DNA of 64,000 nucleotides from Thermoplasmata archaeon (lineage in GTDB: Archaea; Thermoplasmatota; Thermoplasmata; Lutacidiplasmatales; UBA184). The stretch is from the NCBI GenBank assembly GCA_022750335.1, contig JAKIVX010000001.1, positions 129,350-193,349 on the forward strand, written 5' to 3'. The notes below the pieces were generated by a model that saw nothing but the letters and a program-made list of their open reading frames with translations, was not told the DNA's origin and made no database searches. A program made the translations under genes and the position numbers. Below are positions 1 to 64,000 of this stretch, in pieces (positions within the stretch are counted from its first letter, which is position 1; each line of letters begins with the position of its first letter).

Positions 1-2
1 AG

Positions 3-449
3 ATCACAGTGGTCACGATCACTCCGAACCCCGCTCCGCTCGGATCGACCGTGAGCTTCACCTACTCCCTGTCCGGAGGGCAATCCCCGTTCCATTCGGA
101 CTGGACGGATCTTCCCGCCGGATGCGCCCCGGCCCAATCGACGTTCGTCTGTGCCATGAACATCAGTGGGTCGTTCGACATCGGGCTCACGGTCCGAGAC
201 GGGCTCGACCGGGTCGCGGTCGCGAACGTGACCCTCGTCGTTCAGCCGGCCGCCAGCCCAGTAACGGCACCGGGCACCGGACCGGTCCCTCTGTGGGCTT
301 GGGGGGCCGCGGGCGCCGGGGCGGTCATCCTCGCAGGACTGCTCCTGTGGAGACGTGGGGTCCGGCCGAATGATGATACGACCGAACCCGCGCCCGCCTC
401 CGAAGGTGCCGACGAGATCGATCCTCCGACCCGATCGTACGGCCCGTAG
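3..449 (+). CDS. C-terminal part of a PKD/Ig-like surface protein with C-terminal transmembrane anchor (truncated at window start)
   Basis: Frame open to the window edge; VTITPNPAPLGSTVSFTYSLSGG...VTLVVQP Ig-like repeat, then a hydrophobic helix and RR stop-transfer. Confidence 0.6.
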   Translation: MTVVTITPNPAPLGSTVSFTYSLSGGQSPFHSDWTDLPAGCAPAQSTFVCAMNISGSFDIGLTVRDGLDRVAVANVTLVVQPAASPVTAPGTGPVPLWAWGAAGAGAVILAGLLLWRRGVRPNDDTTEPAPASEGADEIDPPTRSYGP

Positions 450-598
450 CCCACGAATCACTCGGCCGGTGGTTGTCGTCGGACACGGAGACCCCGGCCC
501 CGACGCGGTAAGATTTTCCAGTGGCCGGAAGGTGTTAAGACCCGAAGTTCGAACACGCCCCCGAGGAGGCACGCAACCGACCTCGCGCTCGAGCCCCG

Positions 599-1186
599 AT
601 GAACGCATCCCTCGGCCTCCGCCGGACCACCCGGCGCCGGTCCCTGTTCCGTCGAAGGGGGTGGGCCGCGCTCGTCGCACTCGCACTGATTTCGCTCACT
701 CTCGGGGCGGCCGTGGCCCTGCCGCTCCAGGTCACCCACCTGACCGAAACCCTGGTCGGGATCCGCGCGCCGGCCCAGTTCCTGGTCCACTGGCAACAGG
801 TCGGCTCGGAAGCCGGGACGGTCCCTGCGCCAACCCCCGGGGTGTGGAGTGTGGGCGTCGGAACTCCGTCCCGACTCCCCCGCTTTTCGGGAGACTTCGC
901 GATCAACACAGTCGTGTCCGGGGATGTGGCGCTCCTCTGGGTCTTCAACGAAACGGTGGGGATTGCCACCGGGACTGAACTCGAGGTCAGTTTCCACATC
1001 CAATACTCCGTGGGTGCCGTCACGACTTCGGTGGCGATCACCTCGTACATCGAGACCCAGCGTCGGGCCCTGGTCGGACCGCTCGCGTTTACCGTCTACT
1101 GGGATTCAGGATACACCGCCGGAGTCAGCTTCGTCAACCAACTCGAGGTAGCTCAGGCGTGCACTGCGGTCGGGGTGTGTCCGTGA
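599..1186 (+). CDS. Secreted/anchored small protein, paralog 1 of 3, C-terminal CTxxGxCP
   Basis: N-terminal hydrophobic helix; body aligns with the next two ORFs; ends ACTAVGVCP. Confidence 0.75.
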   Translation: MNASLGLRRTTRRRSLFRRRGWAALVALALISLTLGAAVALPLQVTHLTETLVGIRAPAQFLVHWQQVGSEAGTVPAPTPGVWSVGVGTPSRLPRFSGDFAINTVVSGDVALLWVFNETVGIATGTELEVSFHIQYSVGAVTTSVAITSYIETQRRALVGPLAFTVYWDSGYTAGVSFVNQLEVAQACTAVGVCP

Positions 1187-1764
1187 CGGTTCCCCGTGCC
1201 CGTCCTTCTCGGGAAAAATCTGGGCGTGGGTGGGTCGTGCTTGCGGTGACCTTCGCCACTCTCGCGTTGGTCGTGACGATCGTGGGATGGACCCAGGCCG
1301 CCCCGGCCACCGTGGGACCCGGAACGACCGAACAAGGTCAGGGGGCTGATGTGGGCGAAAAGACCACGGCGTACTGGTTGTGGGAAGGTGCGCAACTTTG
1401 GCACATCCCGAACCCGGCCCCGACGGTGCTCTCGACGACGGCGACCGTTCCCACCCTTCTTCCGGCGCTCTCGGGTAGTTTCAGCATCAACTCGGCGACC
1501 GCGACGAACACCTCCGTTCGCTGGACCTTCGAGGAAACGACCGCGGCTCCGACTTCGACCGAACTCGAGCTACGGTTCACTGACGGTCTCACTCGGACGG
1601 CCGTCGTGATCACGGTCTACCTCGAGACCCGGACGACCGCCCCGACCGCGCCCCTCGCGTACTTCCTGTACTGGGATGCGGGGGCCTTCGCTCCGACCGG
1701 AATCACGGTCCAGACGATGCAGGTGACGGTCCAGGCCTGCACGAGCCTCGGTCACTGCCCCTGA
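1183..1764 (+). CDS. Secreted/anchored small protein, paralog 2 of 3, C-terminal CTxxGxCP
   Basis: GTG start overlaps the previous TGA by 4 bp; TELELRF...YLETRTTAPTAPLAYFLYWDAG...ACTSLGHCP. Confidence 0.75.
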   Translation: MTVPRARPSREKSGRGWVVLAVTFATLALVVTIVGWTQAAPATVGPGTTEQGQGADVGEKTTAYWLWEGAQLWHIPNPAPTVLSTTATVPTLLPALSGSFSINSATATNTSVRWTFEETTAAPTSTELELRFTDGLTRTAVVITVYLETRTTAPTAPLAYFLYWDAGAFAPTGITVQTMQVTVQACTSLGHCP

Positions 1765-1878
1765 GCCTCAGCGGACCTCCGAGACCCATTTCGTCCTCTC
1801 AGTCGGGCGCTCGACCTTCCCACCCAAGCACAGGTTCTTCTACGTGCACCCACGAACGACGGGTCGAGGTGCCCTTTA

Positions 1879-2460
1879 ATGGCACAACCAAATCGCAGAA
1901 CCGGGAAAACACTTCGACTGAAGCCGCGTCACGTCCTCGGCGGAACCATCGTCGCCCTGCTCATCATCGGTGGGAGCTGGGTCATGGCGGCGTCCTTTGC
2001 GATCACGCAGGGGTCGACCGAAACGGGGAGCGGCGTGTACCACGGCACGACGGCGCTGACCTATTGGACGGAAGCATCCGCCGGAGTCGCGACCCAGCCC
2101 GGTACCGCGCCCACGGCCCTCTCGGTGACCGTCGGTACTCCGACCGTGTTGGCCGCAGCCGCCACCAACTATGCCGTGAACGCCTGGACCCTCAACGACA
2201 TCGGCCACTTCTGGAAATTCACGGAGGCGACGACCGCTCCGGTGAGCACCGAAGTGGAATTGCAGATCGCAGTATCGACCGGCTCTCCCGCGACGGTCAC
2301 CAACGTGGCGGTGTACATCGAGACCCAAGCCACCGCCCCCGGGGCGGCGCTGACCTTCACGCTCTGGTACGACCTCGGATCACCGGCTACCGCGACCATC
2401 ACGCTCAACAGCGTGACCCAGGTCAGCGAGCAGTGCACCGGCATCGGTGCGTGCCCCTAG
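1879..2460 (+). CDS. Secreted/anchored small protein, paralog 3 of 3, C-terminal CTxxGxCP
   Basis: N-terminal TM; TEVELQI...VYIETQATAPGAALTFTLWYDLG...QCTGIGACP. Confidence 0.75.
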   Translation: MAQPNRRTGKTLRLKPRHVLGGTIVALLIIGGSWVMAASFAITQGSTETGSGVYHGTTALTYWTEASAGVATQPGTAPTALSVTVGTPTVLAAAATNYAVNAWTLNDIGHFWKFTEATTAPVSTEVELQIAVSTGSPATVTNVAVYIETQATAPGAALTFTLWYDLGSPATATITLNSVTQVSEQCTGIGACP

Positions 2461-2545
2461 GCGGACGGCCCGATCCGAAGAGTCCAACCTTTTCTTCCCG
2501 GCGCCCCACGCACCCGAGTGCGGCGGTGTCAGCGCAGGTCACTCT

Positions 2546-5500
2546 CTATTCAATCGGAGGCGCATTTCCAAACGCGGCCAGGAAGAGGGTGAGGTCGGCC
2601 GGAGGTATCAGGTCCGGGTGGACGTACACCCAGACGCGAGCGTTGCCTGCTTGGGCGACCACGTGGAGTCCCGCGAGTTGCTCGATCACGCGCTCGGCTC
2701 CGTGGATCCGGGCCAGATACTCCACTCCTTCGAGGAAGATCGCGGTGACCCGATCCTGCTCCACCGCATTCGCGAGGAAGCTCCCGTAGCCCTCGAGGTC
2801 GCTCGGGCGCAAGGTGAGACCCCGTCCGACGTTGCTCAACCAATAGATCTCGACCGGGCGAGGACCGACATGGGTGCGCAGTCGGTCGGGCGACTCCCGG
2901 ACGACGCAGATCCCCCGGTGACCCGCCGCCGTCGCATCCAGGAAGTGGGCGAAGGCGGGCAGGTACGACGGTGCGACGGTGAGGGTGATCCCTCCGGTCG
3001 GCGTGGGAGGGGGTACCGGGGCAACGATGGCCTCGGCCAAGGGGGGAACCGGTTCCGGGGCGACTTGCTCCTCCGTTGGGCGAGGCTCCGGTGCGGGAGG
3101 TTCGAGCGGGATCTCAGACGCCGTGTCCGCTAGAACTTCCGGAGCGGCGGTAGCCATGGCTGGGTCAGCAAGGGAATCCCCCGATGACCCCGCGGTAGAT
3201 TCGTCCTGTGGGGGAGCATGCTCCGGCAGAACGAGTACGCCGGACGACGGCTCGAGTTCGAGCGAAGGTGGCTGGGATTCCAATGGTGGAGGGGAAGGTC
3301 CCGCAGGGTCCAGCACCGGCGGCGGCGTAACGGTCAGTTCTGGGCGGGCACCTTCCGCAACGGGAGGGCCCGTCTCGATCGACTCCACCGACCCGACCCC
3401 CGATGGAGAAACTTCGTGGGAGGCCGGTTCAACGTTCTCGGGCGCCGGTGACTCGGCCGGGGATGGAGAGGCCCCCGGAATGCCGGGGACCAGAATCGTG
3501 GTCTCGATGCCCAATGGCTCGATCGATTCCGGCAGGGCGAGAGCGGAGGGGGTAGACTCTTCCTCCTTCGCTGCCGGTTCGTCGATCGCGCTCGGGAGTT
3601 CGTGTAACGTGGGGATGGACTCAGGATGGATGGTGTCCGGAATAGCGGGGTCTGGGGGAGCGGCGGGCTCGCGTTCCGCGACCTCCGGCGCGGGCGAGAG
3701 ATCGGGCACTCCTTCCCGTTTGGCGGTTGGTTCGTCGGGGGAAGCATAGCCCCAAGGTGGCAGGAGTTCTGGCCGGGTCGGAGTGTACGAGGGTTCGGAG
3801 CGTAGTTCGTTTTCGGCGTCGATCCCTTGGGCCACGTCGATTGGCGGTTCGCCCGAGGGTAGGGCTGTCGATACGTCTGCGGATGTCCCCGTCTCAGGCG
3901 CCCCCTTCGTAGAGGAGCTTTCGGGCGATTCCGCTCGTGAAGATCTGGGAATACTCTCGCCGTCGGCCGACTCCGCATCCAAAACAAGCGGGTCCGATTC
4001 CGGGAGGGTCGAGCTCGCCGGTGGTAGTGGCTGCTCCTCGGCGACCTCGTCGACGGGGAGGAATTCGGGGGGTGGGGCTGGCACTTCGTCCAGAGCGCCC
4101 TCGCCCGATCCCAGATCCACTGCCGGTTCCTGGGGCGCGCTCTCGCCTAACGGGAGCACCGTCAAATCCCCTCCGTCCGACGGGACGATGGCGGTAGTGC
4201 CCATCGGGGGGTCGGGATCCCGTTCGGGAAGGGAACTCCCCGCGAGCGGTTCTAGTTCTGAGGTTGGAACCGGTGTGGAAACCCCCGACGAGGGAGGGGA
4301 TTCCGGCGGATTCTCCGGCCTCGCGGAGGCCAACTCGGGGGAGGCGGCCGGTGAGTCTTCTGGTTCCCGGCTCGGGGCCGTAAGGGTGGCGGTTTCGACG
4401 GGGAGTGGAGGAGGGGCAACTTCCGCAGTGGGAGCAGAAATCGCTGGCGGGGGAGACGGCGTGGGGGAGGAAGCACCCGGCGGCGGAACCGGGTTCGTCG
4501 AGTCGATTCCCGACAGCTGTCTCGGCGGAGACGATACAGGGCTCATTCGACCAGGATCGGGCTGCCTAGCAGTGGCGGCGAGCGAGACCGAACGGGGTTG
4601 AGTGGGCGCGACCGGAGCGGAAGGTCGGATTTCGGGTGGGTCTCGAGTCGGTTCGGTCCACGTATCCGCGGTGAGTGGGGCGGCCGCGGCTGGATCGGCC
4701 GTGCCGGTGCTTGGGAGTCGGGGGGGCCTCGGCGGGACGACGCCCCCTAGTTTGCCCACCAACGCGGCGGTGAGCGGCCGGCCGAATCCGGGAATCGCGC
4801 TGATCTGGTCGAACGGTGCCTGGCCGAACGAGGCCAATGAATGGAAACCGGCACTCCATGCCCCCTCGACGGCGGTCGGCCCCAAGAGGGGGGCCTCGAG
4901 TATTCCGTCCAGCTCCTGCATGAGGGTACGGATCTCCTCGCTGTGGGCGATGGCGGCTTCGCTGGCGAAGTCGGTTTCGCCGAAGGCATGGATTCCGCTG
5001 GTTGGGCTCGACCGGACACGAGCGAGGCGCGGGCGCGCCATGCGATGCTTGGTCCGGACCGCAGGTGCGACCTCCCCCGGAAGAAGTGCCCACCAATGAA
5101 CTCCCGTGCGCGTGCGCCCGAACAAACACCGGGTGCGAGGGAATTCGGCCGAAGGGTCGACAACCCGCACCTCGGAAACGCCGAGGTAGGCGGCGAGCGG
5201 GCGCGCTAACGCCCGAAGCTCGGCGGCCAGTGGGTCGAGCGTGGCGACGACGACGGGGCCCCGGTCGGTCGGGGGAGTGGTGGCGGTTCGCCGAAGTTCG
5301 TGCTCGACACGGGAGAGAAGGCGGAACGCATCCGGAGAGCCGGGCGGGGGGTTCCGGGTCGGAACGGGTTGTTGGGCGGGCAGCTCGATGTACAATTCCC
5401 CCAGGTTCCAGGGCACCGCGACGACCCGGTCGGGGAGCTGCTCGACAAACTCGACCATCGAAGGGAGGATCCGACGCGAGAGTCCTCGGACCACGACCGA

Positions 5501-7999
5501 GAGCTCGTCCGGAGCGGCCCCCTCGGTCCGTTTGCGTGCCGGCATCCGCTTCAACAGGTGCAGGATCTGGCCCGCCTCCTGCGGGTAGACCCGCTGGATT
5601 TCGGAGAGAACGGGCTCGAACGCACGTTCACGCCCCGTCCAAGGGGCGGAGGGTCCGAACGCCTCGAACCTCCCCACATGGCCGAGTCGTTGCAGGGTGG
5701 CCCGATCCGCCCGAAGTTGGGCCGCGAGCTCATCGCTCCCAAGGATCGCGATCACTGAAGGGATCGGAACGGACGGCCCGACCCCGATCCGACGACGGAA
5801 CGCCGCGACGGCCCGCCCGACCGACGCCCATCGATCCCACGCTTTGACCGCCTCCTCATCGAGAAGGCTCGAATCGAGCGGGTCGATCGCGGACTCGAAC
5901 AGGCTGGTCCGTCCCGGCACGAGCCCGCCCCACACGACCTCGGCGATGTGCGGCGCGACCGGGGCGAGGATGACGGCACTCTCGCGCAGGAGGTGGTGCA
6001 GGGTCCGGAGCGCGCCCCGCCGGGTCGGCGGCGTCCCAGGCAGGTCGAGGCGGGGACGGACCCGCCCCACGTAGGCTTCGAGGTCGTTGGAGAGGAAGTT
6101 GGCCACCCTGCGGAACGCGGTCCCGGCGGATTGGTGGTCGTAGTCGGCCAGCGCCGCGAGTCGGATGCGCTCCCACCGCGCGAGGATGGCCCGGTCCTCG
6201 GTCTCGAGTTCTGCGAGGGAGCCCGTGATCGACTGGGCAAACGCGGCCAACTGGGAGGGGTCGCATCGGTCCAGTGTCGCCTGGGCAAGATACCACCACC
6301 GCTCCAACCGGTACCCCTCCTGCTGACACCGATCCGGGAAGGTCGGTCCGGAACTCTCGCGCTTTTCCCCACCGATGAGCGCCGCGCGCACGGCGTCCGC
6401 CCCCACGGATTTGACCAACTCGGGCACCCCTCCCTCCGGGATTCCCGGTAAGATGGTGACGCCCAGGTCATTCGGCACCCCCGCCACCCCGGACATGACG
6501 GCGAGATGATGGACGAGGGCCGGCGAGCGCCGGCGTTCGTTGAGATACAGCCACACCGAATCTCCCGCCGGGAACGGGTCGAACCGGGCCCACGCCGCCA
6601 GTGTTCCCGAGATCGAGGGGAGGAGGCGACGACTGACCGGATTTCGACGACTTCCACAGGAACATCGGTCGGCCGCTCCCAACGGCTCCAGGCGTTCACA
6701 GCTCGGGCATTCGAGGAGCGTGACCGTGAAGGGACCCGGGGGCGCGGAGGTGGGTTCGCTCACGGGCCAGGCCGCGACCTCGACCTGGCCCACCGGCGGG
6801 TCCTTCGGGAGCAGGCGTCGGTAGAGATCCCTGCGTTCCGGCGGGAGACGCGACGGTTCGAGGCACCAGGCTCGACCCGGTGCCCAGACCATCGGGGTGC
6901 CGCAGATCGCACAATGCGGAACCCCGCGTCGGACCCGAAGGCGAGCGAAGAGCGCCCCGCTCTCCCCGAGATCCCGCGCGACGAACTCGCTTGCGGTCGG
7001 AATGTCGAGCCCGGAATACTTGTGGGCGATGTTGAAGTCGAGCTGCCCTCGGGCGGTTACGAGCGGCCATCCCAGGATACCGAGTCGGTCGGCGATCAGG
7101 GCGTCGGTTCCTCCGTGTCCCGGGACAAGCGGCACGATCCCCGTTCCGCTCTCCCCCACGTCGGCCACGGCGAGGATGGTTCCCGATGGCGGGGTCAGGT
7201 CGCCGCCCATCGGGAATTCGTGCCGGAGAGGGTACTGGTACGTCTGGCCCTGCCAGCGGGAGCCCGGGCTCTCCTCGAGCACCTCGACCTCTCCTCCCGG
7301 CAACCATTCGAGCAGACGCGACAGGGACGGTCGCGAGGTCAGGATCTTCTCGTCCAATCCCCGTCGACGATACCGTGCGACCACGTACGGCAGGTTCGGG
7401 CTGACCAGGAGGGCACTCGCCCCGAGCAAACGCCAGGGCGCGTCCACCCAGACGATCGCATTCACGACACCGTCCGCGTACGGCAGCGGGAAGCGGACGA
7501 GGTACGTGTCCCCGTCCTCCTCTTGATAGATGATCCGCTCCGGGCTCCGCGGTTGGGCGCAGGTCGGACAGATCCGGAGCGAGGTGTCCCGAGTGGCGAC
7601 CAGTCCCCGAGACGCCATCCGGCCCAGGATCGCCTCGACTCCGCCCCGGCGGTCCGCGGAGTCGACCGGAAGTCCCCCCGAGCCCCCGGTCCAGACCGAG
7701 AGGTCCCGTAGGAGTACGACCGCCGGATCGTCATTCGCACCCGCCACGGAACGAAGGGTTCCGATCGCCCGGCGGCCCGCGAGGGCGAGGTATCGGGCAT
7801 CGGTGTCGGCGGCCACCGCCCGGAACGCCACGAGGCCCGGGTCGTCCCCCGCTAGGAGCGACCCTTCGAATTGACGAACGATCGGGGCGGTCGAACGTCC
7901 TACGACCCCGTCCGGCCGTGGAAATCCGCGCGCTGCCCAGAGGTCCCGGGCCGAGCGCTCGACCTCTCCGTACCGATACTTCTCCGCGAGGACCCCCAT
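2546..7999 (-). CDS. Degenerate isoleucyl-tRNA synthetase-like protein (no HIGH/KMSKS) + HhH segment + Pro/Glu/Ser-rich linker + C-terminal DUF835-like domain
   Basis: 1817-aa ORF from ATG at 7999. IleRS-like landmarks: EG...DTDARYLALAGRRA, editing-domain-like GTGIVPLVPGHGGTDALIADRLG, CxxC pairs, VGADAVRAAL, anticodon-binding-like ILAPVAPHIAEVVW. HhH GPTAVEGAWSAGF...ISAIPGFGRPLTAAL; C-terminus matches remembered DUF835 pattern. Confidence 0.75.
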   Translation of the reverse strand: MGVLAEKYRYGEVERSARDLWAARGFPRPDGVVGRSTAPIVRQFEGSLLAGDDPGLVAFRAVAADTDARYLALAGRRAIGTLRSVAGANDDPAVVLLRDLSVWTGGSGGLPVDSADRRGGVEAILGRMASRGLVATRDTSLRICPTCAQPRSPERIIYQEEDGDTYLVRFPLPYADGVVNAIVWVDAPWRLLGASALLVSPNLPYVVARYRRRGLDEKILTSRPSLSRLLEWLPGGEVEVLEESPGSRWQGQTYQYPLRHEFPMGGDLTPPSGTILAVADVGESGTGIVPLVPGHGGTDALIADRLGILGWPLVTARGQLDFNIAHKYSGLDIPTASEFVARDLGESGALFARLRVRRGVPHCAICGTPMVWAPGRAWCLEPSRLPPERRDLYRRLLPKDPPVGQVEVAAWPVSEPTSAPPGPFTVTLLECPSCERLEPLGAADRCSCGSRRNPVSRRLLPSISGTLAAWARFDPFPAGDSVWLYLNERRRSPALVHHLAVMSGVAGVPNDLGVTILPGIPEGGVPELVKSVGADAVRAALIGGEKRESSGPTFPDRCQQEGYRLERWWYLAQATLDRCDPSQLAAFAQSITGSLAELETEDRAILARWERIRLAALADYDHQSAGTAFRRVANFLSNDLEAYVGRVRPRLDLPGTPPTRRGALRTLHHLLRESAVILAPVAPHIAEVVWGGLVPGRTSLFESAIDPLDSSLLDEEAVKAWDRWASVGRAVAAFRRRIGVGPSVPIPSVIAILGSDELAAQLRADRATLQRLGHVGRFEAFGPSAPWTGRERAFEPVLSEIQRVYPQEAGQILHLLKRMPARKRTEGAAPDELSVVVRGLSRRILPSMVEFVEQLPDRVVAVPWNLGELYIELPAQQPVPTRNPPPGSPDAFRLLSRVEHELRRTATTPPTDRGPVVVATLDPLAAELRALARPLAAYLGVSEVRVVDPSAEFPRTRCLFGRTRTGVHWWALLPGEVAPAVRTKHRMARPRLARVRSSPTSGIHAFGETDFASEAAIAHSEEIRTLMQELDGILEAPLLGPTAVEGAWSAGFHSLASFGQAPFDQISAIPGFGRPLTAALVGKLGGVVPPRPPRLPSTGTADPAAAAPLTADTWTEPTRDPPEIRPSAPVAPTQPRSVSLAATARQPDPGRMSPVSSPPRQLSGIDSTNPVPPPGASSPTPSPPPAISAPTAEVAPPPLPVETATLTAPSREPEDSPAASPELASARPENPPESPPSSGVSTPVPTSELEPLAGSSLPERDPDPPMGTTAIVPSDGGDLTVLPLGESAPQEPAVDLGSGEGALDEVPAPPPEFLPVDEVAEEQPLPPASSTLPESDPLVLDAESADGESIPRSSRAESPESSSTKGAPETGTSADVSTALPSGEPPIDVAQGIDAENELRSEPSYTPTRPELLPPWGYASPDEPTAKREGVPDLSPAPEVAEREPAAPPDPAIPDTIHPESIPTLHELPSAIDEPAAKEEESTPSALALPESIEPLGIETTILVPGIPGASPSPAESPAPENVEPASHEVSPSGVGSVESIETGPPVAEGARPELTVTPPPVLDPAGPSPPPLESQPPSLELEPSSGVLVLPEHAPPQDESTAGSSGDSLADPAMATAAPEVLADTASEIPLEPPAPEPRPTEEQVAPEPVPPLAEAIVAPVPPPTPTGGITLTVAPSYLPAFAHFLDATAAGHRGICVVRESPDRLRTHVGPRPVEIYWLSNVGRGLTLRPSDLEGYGSFLANAVEQDRVTAIFLEGVEYLARIHGAERVIEQLAGLHVVAQAGNARVWVYVHPDLIPPADLTLFLAAFGNAPPIE

Positions 8000-8143
8000 G
8001 GTTCCGACCCTCGCTATCGAGGTACTACGAGGGTCGGGGTGTCGAATAAACCCTCTCTCCCGAACGCCGGGAGACCCACCGAAACTGGCACAAGCAACTC
8101 TTATCCACCCGGCGCGGTCCCCGCTCTCCCGAGGAGAATCTCC

Positions 8144-8530
8144 ATGGCCTGGACGCAGCAAGAGGTCCGCGAGTTGAAGGAGGGCCGGTACATGCTCATC
8201 GACGAGGAGCCGTGCCGAATCATTAGCATTCAAACGTCCAAACCCGGGAAGCATGGCGAAGCCAAGGCACGGATCGACGCGGTCGGGATCTTCGACCGCC
8301 GAAAGCGCAGCGTCGTCTTCCCGGTGACCCACAAGGTCCAGGTCCCGATGATCGGGAAACGCCAGGCCCAGGTCCTATCGATGACCGATACCGAGGTGCA
8401 ACTGATGGACCTCGAGTCCTATGAGACGTTCAGCCTCGCGGTCGACGCGGAGACGAAAGCCCAGATCGCCCCGGGTGGCGAGGTCCAGTACCTTGACGCC
8501 ATGGGGAAACGCCAGATCACCCGGACGTAA
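8144..8530 (+). CDS. eif5a: Translation initiation factor aIF5A
   Basis: Hypusine-site motif TSKPGKHGEAKARID; ATG at 8144; length 128 aa. Confidence 0.95.
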   Translation: MAWTQQEVRELKEGRYMLIDEEPCRIISIQTSKPGKHGEAKARIDAVGIFDRRKRSVVFPVTHKVQVPMIGKRQAQVLSMTDTEVQLMDLESYETFSLAVDAETKAQIAPGGEVQYLDAMGKRQITRT

Positions 8531-8547
8531 CGTCGCGGGTCGCCGGA

Positions 8548-8564
8548 AGGGCGTCGAACGCCCT
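8548..8564 (+). other. 7-bp hairpin (AGGGCGT-CGA-ACGCCCT) just after aIF5A
   Basis: Perfect inverted repeat in the intergenic region; no strong T-tract, so function uncertain. Confidence 0.4.
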
Positions 8565-8667
8565 GACCTCTCTCGGCGTTGATTAATAAGGGGGGCCGGG
8601 CATGAATCGTCTACCGGAACCCTCGGGGCCGCACAGCTCAGTGGGCCGGCTCTAGGGGGCGGGACGG

Positions 8668-11600
8668 ATGTCAGGACCGGGCGGGATCGGGGCCGTCCCG
8701 TCGTCCCGGCTGACTCGAATTCTCCAAGAGAAAGCCGAGGAGCTCAAGCGCAAACGCCAGGCTGGTGAGATCCTCCAAAAGGAGGCCGACGAACGGGTGG
8801 CTCAATTGGAGCGACTCGGGATTGCCCTCCCGGAGGTCCCCGAACGGGCGCGCCATCTACGGGAACTCGTCCGTCGCTCGGACTGGGAAGCCGTCGAGCT
8901 CCAGGCCCGGGCCCTGTTAGACTACCTGGCCAGTCATGTCGCCGACGCGATCGAACAACGCCGCCGAAAAACGGTCGAATCCGTGGAACGGCTGACCGCG
9001 GCCGGTGTCTCCGTCGCGGCGGAGGCCCGCTCCGAGATCGAGGCGCTCGCCCACCCCTCCCCCGACGCTCCCTGGGCCGACACGTTGGGCCGACTGGTCC
9101 GCGTCGAGGAGCAGCTGGCCCGGGCCGGCGTCGAGAACATCTCGGTGGCCCAGAGCCGCGCGAAGGCGTTGGCGGACTGGGCCGGCCTTAGCGGAGACCG
9201 TCTGACCGAGTTCGTCCGAAAGGTCGAGTTGGCGGTGGAGCCCGCAAAGGAGGGTTTGGTCGCGGACGCACTCAATGCCCTCGCCACTCTCGAGCGGGAC
9301 CAGCTCCCCGAGGCCCGGGCGCGCCACGACGTGTCGCGAGCAGCGGCAGAAAGCCGGGTCACCATCGCCAAGGAACTCGGCGCGTCGACCAGCGAGGTCG
9401 AGACGGCCCTCCATGCCGACGTCGGGCTCCTACCCGAGCGGTGGCCGGAGACCGTCGACGCTATCGACCAGGCGGTCGAGCGGCTGGGGGAGGTCCTACG
9501 CGAACGGACGGCCCAAGTTCTCGGGTCCCTCCGCCTGTCGCTCGACTCGCTCCCCGAATACGGCACGGATCCGACCGACGCGCGGGTCGCGGTCGATGCG
9601 GCGATATCCCGTCTCCCGTTCGTCACCGCTGCCGAGATCCCCGCGTTGCTCGCAGAAGCCCGTCGGGCCGCCGAAGAACCGATCGTCGCCGTGGTCGCGG
9701 CGCTGCTCGACGAGGTCCGCCCCCGGATCTCTGAAGCGCGTCGCCTGGGGCGGGACCCGAGTGAGGTCTTCGCCGCGATGAATCGGGCCCGTGAGGCGCT
9801 CCGGCTGAAGATCTACTCCGAGGCCTTGGCGGCGAGTCAGGAGGCCGCCGAACGGGTCACCGCGCTCACCGAAGACCTCGACGCGGCCCGGGACGAGATG
9901 CTCGCGCTCGAGGGGATGGTGGAGCGGTTCCACAAATCCGGATTCACCCCCGAAGGACTCGAGTCGGCGCTCAGCCGAGCGCGCGGACATCTCGAACGGT
10001 CCGAGGTTGAGCCGGCCCGGACGCTCCTCAAAGAGACCGTCGTACAGCTCGGACGCGAGGCGCTGAAGATGTTCCTCGACCGGTGGACCGCCCTTGACCG
10101 GATCCGCGAGTATGCCCGGGAGCACGGTTTCCTGACCACCGATGCGGGCACCACCTTGGACGAAGTCCGTGGCCTCTTGGACCAGGGCGATCTGGGAGGC
10201 GGTGCCGAACTGCTGGGCCGAGCCGAAGTGGAACTGCGCAACGCGGCCGCCCCCTACATCGAGCGACGCGTGCAGGAGATGGAGCAGGGGTTCATCGACA
10301 TTCCCGACGACGCGCTTACCGCCCCGGTCCGCCGCCTCCTGGCCGACGCCGACGTGACCCTGCGGGTCAAAGGAGACCTGATCGGCGCGATCGAAAGCCT
10401 GCGCAAGGCCGAACGGGATTTCGCCTCCGTCTTCGCCGTCCATGCGAGCGCCCTCGTGGACCTCCTCGAGGAGGAGCGCCGCGTACTGGAGTCGATGGGG
10501 GGCGCGGGCGACGAGATCCAGCGCCAGATCGACGAGGTCCAACAGATCTTCAACATGGGAGATTTCGTCAAGGCCTCCCGCGCATCGCAGGAGATCCGCA
10601 CGCGGGCCCAGCAGCAGCAACTCCTCCGCGGCGAGGAAGCGATCTCCCATGCCAAGCTCGCCCTGGTCGAGCTCGAGACGCTCGGCCTCGACCTCGGGAA
10701 GTTCCGTTCCGACCTCGAAGAGGCCCAATCCGCGGCCCGGGCGGGCCACTACGCCGAAGCCCACCGATTGTCCCAGACGCTCGAATCGAACTCGATCCGT
10801 ACTCGCACGGAGGCGCAGTCGATCACGGACGACGTCGCCCGTGCCCAGGAGATTCTCGGCGACCTGCGTGAGATCGGCGTCGATCCGGAACCGTTCTACG
10901 AACCGATCCGCGCCGCCCGGCTCTCCGTACAATCCCTCAATTTCGACGCCGCGCGGGCGACGATGCAGATCGTCCAGCAGAAGCTTTCCGAGGCCGCCGC
11001 CCGCGCCGAAACGGACCGATTGTTCGGGGAGATCGAACGGCTCGTCGAGGACGGGCGCCGGCTCTCCGCTCCCATGGACCCCTTCAGCTCACGTTTGCAC
11101 GCGCTCCGGACGGAGCGCGTGACCGCCCCGGCCGAGGCGACGCGCACCGCGACCCGGCTCCTGCATGAGGAGCTCGTGGCCATCCTCATCCCCATCCTCG
11201 AAGAGAATCTCCAGTCCCTCGAACGGGACCTCGACATCGCCCGGGGTGCGGGGGTCGACCTCGACCGCATCGTCGCTCCGTTGGCCGAGGCTCGCCGCCG
11301 GATCGCCCTCCCGGTACCGGTCGGGGCAGCCGCCCTGCTCGACGCGGCTCGGGCCGAGTTCATCGGGACGCGGGGTCTGGTCGAGCATGCCGAGCGCGTG
11401 GCGAAACGGGCGCGCGAGGCGATCGCGGAGGCCGACCTCCTGCACGTGGATATCGGCCATTCGCGGACCGTCATGGAGCAGGTCGAGACGGCTCTCGCGC
11501 GTCGCGAGTACGCCCGAGCGATCGAACTCGGGGGGCCGCTCGAGCGCGAGGTCCTCCAGGCTACGTACCATCACGTGTCGAAGACCCTCGCCGGGTTCCG

Positions 11601-13218
11601 TGCGACAGTCACTCGGCTCCGGAACGAAGGCGGTGACACTACGATGGCGGAGAACCTGCTCCACCAGGCTCGGATGGCCCTCGACGAGAGTCGCCCGGTC
11701 GATGCGGTCCAGCTCGCGTCCCGAAGCGAGGCCGAGCTCGAGCGGGCGGAACTCCAGCGCCGCATCGCCGATGGCTCGATCGAGGCCGCCGAACGGAGCC
11801 TCGCGAAAGCGGCGAAGGACGGTGTGGTCGTCCCGAGCGCGCTCGCCGAGGTCGAAGCCGCCCGCAAGTTCCTCGAAAAACATGCCTATCCCGATGTCCT
11901 CGAACATGCGATCCTCGCCTCCGACATCCTGGTCGCCGGCCGGGAAAGCCACCGACGTGCCAAGGAGGCCTTCAGCGGCGCCGAGTCGCAGGTCCGGGAG
12001 GCCGCCAGTTTCGGCGCCAATGTCCAGGAGGCGGAAGGGCGCCTGGGAGAAGCCCGCCTGATGGTCGAGAAGGGGCAGTATCCCGAGGCGATTCGAGCTT
12101 CCCGGGAGGCCACGGAACTCGGTCGCTGGGCCATCGAACGCCTGTTCGCCGGGCCGATCGGCGAGATGCGGCGCCTCGTCGACGGAGCCCGCAAGGAGGG
12201 TCTGACCGGCGAAGTGGATTCGGTCGAGGCGGTCGTCATGGAGGCCGAAGCTGCCCTGCGAGCGCGCGAGTGGAAGATCGCCCGTGAGGCGATCGCGCGA
12301 GCGGACTCCGCGAGCCGGAAGGTGTTCGAAGCGGTCGTCGAAACTCGCTGGCGCGAGGTGGAATCAGAACTGGCTCGAGGCCCAGCTCCCCCCGAGGCCG
12401 AGGTCGCGCGACGAGCCGACGTGGCCGCAACCTTGGCCGGGCGCCGATCGCGCGGGGAGTTCGGAGACGCTCTCGTCCTGGTGCGCGAGGAACTCGAGGC
12501 GGCGCGGCGGCGGCGTCGCGAGTCGATCGAAGCCGGTCTCCTCCGATTGAAGGAACAGTTGTGGGTCGGAGAACGACTCGGGGTCGACACGACACCGGCC
12601 ATGCAAACCTTCAGCGAGGCTCGCGTCGCCCTCGATGCCGGTCGTCTCAACGAGAGCGAGGCGCTCTCTCACCGGGCCACCGAGGCGCTCGAACACTCGA
12701 TCGTGGAGTTGTTCAACCGTCGGTTCGGCGACCTGCTCACCGAGATCAATTTCGCCTCCGACGGTCTGCGCGTGAGCGTCGGCCCCGTGCGCCGGCGCTA
12801 CGAAGAGATCACCGCCCTGGCGCAGGCCGGACACCACCTCGAAGCGGGTCGGATGCTGCTCGCGGCGGAAGAGGACCTGGCCCTGCGCAAGTCCCTCCAT
12901 CGGGAACTCATGAACTTGCACTACCTCATCGACGCCGCCCTCGGGCGGGCCTCCGAGCGGCGAACCGACACGTCCGAGGCCCGCGCTCTGTTGGCCGAGT
13001 CGGTGCGCCTCCGCGAGACGGATTATCCCGCCGCTCTGGAGAAGGCCCGGGACGCGCTGCGCCGCCTCCAAGGGGAGGTGCCACCCACCGCTCCGTCGCC
13101 TCCCGCCGAGACCCCTCCCCCCCCGGCCGCCGCTCCAGTGTCTGAAGCCCCGTCCACCACCGGAGGAGGTTCGTCGACTCCCTTCTGGCCGTTCCGGCGG
13201 AGCCCGCCGCCGAGCTGA
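8668..13218 (+). CDS. Very long alpha-helical/coiled-coil repeat protein of unknown function
   Basis: 1516-aa ORF, Ala/Glu/Arg/Leu-rich, recurring helical units, Pro-rich C-terminal tail. Confidence 0.85.
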   Translation: MSGPGGIGAVPSSRLTRILQEKAEELKRKRQAGEILQKEADERVAQLERLGIALPEVPERARHLRELVRRSDWEAVELQARALLDYLASHVADAIEQRRRKTVESVERLTAAGVSVAAEARSEIEALAHPSPDAPWADTLGRLVRVEEQLARAGVENISVAQSRAKALADWAGLSGDRLTEFVRKVELAVEPAKEGLVADALNALATLERDQLPEARARHDVSRAAAESRVTIAKELGASTSEVETALHADVGLLPERWPETVDAIDQAVERLGEVLRERTAQVLGSLRLSLDSLPEYGTDPTDARVAVDAAISRLPFVTAAEIPALLAEARRAAEEPIVAVVAALLDEVRPRISEARRLGRDPSEVFAAMNRAREALRLKIYSEALAASQEAAERVTALTEDLDAARDEMLALEGMVERFHKSGFTPEGLESALSRARGHLERSEVEPARTLLKETVVQLGREALKMFLDRWTALDRIREYAREHGFLTTDAGTTLDEVRGLLDQGDLGGGAELLGRAEVELRNAAAPYIERRVQEMEQGFIDIPDDALTAPVRRLLADADVTLRVKGDLIGAIESLRKAERDFASVFAVHASALVDLLEEERRVLESMGGAGDEIQRQIDEVQQIFNMGDFVKASRASQEIRTRAQQQQLLRGEEAISHAKLALVELETLGLDLGKFRSDLEEAQSAARAGHYAEAHRLSQTLESNSIRTRTEAQSITDDVARAQEILGDLREIGVDPEPFYEPIRAARLSVQSLNFDAARATMQIVQQKLSEAAARAETDRLFGEIERLVEDGRRLSAPMDPFSSRLHALRTERVTAPAEATRTATRLLHEELVAILIPILEENLQSLERDLDIARGAGVDLDRIVAPLAEARRRIALPVPVGAAALLDAARAEFIGTRGLVEHAERVAKRAREAIAEADLLHVDIGHSRTVMEQVETALARREYARAIELGGPLEREVLQATYHHVSKTLAGFRATVTRLRNEGGDTTMAENLLHQARMALDESRPVDAVQLASRSEAELERAELQRRIADGSIEAAERSLAKAAKDGVVVPSALAEVEAARKFLEKHAYPDVLEHAILASDILVAGRESHRRAKEAFSGAESQVREAASFGANVQEAEGRLGEARLMVEKGQYPEAIRASREATELGRWAIERLFAGPIGEMRRLVDGARKEGLTGEVDSVEAVVMEAEAALRAREWKIAREAIARADSASRKVFEAVVETRWREVESELARGPAPPEAEVARRADVAATLAGRRSRGEFGDALVLVREELEAARRRRRESIEAGLLRLKEQLWVGERLGVDTTPAMQTFSEARVALDAGRLNESEALSHRATEALEHSIVELFNRRFGDLLTEINFASDGLRVSVGPVRRRYEEITALAQAGHHLEAGRMLLAAEEDLALRKSLHRELMNLHYLIDAALGRASERRTDTSEARALLAESVRLRETDYPAALEKARDALRRLQGEVPPTAPSPPAETPPPPAAAPVSEAPSTTGGGSSTPFWPFRRSPPPS

Positions 13219-13225
13219 TCGGCGC

Positions 13226-13681
13226 CTAGGCCGAGGCGAACGAACCGGCCGGAACGCCGGGTCCTAGGCCCGGAAGACCGCGCGGAGGACCGAGCCCCAG
13301 GCGGTCGTATTCGACCGTATGCTTGATGGACCGGCGGCGAAGGAGCTGGGAAACCTGCTCCGTGATCTGGACCACTTCCTGGCATCGAGCGGGTTTGGTG
13401 AAGTAGAACTCAACGCGACGTTCGTCCGCCAGGGGGAAGATCAGGCGTAGGCCAAACGCATCTTGTCGATTGTACCCGGCCGGTTTTCGGTCTCCCTTCA
13501 AGTCGCGCAGGTTCTCATCGAGCAGGACATCGGGAAGGAGGGGATCCGAGTCCTTGACGAACGGCCGATTCATCTCGACGACCCGCCGGTGGATGTCGGG
13601 GTAGACACGAACCAGGTCGATGTACGAGCCCTTCGGTTCGAGCAGGATGTGGCCGCTCCGGGCCTTGACGGGGGGAGTCAC
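13226..13681 (-). CDS. Hypothetical protein
   Basis: 151-aa ORF, convergent with the preceding gene; no family recognised. Confidence 0.6.
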   Translation of the reverse strand: MTPPVKARSGHILLEPKGSYIDLVRVYPDIHRRVVEMNRPFVKDSDPLLPDVLLDENLRDLKGDRKPAGYNRQDAFGLRLIFPLADERRVEFYFTKPARCQEVVQITEQVSQLLRRRSIKHTVEYDRLGLGPPRGLPGLGPGVPAGSFASA

Positions 13682-13816
13682 TGACCCAGAAAGAACCGCG
13701 ACCTCTTAGGGACTTCGCCTACCTCTTCCGCGCCGCTGGACTCGATCCCTGCTGGGCTTCTCGAGGCGCGCGGTCCGCGAAAGGCTCAAAGAGGGGGCCC
13801 GATACGGAAGCGGGGC

Positions 13817-13921
13817 GCTCCCGTAGTCTAGTGGTCAAGGATAGAGGCCTCTCGAGCCTTTGACGCGGGTTCAAATCCGGCCGACTCACCGGGTCGACCG
13901 GGGAAACTCCCGCCGGGAGCA
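13817..13921 (+). tRNA. tRNA-Glu(CTC) with a 32-nt intron in the T-loop (best boundary 13876..13907)
   Basis: Acceptor GCTCCCG/CGGGAGC, D-arm GTC/GAT, anticodon arm GAGGC-CTCTCGA-GCCTT, T-stem GCGGG/CCCGC pair only if 32 nt are removed; mature length 73 nt with discriminator A. Confidence 0.87.
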
Positions 13922-14024
13922 TCCCAAGAATCGAATATGCATTGGTTGCAAAACCCGAATGCACGCGCCTTGCGGTGGATGGCCGGCCCACTCGGATACT
14001 ATTGCTGGCTGTCGGAGAACCCGG

Positions 14025-14564
14025 CTACTCGATCTCCAGTGCGGCTTCGAGTCGGAGGTAGAGCCCGACATCGTCTGTGGCCTCCACGGAAGCTTGGTAC
14101 TCCGCGCCGAGTTGCTTCCGATCCAGCGCATTGACGCGGTCGTTCAGCCACTCGAACTTCTTGAACAGAAGCGGATCGTGCGAATTCTCTCGAAGCTTTC
14201 CGATCCGGTCGACCGGGCGGTGCATCGCGGTGTAGTAGGCCGTAATCCATCCCCCAAATGCTTCCCAGACCATTTCCTCGTCTAGGATCTTTCGCTTCGT
14301 CTGTGCCCCGATCAGTTCGAAGAACGAGAGGACCTCGAGATTGGCGATCTCGCCCAATTGGTTGTCCAGCAACCGCTCGCTCGTCGCGCGACGGACGCGC
14401 CGCATCCGGGGGGAGTCGAACCGTTCGCGCAGCGTGATGACCGCATTGGAGGAATTTAGTAGCCCCGCTTGTCGGGTCTGCCAGTAAAGGAACCCGAGGG
14501 TCCCGATGGCCAAGAGCCAGGTCGCGATGGTGGCCCAGAGCGCCACATCTTCGATGTTCACCAT
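14025..14564 (-). CDS. Membrane-anchored hypothetical protein (DUF4760-like)
   Basis: N-terminal TM helix then an alpha-helical domain; family call by general resemblance. Confidence 0.5.
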   Translation of the reverse strand: MVNIEDVALWATIATWLLAIGTLGFLYWQTRQAGLLNSSNAVITLRERFDSPRMRRVRRATSERLLDNQLGEIANLEVLSFFELIGAQTKRKILDEEMVWEAFGGWITAYYTAMHRPVDRIGKLRENSHDPLLFKKFEWLNDRVNALDRKQLGAEYQASVEATDDVGLYLRLEAALEIE

Positions 14565-14650
14565 GCTGGTCCCTCCGCCAGGTGCTTGGCCGGGCGCCTC
14601 CGAAGCTAGCTCCAGTGGATTAAAAGGCCGTAACGGGTGGGCGCCGAAGC

Positions 14651-15523
14651 ATGACGACCGAAGCCCCCGCCCCTTCGGCAGCCTCGTCTCGCTACCTGGT
14701 GGTCGTTTCGGCCGAGGACCCAGTCGCTCAAGGTGTGGCTCGGCACTGGGGTACCCCTCCTTCCACGGGAGATCATGTCGAGGGCGCGGCCCTGCGGGTT
14801 CTGTCTCCCGAGGCTCTCGTGCTCCGTCGGCCCGGATTGCACATCCACGACGAACATCTGGACGACTTACTTCCCCAGTCGATTCGCTCGGCCCGAACTA
14901 CCCTCGTGTTCCCCTCGATCCATCGGAGCGAACAGAATGTCCCGTGTCTCACCGTCCATCCGCTCGGCAACCCAGGCGACTCAGCGGAGGTGGGAGGACG
15001 ACCCGCGGCGCTTGTTCCTGCCGATCCGCCTCGAATGGTGTCCGCCCTACGGGCCTTGGCCGAGCGGGGAGGCCCACTGGGCCTCAAGGCCACGTTCGAG
15101 GCGACGCACCATGGTCCCGAATTGGCGCTGCCGGCGTTCTTTGTCGAGATCGGGTACGGCACCGAACCCGACCCTCCGGAGCCCGGCCTACGGGTCCTCG
15201 CCGAGACGATCCCGCACCTCACTCCGGTCGTGGGGGACCGTGTCGCTCTGGCCGTCGGCGGGGGCCACTACGCCCCGCACTTCACGGACCTCGCCCTCAA
15301 ACGACGGTGGGCGTTCGGCCACATCCTCTCCCGACACGTGCTCGCGACGTTGACCCCCGAGGTGGCCCGCAGCGCACTCGAAAGTTCCGCCGGCGCTGAG
15401 GGGTGGCTCCCCGCCCGGCAAGAAGACGCTGGCCACCCGGCCCTTCGGGGCCTCGGAATAAGGATGCGCGACTCAGACGCGCCGACGCGAAGTTCGGACG
15501 CTACGTCCGCTTCTGGTACATGA
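14651..15523 (+). CDS. dtdA: D-aminoacyl-tRNA deacylase (archaeal DtdA/GEK1 type)
   Basis: ATFEATHHGP and GGGHYAPHFTD signature motifs; TATA-like GATTAAAAGG about 29 nt upstream. Confidence 0.9.
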   Translation: MTTEAPAPSAASSRYLVVVSAEDPVAQGVARHWGTPPSTGDHVEGAALRVLSPEALVLRRPGLHIHDEHLDDLLPQSIRSARTTLVFPSIHRSEQNVPCLTVHPLGNPGDSAEVGGRPAALVPADPPRMVSALRALAERGGPLGLKATFEATHHGPELALPAFFVEIGYGTEPDPPEPGLRVLAETIPHLTPVVGDRVALAVGGGHYAPHFTDLALKRRWAFGHILSRHVLATLTPEVARSALESSAGAEGWLPARQEDAGHPALRGLGIRMRDSDAPTRSSDATSASGT

Positions 15524-15746
15524 TCGCGCCCGAACGATAGACAGCGCGGCCGAGTCGGACGGGTTGCGTCCCGATGGACCCCGGGCTCCGTTCGGCGATC
15601 ATGAGGCTTTCCACGACTTGGCGGAACAGCGCGCTCTGGTTGATCTCTGGGTGTCGGTCGAGGAATTCGTTCTCTTCCGGGGTGATGGTGATGTTCTTCC
15701 TCTGCATCCCGTGGATCGGAGACTCGGGCTTCCCGCGCGCGGCCAT
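15501..15746 (-). CDS. Small ribbon-helix-helix-like protein
   Basis: MQRKNITITPEENEFLDRHPEINQSALFRQVVESL. Confidence 0.5.
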   Translation of the reverse strand: MAARGKPESPIHGMQRKNITITPEENEFLDRHPEINQSALFRQVVESLMIAERSPGSIGTQPVRLGRAVYRSGAIMYQKRT

Positions 15747-15810
15747 GGAGAACCGACCCCCGGGGGCGTATATGTGTGTATGGGTGCGCGCGCCCGCTCG
15801 GAGGGTGGGA

Positions 15811-17085
15811 CTACGGGAGCCCCCCGAGCGGACCCACGACCACGGACGCGGCACGACGACCGTCGAGGGCCACTTCTGCGGCCTGGCGGACCTCGGCTGG
15901 GCTCAACCCCCGGAGGACCGAGGGCCACGTGACCCAGTAGTCCCCGGGGAGACCGTAGTACGCGACCTCGAGCGCCAGTTCGTGAGCGTCCGAGGTCGAC
16001 TCGAGAGCCAACGCGACCTCTCCGATCCGACTCTCCCGTATGAGGTCGAGTTCGGCTGAGGGGATCGTCTCCCGCGTGATCCGGGCGACCTCTTGGCGCA
16101 GCATCGGAACGACCTTCCGCCAACGGTCGCCGCCCGTCCCGGCCTGCGCCACCCAGTAGCCGCCGAATTTCATCGCTTCCAGGTGGCTGGAGGCGTGGTA
16201 GGCGAGGCCTCCCTTCGACCGCACCCGGGTGAAGAGCCGGCTCAGCAAGGTCGCCCCACCGAGCACTTCGTCGGCGAGGTAGGCCGCCGCGTAGCTCGGG
16301 TCGTCGCGCGCGATCGAGGATCCTCCCAAACGCACCTCGACCTGGCTTCGGCCGGGGAGATCGATCGAGACGTCGCGCGGGGACCCGTGTCGAGGCTTCG
16401 GCACGGAGAGGGGCGGTGGAGCGCGAGCGGGAAGGTCCGAAAATCTCCGACCCACTAATCGTACGACGGAACTCAGGTTCCGGGGGGTAGTGACGACCAA
16501 GATTCCGCCCTCTCCGGTGAAATGCTGCCGGTGGAACTTCGTGAGATCCGAGGGCCGCACCCGGCTCACGGTCTTCCGATCCCCGGCACCGGTCGACCGA
16601 TACGGATGACCGCTAGGGAAGATGGCCCGGTGGAGTTCGCGATCGGCCCGCGCCCCCGGTTGGGAGAGTTCCCGGAGCTGGCGTTCGATCAACTGCCGTC
16701 GGACTCGTTCGAGGTCGGTCGCGTCAAACCGTGGTCGCAGGACGGCGTCGGCTAAGACTCCCATCAACACGTCGGTCGAGTCGACCGGACCCCAGACCGT
16801 GACCTCCGCGGACTCGGGATCGCACTGTGCGTTGAGGGTGCCTCCCGCCCGGTCGAGGTAGCGGGCGAGTTCAATTCGGTCGCGGGAGCCCGCCCCACTC
16901 GGGAGGAGATGGGCGGTCATTCGGGCCGTCCCTTCCGCGCCGGGGCGGTCGTACGCCCAACCCCCCGGCCCGATGTAGGTGGCGGAGAAACTTGCCGCCC
17001 CGGGAGGAGGGGACTGGCGGGCGATTCGGAGTCCGTGAGGCCCGTCCGCATACTCGATGCGGAGCGGGTCGCTCGCACTACTCAT
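15811..17085 (-). CDS. M16 family peptidase-like protein, non-catalytic subunit (no HxxEH)
   Basis: M16-like fold sequence with HLLPSG where HxxEH is expected; overlaps upstream M16 gene by 8 bp. Confidence 0.8.
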   Translation of the reverse strand: MSSASDPLRIEYADGPHGLRIARQSPPPGAASFSATYIGPGGWAYDRPGAEGTARMTAHLLPSGAGSRDRIELARYLDRAGGTLNAQCDPESAEVTVWGPVDSTDVLMGVLADAVLRPRFDATDLERVRRQLIERQLRELSQPGARADRELHRAIFPSGHPYRSTGAGDRKTVSRVRPSDLTKFHRQHFTGEGGILVVTTPRNLSSVVRLVGRRFSDLPARAPPPLSVPKPRHGSPRDVSIDLPGRSQVEVRLGGSSIARDDPSYAAAYLADEVLGGATLLSRLFTRVRSKGGLAYHASSHLEAMKFGGYWVAQAGTGGDRWRKVVPMLRQEVARITRETIPSAELDLIRESRIGEVALALESTSDAHELALEVAYYGLPGDYWVTWPSVLRGLSPAEVRQAAEVALDGRRAASVVVGPLGGLP

Positions 17086-18397
17086 CTGGGCCTCCCCCCA
17101 CGGGTTCGTAGCGGACCACCACTCGCGAGTCCGTACGGAAGAGGTCGCGGGCGCGTTCCCGGACCTCCCGGGCGCGGACCGAGAGTAAGCGGTGGTAGAT
17201 CTGGTCCTCGAAGGTGGGAGAGTGAAGGATCGAGAAGTAGCCGAGCCGGAACCCGATGCGCGAGGCACCCTCGTACGCGAGGGCAGCGCCGCGACGGATG
17301 CGAGTCTGTGCGTCGCGCATTTCCCGTGCGGTCGGCCCCGCCTCGCAAAGGCGCTCCACGATGCGGTCCACCGCCGGCTCCAGCCGGTCGAGCGGGACTC
17401 CTCGGGCGGCCTGAGCCTGGATCGTGAACAGTCCGGGGTACACCCGAGGTCTCCATTCGCTGGTGGCCCGGACGGCGAGGCCCGTCTCTACCAGTCCCCG
17501 ACACAGGCGGGCGCTCGGGTGCTCCCCCGCACGGCCCCAACCGGGTCCGGCGGAGAAAAGGCGGTTCTCCCCTCCGAGGATCGTATCGACCAGCATGGTC
17601 GCTGGGGTCGCGGGGTCATCCAGCGCCGGCGACCGCCACGCCATCTGAAGGTACGGCGTGGTCCCCGGTCCCGAGAGCTCGGCCCGGCGCTCCCCGCGGG
17701 CCGCGGGTTCGGGATGGCCGACGGTCACATCGGCCCCGGTGTCGGGCAGCTTGGAGAACTTTCGACGGATCTCAGCGGCCGTGCTGCGGAGGTCGAATCC
17801 GCCGGCGACGACGAGGACCGCGTTCCGCGTCCCGTAGAACTTGTGATAGTAGGCCCGGAGCTCGGCCGGGGTCAACCGCTCGATGTCCTCGCGTCGACCG
17901 AGCGCATCCCACCGGTACGGGTGCACCCGGAAGGCGAGTTGGTAGACTTCCTCCTCCACCCGGAACTCGGGCCAGTTCTCGTTCCCTTCTCGCTCCGAGT
18001 GGATGACGGTCCGTTCCCGTTCCACTTCTCCGTCCTCGAGCAGGGCCCGGGTCATCCGGTCCGACTCAATGTCGAGCGGGATCGAGAGGTGGTCGCGAGG
18101 GACCGTCGAGAAGTACGCGGTGAAGTCCGTGTCGGTGAACGCGTTGAGCTCCCCGCCGACCTGGATGATGGCCCGGTCGATCGCGCCCTTGGCATACCGA
18201 GGGGAGCCTTCGAACAGCATGTGTTCGACCCAGTGAGATGCCCCGGTGATTCCGGGGTGTTCGTTCTTGGAGCCGACCCGGTACCATACCCAGACGCTGG
18301 AAGTGGGGCTGTCCACGAGGGGCGCGAGCACCACCCGGAGTCCGTTCTTGAGCTCGAACGACTCAAGTTTCGGCCGGGCTCCCGCACCGCGTGGCAT
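17078..18397 (-). CDS. M16 family zinc peptidase, catalytic subunit
   Basis: HWVEHMLFEGS (HxxEH) motif with downstream conserved blocks. Confidence 0.9.
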   Translation of the reverse strand: MPRGAGARPKLESFELKNGLRVVLAPLVDSPTSSVWVWYRVGSKNEHPGITGASHWVEHMLFEGSPRYAKGAIDRAIIQVGGELNAFTDTDFTAYFSTVPRDHLSIPLDIESDRMTRALLEDGEVERERTVIHSEREGNENWPEFRVEEEVYQLAFRVHPYRWDALGRREDIERLTPAELRAYYHKFYGTRNAVLVVAGGFDLRSTAAEIRRKFSKLPDTGADVTVGHPEPAARGERRAELSGPGTTPYLQMAWRSPALDDPATPATMLVDTILGGENRLFSAGPGWGRAGEHPSARLCRGLVETGLAVRATSEWRPRVYPGLFTIQAQAARGVPLDRLEPAVDRIVERLCEAGPTAREMRDAQTRIRRGAALAYEGASRIGFRLGYFSILHSPTFEDQIYHRLLSVRAREVRERARDLFRTDSRVVVRYEPVGGGPDE

Positions 18398-18513
18398 GGG
18401 GCAGTTGGGGGACGCCCGTCCATATAACTCGGAACTTCGAGGTGACCCCGGCTTCACCAGAGGTCCACGCCTCGGCCGAAGCCGTCAAGGACCTCCATGC
18501 CTGGACCGACGCC

Positions 18514-18942
18514 ATGGCGGGCTCGAGGACGATACAAATCGTGAATGTCGGGGTGGTCGCAGACGCGTCCATTCTCGTTCTTCGCCGAGCCAAGGAGGAC
18601 TCGCTCCCCGGATACTGGGAGATTCCCGGCGGGGGGGTCGAGCCCGGGGAGACCTTTCCGACCGCCGCCCGACGTGAGCTCGCGGAGGAGACGGGGATCC
18701 GGACGTCGGTCCTTCGAGAGATCCACCACCAACGGGGTCCCGCTCCCCCCGGTTTTCGCCGACCGATCCTCGAACTCGCGGCGTTCCATCTCGCTCTTCC
18801 TTCCCGACCTCCCGTTACGATCGTTCCGGGGGAGCACTCGGAGTTCCGATGGGTAGGTCGAGACGACCTCCCGCTCCTTCGGATGATGGACCTGAATCGG
18901 TCCTTGGCGCTGCGAGCGCTCGATACCGGACCCACCGCGTGA
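18514..18942 (+). CDS. NUDIX hydrolase (start could be further upstream)
   Basis: Nudix box GGGVEPGETFPTAARRELAEETGI. Confidence 0.85.
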   Translation: MAGSRTIQIVNVGVVADASILVLRRAKEDSLPGYWEIPGGGVEPGETFPTAARRELAEETGIRTSVLREIHHQRGPAPPGFRRPILELAAFHLALPSRPPVTIVPGEHSEFRWVGRDDLPLLRMMDLNRSLALRALDTGPTA

Positions 18943-19069
18943 CGGTCACGTCTGCTCTCTGGGGGAGGGGTTGTTCCGATTCCCCGAATCCACCCAGCCG
19001 CTCTCCTCAGAATTCAAGAAAAACCGGCCCACCCCAACCCTTAAGCGACACCCCCCGCCATCGGGCGAT

Positions 19070-19918
19070 GTGCATCCGGCGCTCCGACTGGTGCGGGTGG
19101 GCAACTTAGGCGTCTCGTTCGTCGGCACTCTCGTCGGAGGGCTCGTGGCCCGGGGGACGGGGCTCTCGCTCCCCCTCCCGATCTGGATCGCGGTACTTCT
19201 CGCTGCCCTTTCGACCTCGCTCGTGACGGCGGGCGGTAACGTGCTCAATGACCTCCTCGACCAAGAGGGCGACCGGACCAACCACCCTCATCGGCCCTTG
19301 GTGACGGGCGAGATCTCGAACTCCACGGCGCGCACCCTCGCGGCAAGTCTGTTCGTCGGGGGGGGTGTCGTGGTCGTGCCCGTGCTCTGGATCGCCCCCT
19401 GGATCGGGGTCCTGCTCGTCCTGGCCATTGGGGCATTGCTCGGGTACGAGTTCCGACTCAAGAGCCGCGGATTCGTGGGAAACCTGACGGTCGGCTTCCT
19501 GACCGGGATGGTGTTCATTTATGGAGGGACGGCGGCGGGGAACCTCCTCCTGCTCCTCCCGTTCGCGGCTATGGCCTTCCTGGCGACCCTGAGCCGCGAG
19601 GTGATCAAGGACATGGAAGATGTGGCGGGAGATGTCGGCCGCTCGACCTTCCCCAAGACCTATGGGATGGGGGCCGCCGGGGGACTCGCGCGGGGAGCGG
19701 TGACCGCAGCGCTCCTCCTCAGCGCGGTCCCGTTCTTCTGGTTCCTTCGATGGGGGAGCGTCGCCGGGATTATCTACCTCGCCCTGGTCCTCGCGGCGGA
19801 CGGGGTGTTCGTACTCTCCGTGGCGTACTTGCCGAACCGACTCCACTGGGAGCAGACGATGAGCAAGTTGGGGATGACGATCGCGCTGTTCGCCTTCCTG
19901 GCGGTGGCGTTCCGGTGA
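19070..19918 (+). CDS. UbiA-family prenyltransferase, probable digeranylgeranylglyceryl phosphate synthase
   Basis: NDLLDQEGDRTNHPHRPL prenyl-PP motif, multiple TM helices; next to GGGP synthase; GTG start chosen. Confidence 0.85.
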   Translation: MHPALRLVRVGNLGVSFVGTLVGGLVARGTGLSLPLPIWIAVLLAALSTSLVTAGGNVLNDLLDQEGDRTNHPHRPLVTGEISNSTARTLAASLFVGGGVVVVPVLWIAPWIGVLLVLAIGALLGYEFRLKSRGFVGNLTVGFLTGMVFIYGGTAAGNLLLLLPFAAMAFLATLSREVIKDMEDVAGDVGRSTFPKTYGMGAAGGLARGAVTAALLLSAVPFFWFLRWGSVAGIIYLALVLAADGVFVLSVAYLPNRLHWEQTMSKLGMTIALFAFLAVAFR

Positions 19919-20682
19919 CCGAGGCCGAGCGACCGGGGCGGGTCGAGCGGTATCTTCGGGACCTCATGCGCGAGGGCCCGATCCATTTCACACTCATCGA
20001 TCCCGACAAGTCCCCCAGTGCGACTGCCGGGCGCGTCGCGCAAGGAGCCGTGGCGGAGGGGAGCCACGCCATCTTGCTGGGCGGATCGACCGGAATGTCT
20101 CCGGAGAAGATGGGGGCGGCGGCGCGCGCCGTCAAGGGTTCCGTCCCGGTACCGGCGATCATCTTCCCGGAGGGACCCGGCTCCTTGAGCCGGGACGCGG
20201 ACGCAGTGCTGTTCATGAGCCTCCTCAACTCCCGACGCCTCGACCTGGTCGTCCGGGCCCACGCGAAGGCGGCTCCCGTCGTCCGCGCCTTGGGTCTTGA
20301 GCCGATTCCTCTCGGCTACCTCGTCATCGCCCCTGGAATGCGGGTCGGCGAGGTCGGGGAAGTGGACGTGGTCTCGCGCGACGATACCGCCGCTGCTGCC
20401 GGCTATGCGCTCGCGGCCGAGTACCTCGGGATGCGATTCGTCTATCTAGAAGCTGGATCCGGGGCTCCTGCCCCGGTCCCGGTACCCCTCGTAGAGGCCG
20501 TCAAGGCGGTCGTCTCGGTACCGGTCGTGGTCGGTGGGGGCATCCGCACGGCCCCCGAGGCCCGGGCGCTGCTGCGCGCGGGTGCGAACGCCTTGGTGAC
20601 GGGGACGATCACGGAGGAGGAAGGGCTCGGACCCGCCTTCCGCGGTATCCTGGAGGAAGTTCGGAGGGCTCGTGTCCGGTAA
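19915..20682 (+). CDS. Geranylgeranylglyceryl phosphate synthase
   Basis: HFTLIDPDK...ILLGGSTG...YLEAGSGAPAPVP...VVVGGGIRT; GTGA overlap with the previous gene. Confidence 0.93.
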   Translation: MTEAERPGRVERYLRDLMREGPIHFTLIDPDKSPSATAGRVAQGAVAEGSHAILLGGSTGMSPEKMGAAARAVKGSVPVPAIIFPEGPGSLSRDADAVLFMSLLNSRRLDLVVRAHAKAAPVVRALGLEPIPLGYLVIAPGMRVGEVGEVDVVSRDDTAAAAGYALAAEYLGMRFVYLEAGSGAPAPVPVPLVEAVKAVVSVPVVVGGGIRTAPEARALLRAGANALVTGTITEEEGLGPAFRGILEEVRRARVR

Positions 20683-22480
20683 CAGCTCCGGGAAGTCTCC
20701 CCACGCGGACGTCCGGCGGGGCCACGTTCTCTTCCGATCCCCCGCTCCGCCGATGACGGTCGGCCTCATCGTGGTCGCCTCGGCCGCCGTCGGGGCGCTC
20801 CTCTTTGGGGTCTCCGTTCGACCGTTCCTGGAAGGGTGGATTCTCGCGGGCGCCCTCCCGGCCTTGGCGGCCGCCGTTCTCACGGGACCGATCGCGAAGG
20901 CGATGGGGGGTCGGTTCGAATTCCATCGCTCCTGCCTACTCGCGTTGACCGCGCTCCTGATGGCGATCCCCTTGGCCGCCGCGTGGCGGTTGGCGCTCTC
21001 CGTCGTGCCGGGTTCAACCCCGAGTGTTCTGTTCCTGGCGGCCTTCCTCATCGGCCCCTCCGTCTGGTTCCGGCAGGTGGGTCTGTTCGGCATCGCACGC
21101 CCCAGTCACCTGCGAGTACTGCCGGCGACGCTCGTGCAGCCCGTCCTTTACGCGGTCGCAATCCTGGTCCTCCTTCCCGTTTCCCTACCCGAGATCACCG
21201 CGATGGTGATCTGTGGGCTGATCGGCCTCGGGTGCGCCTATGCCTTGGTCCGCGCGGCGGATCGCCCGCTGCGCCGCGAATTCCAGAGCTCGGGGGTGAG
21301 CCTGATCCGCCCACTCTTGGATCACGTCGGGCAGCGCGACCCGGACGCCACCCGCGCGCTCGAGGCCTTCTTCCTCAAATTCGCGCAGCCGGCCGACCTT
21401 CGTGTAAGCCTCCTCGGCTTCTCCCGGTCCGGCCGGCCGTATGCGACCGTCGCGCTCCCGACGGTGCACCCGGGACCGTTCGCCGCGCTCGGCGCGAGCG
21501 ACCTGCCGCGCAAGCTGGCGGAGCAACTCGGCCCGGCGGCGGGGACGGTCCTCGTACCGCACACGCCGTCCGACCACGACCTGGACCTGCCCTCGGAATC
21601 GGAGCTCGGACTCGTCGGCGCCGCGGCCCGTTCCCTATTGGCGGATCTCGGCCCCGAACTCCCCTCGCGGGCGAGCCCCCTCGTGTCCCCCTACGCCGGC
21701 AGCTTCGCCCGAGCACAGCTCCTCGGGGACGTGGCCCTCGTGACGGTCAGCCGCGCGCCGGACCCCACCGACGATATCGCATTTGGCGTCGCAGATCGGA
21801 TCGTGCGCGAGATCACCTCCGAGGGAGGGCCTCGCCTCGCCCTCATTGACGCCCACAACTCGTACATCGAAGGTCTCGGGGACATCACCTATGGTACTCC
21901 CGCGGCCGAGCAGCTCCTTCGCGACACGAAGGCCGCCGTTTCCGCGGCGACGGCGGCCGCGCGCGACGGGCCGGTCGAGGTCGGGGTCGGGGTCCGCACC
22001 GGATACGACATCGGCCGGGACGGGATCGGCCCGCAGGGGATGCGCGCGCTGGTCGTACGCGCTGCGGGTCAGACCACGGCGTATGTGCTGATCGACGGGA
22101 ACAACCTCGTGCAAGGCCGACGGGCGCCGATCGTGGTGGCGCTCGAAAAGCTGGTCGACGCGGCGGAAGTGATGACGACCGACAATCACGTGGTCCATGA
22201 GGTCGACGGAGGGATCAACCCCGTCGGTGAACGACTCGGGACTGACGGGCTCGTGGCGGGAGCCGTGCAGGCGGTCCAGGCGGCGCTCCAGGACCTAGCC
22301 CCGACCCAACTCCGATTCGGGACCCGTGAGGTGCCCTCCGTCAAGGTCCTCGGACCGGGATTCACCGCACGGCTTTTGACCTCGCTCGGCGACACCCTCT
22401 CGATGTTCGAGTACATGCTGGCCGCGACCCTCCTGTTGCTCCTCACCGGCTCGCTCGTCGTGGTGTTCGTGCTCCAGTAG
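20672..22480 (+). CDS. DUF2070 family membrane protein
   Basis: N-terminal TM helices followed by HPGPFAALGASDLP...LIDAHNSY blocks. Confidence 0.8.
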   Translation: MSGNSSGKSPHADVRRGHVLFRSPAPPMTVGLIVVASAAVGALLFGVSVRPFLEGWILAGALPALAAAVLTGPIAKAMGGRFEFHRSCLLALTALLMAIPLAAAWRLALSVVPGSTPSVLFLAAFLIGPSVWFRQVGLFGIARPSHLRVLPATLVQPVLYAVAILVLLPVSLPEITAMVICGLIGLGCAYALVRAADRPLRREFQSSGVSLIRPLLDHVGQRDPDATRALEAFFLKFAQPADLRVSLLGFSRSGRPYATVALPTVHPGPFAALGASDLPRKLAEQLGPAAGTVLVPHTPSDHDLDLPSESELGLVGAAARSLLADLGPELPSRASPLVSPYAGSFARAQLLGDVALVTVSRAPDPTDDIAFGVADRIVREITSEGGPRLALIDAHNSYIEGLGDITYGTPAAEQLLRDTKAAVSAATAAARDGPVEVGVGVRTGYDIGRDGIGPQGMRALVVRAAGQTTAYVLIDGNNLVQGRRAPIVVALEKLVDAAEVMTTDNHVVHEVDGGINPVGERLGTDGLVAGAVQAVQAALQDLAPTQLRFGTREVPSVKVLGPGFTARLLTSLGDTLSMFEYMLAATLLLLLTGSLVVVFVLQ

Positions 22481-22492
22481 GAGGGGTCGGCG

Positions 22493-24112
22493 GTGACCCT
22501 ATCTTCCCTCGCCCCGGACGCGAAGACGGTCCTCGGGGAGGAGAGCCTCCGTCTCCTGACCCAACTCGTCGCCGCCGCTCCTACCAACCTCGAGGACCCC
22601 GGTCACCATCGCTGGGAGAAACCGAACTATCTCCGCACGTCCGATATCATCGTCCGCGCGGCCCGGGCCCGGGGACTCGAGACCCGGATCTACGACCCGG
22701 TCGTCGCCGGGGACGCCCCCGGCGACTGGCACGGGCTCGCCCGACCGAACGTCATCGCGGAGCTCAACGTCGATGCGCCGGAAACCGTTTTGATTCTGGC
22801 CCACTACGACGTCGTCCCGATCCCGGCGGAGCAGTTGACCCGATGGAAAAGCCCGCCGCACTCGCTCACGGCGCGTGCGAACGGCCGTCTCTACGGACGC
22901 GGTGCGAACGATGACCTCGGCAGCGGGGTCGTCGGTTCCCTCCTCGCACTCGGCCGACTCGCCGAAGGCGACCCGCCGCCCCGCAACGTGCGGCTCGTCG
23001 TCTGCTGCGACGAGGAGACGGGAGGCGAGGGGGGCGTCGAGGCCGTCAAGCATCACGACTCGACGCTCGCCTCGGACGATCCGAGCCGGATCCTGGCCGG
23101 AGATGTGGTGCTCATCCCCGACGGGAGTCCGGAGACCACCGCCGGCTCGAGCGGCGTTGCGTTTCTCGAGGGGTCGTTCGACCAGCCGGTCGCACTTCGA
23201 GAAGTCTTGGCTTACGGTGACGTGCTCGTCGGACTCCACGACCTGGCCCGCACGTGGAAGTCCGCGCTCCCCTCTCCGGACTGGCCGAAGCGCCACGCTC
23301 CTGAAGCTGTGATCACGGGGCGAGCGACCGTGACTGGAGTCGACCTCCGATCGACCCCGGAAGGACCCCCGGTGCTCCAACTCGTCGCAGCGCACGCGGA
23401 GAGCGATGCCGCGAACCAGATCGCGCGAGCCGTCACCCTCGTTTTTTTGGGGCCGCCCGCAGAGCTCGACGCCCTCGCGGCGCGGTGTGCTCCTCTCCTC
23501 CCGAGCCCGTTCCGATTCGAGCCCGCCGGTTCGACAGCGCTCACGATCGTGCCCCCCTCCCGGGGGTTCCAGGTCGTCGGCGAGGCGGCGCACGGAGGAT
23601 ATCCCCACCGCGGCCACAATCCGGTCCCAGTCGCTCTCCAACTTCTCCGGGCCGCGATCGATCGCGGATGGGTCGACCCCGGGAGCCGCGGAACCACGAC
23701 CTACACGTTGGACCTGCGACTGCCACCCGAAATGGAACTGGACGAAGGGCTTCGGGCCGCGCTCGGGTTCGTGCGCGCCGGGGTGGCCAACCGCTCCCCC
23801 CACGCCCGCATCGACGCTCCCCCGGCCCGGTGCCGGTCCGGCTACGCCCTCCCTCCCGAGGCGCCCGAGGTACTACGCCTCCAGCGGATCCTCGCGGACA
23901 CGGTCGACTCCCCCGGGATCTTCGGCGAGTACGGAGGGACGGATGCGAGCGCGATCCGCGGCCTCCTCGCCCCGAACGGAGGTCCGCTCCCGGCGCTCGT
24001 GTTTGGCAGCATGGACGTCGAGGCGCACATCCACGACGCCGAGGAGAGCGTGGACCCGCGGCTGCTCGCCGGGGTCGCGCGCGCGATCGAGCGGTTCGTC
24101 CGCGAGCCGTGA
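22493..24112 (+). CDS. M20 family metallopeptidase (ArgE/DapE/CPG2 type)
   Basis: ILAHYDVVPIP, YGRGANDDLGSG, CCDEETGGEGG; GTG start. Confidence 0.88.
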   Translation: MTLSSLAPDAKTVLGEESLRLLTQLVAAAPTNLEDPGHHRWEKPNYLRTSDIIVRAARARGLETRIYDPVVAGDAPGDWHGLARPNVIAELNVDAPETVLILAHYDVVPIPAEQLTRWKSPPHSLTARANGRLYGRGANDDLGSGVVGSLLALGRLAEGDPPPRNVRLVVCCDEETGGEGGVEAVKHHDSTLASDDPSRILAGDVVLIPDGSPETTAGSSGVAFLEGSFDQPVALREVLAYGDVLVGLHDLARTWKSALPSPDWPKRHAPEAVITGRATVTGVDLRSTPEGPPVLQLVAAHAESDAANQIARAVTLVFLGPPAELDALAARCAPLLPSPFRFEPAGSTALTIVPPSRGFQVVGEAAHGGYPHRGHNPVPVALQLLRAAIDRGWVDPGSRGTTTYTLDLRLPPEMELDEGLRAALGFVRAGVANRSPHARIDAPPARCRSGYALPPEAPEVLRLQRILADTVDSPGIFGEYGGTDASAIRGLLAPNGGPLPALVFGSMDVEAHIHDAEESVDPRLLAGVARAIERFVREP

Positions 24113-24115
24113 CGG

Positions 24116-24703
24116 GTGCTTCCCGTGCTGAATCCCTTCCTGTCGGCGGGTCTCGCGGTACTCTGGATCCTCCTCCCCGCGTACATCGCCAACGCGTTCG
24201 CGACCCTCCCACGGGGTCGAGGGCCCCCGATGGATGGGGGCCGCACCTGGTCGCGCGACGGACGACGCATACTGGGACCGTCGAAGACGTGGGCCGGGTT
24301 CCTGTTCGCAGGGTTCGCGGCCCTCCCTTTCGGGTTGCTCGAGGCGTGGCTCATTCTGTTGGCCCCCCCATCGCTCCAACTCGTCCCTGTTCTCGCGCCG
24401 ACGGTCGTCGCCGCGATCCCCCTCGCGGCGATCCTGACCTTCGGGGCGATGACCGGGGACGCTCTCGGGTCCTTCGTCAAGAGGCGGCTCGACCGCCCGA
24501 GCGGGGCGCGGACGTTCCTCCTCGACCAGATGCCGTTCGTCCTCGTTCCGATCGCACTCGGACTCGTCTTTTACGAACCGCTCTTCGTCGGCGTCTTCGA
24601 CAGTCTGTACGCGGTCGCCTGGCTCCTCATCTTCACCCTCGGGCTGCACGCGGTCTTTAACTGGGTCGGTTACAAGGCCGGACTGAAGAAGGTACCGTGG
24701 TGA
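24116..24703 (+). CDS. carS: CDP-archaeol synthase
   Basis: PxYIANAF, GPSKTWAGF, GDALGSFVKRRL motifs; polytopic. Confidence 0.9.
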   Translation: MLPVLNPFLSAGLAVLWILLPAYIANAFATLPRGRGPPMDGGRTWSRDGRRILGPSKTWAGFLFAGFAALPFGLLEAWLILLAPPSLQLVPVLAPTVVAAIPLAAILTFGAMTGDALGSFVKRRLDRPSGARTFLLDQMPFVLVPIALGLVFYEPLFVGVFDSLYAVAWLLIFTLGLHAVFNWVGYKAGLKKVPW

Positions 24704-25254
24704 TCGACCCATCCCCCGACACCGCTCCGCCCCCGGACGCTATCCTTCGGATGCTGCTCGAAGCGTCCGCGGTCCGATTCGGGGAATTCACCCTCACCTC
24801 GGGCGAGAAGAGCGACGTCTACGTGGACGTCAAGCGCGCGTGGACGGACCCCCACCGTCTCGACCTGCTCGCGCGGGCCTTCGCCGCCCGCGTCGGGTCG
24901 GCGGACCGCCTCGCGGGCATGGAGCTGGGCGCGGTCCCCCTCGTGGTGGCGACCGCCCTGCGCACCGGACATCCGTTCACGATCCTGCGCAAGTCCGTGA
25001 AAGAACACGGGACCCGCCAGGCCTACGAGGGCGACCTCGCCTCCGGCGACCGCGTCCTGCTCATCGAGGACGTTTCGACCACGGGCGGGAGCTCGGAGCG
25101 CTCCGTGCAGATCCTCCGCGCGGCCGGCGGCGTGGTCAACCGCGCCCTCGTCGTCATCGACCGAGAGGCCGGTGCGCGCGAGCGACTGGCCGCGATCGGC
25201 GTACGCCTCGAACCGCTCGCGACGTTGAGCGACCTGCGCAGGGCGCGCACGTGA
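24697..25254 (+). CDS. pyrE: Orotate phosphoribosyltransferase
   Basis: FTLTSGEKSDVYVDVK and PRPP motif VLLIEDVSTTGGS. Confidence 0.93.
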   Translation: MVIDPSPDTAPPPDAILRMLLEASAVRFGEFTLTSGEKSDVYVDVKRAWTDPHRLDLLARAFAARVGSADRLAGMELGAVPLVVATALRTGHPFTILRKSVKEHGTRQAYEGDLASGDRVLLIEDVSTTGGSSERSVQILRAAGGVVNRALVVIDREAGARERLAAIGVRLEPLATLSDLRRART

Positions 25255-26315
25255 CGGGCCGCCTCCGCGACGACGCGACCGTCCGGTTCGAAGATCCGGC
25301 CGAAGCCTCCAACATCTACGGAAAGGGGTTCTTCGGCACCCCCGAGTCGGGTGGCGGTCTGACCTTGGACCGGTACGAGGCGGTGTACCTGGCCGAAATG
25401 TCCCGGGCCGAGATCGTCGGCCTGCGTGGGCGCCCCGTACCCTGGCCGGAGGTGTTCCGCCGGGCCGTGCGGTCCGATGGCGGCTTTTCCGTGCGGTACC
25501 TGGTCTATCGCGACTTGCGCCAACGCGGGTACGTCGTGCGGGCGAGCGGCCCACCCGTGGCGTTCGCGGTCCTCCCCCGCGGCGGAATTTTGCACAAGAC
25601 CCCGTCCCGGTTCTGGATCGAAGCGATCAGCGAACGCGAACCGTTCGACCTGACCCGCCTGTTCGAACTCGCGGATCGGGGTCAGTCGGCGAAGAAGGTG
25701 GTGCTGCTCGCGGTCGTCGACGAGGAGTCGGACCTGACGTACTACCGGGTCCGCCGACCCTCGCCGACCGGTGCGGTCCCGTCGCCACCGCTCGCGGCGT
25801 CCGTGGAGGGGTGGCTTTCGGTCGACCGGGTGACGGTCCACGACTCGGTGGCTGCCGAGGCACTGGGGAAGGCCCTCGCCTACGGGAGCCGGATCGGCGA
25901 CCGGCTCGAGTTGAGCCTCCTCGAGTCGGCCTACCTCGCCTCGACGGGCCAGTTGACGCTCCGGGACGCAACGTCCGGCCGGGCGGTCCCCCTAGATCGG
26001 CTGCTCGCCCGCGCGCGACGTCTCGACCCGGGGTTCTCCGAACGTCTCGCGGCGTATCGGGACCTGCGCGGACGTCAGTTGATCGTCAAGACCGGTTTCA
26101 AGTACGGGGCCCATTTCCGCGCCTACCCTCGAAACCCCGAGCACGCCCACGCCCGGTACCTCGTCCACGCGGTCCCGGATTCCCACCGGGCGCGCTGGCC
26201 GACGGTCGCCGGCGGGGTACGCGTGGCGCAGGGGGTCCGCAAGGAGTTCCTGATGGCCGGCGTGGGGCCGGAGGACCGGGTCCGGTTCCTGTCCCTCGAA
26301 CGGATCCGGCCCTAG
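25251..26315 (+). CDS. endA: tRNA-splicing endonuclease (double-length EndA)
   Basis: Two tandem EndA-like halves; C-terminal half KTGFKYGAHFRAYPRNPEHAHARYLVHAVP...VRVAQGVRKEFLMA carries plausible Tyr/His/Lys catalytic residues. Confidence 0.87.
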   Translation: MTGRLRDDATVRFEDPAEASNIYGKGFFGTPESGGGLTLDRYEAVYLAEMSRAEIVGLRGRPVPWPEVFRRAVRSDGGFSVRYLVYRDLRQRGYVVRASGPPVAFAVLPRGGILHKTPSRFWIEAISEREPFDLTRLFELADRGQSAKKVVLLAVVDEESDLTYYRVRRPSPTGAVPSPPLAASVEGWLSVDRVTVHDSVAAEALGKALAYGSRIGDRLELSLLESAYLASTGQLTLRDATSGRAVPLDRLLARARRLDPGFSERLAAYRDLRGRQLIVKTGFKYGAHFRAYPRNPEHAHARYLVHAVPDSHRARWPTVAGGVRVAQGVRKEFLMAGVGPEDRVRFLSLERIRP

Positions 26316-27142
26316 TGTTTTCGTGTGGCCGTCGGGCGCGGGCGGGGCTTCTCCTCCGGCGGCAGACCATGGAGCAGCATCGCGTTGAGCAGCGCTTCGT
26401 GCTTTCGCTCGTCCGCCTCCATGCTCTCCCAGAGGACATGGATCATCCCTCCGAACTCGGGGCCGAAAGAATCGTCGAGGCCCGCCTCCGCTTCCCGTTC
26501 GCGCTCGATGAGGCGAGCGATGTCCTCGCGCCGGACCCCCGAGGCGAACGACCGTCGGAGTCCCCGCTCAAGATAGGTTTGGATGGACGCCACGATCTCG
26601 GCGTGACGGAGACTGTCGGAGGCGATCTGGCGGAACACGGCCCGGGTCAGCTCGTCCCGAGACCGCTGGGCCAGTCGCATGCACTCCCCGACCGCCGCCT
26701 GTTCGAGCGCGATCCGCCGCCGCAAGTATCGCCGAACCTCCCGGTCCCGATGCGGGTCGGGGGCGTCCTGGAGGGACTGGCCGTCGAGGCCGGTTGCGGG
26801 CGGCGTGCCGGACGCTTGTGCCAATTCGCGGGCCGCATCGAACACTACTTCGACGCTCTCGGCGGCGCGCCCGGTCGGAGCTGCGATCCGCTGGGCGGCG
26901 GTCCGTGCGATCGCCCGCTCGCGCTCGGGAGCTCGGCTCGCTCCGGTCGAAGCCCCGAGGCGCTTCCCCGAAAGGTACTGGGAGACCGCCGACGGCGCGA
27001 TTCCGAGGAGCTCCGCGGCCTGTCGTTCAGGAAGTCCGAACGAGACGACCAGCTCACGCGCAATGAGTGCTTGTGCGAGTTGCACCCAACCGGTGGCGGA
27101 GAGACGTCTCCCGGGCATCGGTCGGCCACTCCGTCCAGCCAT
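26312..27142 (-). CDS. HTH domain fused to a ferritin/rubrerythrin-like helical domain
   Basis: HTH ERQAAELLGIAPSAVSQYLSGKR; C-terminal helices with IASDSLRHAEIV and MEADERKHEALLNAML. Confidence 0.7.
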   Translation of the reverse strand: MAGRSGRPMPGRRLSATGWVQLAQALIARELVVSFGLPERQAAELLGIAPSAVSQYLSGKRLGASTGASRAPERERAIARTAAQRIAAPTGRAAESVEVVFDAARELAQASGTPPATGLDGQSLQDAPDPHRDREVRRYLRRRIALEQAAVGECMRLAQRSRDELTRAVFRQIASDSLRHAEIVASIQTYLERGLRRSFASGVRREDIARLIEREREAEAGLDDSFGPEFGGMIHVLWESMEADERKHEALLNAMLLHGLPPEEKPRPRPTATRKH

Positions 27143-27273
27143 ATTAGCCGATGAGCGACGTTGGGCGTTCCGGATCGACGACCAACCCGCGGCCCCAAGG
27201 AGGGTCGGCGGAGTACGCCGCCCTTCTCAGAGATTCTTGGGGCGCATCGAAGGCGGATCGCACCGGAGGCGGT

Positions 27274-28071
27274 TCACTCGAATCCGCCGTGGAGGGCCGG
27301 CCGACCTGAAAGGGTTCGGACCCAACGGGAGATCTGGGCGTGAGGGGTTCCCGTCGCGATCTTCTCCTCAAGCGCGGTGCCCACAATGACCCCATCCGCC
27401 CCCGTGGCCCGCGCGGCGTTCGCGGTGGAACGATCCCGAACTCCGAACCCCACCAGGACCGGCAGCGTCGGGTTCCCCGCGCGGGCCGCCCGCACGAGCG
27501 GGGCCAGTTCCGCCGACCCCTGGGCCCGACCGGCGCCGGTCGTACCGTACCGGGAAACGAGGTAGAGGAAGCCTCGCGACTCCCGCGCGATCCGCCGGAC
27601 GCGTTCCAGTTCGACCCCCGGCGCCGCGAGCAGGACCAGGTCGAGCCCCGCGGCGCGTGTGGCGTGTCGCCAGGGCGCCGATTCCTCGAGGGAGAGGTCG
27701 GGGATGATGAGGCCCGAGGCGCCCGCATCGTGAAGCTCCGCCGCGGCTCGAGACAGCCCATGGGACCAGACCGGATTCGCATACGTCATCACGGCCGTCG
27801 GGAGGATCCGGGAAGAGACTCGCACCGCATCGAGCAAGTCCCCCCACGTCGTTCCGGCGGCGATGGCACGCCCGGACGCGGCCTCCAGGACCGGACCATC
27901 CGCGATCGGGTCCGAGAACGGAAACCCGAGTTCGAGCGCGTTAGCTCCCCCGGCGCGGAGCGCCGCGACCAGGGGGCGAAGGTGCGCCCGTCGCCGTCGA
28001 TCGACCAGCACGTACGGGACGAGCAGGGGACCGTCGGTCCGATCCGTTCGGAGCGCGCTACCCAGACGCAC
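27274..28071 (-). CDS. trpA: Tryptophan synthase alpha chain
   Basis: [37 protein letters not shown]; overlaps trpB. Confidence 0.93.
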
Positions 28072-29218
28072 CGAGCACCACCCCGAGGTCCTTGTCCCCG
28101 CGTCCCGAGAGGGTGACGACGATTCGGTCCGAGGAGGGTCGCGTTCGAGCTTCTCCCACGGCGGCAAAGATCGCGTGCGATGGTTCGAGCGCCGGCAAGA
28201 TTCCCTCTTCCTCGGCCAGCCAGTGGAACGCCCGCAGTGCGTCCCGGTCCCGGACCGCGATGTAGCGCGCTCGACCCCGGTCGTGCAACCAGGCATGCTC
28301 CGGACCCACTCCCGGATAATCGAGCCCCGCCGAGATGCTCTCGGTGTCGGCGACCTGCCCGTCCCGATCCTGAAGTACGTAGGAAAAACTGCCGTGCAAG
28401 ATTCCGGGTTTCCCCCGGGAGAGCGAGGCCGCGCCAACGCCTCCCGACCGGGAGCCGCCGGCTTCGACCCCGAGGAACGCGACCTTCGTGTGAAGGAGCG
28501 GATGGAAGGTCCCGATCGCATTCGAGCCGCCTCCCACGCACGCGACCGCGAGGTCGGGCAGGCGCCCGAACGAGCGGACCGACTGGCGGCGGATCTCGCG
28601 TCCGATCACTCCCTGGAAGTCGGCGACGAGGGAAGGGAACGGATGGGGACCGACGGCCGAGCCCAGGAGGTAGTGGGTCGTTCGAACGTTCGCGATCCAG
28701 TCCCGGAGGGCGGCATTGATCGCGTCCTTCAGGGTACGACTCCCGGTCCGCACCGGGTGGACCTTGGCCCCCAAGAGCCGCATCCGATCGACGTTCGGGC
28801 GTTGACGCTCCATGTCGACCTCGCCCATGTACACCTCGGTCTCGAGACCCAGGGCGGCCCCGATCATTGCCGTGGCGACCCCGTGCTGTCCCGCTCCAGT
28901 TTCCGCGATGAGCCGGGGCTTCCCCATCCGGCGCGCGAGCAGTCCCTGACCGAGGGCATTGTTGAACTTGTGGGCCCCGCCGTGGACGAGGTCCTCGCGC
29001 TTCAGCCAGATCTCCGCCCCGCCGGCTCGACGCGTGAGATTGCGGGCAAAATACAATGGAGTGGGTCGGCCCCCGAGGGTCCGAGACATCCGGTCGAGTT
29101 CGGTCCGGAACGCACGGTCGTGACGAGAGGATTGCCACGCGCGGTCCAATTCCTCGAGGGCGGGGACGAGGGTCTCGGGTACGTACGCCCCGCCGTAGGG
29201 ACCGAACCGTCTACCCAT
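28058..29218 (-). CDS. trpB: Tryptophan synthase beta chain
   Basis: [45 protein letters not shown]. Confidence 0.96.
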
Positions 29219-29858
29219 GGCTCGATTCGAAATCAGTGACAGCGGCGAGGAACGCCCGGATCTTGGTCACGTCCTTCACGCCGGGAGCACTCTCGATGCC
29301 CGACGAGACGTCGACGCCCCACGGACGCACCGTCGCGAGCGCGTCACCGACGTTCTCCGCCGTCAGCCCTCCGGCGAGGATGAATTTCCGGCCCGGATTC
29401 GCGTCCACCAGCCGGGCACAGACTTCCCAGTCCGGCCGGAGCCCGCTCCCGCCCGGAAGGGGACCCCCGGCGGCGTCGAGGTGGATCCGGGGGTACGTTT
29501 CCGCCGCGGGGACCACAGGGTCGGGCGCCCCCGCCGGCGATGGGGCCACCGGGACCGAGGGCACGAGGTGGTGTAGTTCGAGGAAATCGAGCCCGTCGGG
29601 AACGGTCCCGTACACCTGGATCCGGTCGACTCCCACTTCCTCGAAGAGTTGATGGATGAGGTCCACCGAAGGGTCCACGACCACCCCCCACGCTTCGGCC
29701 TCGCTGGGGATCAGCCCGACCAATTCGGCGGCCCGTTCGGCGGTGATGTTCCGGGGCGACTGGGGCACCCCCACGACGAAGCCGGCCGCTCCCCCGGCGG
29801 GAATCTCGGCGATGGAGTCGGCCTGGCTGAGTCCGCAGAATTTCACGAAGGTGCTCAC
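29211..29858 (-). CDS. trpF: Phosphoribosylanthranilate isomerase
   Basis: [31 protein letters not shown]. Confidence 0.92.
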
Positions 29859-30655
29859 GAGCGTCCCTCCGAGTTCGTCCGCCGTAGGCTCTCAAGAAAC
29901 GTTCGGGGGTCGTCGGTCCGGGCCAGCGCCGTGCCCACGAGGATCCCGTCGGCGCCCGCGTCCCAGAAGCGTCGTGCTCCTTCCGGACCTTCGACCCCAC
30001 TCATCCCGATCAGCGGATGGAACGCATGGGCCGCGCGCAACGTCTCTTCGCCGACCTCGCGGCGGATCTCCAACGTATCCAAGTCACGAACATTCACTCC
30101 GTACATGTCGGCGGGCACGTCCTCGGACGGTCTTAATTCTGCGCGCCCGTGCCACTCCAGCAGGACTTCCAGCCCACGGTCGTGCGCCGTGGTCGCAAGG
30201 GCCCGGAGCGGAGTGGTCAACAGCCCCGCGACTTCGAGGCGGGCGATGAGCAGTACGGCGCTCGCTCCGACCCGGGCGGCCGCCTCGATCTGCACCGGCT
30301 CGACGATAAAGTCCTTGAACAGGACGGGCCGATCGGTCTGGGCGACGAGGGCGGCGACGTCGCTCGGCGCGCCGCCGAATTCGGGACCGCTCGCGAGGCA
30401 GGAATAGCCGTCGACCCCGCCGGCCGCGGTCTGCGAAATGAACGACTCCATCGTGCGCTGGCCGAGGTCCGGAGCGGCGGCCCCTGGGGACCGTCGCTTG
30501 AATTCCGCTAGGATCGCCCCGCGTGGGCCGGCCCGGTTCACCGCGTCTCGGAGAGAGGGACGTACGTGGAGCGGCGCAGTCGGCAACCCATCGAGGTACT
30601 CGGGGCGTGCCACCGTGGCGCGGGTCGCCGCGACCATCTTCGCGAGAAAACCCAT
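29855..30655 (-). CDS. trpC: Indole-3-glycerol phosphate synthase
   Basis: AEFKRRSPGA, LFKDFIVEPVQI, YGVNVRDL. Confidence 0.92.
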   Translation of the reverse strand: MGFLAKMVAATRATVARPEYLDGLPTAPLHVRPSLRDAVNRAGPRGAILAEFKRRSPGAAAPDLGQRTMESFISQTAAGGVDGYSCLASGPEFGGAPSDVAALVAQTDRPVLFKDFIVEPVQIEAAARVGASAVLLIARLEVAGLLTTPLRALATTAHDRGLEVLLEWHGRAELRPSEDVPADMYGVNVRDLDTLEIRREVGEETLRAAHAFHPLIGMSGVEGPEGARRFWDAGADGILVGTALARTDDPRTFLESLRRTNSEGRS

Positions 30656-30657
30656 CG

Positions 30658-31692
30658 TCACGGCTCCGGAACTCGGAAGAAGGGGCGACCCAGTTCGCGC
30701 AGATTCTCGAGCAGGCGCTCGGGGGCACCCCCATCCAGCACGTCCATCGCCCGCTCGAGCCCCTTCCCGATCGAGCCGACCTGACCCGTTATCCACAGCG
30801 CCGTTGCGGACGTCAGGAGGACCGAGCCGCGACGCGCTCCCCCCCCTCCCGCGAGGATCCGTTCGGTTTCCGAGGCAGCGGCGGGGGGTTCCAACGGGCC
30901 CCACGCTCCCCGCCGATCCTCGGCCGCGAGCAGACCGTGGGGATCGACGGAGCGAGCCCCGGTCCGCGCCGAAACCCACCATCTGAGATAGGTCGGTCTC
31001 CGGGGGGAGAACTCGTCGCACCCTTCGTCCGAGGTCATGGTGAGTCCCCGTCGAATTCCCAATCGGCGTAGGGCCGCCATCACTACACGCCCCTGCGAAC
31101 GATCGCTCCAGCCGACCAGCTGGGCCCGAACGGGGGCCGGATTTGAGAGCGGGCCCAATCGGTTGAAGATGGTGGGGACGCCGAGGAGCCGTCGCGCCCG
31201 GGCCACCGCCGCGGTGGCCGGATGGAACAACGGCGCGTGGAGGAACGCGATCCCGAATTTCGCGAACGTCCGTCTCGGATACTCGGTCGACCGGTCGATC
31301 GGGAGCCCCAGCGCGAGCAACAGGTTGCTCGACCCGCACGGTCCGCGGGAGCTCCGGTTGCCGTGCTTGATCACGGGCTGCCCGCTGGCGGCCACGACGA
31401 ACGCGCTGACCGTGGAGACGTTGAACGAGGGCCGGGGCGCGCCCCCGGAACCGCAGAGGTCCATGGCCCGCTCGACTCCGCGGGGGTGGAACGGGAGGGC
31501 CCGGCGGCGCATCTCGCCCGCAAGAGTGGCCCACTCCCACCCGTTGTCGGGCCGTGCGCTCAATGCGACCAGGACTGCGCACCGATCCTCGTCGGTCGTG
31601 CGCGCGTCGACGAGCACCCGAAACACCATGCGCGCATCACTGGGTGACAGTCGGCGGGGGACGACGAGGCGGCGCAGGACCGCGCCGATCAC
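30658..31692 (-). CDS. trpD: Anthranilate phosphoribosyltransferase
   Basis: DLCGSGGAPRPSFNVSTVSAFVVAASG, KHGNRSSRGPCGSSNLL, RLGPLSNPA; GTG start. Confidence 0.94.
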   Translation of the reverse strand: MIGAVLRRLVVPRRLSPSDARMVFRVLVDARTTDEDRCAVLVALSARPDNGWEWATLAGEMRRRALPFHPRGVERAMDLCGSGGAPRPSFNVSTVSAFVVAASGQPVIKHGNRSSRGPCGSSNLLLALGLPIDRSTEYPRRTFAKFGIAFLHAPLFHPATAAVARARRLLGVPTIFNRLGPLSNPAPVRAQLVGWSDRSQGRVVMAALRRLGIRRGLTMTSDEGCDEFSPRRPTYLRWWVSARTGARSVDPHGLLAAEDRRGAWGPLEPPAAASETERILAGGGGARRGSVLLTSATALWITGQVGSIGKGLERAMDVLDGGAPERLLENLRELGRPFFRVPEP

Positions 31693-32270
31693 CGTCGAGC
31701 TCCCTGCAGGAAGTTCGAGAGCAACCTCGGGCCCTGTGGAGTAAGATAGGATTCCGGGTGAAATTGGACCGACTCGACCGGACGTCGTCGGTGACGGAGG
31801 GCCATTACGACTCCCTCCGGATCCCGGGCCGAGACCTCCAGTTCCGACGGGAGCGACCGTTCTGCCACGACCAACGAATGGTAGCGCGCACCGGTCAACG
31901 GGGAGTGGAGATGCTCGAAGACCCCCCGCCCGTCGTGGAGGACGCGCGTCGTTTCCCCGTGTACCGGCTCCTCCCCCCTTCGGATCCGGGCTCCGTAGTA
32001 CTCGCCGATGAGTTGGTGGCCGAGACACACCCCGAGGAACGCGCGTTCCTGGTCCCAGCGCCGGAGCAACCCGCGTCCGACGGCCGTGAGCCGCGCATCG
32101 GACGGGTGACCCGGTCCCGGCGACAGGACGATGGCGTCCGGGTCGACGCGTACGGCGTCCCGGAGGGACCGGGTCGCGCGGAGCGTCACCACGTCCGCCC
32201 CCGTCGCCTGGAGCGCTTGCGCGATGTTGTACACGAACGAGTCCTCGTGGTCGACCAGGAGGACCTTCAT
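31689..32270 (-). CDS. trpG: Anthranilate synthase glutamine amidotransferase component
   Basis: DHEDSFVYNI, LSPGPGHP, LGVCLGHQ, QFHPES. Confidence 0.95.
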   Translation of the reverse strand: MKVLLVDHEDSFVYNIAQALQATGADVVTLRATRSLRDAVRVDPDAIVLSPGPGHPSDARLTAVGRGLLRRWDQERAFLGVCLGHQLIGEYYGARIRRGEEPVHGETTRVLHDGRGVFEHLHSPLTGARYHSLVVAERSLPSELEVSARDPEGVVMALRHRRRPVESVQFHPESYLTPQGPRLLSNFLQGARR

Positions 32271-33463
32271 CGGGAGCCGTCCACGAGCGTGGACTCGACC
32301 TGGGCCAGCTTGACCAGCGTCTCCTCGTATTCTTGTCCGGGCCGGGACCGGTAGACGATGCCGGCGCCGGCGGCGGTGTAGAGGCGTCGACGGGCCGCGA
32401 ACGCGCCTCGGATGGCGAGGGCCCAGTCGGCCCGATTTCCCGGCCGCAAGAGGCCGACCGTCCCGCCGTACGGTCCCCGCCACGTGCCCTCTTCACGACG
32501 GAGCCACTCGGTGGCGCGGATCTTCGGTGCTCCACTGACAGTCCCCGCGGGGAACGTCGCCCGAAGGACCGACCACGCATCCGACCCCGAAACGAGTCGG
32601 CAGGTCACCCGGCTCACGAGGTGGTCGAGGCGGGCATACCGGACACGGCGTTCTTTCCAGACGACCCGGACCGACCCCGGCCGCGCCACTCGGCCCAGGT
32701 CGTTGCGCGCGAGGTCGACGAGCATTCGATGTTCGGCGAGTTCCTTCGGGTCCTTCTCGAGGTCGACCCGGAGGCGGGGACGGGCACGGGGGATCGTCCC
32801 CGCGATCGGGTTGATGTGGGCGGAGGTACCGTCGACCTCCACGACGGATTCGGGCGACGCCCCGAGGATCTCCCGGTCACCGATCTTGAGGAAGTAGAAG
32901 AATGCGAATCGCTCGAGCCGTCGAAGCTGACCCGCCCGCGCGAGGAGGTCGGAGGGACGCGGCCAACCGCGCCGGTGCGCGAGGACCACCTGGAAGGCCT
33001 CCCCGGCCCGGATCGCCGCACGCAAGTGATTCACGGCGCGGGAGAATTGGACGCGAGAGAGGGAATCGGACGCCGGTGCCGGCGGCCGGATCCTCGAGGT
33101 CGGCCGTTCGAACGCGCGAGTTCGGCGGACGGAGATCTGATGGGCCCGGTCCGCGAGGACGAACTCCCCGAGCGGGAACGGGGAGAGCGCGGGGAAACGA
33201 GCCAGCGCCGGTTCGAAGAGGCCGACTGCGTCGAAGCCCAGGTACCCCATCACGACCGGTCGCCCCCCCGAAGCGAGGTGGTGGGCGGTCGTTCGCGCCA
33301 CGTCCTCGAGATCGGTGCGCGGCGTGAACGGAGCGAGGCACTCGCCCCGGTCGAACCAAACCGCGATCCCGTCAGACGTGGAGTGTCCCGCCGTGCGTTC
33401 GAAATATCCGGCCGTTTCCGCCCGCTCGGCCCTCAGTGAGAACTGGGTCCACGGATCGGTCAC
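32267..33463 (-). CDS. trpE: Anthranilate synthase component I
   Basis: Chorismate-binding blocks PIAGTIPRA, RNDLGRV, FPAGTVSGAPKIRA, YTAAGAGIVYRS; GTG start. Confidence 0.94.
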   Translation of the reverse strand: MTDPWTQFSLRAERAETAGYFERTAGHSTSDGIAVWFDRGECLAPFTPRTDLEDVARTTAHHLASGGRPVVMGYLGFDAVGLFEPALARFPALSPFPLGEFVLADRAHQISVRRTRAFERPTSRIRPPAPASDSLSRVQFSRAVNHLRAAIRAGEAFQVVLAHRRGWPRPSDLLARAGQLRRLERFAFFYFLKIGDREILGASPESVVEVDGTSAHINPIAGTIPRARPRLRVDLEKDPKELAEHRMLVDLARNDLGRVARPGSVRVVWKERRVRYARLDHLVSRVTCRLVSGSDAWSVLRATFPAGTVSGAPKIRATEWLRREEGTWRGPYGGTVGLLRPGNRADWALAIRGAFAARRRLYTAAGAGIVYRSRPGQEYEETLVKLAQVESTLVDGSR

Positions 33464-34782
33464 GAGGAGCGGGCCTCCTCGACCAGGGCCCGGTGGAGCT
33501 CCCGAAGCGCGCGCGGTCCCTCCTCTTCCGGCACCGCGATGGAGAGGGCCCGCGGGGTCGCGCTGAACCCCTCCGCAGTCGCCACCACGCGGCTCGGGAC
33601 GCGGTCCACGTCGGCCAGGATTCCGTCCCCGATCACGGTCACGAGCGCGACGCGGAACGGTCCCTCGACCATGACGGCCGCTTCCCGGGTGAGGGGAGCG
33701 AGCGAGCGCAGGGCCGCGAGGACCTCGGTGGGCGCCAGCACGAGGCACAGCAGAGCCGACGAGGTGTACAGCTGGACGAGATTCACCTGGGCGGCCGCGA
33801 GGCGTTGGGAGACCTCCGCGACGATCCCGGGTCGCTGTCGGCCACCGGGGACCCGTAGCCGGAGGAGTCGCAGAGGGCGGAGAAGGGTCAGGGCACGATT
33901 GTGGCGGTCCGAACGTGACGGACCGATCGTCGTCGCGATCCGCGCATCGTCCAGCGAGCGGACGCGGAGGACGATGCCGTGAGCGCGGGCCGGTTCGATG
34001 GTCAGGGGATGGAGGACCCGGGCGCCGAATTGGGCGAGCTCTTCCGCCTCTTCGTACGAGAGCTCGGCGATCGGCCTCGCTCCGGGGACCTCCTTCGGGT
34101 CGGCCGTGAGCACCGCGACGTGCCGTTTGACGAGCTCCACGCGTTCGGCCCGAAGGATCGCACCGATCCCGGCCGCCGCGTAGTCCGAACCCCCTCGCCC
34201 GAGCGTGGCGACCCGACCTTCGAGGCTCCGCCCGAAGTACCCCGTCACCACGGGCACCTTCCCCTGGCTCAGCAGGCGTCCCAGGCCCGCCCGCACCGCG
34301 GGGCCGGAGCGGTCGAACAGGATGCAGGAGGCGCCGTAGGTGTTGTCGGTGATGAGGCCCAGGTGGTCCGCCTCGACCGCGACCGCGGGAATGTCGTGGT
34401 CCTCCAGACGGCGAGCCAACCAATCGACCGAGAGCCGCTCTCCCTGGCTGAGGACTCGATCGGACATCGGTCCGTCCGGGGCCGGTCCTTTTTCGAGGGC
34501 CGCAAACATTCGGGCCAGACGGGCGAGATGCCGTCGTCCGGCGGGGGAGAGGCCCGGATGACGAGCCCGCACCTCGAGCAGGATCCGTCGATGTCGGGCC
34601 GCGGATCGGGGATGTTCGAGGGCATCGGTCAGTCGATCGGTGACGCCTTCTCGGGCGGAGGCCACGAGGACGAGCGGTCGCCCTTCGGCTCGCGTCCGAA
34701 CGACATCGCCCAGCACACGATCGAAATCGGTAAGCGACGCCCCCCCGAACTTGAGGACCAGCGGCGCTCGCCGTCGACTCAT
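33460..34782 (-). CDS. lysC: Aspartate kinase
   Basis: KFGGASLTD, GRGGSDYAAAGIGA, ADPKEVPGA, C-terminal ACT-like region. Confidence 0.93.
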   Translation of the reverse strand: MSRRRAPLVLKFGGASLTDFDRVLGDVVRTRAEGRPLVLVASAREGVTDRLTDALEHPRSAARHRRILLEVRARHPGLSPAGRRHLARLARMFAALEKGPAPDGPMSDRVLSQGERLSVDWLARRLEDHDIPAVAVEADHLGLITDNTYGASCILFDRSGPAVRAGLGRLLSQGKVPVVTGYFGRSLEGRVATLGRGGSDYAAAGIGAILRAERVELVKRHVAVLTADPKEVPGARPIAELSYEEAEELAQFGARVLHPLTIEPARAHGIVLRVRSLDDARIATTIGPSRSDRHNRALTLLRPLRLLRLRVPGGRQRPGIVAEVSQRLAAAQVNLVQLYTSSALLCLVLAPTEVLAALRSLAPLTREAAVMVEGPFRVALVTVIGDGILADVDRVPSRVVATAEGFSATPRALSIAVPEEEGPRALRELHRALVEEARSS

Positions 34783-35861
34783 CTTCGACTCCGCCCCGCT
34801 CGGTCCAGCGCCCCGTGGGCGAGGGCCAGTTCGGCGTTCAAGACCGAACCTCCAGCGCCTCCTCGGACCGCATTGTGCGAGAGAACGAAGAATCGGAGGA
34901 ACGGCGGGTCCCATCGCACTCGGCCGATCACCGCGGCCATCCCCCGGGCCCGGGCCGGCCGACCGGCCCAGCGGTCTCGGAGCGGTTGGGGCCGATCCGC
35001 CTCCCGTCGCAGTTCGATCGGGGGATGGGGGGCGGTCGGGAGGGCGTCACCCCGCAACGGGTCGAACTCCATCCAGGCGTCCTCGATTTCGGCTCGGCGA
35101 ACCGAGACGCCGGTCTCGATCGTTACGGCTTCGAGGTGGCCCTCGCGGGTTCCTACCCGGGCACAGTGTGCGAGGATAGGGACGGCGAGCGGAGCGACGC
35201 CGCGGCCGCGACGCGTGCCGAGGATGCGGGCGGATTCCTGGGCGAGCTTTTCCTCCTCGCCCTCGATGAACGGGACGACGTTGTCGGTGATGGAGAGGGA
35301 GGGAACCCCCGGATATCCGGCGCCGGAGAGCGCCTGATAGGTGGTCACATGGATCGACCGAGGGTCGAGCCGATGGACGATCGGGGCAAGGGCCAGGACG
35401 AGACCGGCGGCGGAGCAGTTGGGGTTAGCGACGAGGAGGCCGCGTCCTCGAGGTCGGTTCTGTGCGAGGGCCAGATGTTCTCCGTTGACTTCGGGCACCA
35501 TCAACGGCACGTCGGCGTCTCGGCGATGGTCGGAGGCGTTCGTGAAGACGGCTACGCCACGCCGCGAGAGCTCGCTCTCGAGCGGTCCCGCGGTACCCGA
35601 GGGAAGGGCCGAGAAAACGACTCGAATCCCGGCCCGGACCAAAGCGCCGGGGCTGAGTGTTTCTAGGCGTGCGTCTTCGATCGGGGCCGGAGGTGGCTCC
35701 GCCAATTGCCAGACCTCTCCGAGCCGTTTTCCCTCCGAGCGCTCGGTGGAAACGAACCGGGGCACCCCAAAGTCGGGGTGCTCGGCCAACAACCGTGCAA
35801 AGTGCTGGCCGATGTAGCCGCTCGCTCCGAGGATCGCCACTGGGATCGGCCTCTCGGTCAC
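34779..35861 (-). CDS. asd: Aspartate-semialdehyde dehydrogenase
   Basis: ILGASGYIGQHF, NPNCSAAGLVLAL, TYQALSGAGYPGVPSLSI. Confidence 0.93.
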   Translation of the reverse strand: MTERPIPVAILGASGYIGQHFARLLAEHPDFGVPRFVSTERSEGKRLGEVWQLAEPPPAPIEDARLETLSPGALVRAGIRVVFSALPSGTAGPLESELSRRGVAVFTNASDHRRDADVPLMVPEVNGEHLALAQNRPRGRGLLVANPNCSAAGLVLALAPIVHRLDPRSIHVTTYQALSGAGYPGVPSLSITDNVVPFIEGEEEKLAQESARILGTRRGRGVAPLAVPILAHCARVGTREGHLEAVTIETGVSVRRAEIEDAWMEFDPLRGDALPTAPHPPIELRREADRPQPLRDRWAGRPARARGMAAVIGRVRWDPPFLRFFVLSHNAVRGGAGGSVLNAELALAHGALDRAGRSRR

Positions 35862-36943
35862 GGAACAAATCCTCCGCGGAGCGCGAGGTCGGCCAACACG
35901 AAAGCCGTCACGCTCTCGATCACCACGACCGCCCGCGGTACGATGCAGGGGTCGTGGCGGCCGGCGACGACGATGGTCTCCGGAGCATGGGTCGCGAGAT
36001 TCACGGACTGCTGAGGTCGGGCGATGGACGAGGTGGGCTTGACCGACACGCGGGCGATGATCGGCATGCCGGTCGTCAATCCACCGAGTATCCCGCCCGC
36101 GTGATTGGACGTCGTGCGGACCCGGCCCGCATCCCAGACGAAAGGGTCGTTGTGGTCACTTCCGCGCATCCGGGCGGCCCCGAACCCGGCCCCGAACTCG
36201 ACGGCCTTGATCGCGGGCACCGCGAACCATGCATGAGCGAGGACGCTCTCGACCGGGTCGAAGAACGGCTCGCCCAGGCCGACCGGAAGTCCGTCGGCGC
36301 GGACCTCGATCACTCCTCCGACGCTGTCTCCTTCTCGGCGGGCTGACCGGACCGTTTCCTCCATGGCCTTCGCCGCGACCGGGTCCGGCGCGGCCACTTC
36401 GTTCGACGCCGCCAGCGCGCGAAGGGTCGCGAGGTCGGCCCCCTCCGGGACGGTGGCGTCCACCTGGCCGATCGAACGGGTGAACGCGACCACATCGATG
36501 CCGAGAGGGTCGAGTACCGACCGAGCGACCGTCCCCGCGATGACGAGGCCGACCGTCATCCGGCCCGAGAAGATGCCGCCGCCCGAGAGGTCGGCCGTCG
36601 GACCATACCGCACACGGGCGGGGTAATCCGCGTGCCCGGGCCGGGGCGTATCGGCCAAGCGGTCGTACGGTTCGCGACGCACGTCCTCGTTCGCGACATG
36701 GGCGCGAAAGAGGGAACCGTCCGACCGTCCCCCGGAGTGCCCGGAATCGATCACCAGTCGGTCCTCTTCCTGACGCTTGGTCGCCAGGCGTCGTCCGACC
36801 GGGCGACGACGGTCGAGTTCCACCTGGATCCGGTCGATGTCGATCGGCGTACCGGCCGGGATTCCCTCGATCGTCACGCCCACCTCCGGCCCGTGGCTCG
36901 TGCCGAACACGGCGACGCGGAACCGCTCCCCGATCCGCATCAT
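35858..36943 (-). CDS. aroC: Chorismate synthase
   Basis: FGTSHGPEVGVTIEGIPAG, RPGHADYPARVRYG, GSDHNDPF. Confidence 0.95.
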   Translation of the reverse strand: MMRIGERFRVAVFGTSHGPEVGVTIEGIPAGTPIDIDRIQVELDRRRPVGRRLATKRQEEDRLVIDSGHSGGRSDGSLFRAHVANEDVRREPYDRLADTPRPGHADYPARVRYGPTADLSGGGIFSGRMTVGLVIAGTVARSVLDPLGIDVVAFTRSIGQVDATVPEGADLATLRALAASNEVAAPDPVAAKAMEETVRSARREGDSVGGVIEVRADGLPVGLGEPFFDPVESVLAHAWFAVPAIKAVEFGAGFGAARMRGSDHNDPFVWDAGRVRTTSNHAGGILGGLTTGMPIIARVSVKPTSSIARPQQSVNLATHAPETIVVAGRHDPCIVPRAVVVIESVTAFVLADLALRGGFVP

Positions 36944-38211
36944 GGCCCCGAGACCTCCGTGCCGAGGTCCCTCAGGGCCGTCCAAAAACCGGGAAACGAT
37001 TTCCGGACCGACTCGGCCACCCCGATCCTGCTGGGCCCGGTCGCCGCCAAGGCCCCCACCGCGGCACTCATGACGAGCCGGTGGTCCGCGAGGGTACGAA
37101 GGTCGACGGCCCGCGGGGGCCCCCGTCCTTCGATCACGAGTCCGCTCGCGACGACCTCCACTCGGGCTCCGAACGCACGCGCGAGCCGGGCCGTCTCGGT
37201 ACGACGATTCGATTCCTTATGGACGACGTGCGCCGCTCCTCGCAATCGGGATCGTCCCGGCAGCGTGGCCGCGAGCACGCCCGCGAGCGGGTACAGGTCC
37301 GGACACGATGTGAAGTCCATCGAGAACGGACAGGGAGACCCGGTACGGACCGTAACGGACTGGGCGGATTCGCGGACCTCCCCCCCAGCTTGTCGGAGGA
37401 GCTCCAGTACCTTCCGGTCCGCCTGAGGCCATTCGGGTGAGACTCCGGTCACGGTGACCGGACCTCCGGCGATCGCACCCGCTACCCAGAGGTACGCGGC
37501 CGACGACGCGTCGCCCGGAACCCGGAATCGATTTCCGTGGATCGCCTGTCCTCCGGCGATCCGGAACTCCCGGCCGCGGCGTGTCACGTGCACCCGGAGT
37601 CGACGGAGCGTCGCGAGGGTCGCCTCGACGTACGGCTCCGAAACGATCTCGCCATCGAGGAGGATCCGAGAATCCTCGGCCCGGGTGGGTAATGCGAGGA
37701 GGAGGGCGGAGGCGAATTGGGAACTTTCGGATGCATCGAGACGAACCCGGCCCCCGTGGATCGGACCACGGAGGATGAACGGAAAGCCTGTCGGCTCGGC
37801 CCGAACTTCGGCGCCGAGGGCGCGGAGCGCGTTGAGGAGCGGGGCCATCGGGCGACTCCCCAGGCGTCCCGAGCCGAGGAAGCGGACCCTCCGCGCGCCC
37901 AACGCCGCCAATACGGTGACGAACCGAAGGGTCGTCCCTGACTCCCCACAGTCCACCTCGATCGGGCGGCCCAGCCGGGGACGGCGGCGGGGGTGGAACG
38001 TCCATCGCTCGCGCGAACGAGATACGGCCACGCCGAGACGACCCACCGCGGTGGCGGTTGCCCGTGTATCGTCGGAGTCCAGGGGGTGTTCGACCGAAAA
38101 TCGGTGCGCGCTGAGGAAAGCTGCGACGATCGCACGGTGCGTGTAGCTCTTGGACGGAGGCCCGGCGACGCGACCCTTCGCTCGGCTCGGGTACACCGTT
38201 CGGACGGTCAT
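36940..38211 (-). CDS. aroA: 3-phosphoshikimate 1-carboxyvinyltransferase
   Basis: GPPSKSYTHRA, CGESGTTLRF, SSQFASALLLALP. Confidence 0.94.
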   Translation of the reverse strand: MTVRTVYPSRAKGRVAGPPSKSYTHRAIVAAFLSAHRFSVEHPLDSDDTRATATAVGRLGVAVSRSRERWTFHPRRRPRLGRPIEVDCGESGTTLRFVTVLAALGARRVRFLGSGRLGSRPMAPLLNALRALGAEVRAEPTGFPFILRGPIHGGRVRLDASESSQFASALLLALPTRAEDSRILLDGEIVSEPYVEATLATLRRLRVHVTRRGREFRIAGGQAIHGNRFRVPGDASSAAYLWVAGAIAGGPVTVTGVSPEWPQADRKVLELLRQAGGEVRESAQSVTVRTGSPCPFSMDFTSCPDLYPLAGVLAATLPGRSRLRGAAHVVHKESNRRTETARLARAFGARVEVVASGLVIEGRGPPRAVDLRTLADHRLVMSAAVGALAATGPSRIGVAESVRKSFPGFWTALRDLGTEVSGP

Positions 38212-39062
38212 TCGGCACCGTCGGTCGTGAGTTCCGCCGTGAAGTGCTCCCCCACGTCGGTCGGTAGCGAAGCGGCGACGGCGGCAACTCGGTCGCGGGG
38301 GACCAACGCGGCGAGGGCCGGTCCGAGACCGCTCACTCCGACCGCCACCGCACCCGCCGCCCTCATGCGCGTGCGCAACTCCGTGTAATCGTATCCCATG
38401 ACCGACTCCACGAGCACGCTGTTCCGCTCCATCGCCTCCGGGTACCGGTGGGCTCGTGCCGCATCGACAATGGGTCGTCCTTGGTCGGCGACGGCCTCGA
38501 AGCGGGACTTCCAGTCCGGCGAAGGCGCGTGGACGCCCGGCGGCAAGTAGACGACCGTCGTCCAGGAGGAGGGAGCCCGCTGCTCGGCGATCAGGGTGGA
38601 GTTTCTGTTGTCGGTCAGCACGAAGCCAGATCGAAGGCCGGCCAACGCATCGTCCAAGGCCCCAGTGGCGCTCAGGCCAACCCCGCGGGTGACTTCCGCC
38701 GTTCGCCGGGCCACTTCGAGTGGGGTCGGGCTCGCCTTCAGGGCCCGAGCCACCGCGATGGTGATCGCAGATGCGACCGCGCTAGAACTTTTCAACCCTT
38801 TCGCGACCGGTACGTCCGATCGCAGGTCGAGCGAGGCGTGGAAACGTTGCCCCCGGCCGAACCGCCCAAGTGCCGCATCGACGGCGGCTCGGACGAGGGC
38901 CGAATCGGAGCCCGGAGGCGTGCAATCGAGGCTCGGGCTCGCCGCCACCTCTAGGTCGACCGAAGCGGTGACGAACCGCTGGATCCCGATCGCGCAGCCC
39001 ACCCCGGTCGTAAGGGCGTTCACGATCGTGACCGCCGACGTACTTCGGCCTACGCCCCGCAT
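38208..39062 (-). CDS. Archaeal shikimate kinase (GHMP superfamily)
   Basis: PVAKGLKSSSAVASAI GHMP loop, TGALDDALAGL; between aroA and aroDE. Confidence 0.9.
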   Translation of the reverse strand: MRGVGRSTSAVTIVNALTTGVGCAIGIQRFVTASVDLEVAASPSLDCTPPGSDSALVRAAVDAALGRFGRGQRFHASLDLRSDVPVAKGLKSSSAVASAITIAVARALKASPTPLEVARRTAEVTRGVGLSATGALDDALAGLRSGFVLTDNRNSTLIAEQRAPSSWTTVVYLPPGVHAPSPDWKSRFEAVADQGRPIVDAARAHRYPEAMERNSVLVESVMGYDYTELRTRMRAAGAVAVGVSGLGPALAALVPRDRVAAVAASLPTDVGEHFTAELTTDGAE

Positions 39063-40537
39063 GTCAGCTCCTTTACGATGGTTTCCACCGACTCGGGTTC
39101 GGGCGGCTCGCCCCACCACACGCGGTACGTCGCCGCCGCCTGGTAGACCAGGAGTCGGCGCCCGTCCTCGTATCGTGCTCCCACGGAACGGGCCAGCTCT
39201 CCCACCTGCGGGTCGTCGGGGGCGTAGACCCAGTCCAGCACGTAGGACTCACCCGAAAGGAAGGACCCCAACGGCAACTCGAACGGACCGTTCGCGGCCC
39301 GGCCGACACTCGTGGCGTTCACGACGAGGGAGGACACACCCTCGGGAAGGGCCGACCGCGCGTCGAACTCCGCGGCGAGAGTCGTGGCCACCGACGGCCT
39401 ACGGGTGAGCACCGTGGCCCGGCTCCCGATCTGCTGCGCCGCCGCGAGCGTTGCTCGGGCCGCGCCGCCACCCCCGAGCACGGTCAGGGCCGTGCCATCC
39501 CAGTCCCCCGCCTCCCGAAGTTCGGTCAACCGACGGACCATCGCCTCGAGGTCGGTGTTGTCGGCCAAGATTCCCCCGTCCCGGAACGATAGGCAGTTGG
39601 CGATGCCCGAGGCGATGGCATCGGCGGAACGTAGGGTCGCCGCCTCGTACGCGAGATGTTTCCAAGGGTGAGTAACGTTGAGGCCGAGGAACCCGTGAGC
39701 CGGTAAGTACTCCAGAGCGCGACGGAACTCCTCCGGCGACGAAAGGTCGATGGGTAGGTAGAGTCCTATCCGATCTTCCCGAGCCATCCAATCGTGGTGG
39801 ATCCGCGGACTCAGCGAGTGCGCGACCGGGTGGCCCACGACGGCGAACAACGGGGCGCCGTCCGCTGAATCGAAACGGGCCATTCGGTCCACCGGGATCT
39901 GCGACGCCTCGACCGTGCCCGGTGCGCCGGCCTCGGGAAGGGAGCAGAATACCCACGGGACGCGAAGCTCTCGGGCGAGGGCCCGGACGAGGGCGCCGGA
40001 AGGACCCGTGGTCATGAGAGCCGGTCGCGGGTCGGGCAAGTGGTCGAGGAGCGGCAGCAGCTCTCCGACGGCGGTCGAGAGGGTCGCGGGAACGACCACC
40101 TTGAGGATCCCTGGGGGCGGCGGGGGTTCGGAGAGCCGCCCCCGGATTTCGTCCATCGGGATTCCCTCAGGAAGATGGGAGGATCGCACGATGTTCCGTC
40201 CGAGGTTCGTGACCCTCTCTTCCAGCCGCCGGTCTCGTGCGACTTCGAGATCGACGAACGCGAACGGCTCGTTCGCGAGGTTCATGAGGAGGGATTCTCG
40301 TTCGCCCGGAGCATCCGGTCCCGAACCTCCTTCTGCTCGGGAGCGGAGCGTGGCGACCAGAGGGAGATCCGACGGGAAGAGCTGGTGGACGTGCTCCTGT
40401 TCCGCCGGAGACCAGCGATCCAAGCGAAGTTCGGCAAGGTCGCCTCCCGCGGCCCGGGCCGCCCCGACCTGGCGCGCCGCCTCGGCGATCGTTCGGGCAG
40501 GAAGGGAGACCACGAGCTTCGGGCGGAAGTCGCTCAT
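39050..40537 (-). CDS. Bifunctional 3-dehydroquinate dehydratase / shikimate dehydrogenase (AroD-AroE fusion)
   Basis: N-terminal type I DHQ dehydratase-like domain (ELRLDRW, LKVVVPA); C-terminal GHPVAHSLSPRIH, LNVTHPWK, VLGGGGAARA, VVNATSVG. Confidence 0.92.
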   Translation of the reverse strand: MSDFRPKLVVSLPARTIAEAARQVGAARAAGGDLAELRLDRWSPAEQEHVHQLFPSDLPLVATLRSRAEGGSGPDAPGERESLLMNLANEPFAFVDLEVARDRRLEERVTNLGRNIVRSSHLPEGIPMDEIRGRLSEPPPPPGILKVVVPATLSTAVGELLPLLDHLPDPRPALMTTGPSGALVRALARELRVPWVFCSLPEAGAPGTVEASQIPVDRMARFDSADGAPLFAVVGHPVAHSLSPRIHHDWMAREDRIGLYLPIDLSSPEEFRRALEYLPAHGFLGLNVTHPWKHLAYEAATLRSADAIASGIANCLSFRDGGILADNTDLEAMVRRLTELREAGDWDGTALTVLGGGGAARATLAAAQQIGSRATVLTRRPSVATTLAAEFDARSALPEGVSSLVVNATSVGRAANGPFELPLGSFLSGESYVLDWVYAPDDPQVGELARSVGARYEDGRRLLVYQAAATYRVWWGEPPEPESVETIVKELTCGA

Positions 40538-41559
40538 CGTTCCTCGATCGTCTCCGACACCGCTAGACCGAGGTGACGGGCCGGGGGAAGGCGGACCCCC
40601 TGGACGACAGCCCCGGCCCGGATTTCAGTCGTCGGGATGCGGCCTCCGTCGCTCGTGATACGGACCGATTCGGCTTCCTGAGCGAAGAGCGTGCGGATCG
40701 CCCCGTGATCCTCGGCCGAGAGGAGAACGAGCGGCCGGCGTTCGATCTTGATCCGACCGACCCGAACCGAACGAGCGGTTCCGTCCGAGGTCGCAACGAG
40801 CACCGCGTCCCCGGGCGCGAGCTCCGACAGATACCGGGTGGTCCCGTCCGCGAGAAGGATGTAGGAGTGGGCCGCCCCTGCATTGACGCGAAACGGTCGG
40901 GGCCGGCTGAAGGCCGACCCTTCGGCTTCGCTCGCGACGTGAAACAGGAACGCCGCGGCGCTTCCGACCAGCATGCCCTCGGCCGGCGTCAAGAGCGAGG
41001 TCGTGTCGACGATCACCCGGTCCCCGACACCGGCGGGGCCGACCGAGCGGAGCGGCAGTCGGGTCCACTCGAGGTCGGAAGGGAGCGGACCCTCCACCAG
41101 GGCTTCCAATCGGTCCACGTCCTCGGGGCGCCGCACATCGACGATCACGAGATCGGCTCCGTGCTCCAGGGCGCCGAGCGCCCCGGGGACCTCCTCCGGG
41201 GTCCGGGCGATCGTCCAGAGGTGGAAGCGACGGCCGCGGGCGGCGACCGCGTTCTCGAGCGGGATCAAGCGGTCGAGCGGCCATTCGATCGCGAGCGTGG
41301 AGTCCGCCGGCGCGAGGCGGAGCAACTCCGCGAGCGAGTCGAGAGTTTCGACCCGATGAACCGGGATGGCCGAACCGGAGGGGGGATGCAATAAGCCACC
41401 TTCCTCGCGGATGTCCATTTCGTCCGCCGACACGTTCGGGAGGTCCGTGGGGAGTAGGACGAAGGTGCGGAACCCGCGTTGACGGGCGCGCGCCCGGATC
41501 GCCTGACGCGTCGCCGCGCCCTCCCCCCGCGGACGAATGGCAACGCGGTCCCGTGACAC
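40534..41559 (-). CDS. 3-dehydroquinate synthase II (archaeal, ADH-dependent)
   Basis: TSLLTPAEGMLVGS, RPRPFRVNAGAAHSYILLADGTTRYLSELAPGD; GTG start. Confidence 0.92.
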   Translation of the reverse strand: MSRDRVAIRPRGEGAATRQAIRARARQRGFRTFVLLPTDLPNVSADEMDIREEGGLLHPPSGSAIPVHRVETLDSLAELLRLAPADSTLAIEWPLDRLIPLENAVAARGRRFHLWTIARTPEEVPGALGALEHGADLVIVDVRRPEDVDRLEALVEGPLPSDLEWTRLPLRSVGPAGVGDRVIVDTTSLLTPAEGMLVGSAAAFLFHVASEAEGSAFSRPRPFRVNAGAAHSYILLADGTTRYLSELAPGDAVLVATSDGTARSVRVGRIKIERRPLVLLSAEDHGAIRTLFAQEAESVRITSDGGRIPTTEIRAGAVVQGVRLPPARHLGLAVSETIEER

Positions 41560-41570
41560 GTGCGATGCTC

Positions 41571-42323
41571 CTACGATGCCCCGTGGAGGATCGCGGCGAT
41601 CCGCCGGGCCAGCGGGGCTACCGGGCGACGTTGGAACAAGTTTCGACCGATGCAGATCCCCGCCCCACCTGCCTGGACGCTCTCTTCCACGAGGCGAAGG
41701 AAGGAGGCTTCGGGCTCGACCCGCACCCCGCCACCGATCAGGAGTGGAACGGGAGTCGTGCGGCAGAGGCGTCGAAACTCGTCAAGGGAGCCGGGGTAGC
41801 TGGTCTTCACGATGTCGGCCCCCAGGTCGGCCGCGGCCCGTGCGGCGTGGCGGAGTTCGTCTGGGCTCCCTCCGCCTTCCTTCTTTACGTAGGCCATGCA
41901 CAACAGAGGAAGGCCGAGTTGGCGGCATTGATCGGCCGCGACTCCCAGGTCGGTCAGCATGTCCGGCTCCTCGGGAATTCCAAAATTGACCTGGACGGAG
42001 AGCAGGTCGGCGCCGAGGCTGACGGCTTCGGACGCGCTAGCGACCAACACTTTCCGATTCGCCGAGGGGCCTAGGCTCGTGGACGCCGAAACGTGGATGC
42101 CGAGGCGGACCTCCGGGTCCAGGACAGGGGCGAGTTCCCGCACGGCGCCCTTCGTCACGATGAGCAGGTCGACGCCCCCATCCTCGAGCTCGCGGGCGAG
42201 GGGCGCGAGCTCTTCGAGGCCGTCGATCGGTCCCATGGACACCGCGTGGTCGAGCGGGACCGAGAAGAGCCGTCGGGCCGGGTTCGGGAACAGGCGGCGC
42301 ATTCGGATCGACTTTCCGTACAT
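41571..42323 (-). CDS. 2-amino-3,7-dideoxy-D-threo-hept-6-ulosonate synthase (ADH synthase)
   Basis: Class I aldolase-like: FSVPLDHAVSMGPIDGL, GADIVKTSYPG, LIGGGVR; first structural gene of the array; SD GGAGG 7 nt upstream of ATG. Confidence 0.92.
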   Translation of the reverse strand: MYGKSIRMRRLFPNPARRLFSVPLDHAVSMGPIDGLEELAPLARELEDGGVDLLIVTKGAVRELAPVLDPEVRLGIHVSASTSLGPSANRKVLVASASEAVSLGADLLSVQVNFGIPEEPDMLTDLGVAADQCRQLGLPLLCMAYVKKEGGGSPDELRHAARAAADLGADIVKTSYPGSLDEFRRLCRTTPVPLLIGGGVRVEPEASFLRLVEESVQAGGAGICIGRNLFQRRPVAPLARRIAAILHGAS

Positions 42324-42330
42324 TCTTTTT

Positions 42331-42335
42331 CCTCC
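42331..42335 (-). promoter_or_regulatory. Shine-Dalgarno GGAGG of ADH synthase
   Basis: Minus strand reads ...acaacGGAGGaaaaagaATGTACGGAAAG. Confidence 0.8.
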
Positions 42336-42401
42336 GTTGTTTCCGTTCAGAGGAAGACGCTAGGAGGGTCGAGCCCGGAAGCGTGCAGGGCACGTCGGGA
42401 T

Positions 42402-42418
42402 GGCGCCCTCCCGGCGCC
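42402..42418 (-). promoter_or_regulatory. GGCGCC-GGGAG-GGCGCC hairpin in the aro/trp leader
   Basis: Perfect inverted repeat on the minus strand between the leader ORF stop and the first structural gene. Confidence 0.6.
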
Positions 42419-42424
42419 TCCCGT

Positions 42425-42493
42425 TCACCAGAGCCAGGCGCTGACGGCCGACCGGCCCAGCGGTAACCGAGGGCCCCGGACCGACTCCGTCAT
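42425..42493 (-). CDS. Candidate 22-aa leader peptide MTESVRGPRLPLGRSAVSAWLW* (below the ORF-track size cut-off)
   Basis: ATG at 42493, TGA at 42427..42425, two Trp codons in the last three sense codons; TATA-like CTAAATAG centred about 26 nt upstream. Confidence 0.6.
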   Translation of the reverse strand: MTESVRGPRLPLGRSAVSAWLW

Positions 42494-42514
42494 CTCCGTT
42501 GTGAACCTCCGGGA

Positions 42515-42524
42515 CCTATTTAGA
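42515..42524 (-). promoter_or_regulatory. TATA-like box for the aro/trp array
   Basis: Minus strand TCTAAATAGG; spacing to leader ATG fits leaderless initiation; overlaps stop codon of the upstream gene. Confidence 0.55.
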
Positions 42525-43256
42525 CTTGAGCGGCGGGCTCGATCGGTTGGCCTCGGCGAGGACCCCGTCGACCAACATCGCATGGATCGCGAACCCGCGC
42601 ATCATCTGGTCCCACATCAGTTTGCGCACTTCGGGCGTCGTCGCAAAGTGCGCGACGATCTGTCCGATCCACTCGCTGTGCTCGACGTCCGCCACGACGT
42701 GGAGTTTGTAGTACTCGAGATGCGCGTCGTCCACGTGGTAGTGCGTCTGGAACGCAGGTAGGAGGCGGGCGCAGAGCGGGACGTTCGGCGGTTCGGAAGA
42801 ACCGGCGGCGGAAACGTAGAACGGCTGGTTCCGATTGGTGTAGAGGAAATCGTCGATCGCGACCATCGTGTTGGGGAGGAGGGGAGCCGACTGGACCTCG
42901 GCCCTCGGAACCCCCATTCCTTCGCAAAACCGGATCCAGAGTTCCGGATGTCCGGGCTCCTTTCCCTTCGGGTCGCCCGCCTCTTCCAGCAGTTGATCCA
43001 GGATCATGCGTCGGAACCGGTCGTGAACCGGCTCCCAGGAGCAGTTGGCGAACCGCTCGGCCATCGCGATCGGGACGGACGCCAGCCACGGGTAGAACTG
43101 CTTGACCCAGGCCTGGACGAGGGGTCGGGGCGCCTCGCCGCGTTCCACGGACGCGAAGAAGGGATGGGTCGCGAACGGGTGATGGGCGAGCTTGTACCGC
43201 GTCAGCTCGTCCCGGAACTTCTCCCCTTCGAAACGGTCCCACGGCGCCTCCACCAT
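42516..43256 (-). CDS. PqqC/TENA-like iron-containing redox enzyme family protein
   Basis: All-helical haem-oxygenase-like sequence: FYPWLASVPIAMAERF, LLEEAGDPKGKEPGHPELW, HYHVDDAHLEYYKLHVV. Confidence 0.7.
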   Translation of the reverse strand: MVEAPWDRFEGEKFRDELTRYKLAHHPFATHPFFASVERGEAPRPLVQAWVKQFYPWLASVPIAMAERFANCSWEPVHDRFRRMILDQLLEEAGDPKGKEPGHPELWIRFCEGMGVPRAEVQSAPLLPNTMVAIDDFLYTNRNQPFYVSAAGSSEPPNVPLCARLLPAFQTHYHVDDAHLEYYKLHVVADVEHSEWIGQIVAHFATTPEVRKLMWDQMMRGFAIHAMLVDGVLAEANRSSPPLKSK

Positions 43257-43342
43257 GGCCGAAGGAGCGGGCCGGTCTATTTGGTCCCCGAGGTTTCGCC
43301 CTGAACCCCCCGAGTTATGGATTCCGGACGCGGTGAACGGGG

Positions 43343-44659
43343 GTGCCCGGCCCCTCTCGTCCCGATCCCATCGTTCCCCCGTTCGGACCGCTGGCGGGCC
43401 TGCGGGTCCTCGACTCGGCCCGGTTCGTCGCGGGCCCCTGGGCCGCCACGTATCTCGGTGAGTTCGGAGCCAGGGTCGTCCACGTCGAGGGACCCCCGTT
43501 CCAGCCGCCGTACGCCGACGCGACCCGGAGCCTGCGCCCGTTGGTTTCGGGGAGCGATCCTGTGGACCAAGTCTCCGAGTCGTGGGTGCAGTACTCCCGC
43601 AACAAACTCTCGGTCGGGGTCGACTTTCGCTCGCCGCAGGGTCGGGAAGTCTTCCTGGACCTCGTCCGGGCTTCGGATATCTGGGTCGAGTCCTCCCGAC
43701 CCGGAACGTACGACCGGCTCGGTCTTTCGGACGCCGATATGTGGTTGGCGAATCCCCGGTTGACGATCGTTCATGTGTCCGGGGCCGGCCAGAACGGGGA
43801 GCCGGCCCGCGTGCGGGCTCCGTCCTACGACCTCACCGCGCAGGCGTACAGCGGCTTCCTCTCTCTGCAGGGTTCCCCCGAGCCGGAGCCGCCGATGCGG
43901 GCCGGTACGGCGTTGAACGACACGGTCACGGGCTTGGCCGCGGCGATGGGGGGACTCATGGGATATTTCAGCGCCCAACAGACCGGCCGCGGTCAGTCGG
44001 TCGACGTGGCCCAGTACGAGATCTTCTTCGTCCTCCTCGAGAACCTCGCGCTCGACTACTTCCTTCGCGGGGTGGTTCGTGGACGGCACGGCGTGGGCCA
44101 TCCCCGGCTGCACCCGTACGACGTCCAACGGGCCGCCGACGGTTGGGTCGTCGTCGCGGCCCCCACACCGGACTCTTGGGCGGGAGTGCGCGACCTGATC
44201 GGATTCACGGACGCGGCGTACGACGACCGCGACTACCGGCTGAGCCATCGGGAACCGGTCGATCGGGCGATCGCTGAGTTTTGTCGAACTCGGTCGCGCG
44301 AGGAGCTCGAACGACTCGGACGAGAACACGATATCGCGATCACCCGCGTCATGGACATCCAGGACATCGCGCACGATCCTCACTACGCGGCGCGCGGCAT
44401 GTTCCTCGAATGGGAGGACCCGGTGGCCGGACGCGTGAAGGGGGCCGGGGTCGCCCCCCGATTCTCCGCCACTCCCGGGGGCGTGTGGCGGGGAGCGCCC
44501 TGGCTCGGCCAGGACAACGAGCGAGTCCTCTCCGAGATCCTCCATTATTCTCCCGAACGGATCTCCGAGCTCGAACGGGCCGGGGTCATCGGAGCCCATC
44601 CCCCCAACGGTCCGCCGCGCCGGGAACCCGCCTTCTACCGCCGGGAGTTGGGGGAGTAG
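43343..44659 (+). CDS. CaiB/BaiF-type (family III) CoA-transferase
   Basis: GLRVLDSARFVAGPWAATYLGEFGARVVHVEGP, RNKLSVGVDFRSPQG. Confidence 0.9.
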   Translation: MPGPSRPDPIVPPFGPLAGLRVLDSARFVAGPWAATYLGEFGARVVHVEGPPFQPPYADATRSLRPLVSGSDPVDQVSESWVQYSRNKLSVGVDFRSPQGREVFLDLVRASDIWVESSRPGTYDRLGLSDADMWLANPRLTIVHVSGAGQNGEPARVRAPSYDLTAQAYSGFLSLQGSPEPEPPMRAGTALNDTVTGLAAAMGGLMGYFSAQQTGRGQSVDVAQYEIFFVLLENLALDYFLRGVVRGRHGVGHPRLHPYDVQRAADGWVVVAAPTPDSWAGVRDLIGFTDAAYDDRDYRLSHREPVDRAIAEFCRTRSREELERLGREHDIAITRVMDIQDIAHDPHYAARGMFLEWEDPVAGRVKGAGVAPRFSATPGGVWRGAPWLGQDNERVLSEILHYSPERISELERAGVIGAHPPNGPPRREPAFYRRELGE

Positions 44660-45811
44660 ATGTCCGAGCCCTACGAACTGCCGCCCGACCCCCTGGCCGG
44701 CGAGTTGGACGCCTTCATCGAATCGCATGAACTGAGCGCCCGCGGCCGACTGCTGGATCGGGAGCCGGCGTTTCCGCGGCGCGAATTCGAGTCGATGGGT
44801 GCGGCGGGCTGGCTGGGATTGACGACTCCCGTCTCGTTCGGGGGACGCGGACTCTCGATCGCGCGGGCCGGCGTGCTGTTGCACCGGCTCGCCTTCCGCT
44901 CGGGAACCACCTTCGCCAAACTCTCCCTCCAGCCGGAATTCGCCTCCGTCCTTCACGAGGTCGGCTCCGAGGCGCTCCTCGACACATGGTATCGTCCGCT
45001 CGTGGCCGGTCGCCGTCTCGTGGGCAATCAGATCACGGAGCCGGGAGCCGGCTCGGACGCCCAGGCCCTCCAACTCGCGGCCCGGCGCGACCCGACCGGT
45101 TACTCGCTGTCCGGCGAAAAGACCGAGGTCGCCTTCGCGACGGAGGCGGATGCGGCGCTCGTCTACGGGCGGGTCGAGGGAGGGGAGACGGACGGAGTGA
45201 CCGCCTTCCTGGTCCCCCAGGAGGGCTCCGGAATCCTGCGCCAGGTCGTGGGAACCGACCTCGGAGAACGGTGGCAACGTCGCGGGTCGGTGACCTACCG
45301 CCATGTTCATGTGCCACTGGAATCGCGACTGGGCGAGGAGGGCGAGGGTTTCTCCTACGTGCGCGCCGAGCTCACCCGGGAACGGGCCCTTCTGGCGGCC
45401 GTCTACCTCGGGGTCGCCCGCGCCTCGTGGGTGGACACGGTGAAGCATGTGGGCCGGCGGATGGCCTTCGGACGACCGCTCTCGGCCAACCAGGCCGTGG
45501 CCTTTCCGCTGGTGGACGACGAGGGGGACCTCGCCGCGGGTTGGTTGTACGTCCGTCAAGTTCTCGAGCGGCTCGACCGCGCGGAGGAGGTCGACGCCGA
45601 GGCCGCTCTCGCGAAATCGATCGCGACGCGGGTCTCTCTCCAGGCGCTCGATCACGCGATCCAGTTTCACGGGGGGCGGGGCTATTCGAATGAGCTGCCC
45701 TTCGAACAGCGATGGCGGGACGTCCGCAGTGGGTCGATCGCCCACGGGTCTTCCGAGATCATGCACCTGGTGGCGGCCCGCCGACTCTGGTCTCGGCGCC
45801 CGGCGTCCTAG
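44660..45811 (+). CDS. Acyl-CoA dehydrogenase family protein
   Basis: QITEPGAGSDAQAL, GERWQRRGSVTYRHVHVPLESRLGEEGEGF, QFHGGRGYSNELPFEQRWRDVRSGSIAHGSSEI. Confidence 0.93.
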   Translation: MSEPYELPPDPLAGELDAFIESHELSARGRLLDREPAFPRREFESMGAAGWLGLTTPVSFGGRGLSIARAGVLLHRLAFRSGTTFAKLSLQPEFASVLHEVGSEALLDTWYRPLVAGRRLVGNQITEPGAGSDAQALQLAARRDPTGYSLSGEKTEVAFATEADAALVYGRVEGGETDGVTAFLVPQEGSGILRQVVGTDLGERWQRRGSVTYRHVHVPLESRLGEEGEGFSYVRAELTRERALLAAVYLGVARASWVDTVKHVGRRMAFGRPLSANQAVAFPLVDDEGDLAAGWLYVRQVLERLDRAEEVDAEAALAKSIATRVSLQALDHAIQFHGGRGYSNELPFEQRWRDVRSGSIAHGSSEIMHLVAARRLWSRRPAS

Positions 45812-45861
45812 GCACCGTTATTCCGCGAGCGAGCCTCGCCCCCGGGCCCCGGGAGATTGGA

Positions 45862-46476
45862 ATGGAGGACGGTCGGGAAGATGACGGGACGGCCGCGATC
45901 GTCGTCTCCCTCAACCGAGCCCTTCCCCGCGAGGTGGGGTGGCGGGGCCGAACGGTCCGAACGGGATTCTTCAAGGCCCCCCAGAAGGGGCCAGTCGTGG
46001 TCGGACTTGAGGGACTTGAAGGAGACGCATCGGCCGACACGCAGGCGCACGGCGGGCCGCGGCAAGCGGTGTACGCCTATCCCGCCGAGCACTATGCATT
46101 CTGGGCGGACCAGTTGCCCGATGCGAAGCTCCCCTGGGGCAGTTTCGGCGAGAACCTCACGCTCCGCGGTCTCACCGAGGGCCGAGTTTCCGAGGGGGAC
46201 TTCCTCGAGGGGAGCGAGGTCACACTCGAAGTGACCCATCCCCGCACGCCGTGCTACAAAATGAACCTCCGTTTCGAGAGGGAAGACATGGTCCGGCGAT
46301 TCGCGGCGGCCGGTCGTTCCGGTTACTACTTGGCCGTTCGGCAAGCCGGCCGCCTCCACGTCGGGGAACGCTTGATACACCGGCCGGTTCCGGGCCGAGG
46401 ACCTTCGGTGGCGGAGGTCTATCGGGCGCGCATGCACCTCCCCCCACGCCTCGAAGCCGAATTCGGGGACGAATAG
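45862..46476 (+). CDS. MOSC domain protein
   Basis: GDASADTQAHGGPRQAVYAYPAEHYAFW, GSFGENLTLRG, HPRTPCYKMNLRF. Confidence 0.88.
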   Translation: MEDGREDDGTAAIVVSLNRALPREVGWRGRTVRTGFFKAPQKGPVVVGLEGLEGDASADTQAHGGPRQAVYAYPAEHYAFWADQLPDAKLPWGSFGENLTLRGLTEGRVSEGDFLEGSEVTLEVTHPRTPCYKMNLRFEREDMVRRFAAAGRSGYYLAVRQAGRLHVGERLIHRPVPGRGPSVAEVYRARMHLPPRLEAEFGDE

Positions 46477-46622
46477 GAAGAGAACTGCCGGTGCCGACTG
46501 GGGGCGGCCGGCCCGCTTAACTCGATGCCCTTCCCCTGGTCAGATCGCGCTGAATAGGGCCTCCGGGCCAGCGACCGACCGAGGGGGAAGGGGCTTAACC
46601 CCCGGTGGCTCGGGGAAATGCC

Positions 46623-46910
46623 ATGCCAGGCATTGCAACCCTCCGCGCGAACCAGAACGCCACGTTCCTAGCGACGATCACCGCCATCTCCGCTCCACGA
46701 GAGGTCACGACCTCGCGGGGAGCCTCTCAGGTCGCGGACGCGACGCTGCAGGACGAGACCGGCACGACCACCCTCACCCTATGGGGCGAAGACATCCAAC
46801 GCTATTCCGTGGGTCAGAAAGTTCAGATCACCGACGGATGGGTCAAGGACTTCCGTGGGAAGCTCCAGGTATCGATGGGCCGCTCGGGCAAGATCGCCGT
46901 CGTCCCGTAA
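46623..46910 (+). CDS. Small OB-fold nucleic-acid-binding protein (RPA/SSB-like)
   Basis: ATLQDETGTTTLTLWGEDIQRYSVGQKVQITDGWVKDFRGKLQVS. Confidence 0.8.
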   Translation: MPGIATLRANQNATFLATITAISAPREVTTSRGASQVADATLQDETGTTTLTLWGEDIQRYSVGQKVQITDGWVKDFRGKLQVSMGRSGKIAVVP

Positions 46911-46934
46911 CGGGGCTGTTTCCACACCTCGCCC

Positions 46935-47723
46935 TCACGGGTGGACGGCCGGCGGGGAGGCGCTCCCCGCGAGCACCCACCCCCGGATCCCGCTGAGCGC
47001 TACGAACCCTAGCCGCTCGAGGATCGGCCGGCTCGTCTCCCGAGCGTCGACGGTCAGATACCGGTAACCGTGTTCGAGGGCGAATTCCGCGCGCGCCCGG
47101 ACGAGAGAGCGGTACACTCCCTTGTGTCGCGCGTCCGGGACCGTACCTCCGCCCCAGAGGCTAGCGAAGGACCGACCCGGGGGGAGTTCGAGCCTCCCAG
47201 CGGCGACCGGCCGGCCACCGATATACGCTACGAACAGACGAGCCGTCGGGTCCGAGAGGCGGTCCCGGAACGTCAGCAGCGTCTCCGATCCGGACGGACC
47301 GAACGCGGCGGCGCTCACCGAGAGAGCGTCGGCGAACCGGATGGAATCATTCACCTCGCGTACGGTCACTGCTTCGGAGACCTCTCCCATTCCCCACGGC
47401 GTCCGGAGGTCGAGTACGACCAGCGTCTCGGGTTCGTCGGGGAGGAACCCTTCTCGCTCCAACAGCTCCGGAAGTTCGGGAGGTAGGTCGTGCGCGTAGA
47501 CCTTCCATTCGACAATCCGGCCGGTGCGGCGAGCTCGCTCGGCTTCGGCCTTCACGACAGCAGGGGCCATCCCCGACGGGAATTGCGCGTAAAGGATCGT
47601 ATCCTGGAGTCCTCGTTCTCGGACCAAGGATGGGGACCGGTCGAACTCCGCGCCCGAGGTTGGGGGAGGGTCAGCCCTCATTTCTCGGTCATACAGGGCC
47701 CTGAGCGCGGCTCGATCGATCAC
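46935..47723 (-). CDS. GNAT family N-acetyltransferase
   Basis: GTVPDARHKGVYRSLVRARAEFALEHGYRYLTVDARETSRPILERLGF. Confidence 0.8.
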   Translation of the reverse strand: MIDRAALRALYDREMRADPPPTSGAEFDRSPSLVRERGLQDTILYAQFPSGMAPAVVKAEAERARRTGRIVEWKVYAHDLPPELPELLEREGFLPDEPETLVVLDLRTPWGMGEVSEAVTVREVNDSIRFADALSVSAAAFGPSGSETLLTFRDRLSDPTARLFVAYIGGRPVAAGRLELPPGRSFASLWGGGTVPDARHKGVYRSLVRARAEFALEHGYRYLTVDARETSRPILERLGFVALSGIRGWVLAGSASPPAVHP

Positions 47724-47826
47724 GCGCCGGGGCGATCGCCCCTCAGGGATAAACTTCCTTCGCGCCTACGCGGCCCAATTCCTCGACCCGAGCCTCCCGG
47801 CACCGGGCGGCCCACAAGTCGAGAAT

Positions 47827-48300
47827 ATGGTCTATATAGTTCTTCGAAGGGCTTCTTACATCACGGAGCGCAGTCCCGGGATCCTGCAGCCGGCGCGGCG
47901 AAGTCAACGGGTCGCCGCAAGCGCACTCGCCTTCGCTGTTGCGGACCTCTTGGTCGGATTCACCGCGTTCTCCTCGATCACCCTCGCGGCCCTCTGGATG
48001 TTTGCGGTAGGTTGGATCCAACTGCATTCCGAGTTTCTCGCCCACGGGTCCAGTTTCGGCGCCGCGTGGCAACTCGGTCTCGCCTGGTTCGGCGCGCTCG
48101 CCGCGCTCCCCCTCATCGGCCTGACGCTCTACCTCGCCACCCGGGCGTTGAGTCTTCCTCGCCGGGTCTACTACATGGTTCGGGGGGGCCTTCGGCCAAC
48201 GGCCACACCGGACACTCCGAAGTCGCGACTCGGACGATCCGGGGTCCGAACGCCGGCATCGCCGAGCTATCTGGCCGGCTTTTGGACGGGCCCCCGCTAG
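47827..48300 (+). CDS. Small polytopic membrane protein
   Basis: Several hydrophobic helices in the 157-aa ORF. Confidence 0.5.
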   Translation: MVYIVLRRASYITERSPGILQPARRSQRVAASALAFAVADLLVGFTAFSSITLAALWMFAVGWIQLHSEFLAHGSSFGAAWQLGLAWFGALAALPLIGLTLYLATRALSLPRRVYYMVRGGLRPTATPDTPKSRLGRSGVRTPASPSYLAGFWTGPR

Positions 48301-48357
48301 AGCGAGTCGAGTCGGACGCGCTCTGCGACTCGGGAACGGCCCGTCCGCCCGCCGGTT

Positions 48358-48918
48358 TCACCGTCCGAACAGATACCACGACCAGACGACGATCAAGACG
48401 GTCCCCCAGATGACGAGGAGGCTCATTGGCATGATCTCCATCATCCGGTTCGGGTCGATTCGGTCGAAGAATGAGATACGCCCACCCGCCTCGAACCGGG
48501 CGTTGTGCATATGATAGGGCGCATTCAGGTCGACCGAGATCGTCGCCTTCGACCGAAGCGAGATCTGCGTCGGCAGAGGATCGGGGATCGGCGGCGACGC
48601 GTCCTCGAGCCGAAGCGCCGCCTCCCGCCACATCGCTTGAGCGTCGTTCGTCCGATGGAGCAGTACCGTCCAGACGGTGCATACCAGAATTCCGAGGGAG
48701 GCGATGAGGGTGGCCGCGACCGTGAACAACAGGGGGATCACGAGGAGGTCCGCGATGAGGACGACCAGGCCCGTCAGGAGCACCGCACCGATCGTGGCAA
48801 AGTAGGCGGTCCGAATTCCCGAGAGCTGACCCTCCTCCGCGGCGAGGCGTTCATACTTGTCGTGGAGCCAGCGCCTCTCTTCGAGGGTCGGTCGTGCGGC
48901 CGGTGGGATTTCGGGCAC
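48358..48918 (-). CDS. Membrane protein of unknown function
   Basis: 186-aa ORF with three hydrophobic helices. Confidence 0.55.
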   Translation of the reverse strand: MPEIPPAARPTLEERRWLHDKYERLAAEEGQLSGIRTAYFATIGAVLLTGLVVLIADLLVIPLLFTVAATLIASLGILVCTVWTVLLHRTNDAQAMWREAALRLEDASPPIPDPLPTQISLRSKATISVDLNAPYHMHNARFEAGGRISFFDRIDPNRMMEIMPMSLLVIWGTVLIVVWSWYLFGR

Positions 48919-49007
48919 AGCTCGAGCGAGCGTCCGAGGAGTCCTATAGCCCTTTGGTCGGCCCCGGGGCAGGCGGGATCATTCCTTCTCGGAGCTACCG
49001 GGGCACG

Positions 49008-49532
49008 CTACTCGACGGGGGGTTCCGGGTGCAGGCGCAGCCCGAGCAGGACCTCGCCGGAGACGACCATCATGCGGCTCCGGAGGCCCCAGGCACCCAA
49101 GCCTCCCTCGCGCCACCCCTGTTCCTTCGGTTCGGTGAGCCGGAACCCGCGCTCGGTGAACAACCGGAGGGACGCCGTATTGTCCTCTTCAGCCGCCGCA
49201 AAGACCACGCGGGCCCCATGCTGACCGAATAGTTCCAGTGCATCGTCGAGCAGTCGACGTGCGACGCCCCGACGCCGATGGGCGAGGCGAACGGCGATAT
49301 AGTAGACGTAGCCGACGGGTGGCTCCAGGAATTCGAGCATCGAGACCCCAGCCAGTTCCTCGCCCGACCACGCCCCGCGGACCCGAGAAATGGAACGCAA
49401 GGTTCGCTTCGCGTGCCAGCGATAGATTCCGGTGAACGAGTCAATGAGAACCGGGACCGCCAACTCCCGCTCCGCCTGGGTCAGATCGCGAATTTCTGAA
49501 CCGCTGGCTCCCGCCATGGGAGGTTCCATCAT
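49008..49532 (-). CDS. GNAT family N-acetyltransferase
   Basis: VGYVYYIAVRLAHRRRGVARRLLDDAL...NTASLRLFTERGF. Confidence 0.88.
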   Translation of the reverse strand: MMEPPMAGASGSEIRDLTQAERELAVPVLIDSFTGIYRWHAKRTLRSISRVRGAWSGEELAGVSMLEFLEPPVGYVYYIAVRLAHRRRGVARRLLDDALELFGQHGARVVFAAAEEDNTASLRLFTERGFRLTEPKEQGWREGGLGAWGLRSRMMVVSGEVLLGLRLHPEPPVE

Positions 49533-49547
49533 CCCGGAACGTTTGGT

Positions 49548-49979
49548 CTAGTCGGTCGCCCTGGTCGTCCGGGAGGGGTGCCGGCCGATGACCGAAAGGA
49601 TGGGGGTCGCGTGCATCGTGTTCTCGGTGGCCCATTCCCGCAGCAAGCCGAACAGCGTGCTCAACTCGACCAGCTTGGCCGTGGGCTGGTATTCCACGCG
49701 GGGGGGTATCTCCCGGAACGCGTGACGAGTGACGAACCCTCCTTCCACGAGGGTCCGAAGTCGCAGGCTCAATGTCTTCGGAGACATCTGGAGTCGAACT
49801 TGAAGCTCCGTGAACCGAAGCGAGTCCGAGTCGGACTCATTCAGGGCGGAGAGGATCCGGAGCATGTGGGGCTGGCCCAGCAGGGCGAACAGCTCCGACA
49901 CGTCACACCCGCCGGAGGGCCTCGCCCCCGTACGCCGTTGCGGCCCCGTCGGGGCGGTGGCGCTTGACCGAACCGTCAT
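49548..49979 (-). CDS. HxlR-family winged-helix transcriptional regulator
   Basis: LLGQPHMLRILSALN, FTELQVRLQMSPKTLSLRLRTLVEGGFVTR. Confidence 0.82.
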   Translation of the reverse strand: MTVRSSATAPTGPQRRTGARPSGGCDVSELFALLGQPHMLRILSALNESDSDSLRFTELQVRLQMSPKTLSLRLRTLVEGGFVTRHAFREIPPRVEYQPTAKLVELSTLFGLLREWATENTMHATPILSVIGRHPSRTTRATD

Positions 49980-50000
49980 TGTACCTTATCCTACATTTTC

Positions 50001-50013
50001 GAAAGTTAAATGC
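50001..50013. repeat. Direct repeat copy 1 GAAAGTTAAATGC in the HxlR/nitroreductase intergenic region
   Basis: Matches GAAGGTTAAATAC 100 bp downstream at 11/13 positions. Confidence 0.55.
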
Positions 50014-50100
50014 ATTCCTCCAAGCAGGGCGCATCCTTGCCAGGCAGTGAGGTAATCCGTGAGCGGAAGGCCCATGGGCCGTGCTAATGCTTCAACTGAT

Positions 50101-50113
50101 GAAGGTTAAATAC
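50101..50113. repeat. Direct repeat copy 2 GAAGGTTAAATAC; includes probable TATA box of the nitroreductase gene
   Basis: TTAAATAC centred about 26 nt upstream of ATG 50135. Confidence 0.55.
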
Positions 50114-50134
50114 TTTCTTTTCGATACTAATGGC

Positions 50135-50800
50135 ATGTCCGATATCCAGAGCCTCGAGGGGACAGCCCGGCCGTTCGAACCGACGCCCGCCGCCCGTTCC
50201 TGGGCGAGCACGATGCGCCCGGTCGAAGCGGAGGTATATCCCCTCTTCGTTGAACGCTGGTCCCCCCGGGCCTTCGATTCAGAGCCCGTCGCCCCTGAGA
50301 CGCTCCGCACCCTCTTCGAGGCCGCGCGGTGGGCTCCTTCCTCCGCCAATGAGCAACCGTGGCTTTTCGTCTATGCGGACACCCCGGAAAGTCGGGCTCA
50401 GATCCTGCCGGCCATCCTTCCGATGAACCGAACTTGGGCCGAGCGGGCGCCCGTGCTGGTCTTCTTGTTTGCGCGGAAGAAATTCGCCCAGCCCGGCCCC
50501 TTCCAGGGCCACCCCAACCCGACCGCCCTCTTCGACGCCGGAGCCGCCTGGATGTCCCTGGCGGCCCAGGCCCACCTCGTCGGGCTCTCGACCCATGCGA
50601 TGGGGGGGATCGACCGGAACGAAGCCTTCCGGCTGCTCGGGGTGTCGCCCGAAGACTACGACGCGTTGATCGCGATCGCGATCGGTCACCGGGCGGCCCC
50701 GTCGACCCTGCCCGAGCCGTTGGCCTCCCGCGAGGTCCCCAGTGCGCGTCGACCGCTGGCGGAGATCGTCGTCCGAGGCCCGATCGGTCCTCGAAAGTAG
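50135..50800 (+). CDS. Nitroreductase family protein
   Basis: RWSPRAFDSEPV, LFEAARWAPSSANEQPWLFVYA, AWMSLAAQAHLVGLSTHAMGG. Confidence 0.9.
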   Translation: MSDIQSLEGTARPFEPTPAARSWASTMRPVEAEVYPLFVERWSPRAFDSEPVAPETLRTLFEAARWAPSSANEQPWLFVYADTPESRAQILPAILPMNRTWAERAPVLVFLFARKKFAQPGPFQGHPNPTALFDAGAAWMSLAAQAHLVGLSTHAMGGIDRNEAFRLLGVSPEDYDALIAIAIGHRAAPSTLPEPLASREVPSARRPLAEIVVRGPIGPRK

Positions 50801-50808
50801 ACACACCC

Positions 50809-51609
50809 ATGCCGCTTGTCGAGGCGCTCTACGTTCCCAACGCGCCGAACCTCATCGCGCCCGAGGTGTTCGGCGGAGTCGGAGCCGACACGGTCCGTGA
50901 GCTGCGCGGTCTCGACCTCGGGCGGCAGGTGCAGCCCGACGTGGTCGTGGTCGTGAGTCCTCACTGGGTTTCGGAGAAGCGGTTCCTGGTCCAACAATCG
51001 GAACGTATTCCCCAGGTGTTCGACTTTTCCGGGTTTCCCCCGGAGCTCGGGGAGGTGATGTACTCTCCACCGGGCGATCCCGCCCTCGCGGCCCGGCTCG
51101 TGGCTCGAGGTGTCGAACGCGGAATCCCCGTGACCGGTACGACCCAATGGGGGCTGGACCACGGGGCGTGGGCGCCGCTCATGCATCTCCTTCCGGACGC
51201 TCGAATACCGGTCGTTCCACTCTCGATAAAGCACGGTTCCCCCAGCGAGCACCTGGCGTGGGGGAAGGCGATCGGAAGCGTGCTCGCCGAATCGGACCAG
51301 CGTGTGGCCCTCCTCGCCACGGGTTCGATCACGCATTCCTTCGCCCGAATGCGAACGGCTCCAACGGCAACCTGGCCCGAGGGGGAACGGGTGGAGAAGG
51401 AGATCCTCGACCTCATCATGCAACGACGTTACGAGGAGGTGGCGAAGTTCGACCCCCGAAAATGGTCCCTGATCGAACCGGAAGGCGATCTCGGACCGTT
51501 CTTCGTCCTGGCCGGGGCGATCGGAAAATCGTTCCAGCCCCGCCTCGTTTCCACTCACCAGATGTGGGGGGCGTTCAGCCTCACGATTCTCGAGTTCACT
51601 CCCGGTTGA
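50809..51609 (+). CDS. LigB-like (class III extradiol) dioxygenase family protein
   Basis: VVVSPHWVSEK, WGLDHGAWAPLMHLLPDARIPVVPLSI, LATGSITHSF. Confidence 0.87.
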   Translation: MPLVEALYVPNAPNLIAPEVFGGVGADTVRELRGLDLGRQVQPDVVVVVSPHWVSEKRFLVQQSERIPQVFDFSGFPPELGEVMYSPPGDPALAARLVARGVERGIPVTGTTQWGLDHGAWAPLMHLLPDARIPVVPLSIKHGSPSEHLAWGKAIGSVLAESDQRVALLATGSITHSFARMRTAPTATWPEGERVEKEILDLIMQRRYEEVAKFDPRKWSLIEPEGDLGPFFVLAGAIGKSFQPRLVSTHQMWGAFSLTILEFTPG

Positions 51610-51725
51610 GGACGATCGAGGGACCCGCCCCCCGCACCGAACTGGTTCGCGCCCGATCCGCGGGACACAGTCTCCGGGTCCGTGGGCCGAAAGCCTCATC
51701 GCCTTCGACCGAAACTGCCGATGGG

Positions 51726-52322
51726 ATGACCCGCCGGTTCCGAGCGATCCGAGGTCCGGTCCGGTCCGGACGCCTGCTCCTGCGGTTCCCGCGACGCACA
51801 GATGCGGAGGAGATCGCCGCTGCGGTGAGCGACCGCAGGATCGCGCGGGCGACCCTCAATATCCCGTTCCCCTACCATCAGTCGGATGCCCTGCGTTTCA
51901 TCATCCGCAGCCGTCGGAGGCGGGAGCGTGGCGAGGGACTAAGTCTCCTCATGGTCGAGCGGTCTTCTGGCCAGATCGTCGGCGGAGTCAGTCTGTTCGC
52001 GTTCGACTGGGACCGGTCGAAAGCGGAGATCGGGTACTGGGTCACCCCGTCGGCCTGGGGTCAGGGCTTTGCCCCCGAAGCCGTGCATCTGCTCGCGCGC
52101 GTCGCATTCCGGGATTTGAAACTTCATCGCATCGCGGCGGGGACCTTTGAGTTCAACTCGGCCTCGGGCCGCGTCCTGCTAAAGACGGGGTTTGTTCGGG
52201 AAGGTTTGGCTCGACGGGATGTTCGCAAGGGGGGCCGCTGGCACAACACGGTGATGTACGGCCTCCTCCCATCCGACCTTCGCCGTCCGAAACCACCCCG
52301 GGCGCGACGCGTCGCGAAGTAA
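51726..52322 (+). CDS. GNAT (RimJ/RimL-type) N-acetyltransferase
   Basis: IGYWVTPSAWGQGFAPEAV, HRIAAGTFEFNSASGRVLLKTGFVREG. Confidence 0.88.
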   Translation: MTRRFRAIRGPVRSGRLLLRFPRRTDAEEIAAAVSDRRIARATLNIPFPYHQSDALRFIIRSRRRRERGEGLSLLMVERSSGQIVGGVSLFAFDWDRSKAEIGYWVTPSAWGQGFAPEAVHLLARVAFRDLKLHRIAAGTFEFNSASGRVLLKTGFVREGLARRDVRKGGRWHNTVMYGLLPSDLRRPKPPRARRVAK

Positions 52323-52422
52323 CTCGGAGATCCGCTGGCCCCTCCTCGGGGCTCGGCGCCGAGACTCCGGGGGTTCCACGGGGAGACACGAGCGAGTCGT
52401 ATAACCGAATCCTTTTGAACCG

Positions 52423-53802
52423 GTGCGAGGTCCCGCGCGCGTGCTCGGAATCAGTGGAGTCAGGGTCCGGAACTCACGCGCGGACGCGATCGCGATGGTG
52501 CTCTCCTCGGCTGCGGTGGCCCTCTTCCTGTTCTCGGGAATCGCAGCCGCTCAACTTCCAGCCGGTCACCCCGGAGACGCGGGGGCCCGGGGGATAGGGG
52601 TCCCGCCTCCTCCCAGCACCACCAAGAACATCACCGTCGGGAAGAATCCGACGGCCGTCGCCTACGACCCGGCTACGGCCAAGATATTTGTTACGAACTA
52701 CGGTTCGAGCACCGTTTCGGTCATCAGCGGGACCACCGTCGTGAAAACCATATCGATCGGGAAGGATCCCGAGACGATCCTGTATGACGCGAAGAACACG
52801 CTGCTCTACGCGGTGAACACCGGTAGTGACAACGTCTCGGTCATTAACGGTTCGACCGACAAGCTCAAGGGCACCATCTCGGGGTTCGGCGCTTTCTACC
52901 CGATCTCGGTCTATGACCCGAGCAACGGCGCGGAGTACCTCTTCTCAGATTCCGGCCCCGGCGGGGCCTCGACGATGTACCGCTTGCCGACCGCGTCGCC
53001 CTATACGTTCACGACCATCAAGGTCGGGAATTACACCGATTATGCGACGTACGATCCGTCGACCACGGACGTGGTGGTATCGAACGAGCTCTCCTCCACC
53101 CTGTCCATCGTCAACAGTTCGACGAACGTGGTCAAGACCGTCGCGATCAAGACCGGCACCTATCCGGATGTATCCGTCTACAATCCGACCAACAAGGACC
53201 TCTACGTCGTGGACGAGGGGAATCTGGCTCTTCCGTACAAGGCCGGGAACGTCACGGTGCTCGGGTCCTCGAATACGATCGTGAAGACGGTGTCCGTCGG
53301 CGGTCACCCGATCTCGGTCGCGCTCAATCCGATCACTCACGACGTGTATGTCGTCAACATCACGCTATCGACCCACGGCTACTCCGTCAATTGCAGTGTC
53401 ACTCCCATCACCTCCGGCAATGCGGCGAAGAAGGCGATCAAGGTGGGAGACGGAGCGTACTACGCCACGTACGACCCTGCCAACCATGAGATGTATGTCA
53501 CCGAGTCCCGATCGAACCTCACCGCCATCATTTCGGGCACGACCTTGCTCACCACGCTCACCACGAAGGGCAATCCGGGGGGTATGGTTTACGACCCGGG
53601 GACGACCGACATGGTCCTCGTGCAGCAGACGGCGGCGACCGTTGCCGGTCAGTTGACGCTCGTCTCCTCTCCCACATCGGGGAACCCCGCCGTGGTCGGC
53701 ACCCAGGTAGTGGGGAAGGACCCGACCGGCTACGCGTATGACACCTCGAACATGGATGCGTACGTGTCCAACTACGACTCAAAGTCCGTTACGGAGTTTT
53801 GA
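52423..53802 (+). CDS. Secreted YVTN-type beta-propeller repeat protein
   Basis: Signal-like N-terminus; repeats such as NPTAVAYDPATAKIFVTNYGSSTVSVISGTTVVKTISIGKDP. Confidence 0.88.
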   Translation: MRGPARVLGISGVRVRNSRADAIAMVLSSAAVALFLFSGIAAAQLPAGHPGDAGARGIGVPPPPSTTKNITVGKNPTAVAYDPATAKIFVTNYGSSTVSVISGTTVVKTISIGKDPETILYDAKNTLLYAVNTGSDNVSVINGSTDKLKGTISGFGAFYPISVYDPSNGAEYLFSDSGPGGASTMYRLPTASPYTFTTIKVGNYTDYATYDPSTTDVVVSNELSSTLSIVNSSTNVVKTVAIKTGTYPDVSVYNPTNKDLYVVDEGNLALPYKAGNVTVLGSSNTIVKTVSVGGHPISVALNPITHDVYVVNITLSTHGYSVNCSVTPITSGNAAKKAIKVGDGAYYATYDPANHEMYVTESRSNLTAIISGTTLLTTLTTKGNPGGMVYDPGTTDMVLVQQTAATVAGQLTLVSSPTSGNPAVVGTQVVGKDPTGYAYDTSNMDAYVSNYDSKSVTEF

Positions 53803-54004
53803 GGCTCATCCGAGGTTTCCGGACGAGTAACCAGTGAGCCGTTCGAACCGGCGCCCAGCGCCCGGGCGGGGTCCCCGCACTGCCCGACGCGACCGGCACC
53901 GCGCGAGTCGCGCGCGCCGGCGGTTCTCGGGAAATCCCCCAATCTGATACCCGGCTCGCTCGCCCGACACCTTTAGGAGGGGCTCGGACACGGTCTAGGG
54001 GAGT

Positions 54005-57000
54005 ATGCGGTGGGGAGCAGCCGGCCTTCGAGGGGGAAGGCGGGTTCGCACGTTCCGGCCCCTCCAGCTCGCGATCCTGGTCATCCCTCTGCTCCTTTCC
54101 GGCCTACCGCTCGGAATTCTCAGTTTGGCCAGCCCCTCCGTAGCGAGCCCCTCCTCCCGACTCGCGGTCGCGGGTGCGGCCCCCCTCGTCCTGCCGAATG
54201 AAACGCTCACCGTCCGGAACCAGACGATCGGCAATCTCTCAAATTTCTGGGGGGTGGGGGTGAACCCGGGCTACAACCTCACGAACGTATCGAATGAGAC
54301 GCAGGGCACTCCGATCGATTGGGTGGTCTGGCCGGCCGGAGATGTCGCCGACCAGTACAATATGGTCAACGGGACCCTCTGGACCAACGGGGTGTCTGCC
54401 CCGATATTGAACGACGAGGCGCAATTCGTGACCGCCTGCCGGGCGATCTCGTGCCACGCGATCTTCACCGTCCCGGGCGAGATCAATGACCCCTCCTTTG
54501 GGGCGTACGAGGTCTGGTACACCGAACAGGTCCTCAATTTCCACCCGGCCTATTGGGAGATCGGCAACGAGCCGTACAAGTGGGAACACTTCGGCCAGGC
54601 CTGGCCCCAGTGGAACAGTACATCCACCGGGCCTCCATCCAACGTGACCTATGCCGAGGTGGTCCACGCCTACATCGCGTCCATGAAGCTCGTCGATCCC
54701 ACCCTTCGCTTCATCGGCCTGCCCGGCACCGGCGCCGGCACCCACCCGGACGAGCCCTGGATCAACGCGACCGTCGAGATCAACGGCCCCAATCTTTCGG
54801 CGGTCGCCATTCACGACTACCCTGGCGAGAGCGGGCCCACCAACGCGACGCTGTTCGGATTTTACCAGACACTGACCAAAGCCCGAACCTACATGGTCAC
54901 GCGCATCGCCAACGACCAACGACAGCTGAGGACCTCCGAGGCGAACATTAGCTGCACGACCTGCCACATTCAATTCTTCGTCGACGAGTTCGGGGCGGGC
55001 ACGCGGGGGGGCACGTGGGAGCCGTTCATGCACACGTACGCCGAGGTCCCGTACATCACGGCCGAGCTCCTGATGATGAGCGAGTCGAACGTCAGCAACG
55101 CGGAGGTCTTCGAACTTCGATCGGGATACAATGGATCCCTGTTCGGACCCCTGGGACTCCCCTTCCCGCTCGACTCTCTCTACAGCCAGGTCCTCGGTCA
55201 CTACGACATCTTCCCTCTCAACACCTCTCTTGCGGGCACCACGGGGGGCATCTTCGCCGGGGTGTCGGAGTCGCCGAGCTCCAACTCCATGACCTTGCTC
55301 GCGGTCAACACCAACCTGACCCAATCCGTAGAGCTCGATGTCGCCGGGGGAGTGTTTCCGGGCGACGGGACGTATGCGGTCTGGCGGGAGGGCAACTCCA
55401 CGAGCGCCCCGAACGGGACCGTTTCCCAAACGTTCGGATATCAGTCGAGCGCGAGCTGGGTCGTTCCCCCCCTCGGGGTGATCCTCGTCTCGGCCTGTCG
55501 GTCGAATGCGTCCCTCGGGGCGGGCGGACTCTACCCGCTGACCTTCTGCGCCTCGGGGCTCCCCACCGGGAAACCATGGTCGGTGACCGTCGGGCCCACC
55601 ACCCTGGGGACGACCGGCGGGACGATCACGTTTCCCGAGCCGGACGGGAACTACTCGTACCAGGTCGGGGGGGTCCCCGGATGGTCGACCACTCCCCGGA
55701 GCGGATTCGTCATCGTGAACGGCACCCCCGCCGCCATCCAGGTCCCCTGGACGATCTACACGTATCCGGTTACCTTCAACGAATCCGGGCTGCCCGCCGG
55801 GACCAACTGGTCCGTCAACCTCAACGGCACGGTTCTCCGATCGGCCACGACCAACGTGACCGGTTTTGAACCGAACGGGACGTTCGCGTACGTCCTGGGC
55901 CTCGTGCCGGGCTTCCGGCCCCCTCGAGCCCAGGGGTCCGTCGTGGTGAGCGCGGCCCCGGTCTGGGTGGCCACCAACTGGACCCAGGTCCTCTACAATG
56001 TCACCTTTCACGAGAGCGGCCTCCTCGGGCACACGAATTGGTCGGTCGACCTCGCCGGCTCAACGCAGTACAACGCCTCGGGAGGGTCCATCCATTTCGT
56101 TGACCCGAACGGCACCTACCCCTACAGCGTCGGACCGGTCCCGGGATACACTCCCGACGCCAATTCCGGCGCGGTCGCCGTGCGGGGGTACCCGAAATTC
56201 ATCCCGCTCACGTGGGGGATGAACGCGAGCGTGTTCCCGATCTGGTTCAACGAGACGGGTCTCGCTCCGGGCACTTCCTGGAATGTCACCTTGAACGGAA
56301 CTCCCCAGAGCGGCCCCCGCCCGTCGTTCGAGTTCAATGAAACGAACGGAACCTATCCCTACGTCCTCGGTGGGGGCGCGGGATGGGCGCCGCCGAGTTA
56401 CCTCGGAAACGTCCCCGTCGCAGGAACCCCCGTGGTCGTCCCGATCAACTACACTCCGGTGACCTACAACGTGACTTTTGACGAGACCCATCTGCCCAAC
56501 TCCACTCTGGTTGGGGGCTGGTCCGTACTTTTGAACGGGACGCTCTACACGTCGTTCACGTCCACCCTCACGGTATTGGAAACGAACGGGACCTACGCCT
56601 TTGACGTCCAGGGACTGCCCGGCTTTACGCCGAGCCCGACAGAAGGTTGGGCGACGGTCGACGGCAATGGAACCTTGCGCACCGTGGATTGGTCCGTGTC
56701 CGTTTCCCCGGTCACGTTCGTCTGGTCGGGCCTATGGGCGTACGGCGGCGAGACCACCTGGACCGTATACGTTACGGGACAGCTGCCGCAGGTGAACTTC
56801 GAGGTTCACCGTACGTATGAGGAGAATCTTTCGAACGGGACCTACGCCTACAGCGCCACGACGTCCATCCCGTGGGTGGACCTCCTCCCTCCCGGCGGGA
56901 ACTTCACCGTCACCGGAACCCCGATCGTGATCCAGCTCAATTTCTCGATGGTGTTCGCGGTGACCTTTGAGGAAACGGGACTCCCTCCCTCCTCCAACTG

Positions 57001-58264
57001 GTCGGTCGAGCTGAACGGAACTCCCGTGATCGGAAACGGCACCGCGATCTCCTTCATCGAGCCCAACGGGACGTACAGCTTCTCCGTTTCCGGGGTCAAC
57101 GGCCTGCTGCCCTCCCCCGGACGGGGGTCGGTCCTCGTACAGGAAGCCAACGTCACGGTGATTCTCTCGTTCGGGAAACCGACGTGGCCCGTAACGTTCA
57201 CGGAGACGGGGCTTCCAACGGGCACCCAATGGTCGGTCGCTCTGGACGGCGACCTCCAGTCGTCGTTCGGCGCGACGATCTCGTTCCCGGAGGCCAACGG
57301 CACGCACCTGTTCGTGATCGAGCCCGTCCCCGGTTGGGTCCCGACACCCAAGAACGGGTCGGTCCCCGTGGCGGGGTACGGCGCCTCGGTTTCGGTGGTC
57401 TTTACCGCCTTCACGTTCGGGGTGACCTTCACCGAACTGAACCTCCCCGCCGGCACGAACTGGAGCGTAACGCTGGACGGCGCCCCGCAAACCAGCCCGA
57501 ACGCGACCCTCTCGTTCCAGGAACCCAACGGCAGCTACTCCTTCGTGGTCGGGACCCTCGCCGGCTGGACTGCGGCGCCGGCCGCCGGTACGATCATCGT
57601 GGACGGGTCCACCGTGTCGGTATCGATCAAATGGACGTTCGGGAGCTATCCGTTGACGTTCACCGAGACCGGTCTAGCGGCCGGCACGAACTGGTCCGTG
57701 GTCATCGAGGGAGGTACGCCGCAGGTCTCGAATTCAACCACGATCACCTGGCAGGAGTCGCCCGGCAACTACTCGTTCCAGTTCGGGGTCGTTCCCGGCT
57801 GGACGACGTCCAACTTCACGGGGGTCGTCACGGTCTCCCCCCATGGGAAGGATGCGGTGACCGTCCACTGGACCCTCAAGGCCTACTCGGTGACCGTCAC
57901 CGAAACCGGACTTCCGACGGGGGATTCTTGGTCGGCGACGCTGGACGGGCAAACCCTCAACGGAACGTCCGGTCCGCTCGAATTCCACGAGGTGAACGGG
58001 AGCTATTCCTTGACCGTGGGCGTCCCGAGCGGGTTCACTGCAAATCCCGCTTCGGAGACGCTGCAGGTTCGGGGAAACTCGCTGCAGATCGCCGTCACGG
58101 TCTCGGCCCACCGAACGTCGGGCCCCGCTCCCTTCTCCCTCTCGGACGAACAGCTGCTCGCGCTCCTGGCCGTTGCGGTCATCGTGCCGGTGTCGGTCCT
58201 ATTCTGGCTTCGGAGTCGAAAGGTACCGCCCCCGCCGGCGGTCCCCCCTCCAGTCTCGTCGTGA
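54005..58264 (+). CDS. Large surface protein: N-terminal glycoside-hydrolase-like domain + 11 tandem beta repeats + C-terminal TM
   Basis: YWEIGNEPYKW and FFVDEFG fit clan GH-A acid/base and nucleophile motifs; repeats ETGLPxGTxWSVxLNG; C-terminal TM. Confidence 0.8.
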   Translation: MRWGAAGLRGGRRVRTFRPLQLAILVIPLLLSGLPLGILSLASPSVASPSSRLAVAGAAPLVLPNETLTVRNQTIGNLSNFWGVGVNPGYNLTNVSNETQGTPIDWVVWPAGDVADQYNMVNGTLWTNGVSAPILNDEAQFVTACRAISCHAIFTVPGEINDPSFGAYEVWYTEQVLNFHPAYWEIGNEPYKWEHFGQAWPQWNSTSTGPPSNVTYAEVVHAYIASMKLVDPTLRFIGLPGTGAGTHPDEPWINATVEINGPNLSAVAIHDYPGESGPTNATLFGFYQTLTKARTYMVTRIANDQRQLRTSEANISCTTCHIQFFVDEFGAGTRGGTWEPFMHTYAEVPYITAELLMMSESNVSNAEVFELRSGYNGSLFGPLGLPFPLDSLYSQVLGHYDIFPLNTSLAGTTGGIFAGVSESPSSNSMTLLAVNTNLTQSVELDVAGGVFPGDGTYAVWREGNSTSAPNGTVSQTFGYQSSASWVVPPLGVILVSACRSNASLGAGGLYPLTFCASGLPTGKPWSVTVGPTTLGTTGGTITFPEPDGNYSYQVGGVPGWSTTPRSGFVIVNGTPAAIQVPWTIYTYPVTFNESGLPAGTNWSVNLNGTVLRSATTNVTGFEPNGTFAYVLGLVPGFRPPRAQGSVVVSAAPVWVATNWTQVLYNVTFHESGLLGHTNWSVDLAGSTQYNASGGSIHFVDPNGTYPYSVGPVPGYTPDANSGAVAVRGYPKFIPLTWGMNASVFPIWFNETGLAPGTSWNVTLNGTPQSGPRPSFEFNETNGTYPYVLGGGAGWAPPSYLGNVPVAGTPVVVPINYTPVTYNVTFDETHLPNSTLVGGWSVLLNGTLYTSFTSTLTVLETNGTYAFDVQGLPGFTPSPTEGWATVDGNGTLRTVDWSVSVSPVTFVWSGLWAYGGETTWTVYVTGQLPQVNFEVHRTYEENLSNGTYAYSATTSIPWVDLLPPGGNFTVTGTPIVIQLNFSMVFAVTFEETGLPPSSNWSVELNGTPVIGNGTAISFIEPNGTYSFSVSGVNGLLPSPGRGSVLVQEANVTVILSFGKPTWPVTFTETGLPTGTQWSVALDGDLQSSFGATISFPEANGTHLFVIEPVPGWVPTPKNGSVPVAGYGASVSVVFTAFTFGVTFTELNLPAGTNWSVTLDGAPQTSPNATLSFQEPNGSYSFVVGTLAGWTAAPAAGTIIVDGSTVSVSIKWTFGSYPLTFTETGLAAGTNWSVVIEGGTPQVSNSTTITWQESPGNYSFQFGVVPGWTTSNFTGVVTVSPHGKDAVTVHWTLKAYSVTVTETGLPTGDSWSATLDGQTLNGTSGPLEFHEVNGSYSLTVGVPSGFTANPASETLQVRGNSLQIAVTVSAHRTSGPAPFSLSDEQLLALLAVAVIVPVSVLFWLRSRKVPPPPAVPPPVSS
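55531..58107 (+). repeat. 11 tandem about 75-85 aa protein repeats inside the surface protein
   Basis: Counted by eye from YPLTFCASGLP to VNGSYSLTVGVPSGF... Confidence 0.75.
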
Positions 58265-58406
58265 ACCCCGGCCGGGCCTCCCGCACAGGGGCGTTCGTTT
58301 CGTAACCGGCCCCCGACCTGCGGGGCCGATCGGTCAAACTCCACACCCGCCCGGTGCACACCTCGGGTGACCTAATCGAATATGGGGGAAGGTCGATGGG
58401 TCCTCC

Positions 58407-58676
58407 ATGTCGCATTCCCAGAACGGTCTCAAATCGGCCCATGGTTCGCCTCTGACGGATGTCGTTCGAGGTGCCCTGGTCCGGGTCGTCCTCTCGGTCC
58501 TCGTCCCGGTGGCCTGGATCAGTCTCACGCTGGTCTATGTGGCGTTCTTCGCCCCGAGATTCACGGTGTTCCAGGACGTCGTGCTCGTCATCATCTCCGT
58601 GCTGGCGCTCGTCGGCGCCCTCACGGTGATGTGGGTCTCTTTCGGGATGCGGATGTATCACGACTGGGTGGACTAG
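58407..58676 (+). CDS. Small membrane protein (two TM helices)
   Basis: 89-aa hydrophobic ORF. Confidence 0.5.
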   Translation: MSHSQNGLKSAHGSPLTDVVRGALVRVVLSVLVPVAWISLTLVYVAFFAPRFTVFQDVVLVIISVLALVGALTVMWVSFGMRMYHDWVD

Positions 58677-60204
58677 GCGCGAATCGGGAGGCCGCCGAGC
58701 GCGGTCGGCCCTTGCGGACCCGCCCCGTCGGGGGCTCGCCGCGGGCCTCCCATCGCCCGGATTCGATCGCGCGGACCAGCCGGGCGTGGTCGCGGACCAC
58801 CTGCGCGCCGTAGGACTCGGCGAACTCGGCCAGCGCCTCGTCCAGCACCCCCGAGCGACCACAGTATCCGGCGATGCGAGCGCCGTCGCCCGTTCGGGCG
58901 TGCGCGTGTCCTAGGACCTCGCCGCAGGCGCGTACGTAGCGAAGGAACTGCTTGGGCCGGAGCGCGTCGAGCGGCACGGCACCCTTGAGATTCCGCAACT
59001 GACGGACGTAGAAGGGGCGGCCCTCGATGCGGGTCCACCCCAGCAGGAGATCGGGCGAGCTTTGCAGCGCCATCTGCGCTGCCACGACCCGTTTCCCCTG
59101 ATGCCCCCGGAACTCCGAGGGAAGTCGTGGAAGGTAGGCGCTCGCCGCCGGGGTCAGCGCTTCCTTGACCTGCAGCAGGAGCGGGTCGGACTCTCCATTC
59201 CCGAACAGGAGGACGAGGTAGGCCCGCGCTCCCACGCTCCCGACGCCGACCACATGCTCGGCCACGTCCACCGGATGATACCGTTCGATGAGGTAGCGGC
59301 GGCCTCGCGGGAGCGTGCTGCGGTACGGGCGCAATCCCTCGATGACCTCCCGCGCGCGCTGCGCCGATATCCGGACCTGGATCGGTGGGAGTTCTCGAAG
59401 CCGCCACGATCCGTTCGGGGACCGCCGGGCCAACTGCGTAAGGAGGGTCTCGCTGGTCCGTTGGACCGCGTCCTCCGCCGCCCCCCGCAGAACGTCCCGA
59501 GTGCTGGGGTCGAGGCGCATTTGCGGGCTGGTCCGACCGGTGAAGAGGAACTGGTACCACAGGTCGAGGGCCCCGGCGGCCTCGAGGCGGCGGAGCTCGC
59601 CGCGGTACCCTTCCACACAACCCACGACCGCGGCGTGCCGGTCCCGCCGGGGCCACCCCAGGTCCCGGGCCGCCACGTTGACACTGGCGACCAGCCGCTT
59701 CAGGTCCCACTCCCACGGTCCGGCCTCGGACTCGTCGAAGTCGTTGAGGTCGAAGACGACATCCCGCTCGACGGTGCCGAACAGGCCGAAGTTGGCGAGG
59801 TGGGCGTCCCCGTCCATCAGAACCTCGATGCCGGAGACGGGTGTCCGCGCGAGGTCCCAGGCCATCACGGTGGCGCTCCCACGGTAGAATCCGAAAAGGG
59901 AGGCCGCCATTCGGGCATTCCGGATCGGGACGAGGTCCGATTGTCGGCCGGCATTGCTCTCCGCGATCAGGCGGAGGGGGTCGGGCCGGTCCTCCTCCGG
60001 TTTCCATCGCGCGTGCGCGGTGCGGGGAACCTGCAACCGGAGCGATTTTCCCGCGTTATGCCGAACCTTCACGTCATCGGGCGAGTTCGGTCGGGTGCGG
60101 GACGATCCTTTCGCCCGCCGACGAGCCTTCGAGGTCGGGGTGGAGGTCGAGCGGCGGCGCCGGACCCTCGCCGGCCAAGCCTTCCGCGCCGCCGTTCGCC
60201 TCAT
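58621..60204 (-). CDS. DUF2252 family protein
   Basis: MDGDAHLANFGLFGTVERDVVFDLNDFDESEAGPWEWDLKRLVASV; start uncertain. Confidence 0.85.
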   Translation of the reverse strand: MRRTAARKAWPARVRRRRSTSTPTSKARRRAKGSSRTRPNSPDDVKVRHNAGKSLRLQVPRTAHARWKPEEDRPDPLRLIAESNAGRQSDLVPIRNARMAASLFGFYRGSATVMAWDLARTPVSGIEVLMDGDAHLANFGLFGTVERDVVFDLNDFDESEAGPWEWDLKRLVASVNVAARDLGWPRRDRHAAVVGCVEGYRGELRRLEAAGALDLWYQFLFTGRTSPQMRLDPSTRDVLRGAAEDAVQRTSETLLTQLARRSPNGSWRLRELPPIQVRISAQRAREVIEGLRPYRSTLPRGRRYLIERYHPVDVAEHVVGVGSVGARAYLVLLFGNGESDPLLLQVKEALTPAASAYLPRLPSEFRGHQGKRVVAAQMALQSSPDLLLGWTRIEGRPFYVRQLRNLKGAVPLDALRPKQFLRYVRACGEVLGHAHARTGDGARIAGYCGRSGVLDEALAEFAESYGAQVVRDHARLVRAIESGRWEARGEPPTGRVRKGRPRSAASRFAPSPPSRDTSASRKRPTSP

Positions 60205-60372
60205 GCGGTCCTGCTACGCGGTCGGAAGGATAAGGCACCTCACCCGGTCCCAATCCAACTCCGAGGACCAGGGCGCGTGCCGTGGGCGGCGAGATGGGTC
60301 GCCCCCGTGATGCGCTCAGCCCATCGGGCCGACTTGGAGGTTCGAGTTTTCCGGAAAGTTGGAGGGTGGGCC

Positions 60373-60579
60373 CTACGGTTTGACCTCGTAGTCAAAATAG
60401 ATCCGGACCAACGCCCGGAATTCACTCACCTTGTCCCCCTCGATCGACCCTTCCAGCTCCGAGACGCGGAACCACTTGAGGCCCCGCAGCGTTTTCGAGG
60501 CGGTCGTCACCGCATTCTGGACGGCATTCGCAAAGCTCTCCGGGTCACTCCCGACTACTTCTGTAACACGTTGCACCAT
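60373..60579 (-). CDS. Dodecin family flavoprotein
   Basis: 68 aa, VTEVVGSDPESFANAVQNAVTTASKTLRGLKWFRVSELEGSIEGDKVSEFRALVRIYFDYE. Confidence 0.9.
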   Translation of the reverse strand: MVQRVTEVVGSDPESFANAVQNAVTTASKTLRGLKWFRVSELEGSIEGDKVSEFRALVRIYFDYEVKP

Positions 60580-60727
60580 GGGTGGTACCTCGAGGACGCC
60601 ATCCCGCCCGCGGATATGAACGGTTCCCGAGGTCGACCCTCCGCTAGGGGGCCCTCCCATTTCTAGGAAGAGCGCCCTCGGCTGCCGACGGTACCGATGG
60701 GAAGGGCCCGGCGGCCCGGAGGTAGGT

Positions 60728-60898
60728 TCAGTCGGTCAGGACGTGGCCGTGGATCTCGACTTCCTCGGTGTCGACCGAAATACCCATCCGAGACAGAGAG
60801 CCGAGGGTGTGCGAGAGGGTCTCGGTCGCAGGACGGACGAGGACGAGGTCGAGATGGGGTATCGAGACGTGGTTTTCCCAGACGTGGACGCGCTTCAT
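60728..60898 (-). CDS. Candidate 56-aa small protein (absent from the ORF track)
   Basis: MKRVHVWENHVSIPHLDLVLVRPATETLSHTLGSLSRMGISVDTEEVEIHGHVLTD*. Confidence 0.45.
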   Translation of the reverse strand: MKRVHVWENHVSIPHLDLVLVRPATETLSHTLGSLSRMGISVDTEEVEIHGHVLTD

Positions 60899-61047
60899 GG
60901 TCGATATACGTCGGCGAGGTCTCTTGAGCTTTGGGTGGGAGAGGTAGCCACACCGTGCCCCGACAAGGCACGGGCTCGCCCCGCCCCCGCGATGGAACCC
61001 TCGGGCGCGAGAATTATCGGTCCGGGTGCTCTAGGGTCGGCGAGATC

Positions 61048-61488
61048 ATGACCGAACCTACGGCGGCCGTCCAGCTCGAGCAGGTGGAGAAATACCGATT
61101 CACGGCGCAGTATCCCGGCCAGCCGTTCGGACCGTTGATCGTCGACGAGGCTCCTCCCGTGGGGGGTGGGGCGGGTCCGAGTCCGGTTCTGTCCCTCGCG
61201 ACCGCGGTCGGGCATTGCCTGAGTTCCACCCTCGTGAACACCCTCGAACGGGCCCATGTTCCGGTCACCCCGTTGCGGACGCTCGTCGAGGTGGAGGTCG
61301 GCCGGAACGACCGCGGACGACTCCGGGTGCGGCGGCTCTCGGTCCAGATCCGGACGGCCCCCCTTCAACCGGAAGACCAAGCCCGGTTCGACCACTGTGT
61401 CTCCATCTTCGAGGACTTCTGCACCGTGAGCGGGGCCGTACGCGAGGGGATTCTCATCGAAACGATGGTGGGTCGCAACCCCACCTGA
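61048..61488 (+). CDS. OsmC family protein
   Basis: LATAVGHCLSSTL and FCTVSGAVREGI redox Cys motifs. Confidence 0.85.
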   Translation: MTEPTAAVQLEQVEKYRFTAQYPGQPFGPLIVDEAPPVGGGAGPSPVLSLATAVGHCLSSTLVNTLERAHVPVTPLRTLVEVEVGRNDRGRLRVRRLSVQIRTAPLQPEDQARFDHCVSIFEDFCTVSGAVREGILIETMVGRNPT

Positions 61489-61632
61489 GCTTCCCGGCCC
61501 GGCGACCCGAACCGGCGGGACCGCTTCCAGTGCTTCGAAAAGAACTATACCCCGGAGTCCAACCTAGTTCCGTGAACCACCCTCGCAGCACCACGTTGCA
61601 CGGTCGCCCTCGGGTCGGAGGGTGGGATTTCT

Positions 61633-62565
61633 TTGACGGTCGATGAAGTCAAGATTCGGGACCTAAGTCGCCCGAATTCGTCGGAGTGGACACCCCCGAT
61701 CGGCGCGATGGGAGGTCCACCGGCGCACGAACTCTATCGGGACCTGGTCGCCCATGGCGGGCTCCGACTGCTGCGCGACTCGGAAGGAAATCCCTGGGTC
61801 GAGATGAAGGACGGAGAACGACGACGCAGCTTTCGGGTTCCGGGAATGGCATTGCGCGGAGCGATGGATCGATTTCGAATGCGGCGCAACCTGCGACCGG
61901 TTCCCGAGACGGACATCGAGGATTTCACCCGGGTGATCTCGGCCCGGATCTCGGACCCCGACGTCCGGCTGCCGATGTTCGACTTGAACTCCATCGAACG
62001 GGCCCCGGTGGCCCCGGAGCCTCCGGTAAGCCTGACCTCGATTCCCGTCGACGAGGTCGCTGCGGATCCGAGTGGTCTCGAGGCGGAGCTGGCTCAGGTT
62101 CTGAAGGAGGTCGACGCCGTTCGGGCGGAGTCCGGTGGCCCCGTCGGCGAGTCCCTTGGTTCCGCTCCCTGGCAAGAAGAGCCTTCCGAGTTGCCCGAGG
62201 TCGGAGTTCCGCTGGCTTCGCTCAATCCCTCCCTCTCGGGGGCGGCGCGCCCACCGGCAACGGAAGAGACCCTCCCGCGTTACCTCCGGGTGCTGCGGGG
62301 TCTCGCCTCCGGCGGAGGTTGGCTGGGCACCCTCGGCGAGTTGGGCCGCATGACACGGGAAGACCCGGACGCTGTCTTCGGCTCGCTCCTCAAGTTCCAT
62401 TCTGAACTGACGCAGAATCAATTGGTCGTCGCCCCGGTCGAAGTCGAGGACGGTTGGAGATGGCTCGTGATCGACCGGACCCGCCTCCGCTCGTCCGACG
62501 CGGCCCCCCTCCTACCGACGGATTCAGGGATCCCGGGAGCACCGGCGCCTGAGACCATCGCCTGA
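61633..62565 (+). CDS. Hypothetical protein
   Basis: 310-aa ORF with acidic/Pro-rich centre; TATA-like ACTATACC upstream. Confidence 0.6.
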   Translation: MTVDEVKIRDLSRPNSSEWTPPIGAMGGPPAHELYRDLVAHGGLRLLRDSEGNPWVEMKDGERRRSFRVPGMALRGAMDRFRMRRNLRPVPETDIEDFTRVISARISDPDVRLPMFDLNSIERAPVAPEPPVSLTSIPVDEVAADPSGLEAELAQVLKEVDAVRAESGGPVGESLGSAPWQEEPSELPEVGVPLASLNPSLSGAARPPATEETLPRYLRVLRGLASGGGWLGTLGELGRMTREDPDAVFGSLLKFHSELTQNQLVVAPVEVEDGWRWLVIDRTRLRSSDAAPLLPTDSGIPGAPAPETIA

Positions 62566-62605
62566 GCCGAAGAGGCCGCTTCCACCCCTCACCGGGGGCA
62601 GTCCC

Positions 62606-63571
62606 TCAACGGCCTGCGGTGTCGAGTCGTTTCAACACGGTCAACGCGCGCAGCGTCACCATCTTACTCGGGCGTCCAAGCTTCTCCAGGGTCAGCGGCG
62701 TCGGTCGCTGGTTCGGGTGGGCTCGAAACCACGTCGACATCGCCCCTTCCACATCGGGGTGCTCCGCGTCGAGGTTCCATCGTCCATCCGCTCGGCGCCG
62801 CTTCCGAAGGACGGAGAGTGCGAACGCCAATCGGGGGTCCGCTGAATACCCTAGGGCCGTCAGCAGGTCGAGCCCGACCAACAGGTCGTAGTAGTAATGG
62901 ACCGGATAATGGAACCGGAACCACGGAGCGTACCGGGCCCCTTGGCGGTGGAGTTCCCGCTCCAGGAAGAACTCGGAGGCCGCGCCGACAACGCGCGTCA
63001 TTTCTTCCGTCCACAGGTGCCGTGGATAGGCGGCGAAGGCGCTGAGTCCCTCCCACGAATCGAGGTTCCGGCCCGAGGAGAAGCAGGACCATCCCCCTTT
63101 CGGGTGCGCGGTCTCCACGAGCCACTCGAGCGTTCGACGGACCCGCGGGTCCTCCGCATAGCCCATCCGGATCAGCGCTCGTGCCTGGTTTCCCGCTGCG
63201 CAATGGTGGGGGGTCCCGACCGAATTTCCCCCCAGACCACCGTCCTTGGCCGCGAACTCCTTCATCCAGAGTTCGCAGGACGTGCGGATCGCGGGTACCT
63301 CCCGCGTTAGCCCTAGGTCCGAAAGGGCCAGCATCCGCCAGTTCGTCGAGAGGTACTTCGGCCGGTAGAGGCTCTCCGGGGACACCCACCAGCCCGCCGG
63401 GTCTCGACCGACGAGGAGCCCCCCCGCCCATCCCATTGTCGGGATCCGCTTCTGGGCTCGTTCGACCTCGGGATCGTTGGCGGGTCGATCGAGTAGTTCT
63501 CTCAGGGCCAGGTAGCGCGCGGCCGGCTCGGTCTCCTCCAACAACCACTCAAGGACACGGTTCGGAGGCAT
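62606..63571 (-). CDS. Prenyltransferase/squalene-cyclase-type alpha/alpha-barrel repeat protein
   Basis: Repeated GG[WL].. units: KDGGLGGNSVGTPHHC, HPKGGWSCFSSGRNLDSWEGLSAFAAYPRHLW, RADGRWNLD. Confidence 0.65.
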   Translation of the reverse strand: MPPNRVLEWLLEETEPAARYLALRELLDRPANDPEVERAQKRIPTMGWAGGLLVGRDPAGWWVSPESLYRPKYLSTNWRMLALSDLGLTREVPAIRTSCELWMKEFAAKDGGLGGNSVGTPHHCAAGNQARALIRMGYAEDPRVRRTLEWLVETAHPKGGWSCFSSGRNLDSWEGLSAFAAYPRHLWTEEMTRVVGAASEFFLERELHRQGARYAPWFRFHYPVHYYYDLLVGLDLLTALGYSADPRLAFALSVLRKRRRADGRWNLDAEHPDVEGAMSTWFRAHPNQRPTPLTLEKLGRPSKMVTLRALTVLKRLDTAGR

Positions 63572-63620
63572 CGCGGACCTCTTCGAATGCCGAGGAATCC
63601 GAGCGGGTCGCCCGCCCCCG

Positions 63621-64000
63621 CTAGGCCATGACCAGGTTCAGGTCGCCGGAGAAGGTGGAGTTCGGACACTGGACATTGAAGTTGAGGACCTCGGTCGCAT
63701 TGGCCGGAACGGCGAGCGGCACGTTCACATCCGAAACGCTGAATCCGGAGCTGTTGGTGGTCACGCTCATGATCGTGCAGGCGTAAGTGGCGTTCCCCGT
63801 TCCGTAGGGCGCCCCCGTGATGTCGAACGAGAGGGGCACCACGTCTCCGGTACTGGCGTTGAAGCCGTAGGTGGAGGCGTCATTGAGGCCGCAGACATTG
63901 TCGGAGGACCAGACGTTGATCTGTCCGACCTGGATGGCGGGTGCGGAAGGAAACAAGACGAACGCAAGGACCCCGATGATAACGACCAAGACCACCGCGA
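63621..64000 (-). CDS. Pilin-like/archaellin-like N-terminal TM protein (truncated at window end)
   Basis: AVVLVVIIGVLAFVLFPSAPAI hydrophobic N-helix then Thr/Ser/Asn-rich beta domain; frame open to window edge. Confidence 0.5.
   Translation of the reverse strand, partial: AVVLVVIIGVLAFVLFPSAPAIQVGQINVWSSDNVCGLNDASTYGFNASTGDVVPLSFDITGAPYGTGNATYACTIMSVTTNSSGFSVSDVNVPLAVPANATEVLNFNVQCPNSTFSGDLNLVMA

Follow-up and report, generated by a model that had tools for sequence, protein, structure and literature searches.

Anatomy of the tRNA-Glu(CTC) locus

The window, namely the whole 64,000-nt stretch of DNA analysed here, comes from an uncultured soil archaeon of the Lutacidiplasmatales-type Thermoplasmatota. 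Direct reading of the letters reveals at 13817-13921 a gene for tRNA-Glu(CTC) with 32 nt inserted in its T-loop at 59/60 (Table 1), and this is the only glutamate tRNA gene for GAG codons that was found in the genome, which is 72% complete. The layout of the locus is GCTCCCG TA GTCTAGTGGTCAAGGAT A GAGGC CTCTCGA GCCTT TGAC GCGGG TTCAAA (intron TCCGGCCGACTCACCGGGTCGACCGGGGAAAC) T CCCGC CGGGAGC A. As the first-pass annotation had remarked, the 3' part cannot pair with the acceptor when read contiguously, and solely once the 32 nt are removed do the acceptor stem and the T-stem become fully paired, with 7/7 and 5/5 pairs respectively. The precursor of 105 nt gives no tRNA in ARAGORN, the spliced 73 nt are called as tRNA-Glu(ctc), and the Rfam tRNA model matches the unspliced locus just partially (13822-13883, 39.1 bits), without the acceptor stem. 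When the whole window is scanned by ARAGORN, no tRNA is found at the locus; the sole call, tRNA-Arg(tcg) at 44803-44894, has no Rfam support, apparently belongs to coding sequence and is probably a false positive.

Table 1. Coordinates of the interrupted tRNA gene, its predicted splicing motif and the endonuclease gene in the window
Feature	Position	Strand	Description
tRNA-Glu(CTC) exon 1, positions 1-59	13817..13875	+	59 nt; direct sequence, ARAGORN on the spliced form
T-loop intron, 59/60	13876..13907	+	32 nt; the orthologues L150 and L237 lack it and have a 73-nt tRNA identical to the predicted spliced form
Exon 2 (T60, 3' T-stem, 3' acceptor strand, discriminator A)	13908..13921	+	14 nt; spliced-form pairing, ARAGORN
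Outer helix, 5' strand (T-stem GCGGG)	13865..13869	+	partner 13909-13913
BHB central helix, exon strand TTCA	13870..13873	+	opposite 13902-13905 (GGAA); 3 pairs and an A-G mismatch
5' bulge AA^T with 5' splice site	13874..13876	+	predicted cut 13875/13876
Intron helix h', 5' strand CCGGCCGAC	13877..13885	+	partner 13893-13901; covariation over 75 introns
Intron helix h', 3' strand GTCGACCGG	13893..13901	+	covariation over 75 introns
BHB central helix, intron strand GGAA	13902..13905	+	pairing table and 75 orthologous introns
3' bulge AC^T with 3' splice site	13906..13908	+	predicted cut 13907/13908
tRNA-splicing endonuclease EndA	25251..26315	+	354 aa; single chain with two PF01974 units, alpha'2 type

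The precursor can be folded into an archaeal bulge-helix-bulge (BHB) motif. In fact two 3-nt bulges lie on opposite strands, each having one predicted cut site after its second nucleotide (AA^T and AC^T), and the coordinates, lengths and cut positions given in the first-pass annotation proved correct to the single base. Helices are present on both sides of the bulges, namely the T-stem and the intron helix h', of which 8/9 positions are paired in the window, so that the insert indeed folds as had been described. The central helix has three pairs and an A-G mismatch in place of the four base pairs of the strict form, and the predicted motif of the window intron is a near-canonical BHB, not a strict one. 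As for a group I or group II intron, Rfam (E up to 1) gives the tRNA alone in this region, and such an intron is unlikely also because 32 nt is far below the size of either group.

Conservation, covariation and empty sites

A DNA search recovered the locus from 33 of the 36 congeners sampled; the exons of these copies are almost the same throughout and the insert differs, and over all the fetched loci there are 75 distinct versions of the Glu(CTC) gene with the intron and 5 distinct versions without it. Two intronless genes, L150 and L237, the latter from the sister genus g26, are letter for letter the same as the predicted spliced 73-mer, and such empty-site orthologues identical to the spliced product are found in g26 and in TL1-5.bin18; it follows from these together with the ARAGORN call that intron removal restores a standard tRNA, the complete 73-nt tRNA-Glu of the first reading. 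Because the exons are held nearly constant around a variable intron in so many congeners and the intronless orthologues equal the spliced form, the recurrence of the locus is, as judged from these alignments, far beyond chance. The copy of Candidatus Lutacidiplasma silvani AcS3-62 (L185), which NCBI places in Thermoplasmatota, Ca. Lutacidiplasmatales, carries the intron too.

Across the 75 introns, 86% of the positions in the nine-position intron stem are paired, compared with 65% when the 3' strands are swapped between species (sd 1.4%, with 70% as the best of 1000 swaps). The three pairs formed by TTC of the T-loop and GAA of the intron, with wobbles allowed, are kept in 75/75 introns. At the fourth central position, the base facing A57 is G in 56 introns, T in 15, A in 3 and C in 1, and thus the A-G mismatch that had been noted in the window is real and the commonest state in the relatives.

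With these data two other explanations of the locus can be weighed. By one of them the locus is a tRNA pseudogene in decay, into which a hairpin happened to be inserted, and the tRNA-Glu(CTC) in actual use is encoded elsewhere; in a genome 72% complete another copy could be missing from the assembly, and an extra copy is for this reason formally possible, which counts against our own reading. However, near-invariant exons and a stem covarying over 75 distinct sequences are hardly the marks of decay, and a second tRNA-Glu(CTC) was looked for and found neither in our genome nor in the congener G029, which is 100% complete and, like nearly all congeners, has a single gene with the intron present; a pseudogene is accordingly very improbable. 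The other explanation is an extended T-arm, where the 32 nt are kept in the mature RNA. The insert is a stable hairpin stacking on the T-stem, as this would need, but its retention would destroy the TTCRAAT T-loop that is required for the elbow; moreover the intron loop drifts in sequence and in length (26-32 nt over the 75 orthologous introns) while the geometry of the cut sites is kept, and a tRNA without the insert is in use in sister genera. We consider this retention scarcely credible. The conserved insert is a real intron and, from the sequence evidence, almost certainly functional.

Within the family, the Glu(CTC) intron is present in the genera g1, g25 and g29, and none was seen in g24, g26, g27 and g28 nor in about 30 other class members that were read. 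Its history may be a gain in one clade or a repeated loss.

T-loop introns across the lineage

The intron is not confined to this gene. Our own genome and G029 were covered by Rfam tRNA searches, reading by eye and a tabulated check, and the resulting counts per genome, as also those from inventories of eight relatives, are lower bounds. T-loop 59/60 introns were found in our genome also in the tRNA genes of Asn, Arg(TCT), Ala(GGC) and Gln(CTG), and by eye in Leu(TAG), while G029 has at least 11 genes with a T-loop intron, namely Asn, Arg(TCT), Glu(CTC), Ser(GCT), Gln(CTG), Ala(GGC), Ser(GGA), Gly(TCC), Ser(CGA), Arg(TCG) and Asp. The site is 59/60 in each of the 18 T-loop introns tabulated, and the bulges have the form AA^N and NN^T, 3 nt/3 nt, a geometry to which the bulges AAT and ACT of the window, proposed at the first pass with a cut after the second nucleotide of each, conform. 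A central helix of four pairs occurs in the Gln, Gly, Arg-TCG and Asp T-loop introns of G029/G000.

Sister genera without the Glu(CTC) intron have T-loop introns in other tRNAs nonetheless. After removal of the 59/60 insert, 20/20 candidates from these genera were called by ARAGORN as Asp, His, Gln, Ser, Gly, Asn or Lys tRNAs, a rate that is biased since the candidates were hand-picked for their hairpin look; the simple T-loop pattern that served only to pick them has many coding matches and is too loose for counts. With a strict intron pattern, 4.6 matches per genome were obtained in the family (39 genomes) versus 0.5 in 123 other genomes of the class, and the reversed pattern gave 0.2 and 0.3 respectively as a control. 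Elsewhere in the GTDB order, a T-loop intron interrupts Arg(CCG) in family f2, and one of 13 nt interrupts Glu(CTC) in family f3, alongside an anticodon-loop intron. Altogether T-loop 59/60 introns are found in at least 15 isoacceptors of the order.

In every tRNA with a T-loop intron that was read here, T-loop positions 54-59 are TTCRAA. The same 3' end of the intron would then fit any tRNA with such a T-loop, and this is likely why the site 59/60 dominates and has been colonised in so many isoacceptors. A recent transposition between tRNAs was looked for through the kinship of the introns, and no sign of copying appeared, as the mean alignment score was 1.5 in G029 and -1.4 in G000 versus 0.16 (sd 2.7) for shuffled sequences. 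Since orthologous introns drift nearly as far as the introns of different tRNAs, this comparison speaks neither for nor against transposition.

The splicing endonuclease and the proposed splicing pathway

The gene for EndA is located in the same window, 11 kb from the tRNA gene; its GTG start is inferred, the frame opening at 24840. The chain consists of two PF01974 and two PF02778 stretches, with the C-terminal unit catalytic. Its AlphaFold model (pLDDT 95.4) was matched by Foldseek to A. fulgidus EndA with TMt 0.86-0.91 (2gjw and 1rlv, with 0.91 for the dimeric 2gjw), and also to the M. kandleri fusion construct 5x89. The residues that align with the catalytic triad (Tyr, His and Lys), namely Y292, H300 and K331, as well as R324, are invariant in 37 sequences. 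Our genome has one EndA gene only, the single-gene two-unit form is found throughout the genus and in most of the class, and no gene for a partner subunit was found in the genomes searched. With two PF01974 units in one chain the enzyme is of the alpha'2 type, and by the likeness of its modelled monomer fold to A. fulgidus EndA it is predicted to be a homodimer. A gene for the RtcB ligase is present as well.

The enzyme seems to be an ordinary one with respect to specificity loops. Among 42 aligned sequences of the Thermoplasmata class, no lysine-bearing CSL/ASL insertion lies ahead of the catalytic unit, and at the CSL site our EndA reads YGSRIGDRLELSL, gap-free against YGSEKGDLVTLSL of wild-type A. 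fulgidus, where the CSL-bearing chimera 3p1y has extra residues; a lineage-specific loop at the CSL/ASL site was therefore rejected as the cause of the T-loop introns. The N-terminal unit has a basic loop (PRGG...KTPS..W; residues about 100-120 of the EndA encoded here) which is conserved in the EndA of most class members, and not in that of A. fulgidus or in L275. It was likewise rejected as the cause, being present also in class members whose tRNA-Glu(CTC) showed no T-loop intron. Another feature of the window is an open frame of 1928 aa at 2546-8332 on the minus strand, with a PF08264 tRNA-ligase anticodon-binding domain and a C-terminal DUF835 separated by a long Pro/Glu/Ser-rich stretch.

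The locus is thus very probably a working gene for tRNA-Glu(CTC), interrupted at T-loop 59/60 by an archaeal BHB intron of 32 nt, for which excision by the alpha'2 EndA and joining of the exons by RtcB are predicted. The first-pass annotation had read it as a T-loop BHB intron, and this reading is backed by the empty-site orthologues, the covariation over 75 introns, the endonuclease in the window and the ligase. In the precursor, the T-stem would serve as the outer helix, TTC(A)/GGAA as the central helix and the intron hairpin as the inner helix of one stack, in which EndA would cleave each 3-nt bulge between its second and third base; RtcB would then ligate the exons into the standard 73-nt tRNA. 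A homodimeric Thermoplasmatota EndA, that of Ferroplasma, is reported to cut minimal BHB substrates; recognition of BHB and BHL-like motifs by archaeal EndA is described as independent of the mature domain of the tRNA, and homodimers as able to cut the BHL-like ones (PMC8707768).

What speaks against this pathway is the fourth position of the central helix, where the window intron and those of most relatives have A-G and so depart from the strict 4-bp BHB. The intron might be a BHB intron whose splicing in the T-loop is enabled by a factor besides the alpha'2 EndA, such as an extra subunit or another nuclease, considering that alpha'2 enzymes are described as restricted to the canonical BHB (PMC4033280, PMC6379350, PMC12397907), and that this EndA has neither the CSL nor the ASL insertion and faces mostly A-G at that pair. 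However, one EndA gene only is present in the genomes searched, none of the T-loop introns examined departs from the canonical bulge sizes, and homodimers accept BHL-like motifs too (PMC8707768), so such a factor seems unlikely, and cleavage by the alpha'2 EndA itself is preferred. The A-G pair makes the intron a test case between the view of PMC8707768 and that of PMC6379350 and PMC12397907, where alpha'2 enzymes are classed as narrow in specificity.

Comparison with known systems

Among known systems, the Thermoproteales (Sugahara 2008 and Fujishima 2010, as cited in PMC4090602 and PMC8450103) likewise have BHB introns at non-canonical positions including 59/60, in many tRNAs and sometimes several per gene. 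They differ in having an (alpha beta)2 EndA with the CSL and many positions, whereas here one T-loop position dominates with an alpha'2 enzyme lacking the CSL. In Korarchaeum, described in 2014 as the only alpha2 archaeon with non-canonical introns, a homodimer-type EndA is also combined with such introns, but its enzyme is reported to bear a special loop (PMC4033280); this CSL-like specific loop is absent from the Lutacidiplasmatales EndA. The Asgard Atabeyarchaeia and Freyarchaeia (PMC11291895) are intron-rich soil archaea with frequent non-canonical positions as well, yet they are an unrelated lineage with 92-95% of tRNA genes affected, often by several introns each. The canonical 37/38 introns of Euryarchaeota (Archaeoglobus, Thermoplasma, Ferroplasma) share the alpha'2 EndA type and the bulge sizes, and differ from ours in the T-loop site, the T-loop-derived central helix and the usual A-G at the fourth pair.

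Some archaea are already on record as having introns at 59/60 (PMC4090602), and tRNAscan-SE 2.0 looks for such introns (PMC8450103). The main text of the Lutacidiplasmatales description (PMC9287336) does not contain the word "intron", and nothing on point about tRNA introns in Thermoplasmatota was met in the literature searched, a search to which most subscription papers and GtRNAdb were external. It is likely that automated pipelines have annotated these introns before, and no priority is claimed.

The element itself is of a known kind, but the reviews would not have led one to expect it in this lineage or together with this type of enzyme. The standing view is that non-canonical tRNA introns go with (alpha beta)2 or epsilon2 endonucleases bearing a special loop (PMC4090602, PMC4033280, PMC6379350, PMC12397907), and Euryarchaeota with alpha4 or alpha2 enzymes are described as having tRNA genes with one intron only, at the canonical position (PMC4090602); the first-pass remark that euryarchaeal-type lineages seldom have tRNA introns outside the anticodon loop agrees with PMC4090602 and PMC4033280. 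The many T-loop introns beside an ordinary alpha'2 enzyme are not predicted by the published rule of co-evolution. There is perhaps an even chance that the conserved TTCRAAT makes the T-loop a portable site, colonised by BHB introns across these isoacceptors of a Thermoplasmatota order and spliced from A-G-bearing motifs by an alpha'2 EndA without a specificity loop. If so, the architecture of EndA and its CSL/ASL loops would not be what permits non-canonical introns. Because this lineage combines many T-loop introns with an alpha'2 enzyme, and has sister genera that are intronless at the same gene, a single enzyme and a single pre-tRNA would suffice to test the rule directly. More practically, such tRNAs may look absent in the genomes of this group, because ARAGORN misses them and Rfam shows truncated low-scoring matches only.

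Other inserts in tRNA genes

Several other inserts were observed. The tRNA-Leu(TAG) gene of our genome (L385, G000:C18, near 62980) has by eye apparently both a D-loop and a T-loop insert and is called by neither tool; it adjoins tRNA-Gln(CTG), itself with a T-loop intron (L133). The initiator tRNA-Met has a D-loop insert of about 30 nt in our genome (L019) and in G029 (L113), a second non-canonical position in the lineage, and tRNA-Arg(GCG) of G029 (L123, G029:C12) has a D-arm insert. In family f2 of the same order (L134, L135 and L136, from G037 and G039), tRNA-Glu(CTC)/tRNA-Glu(TTC) genes have anticodon-loop inserts of about 200-430 nt with internal repeats, which exceed the range of 11-129 nt quoted for archaeal tRNA introns (PMC4090602).
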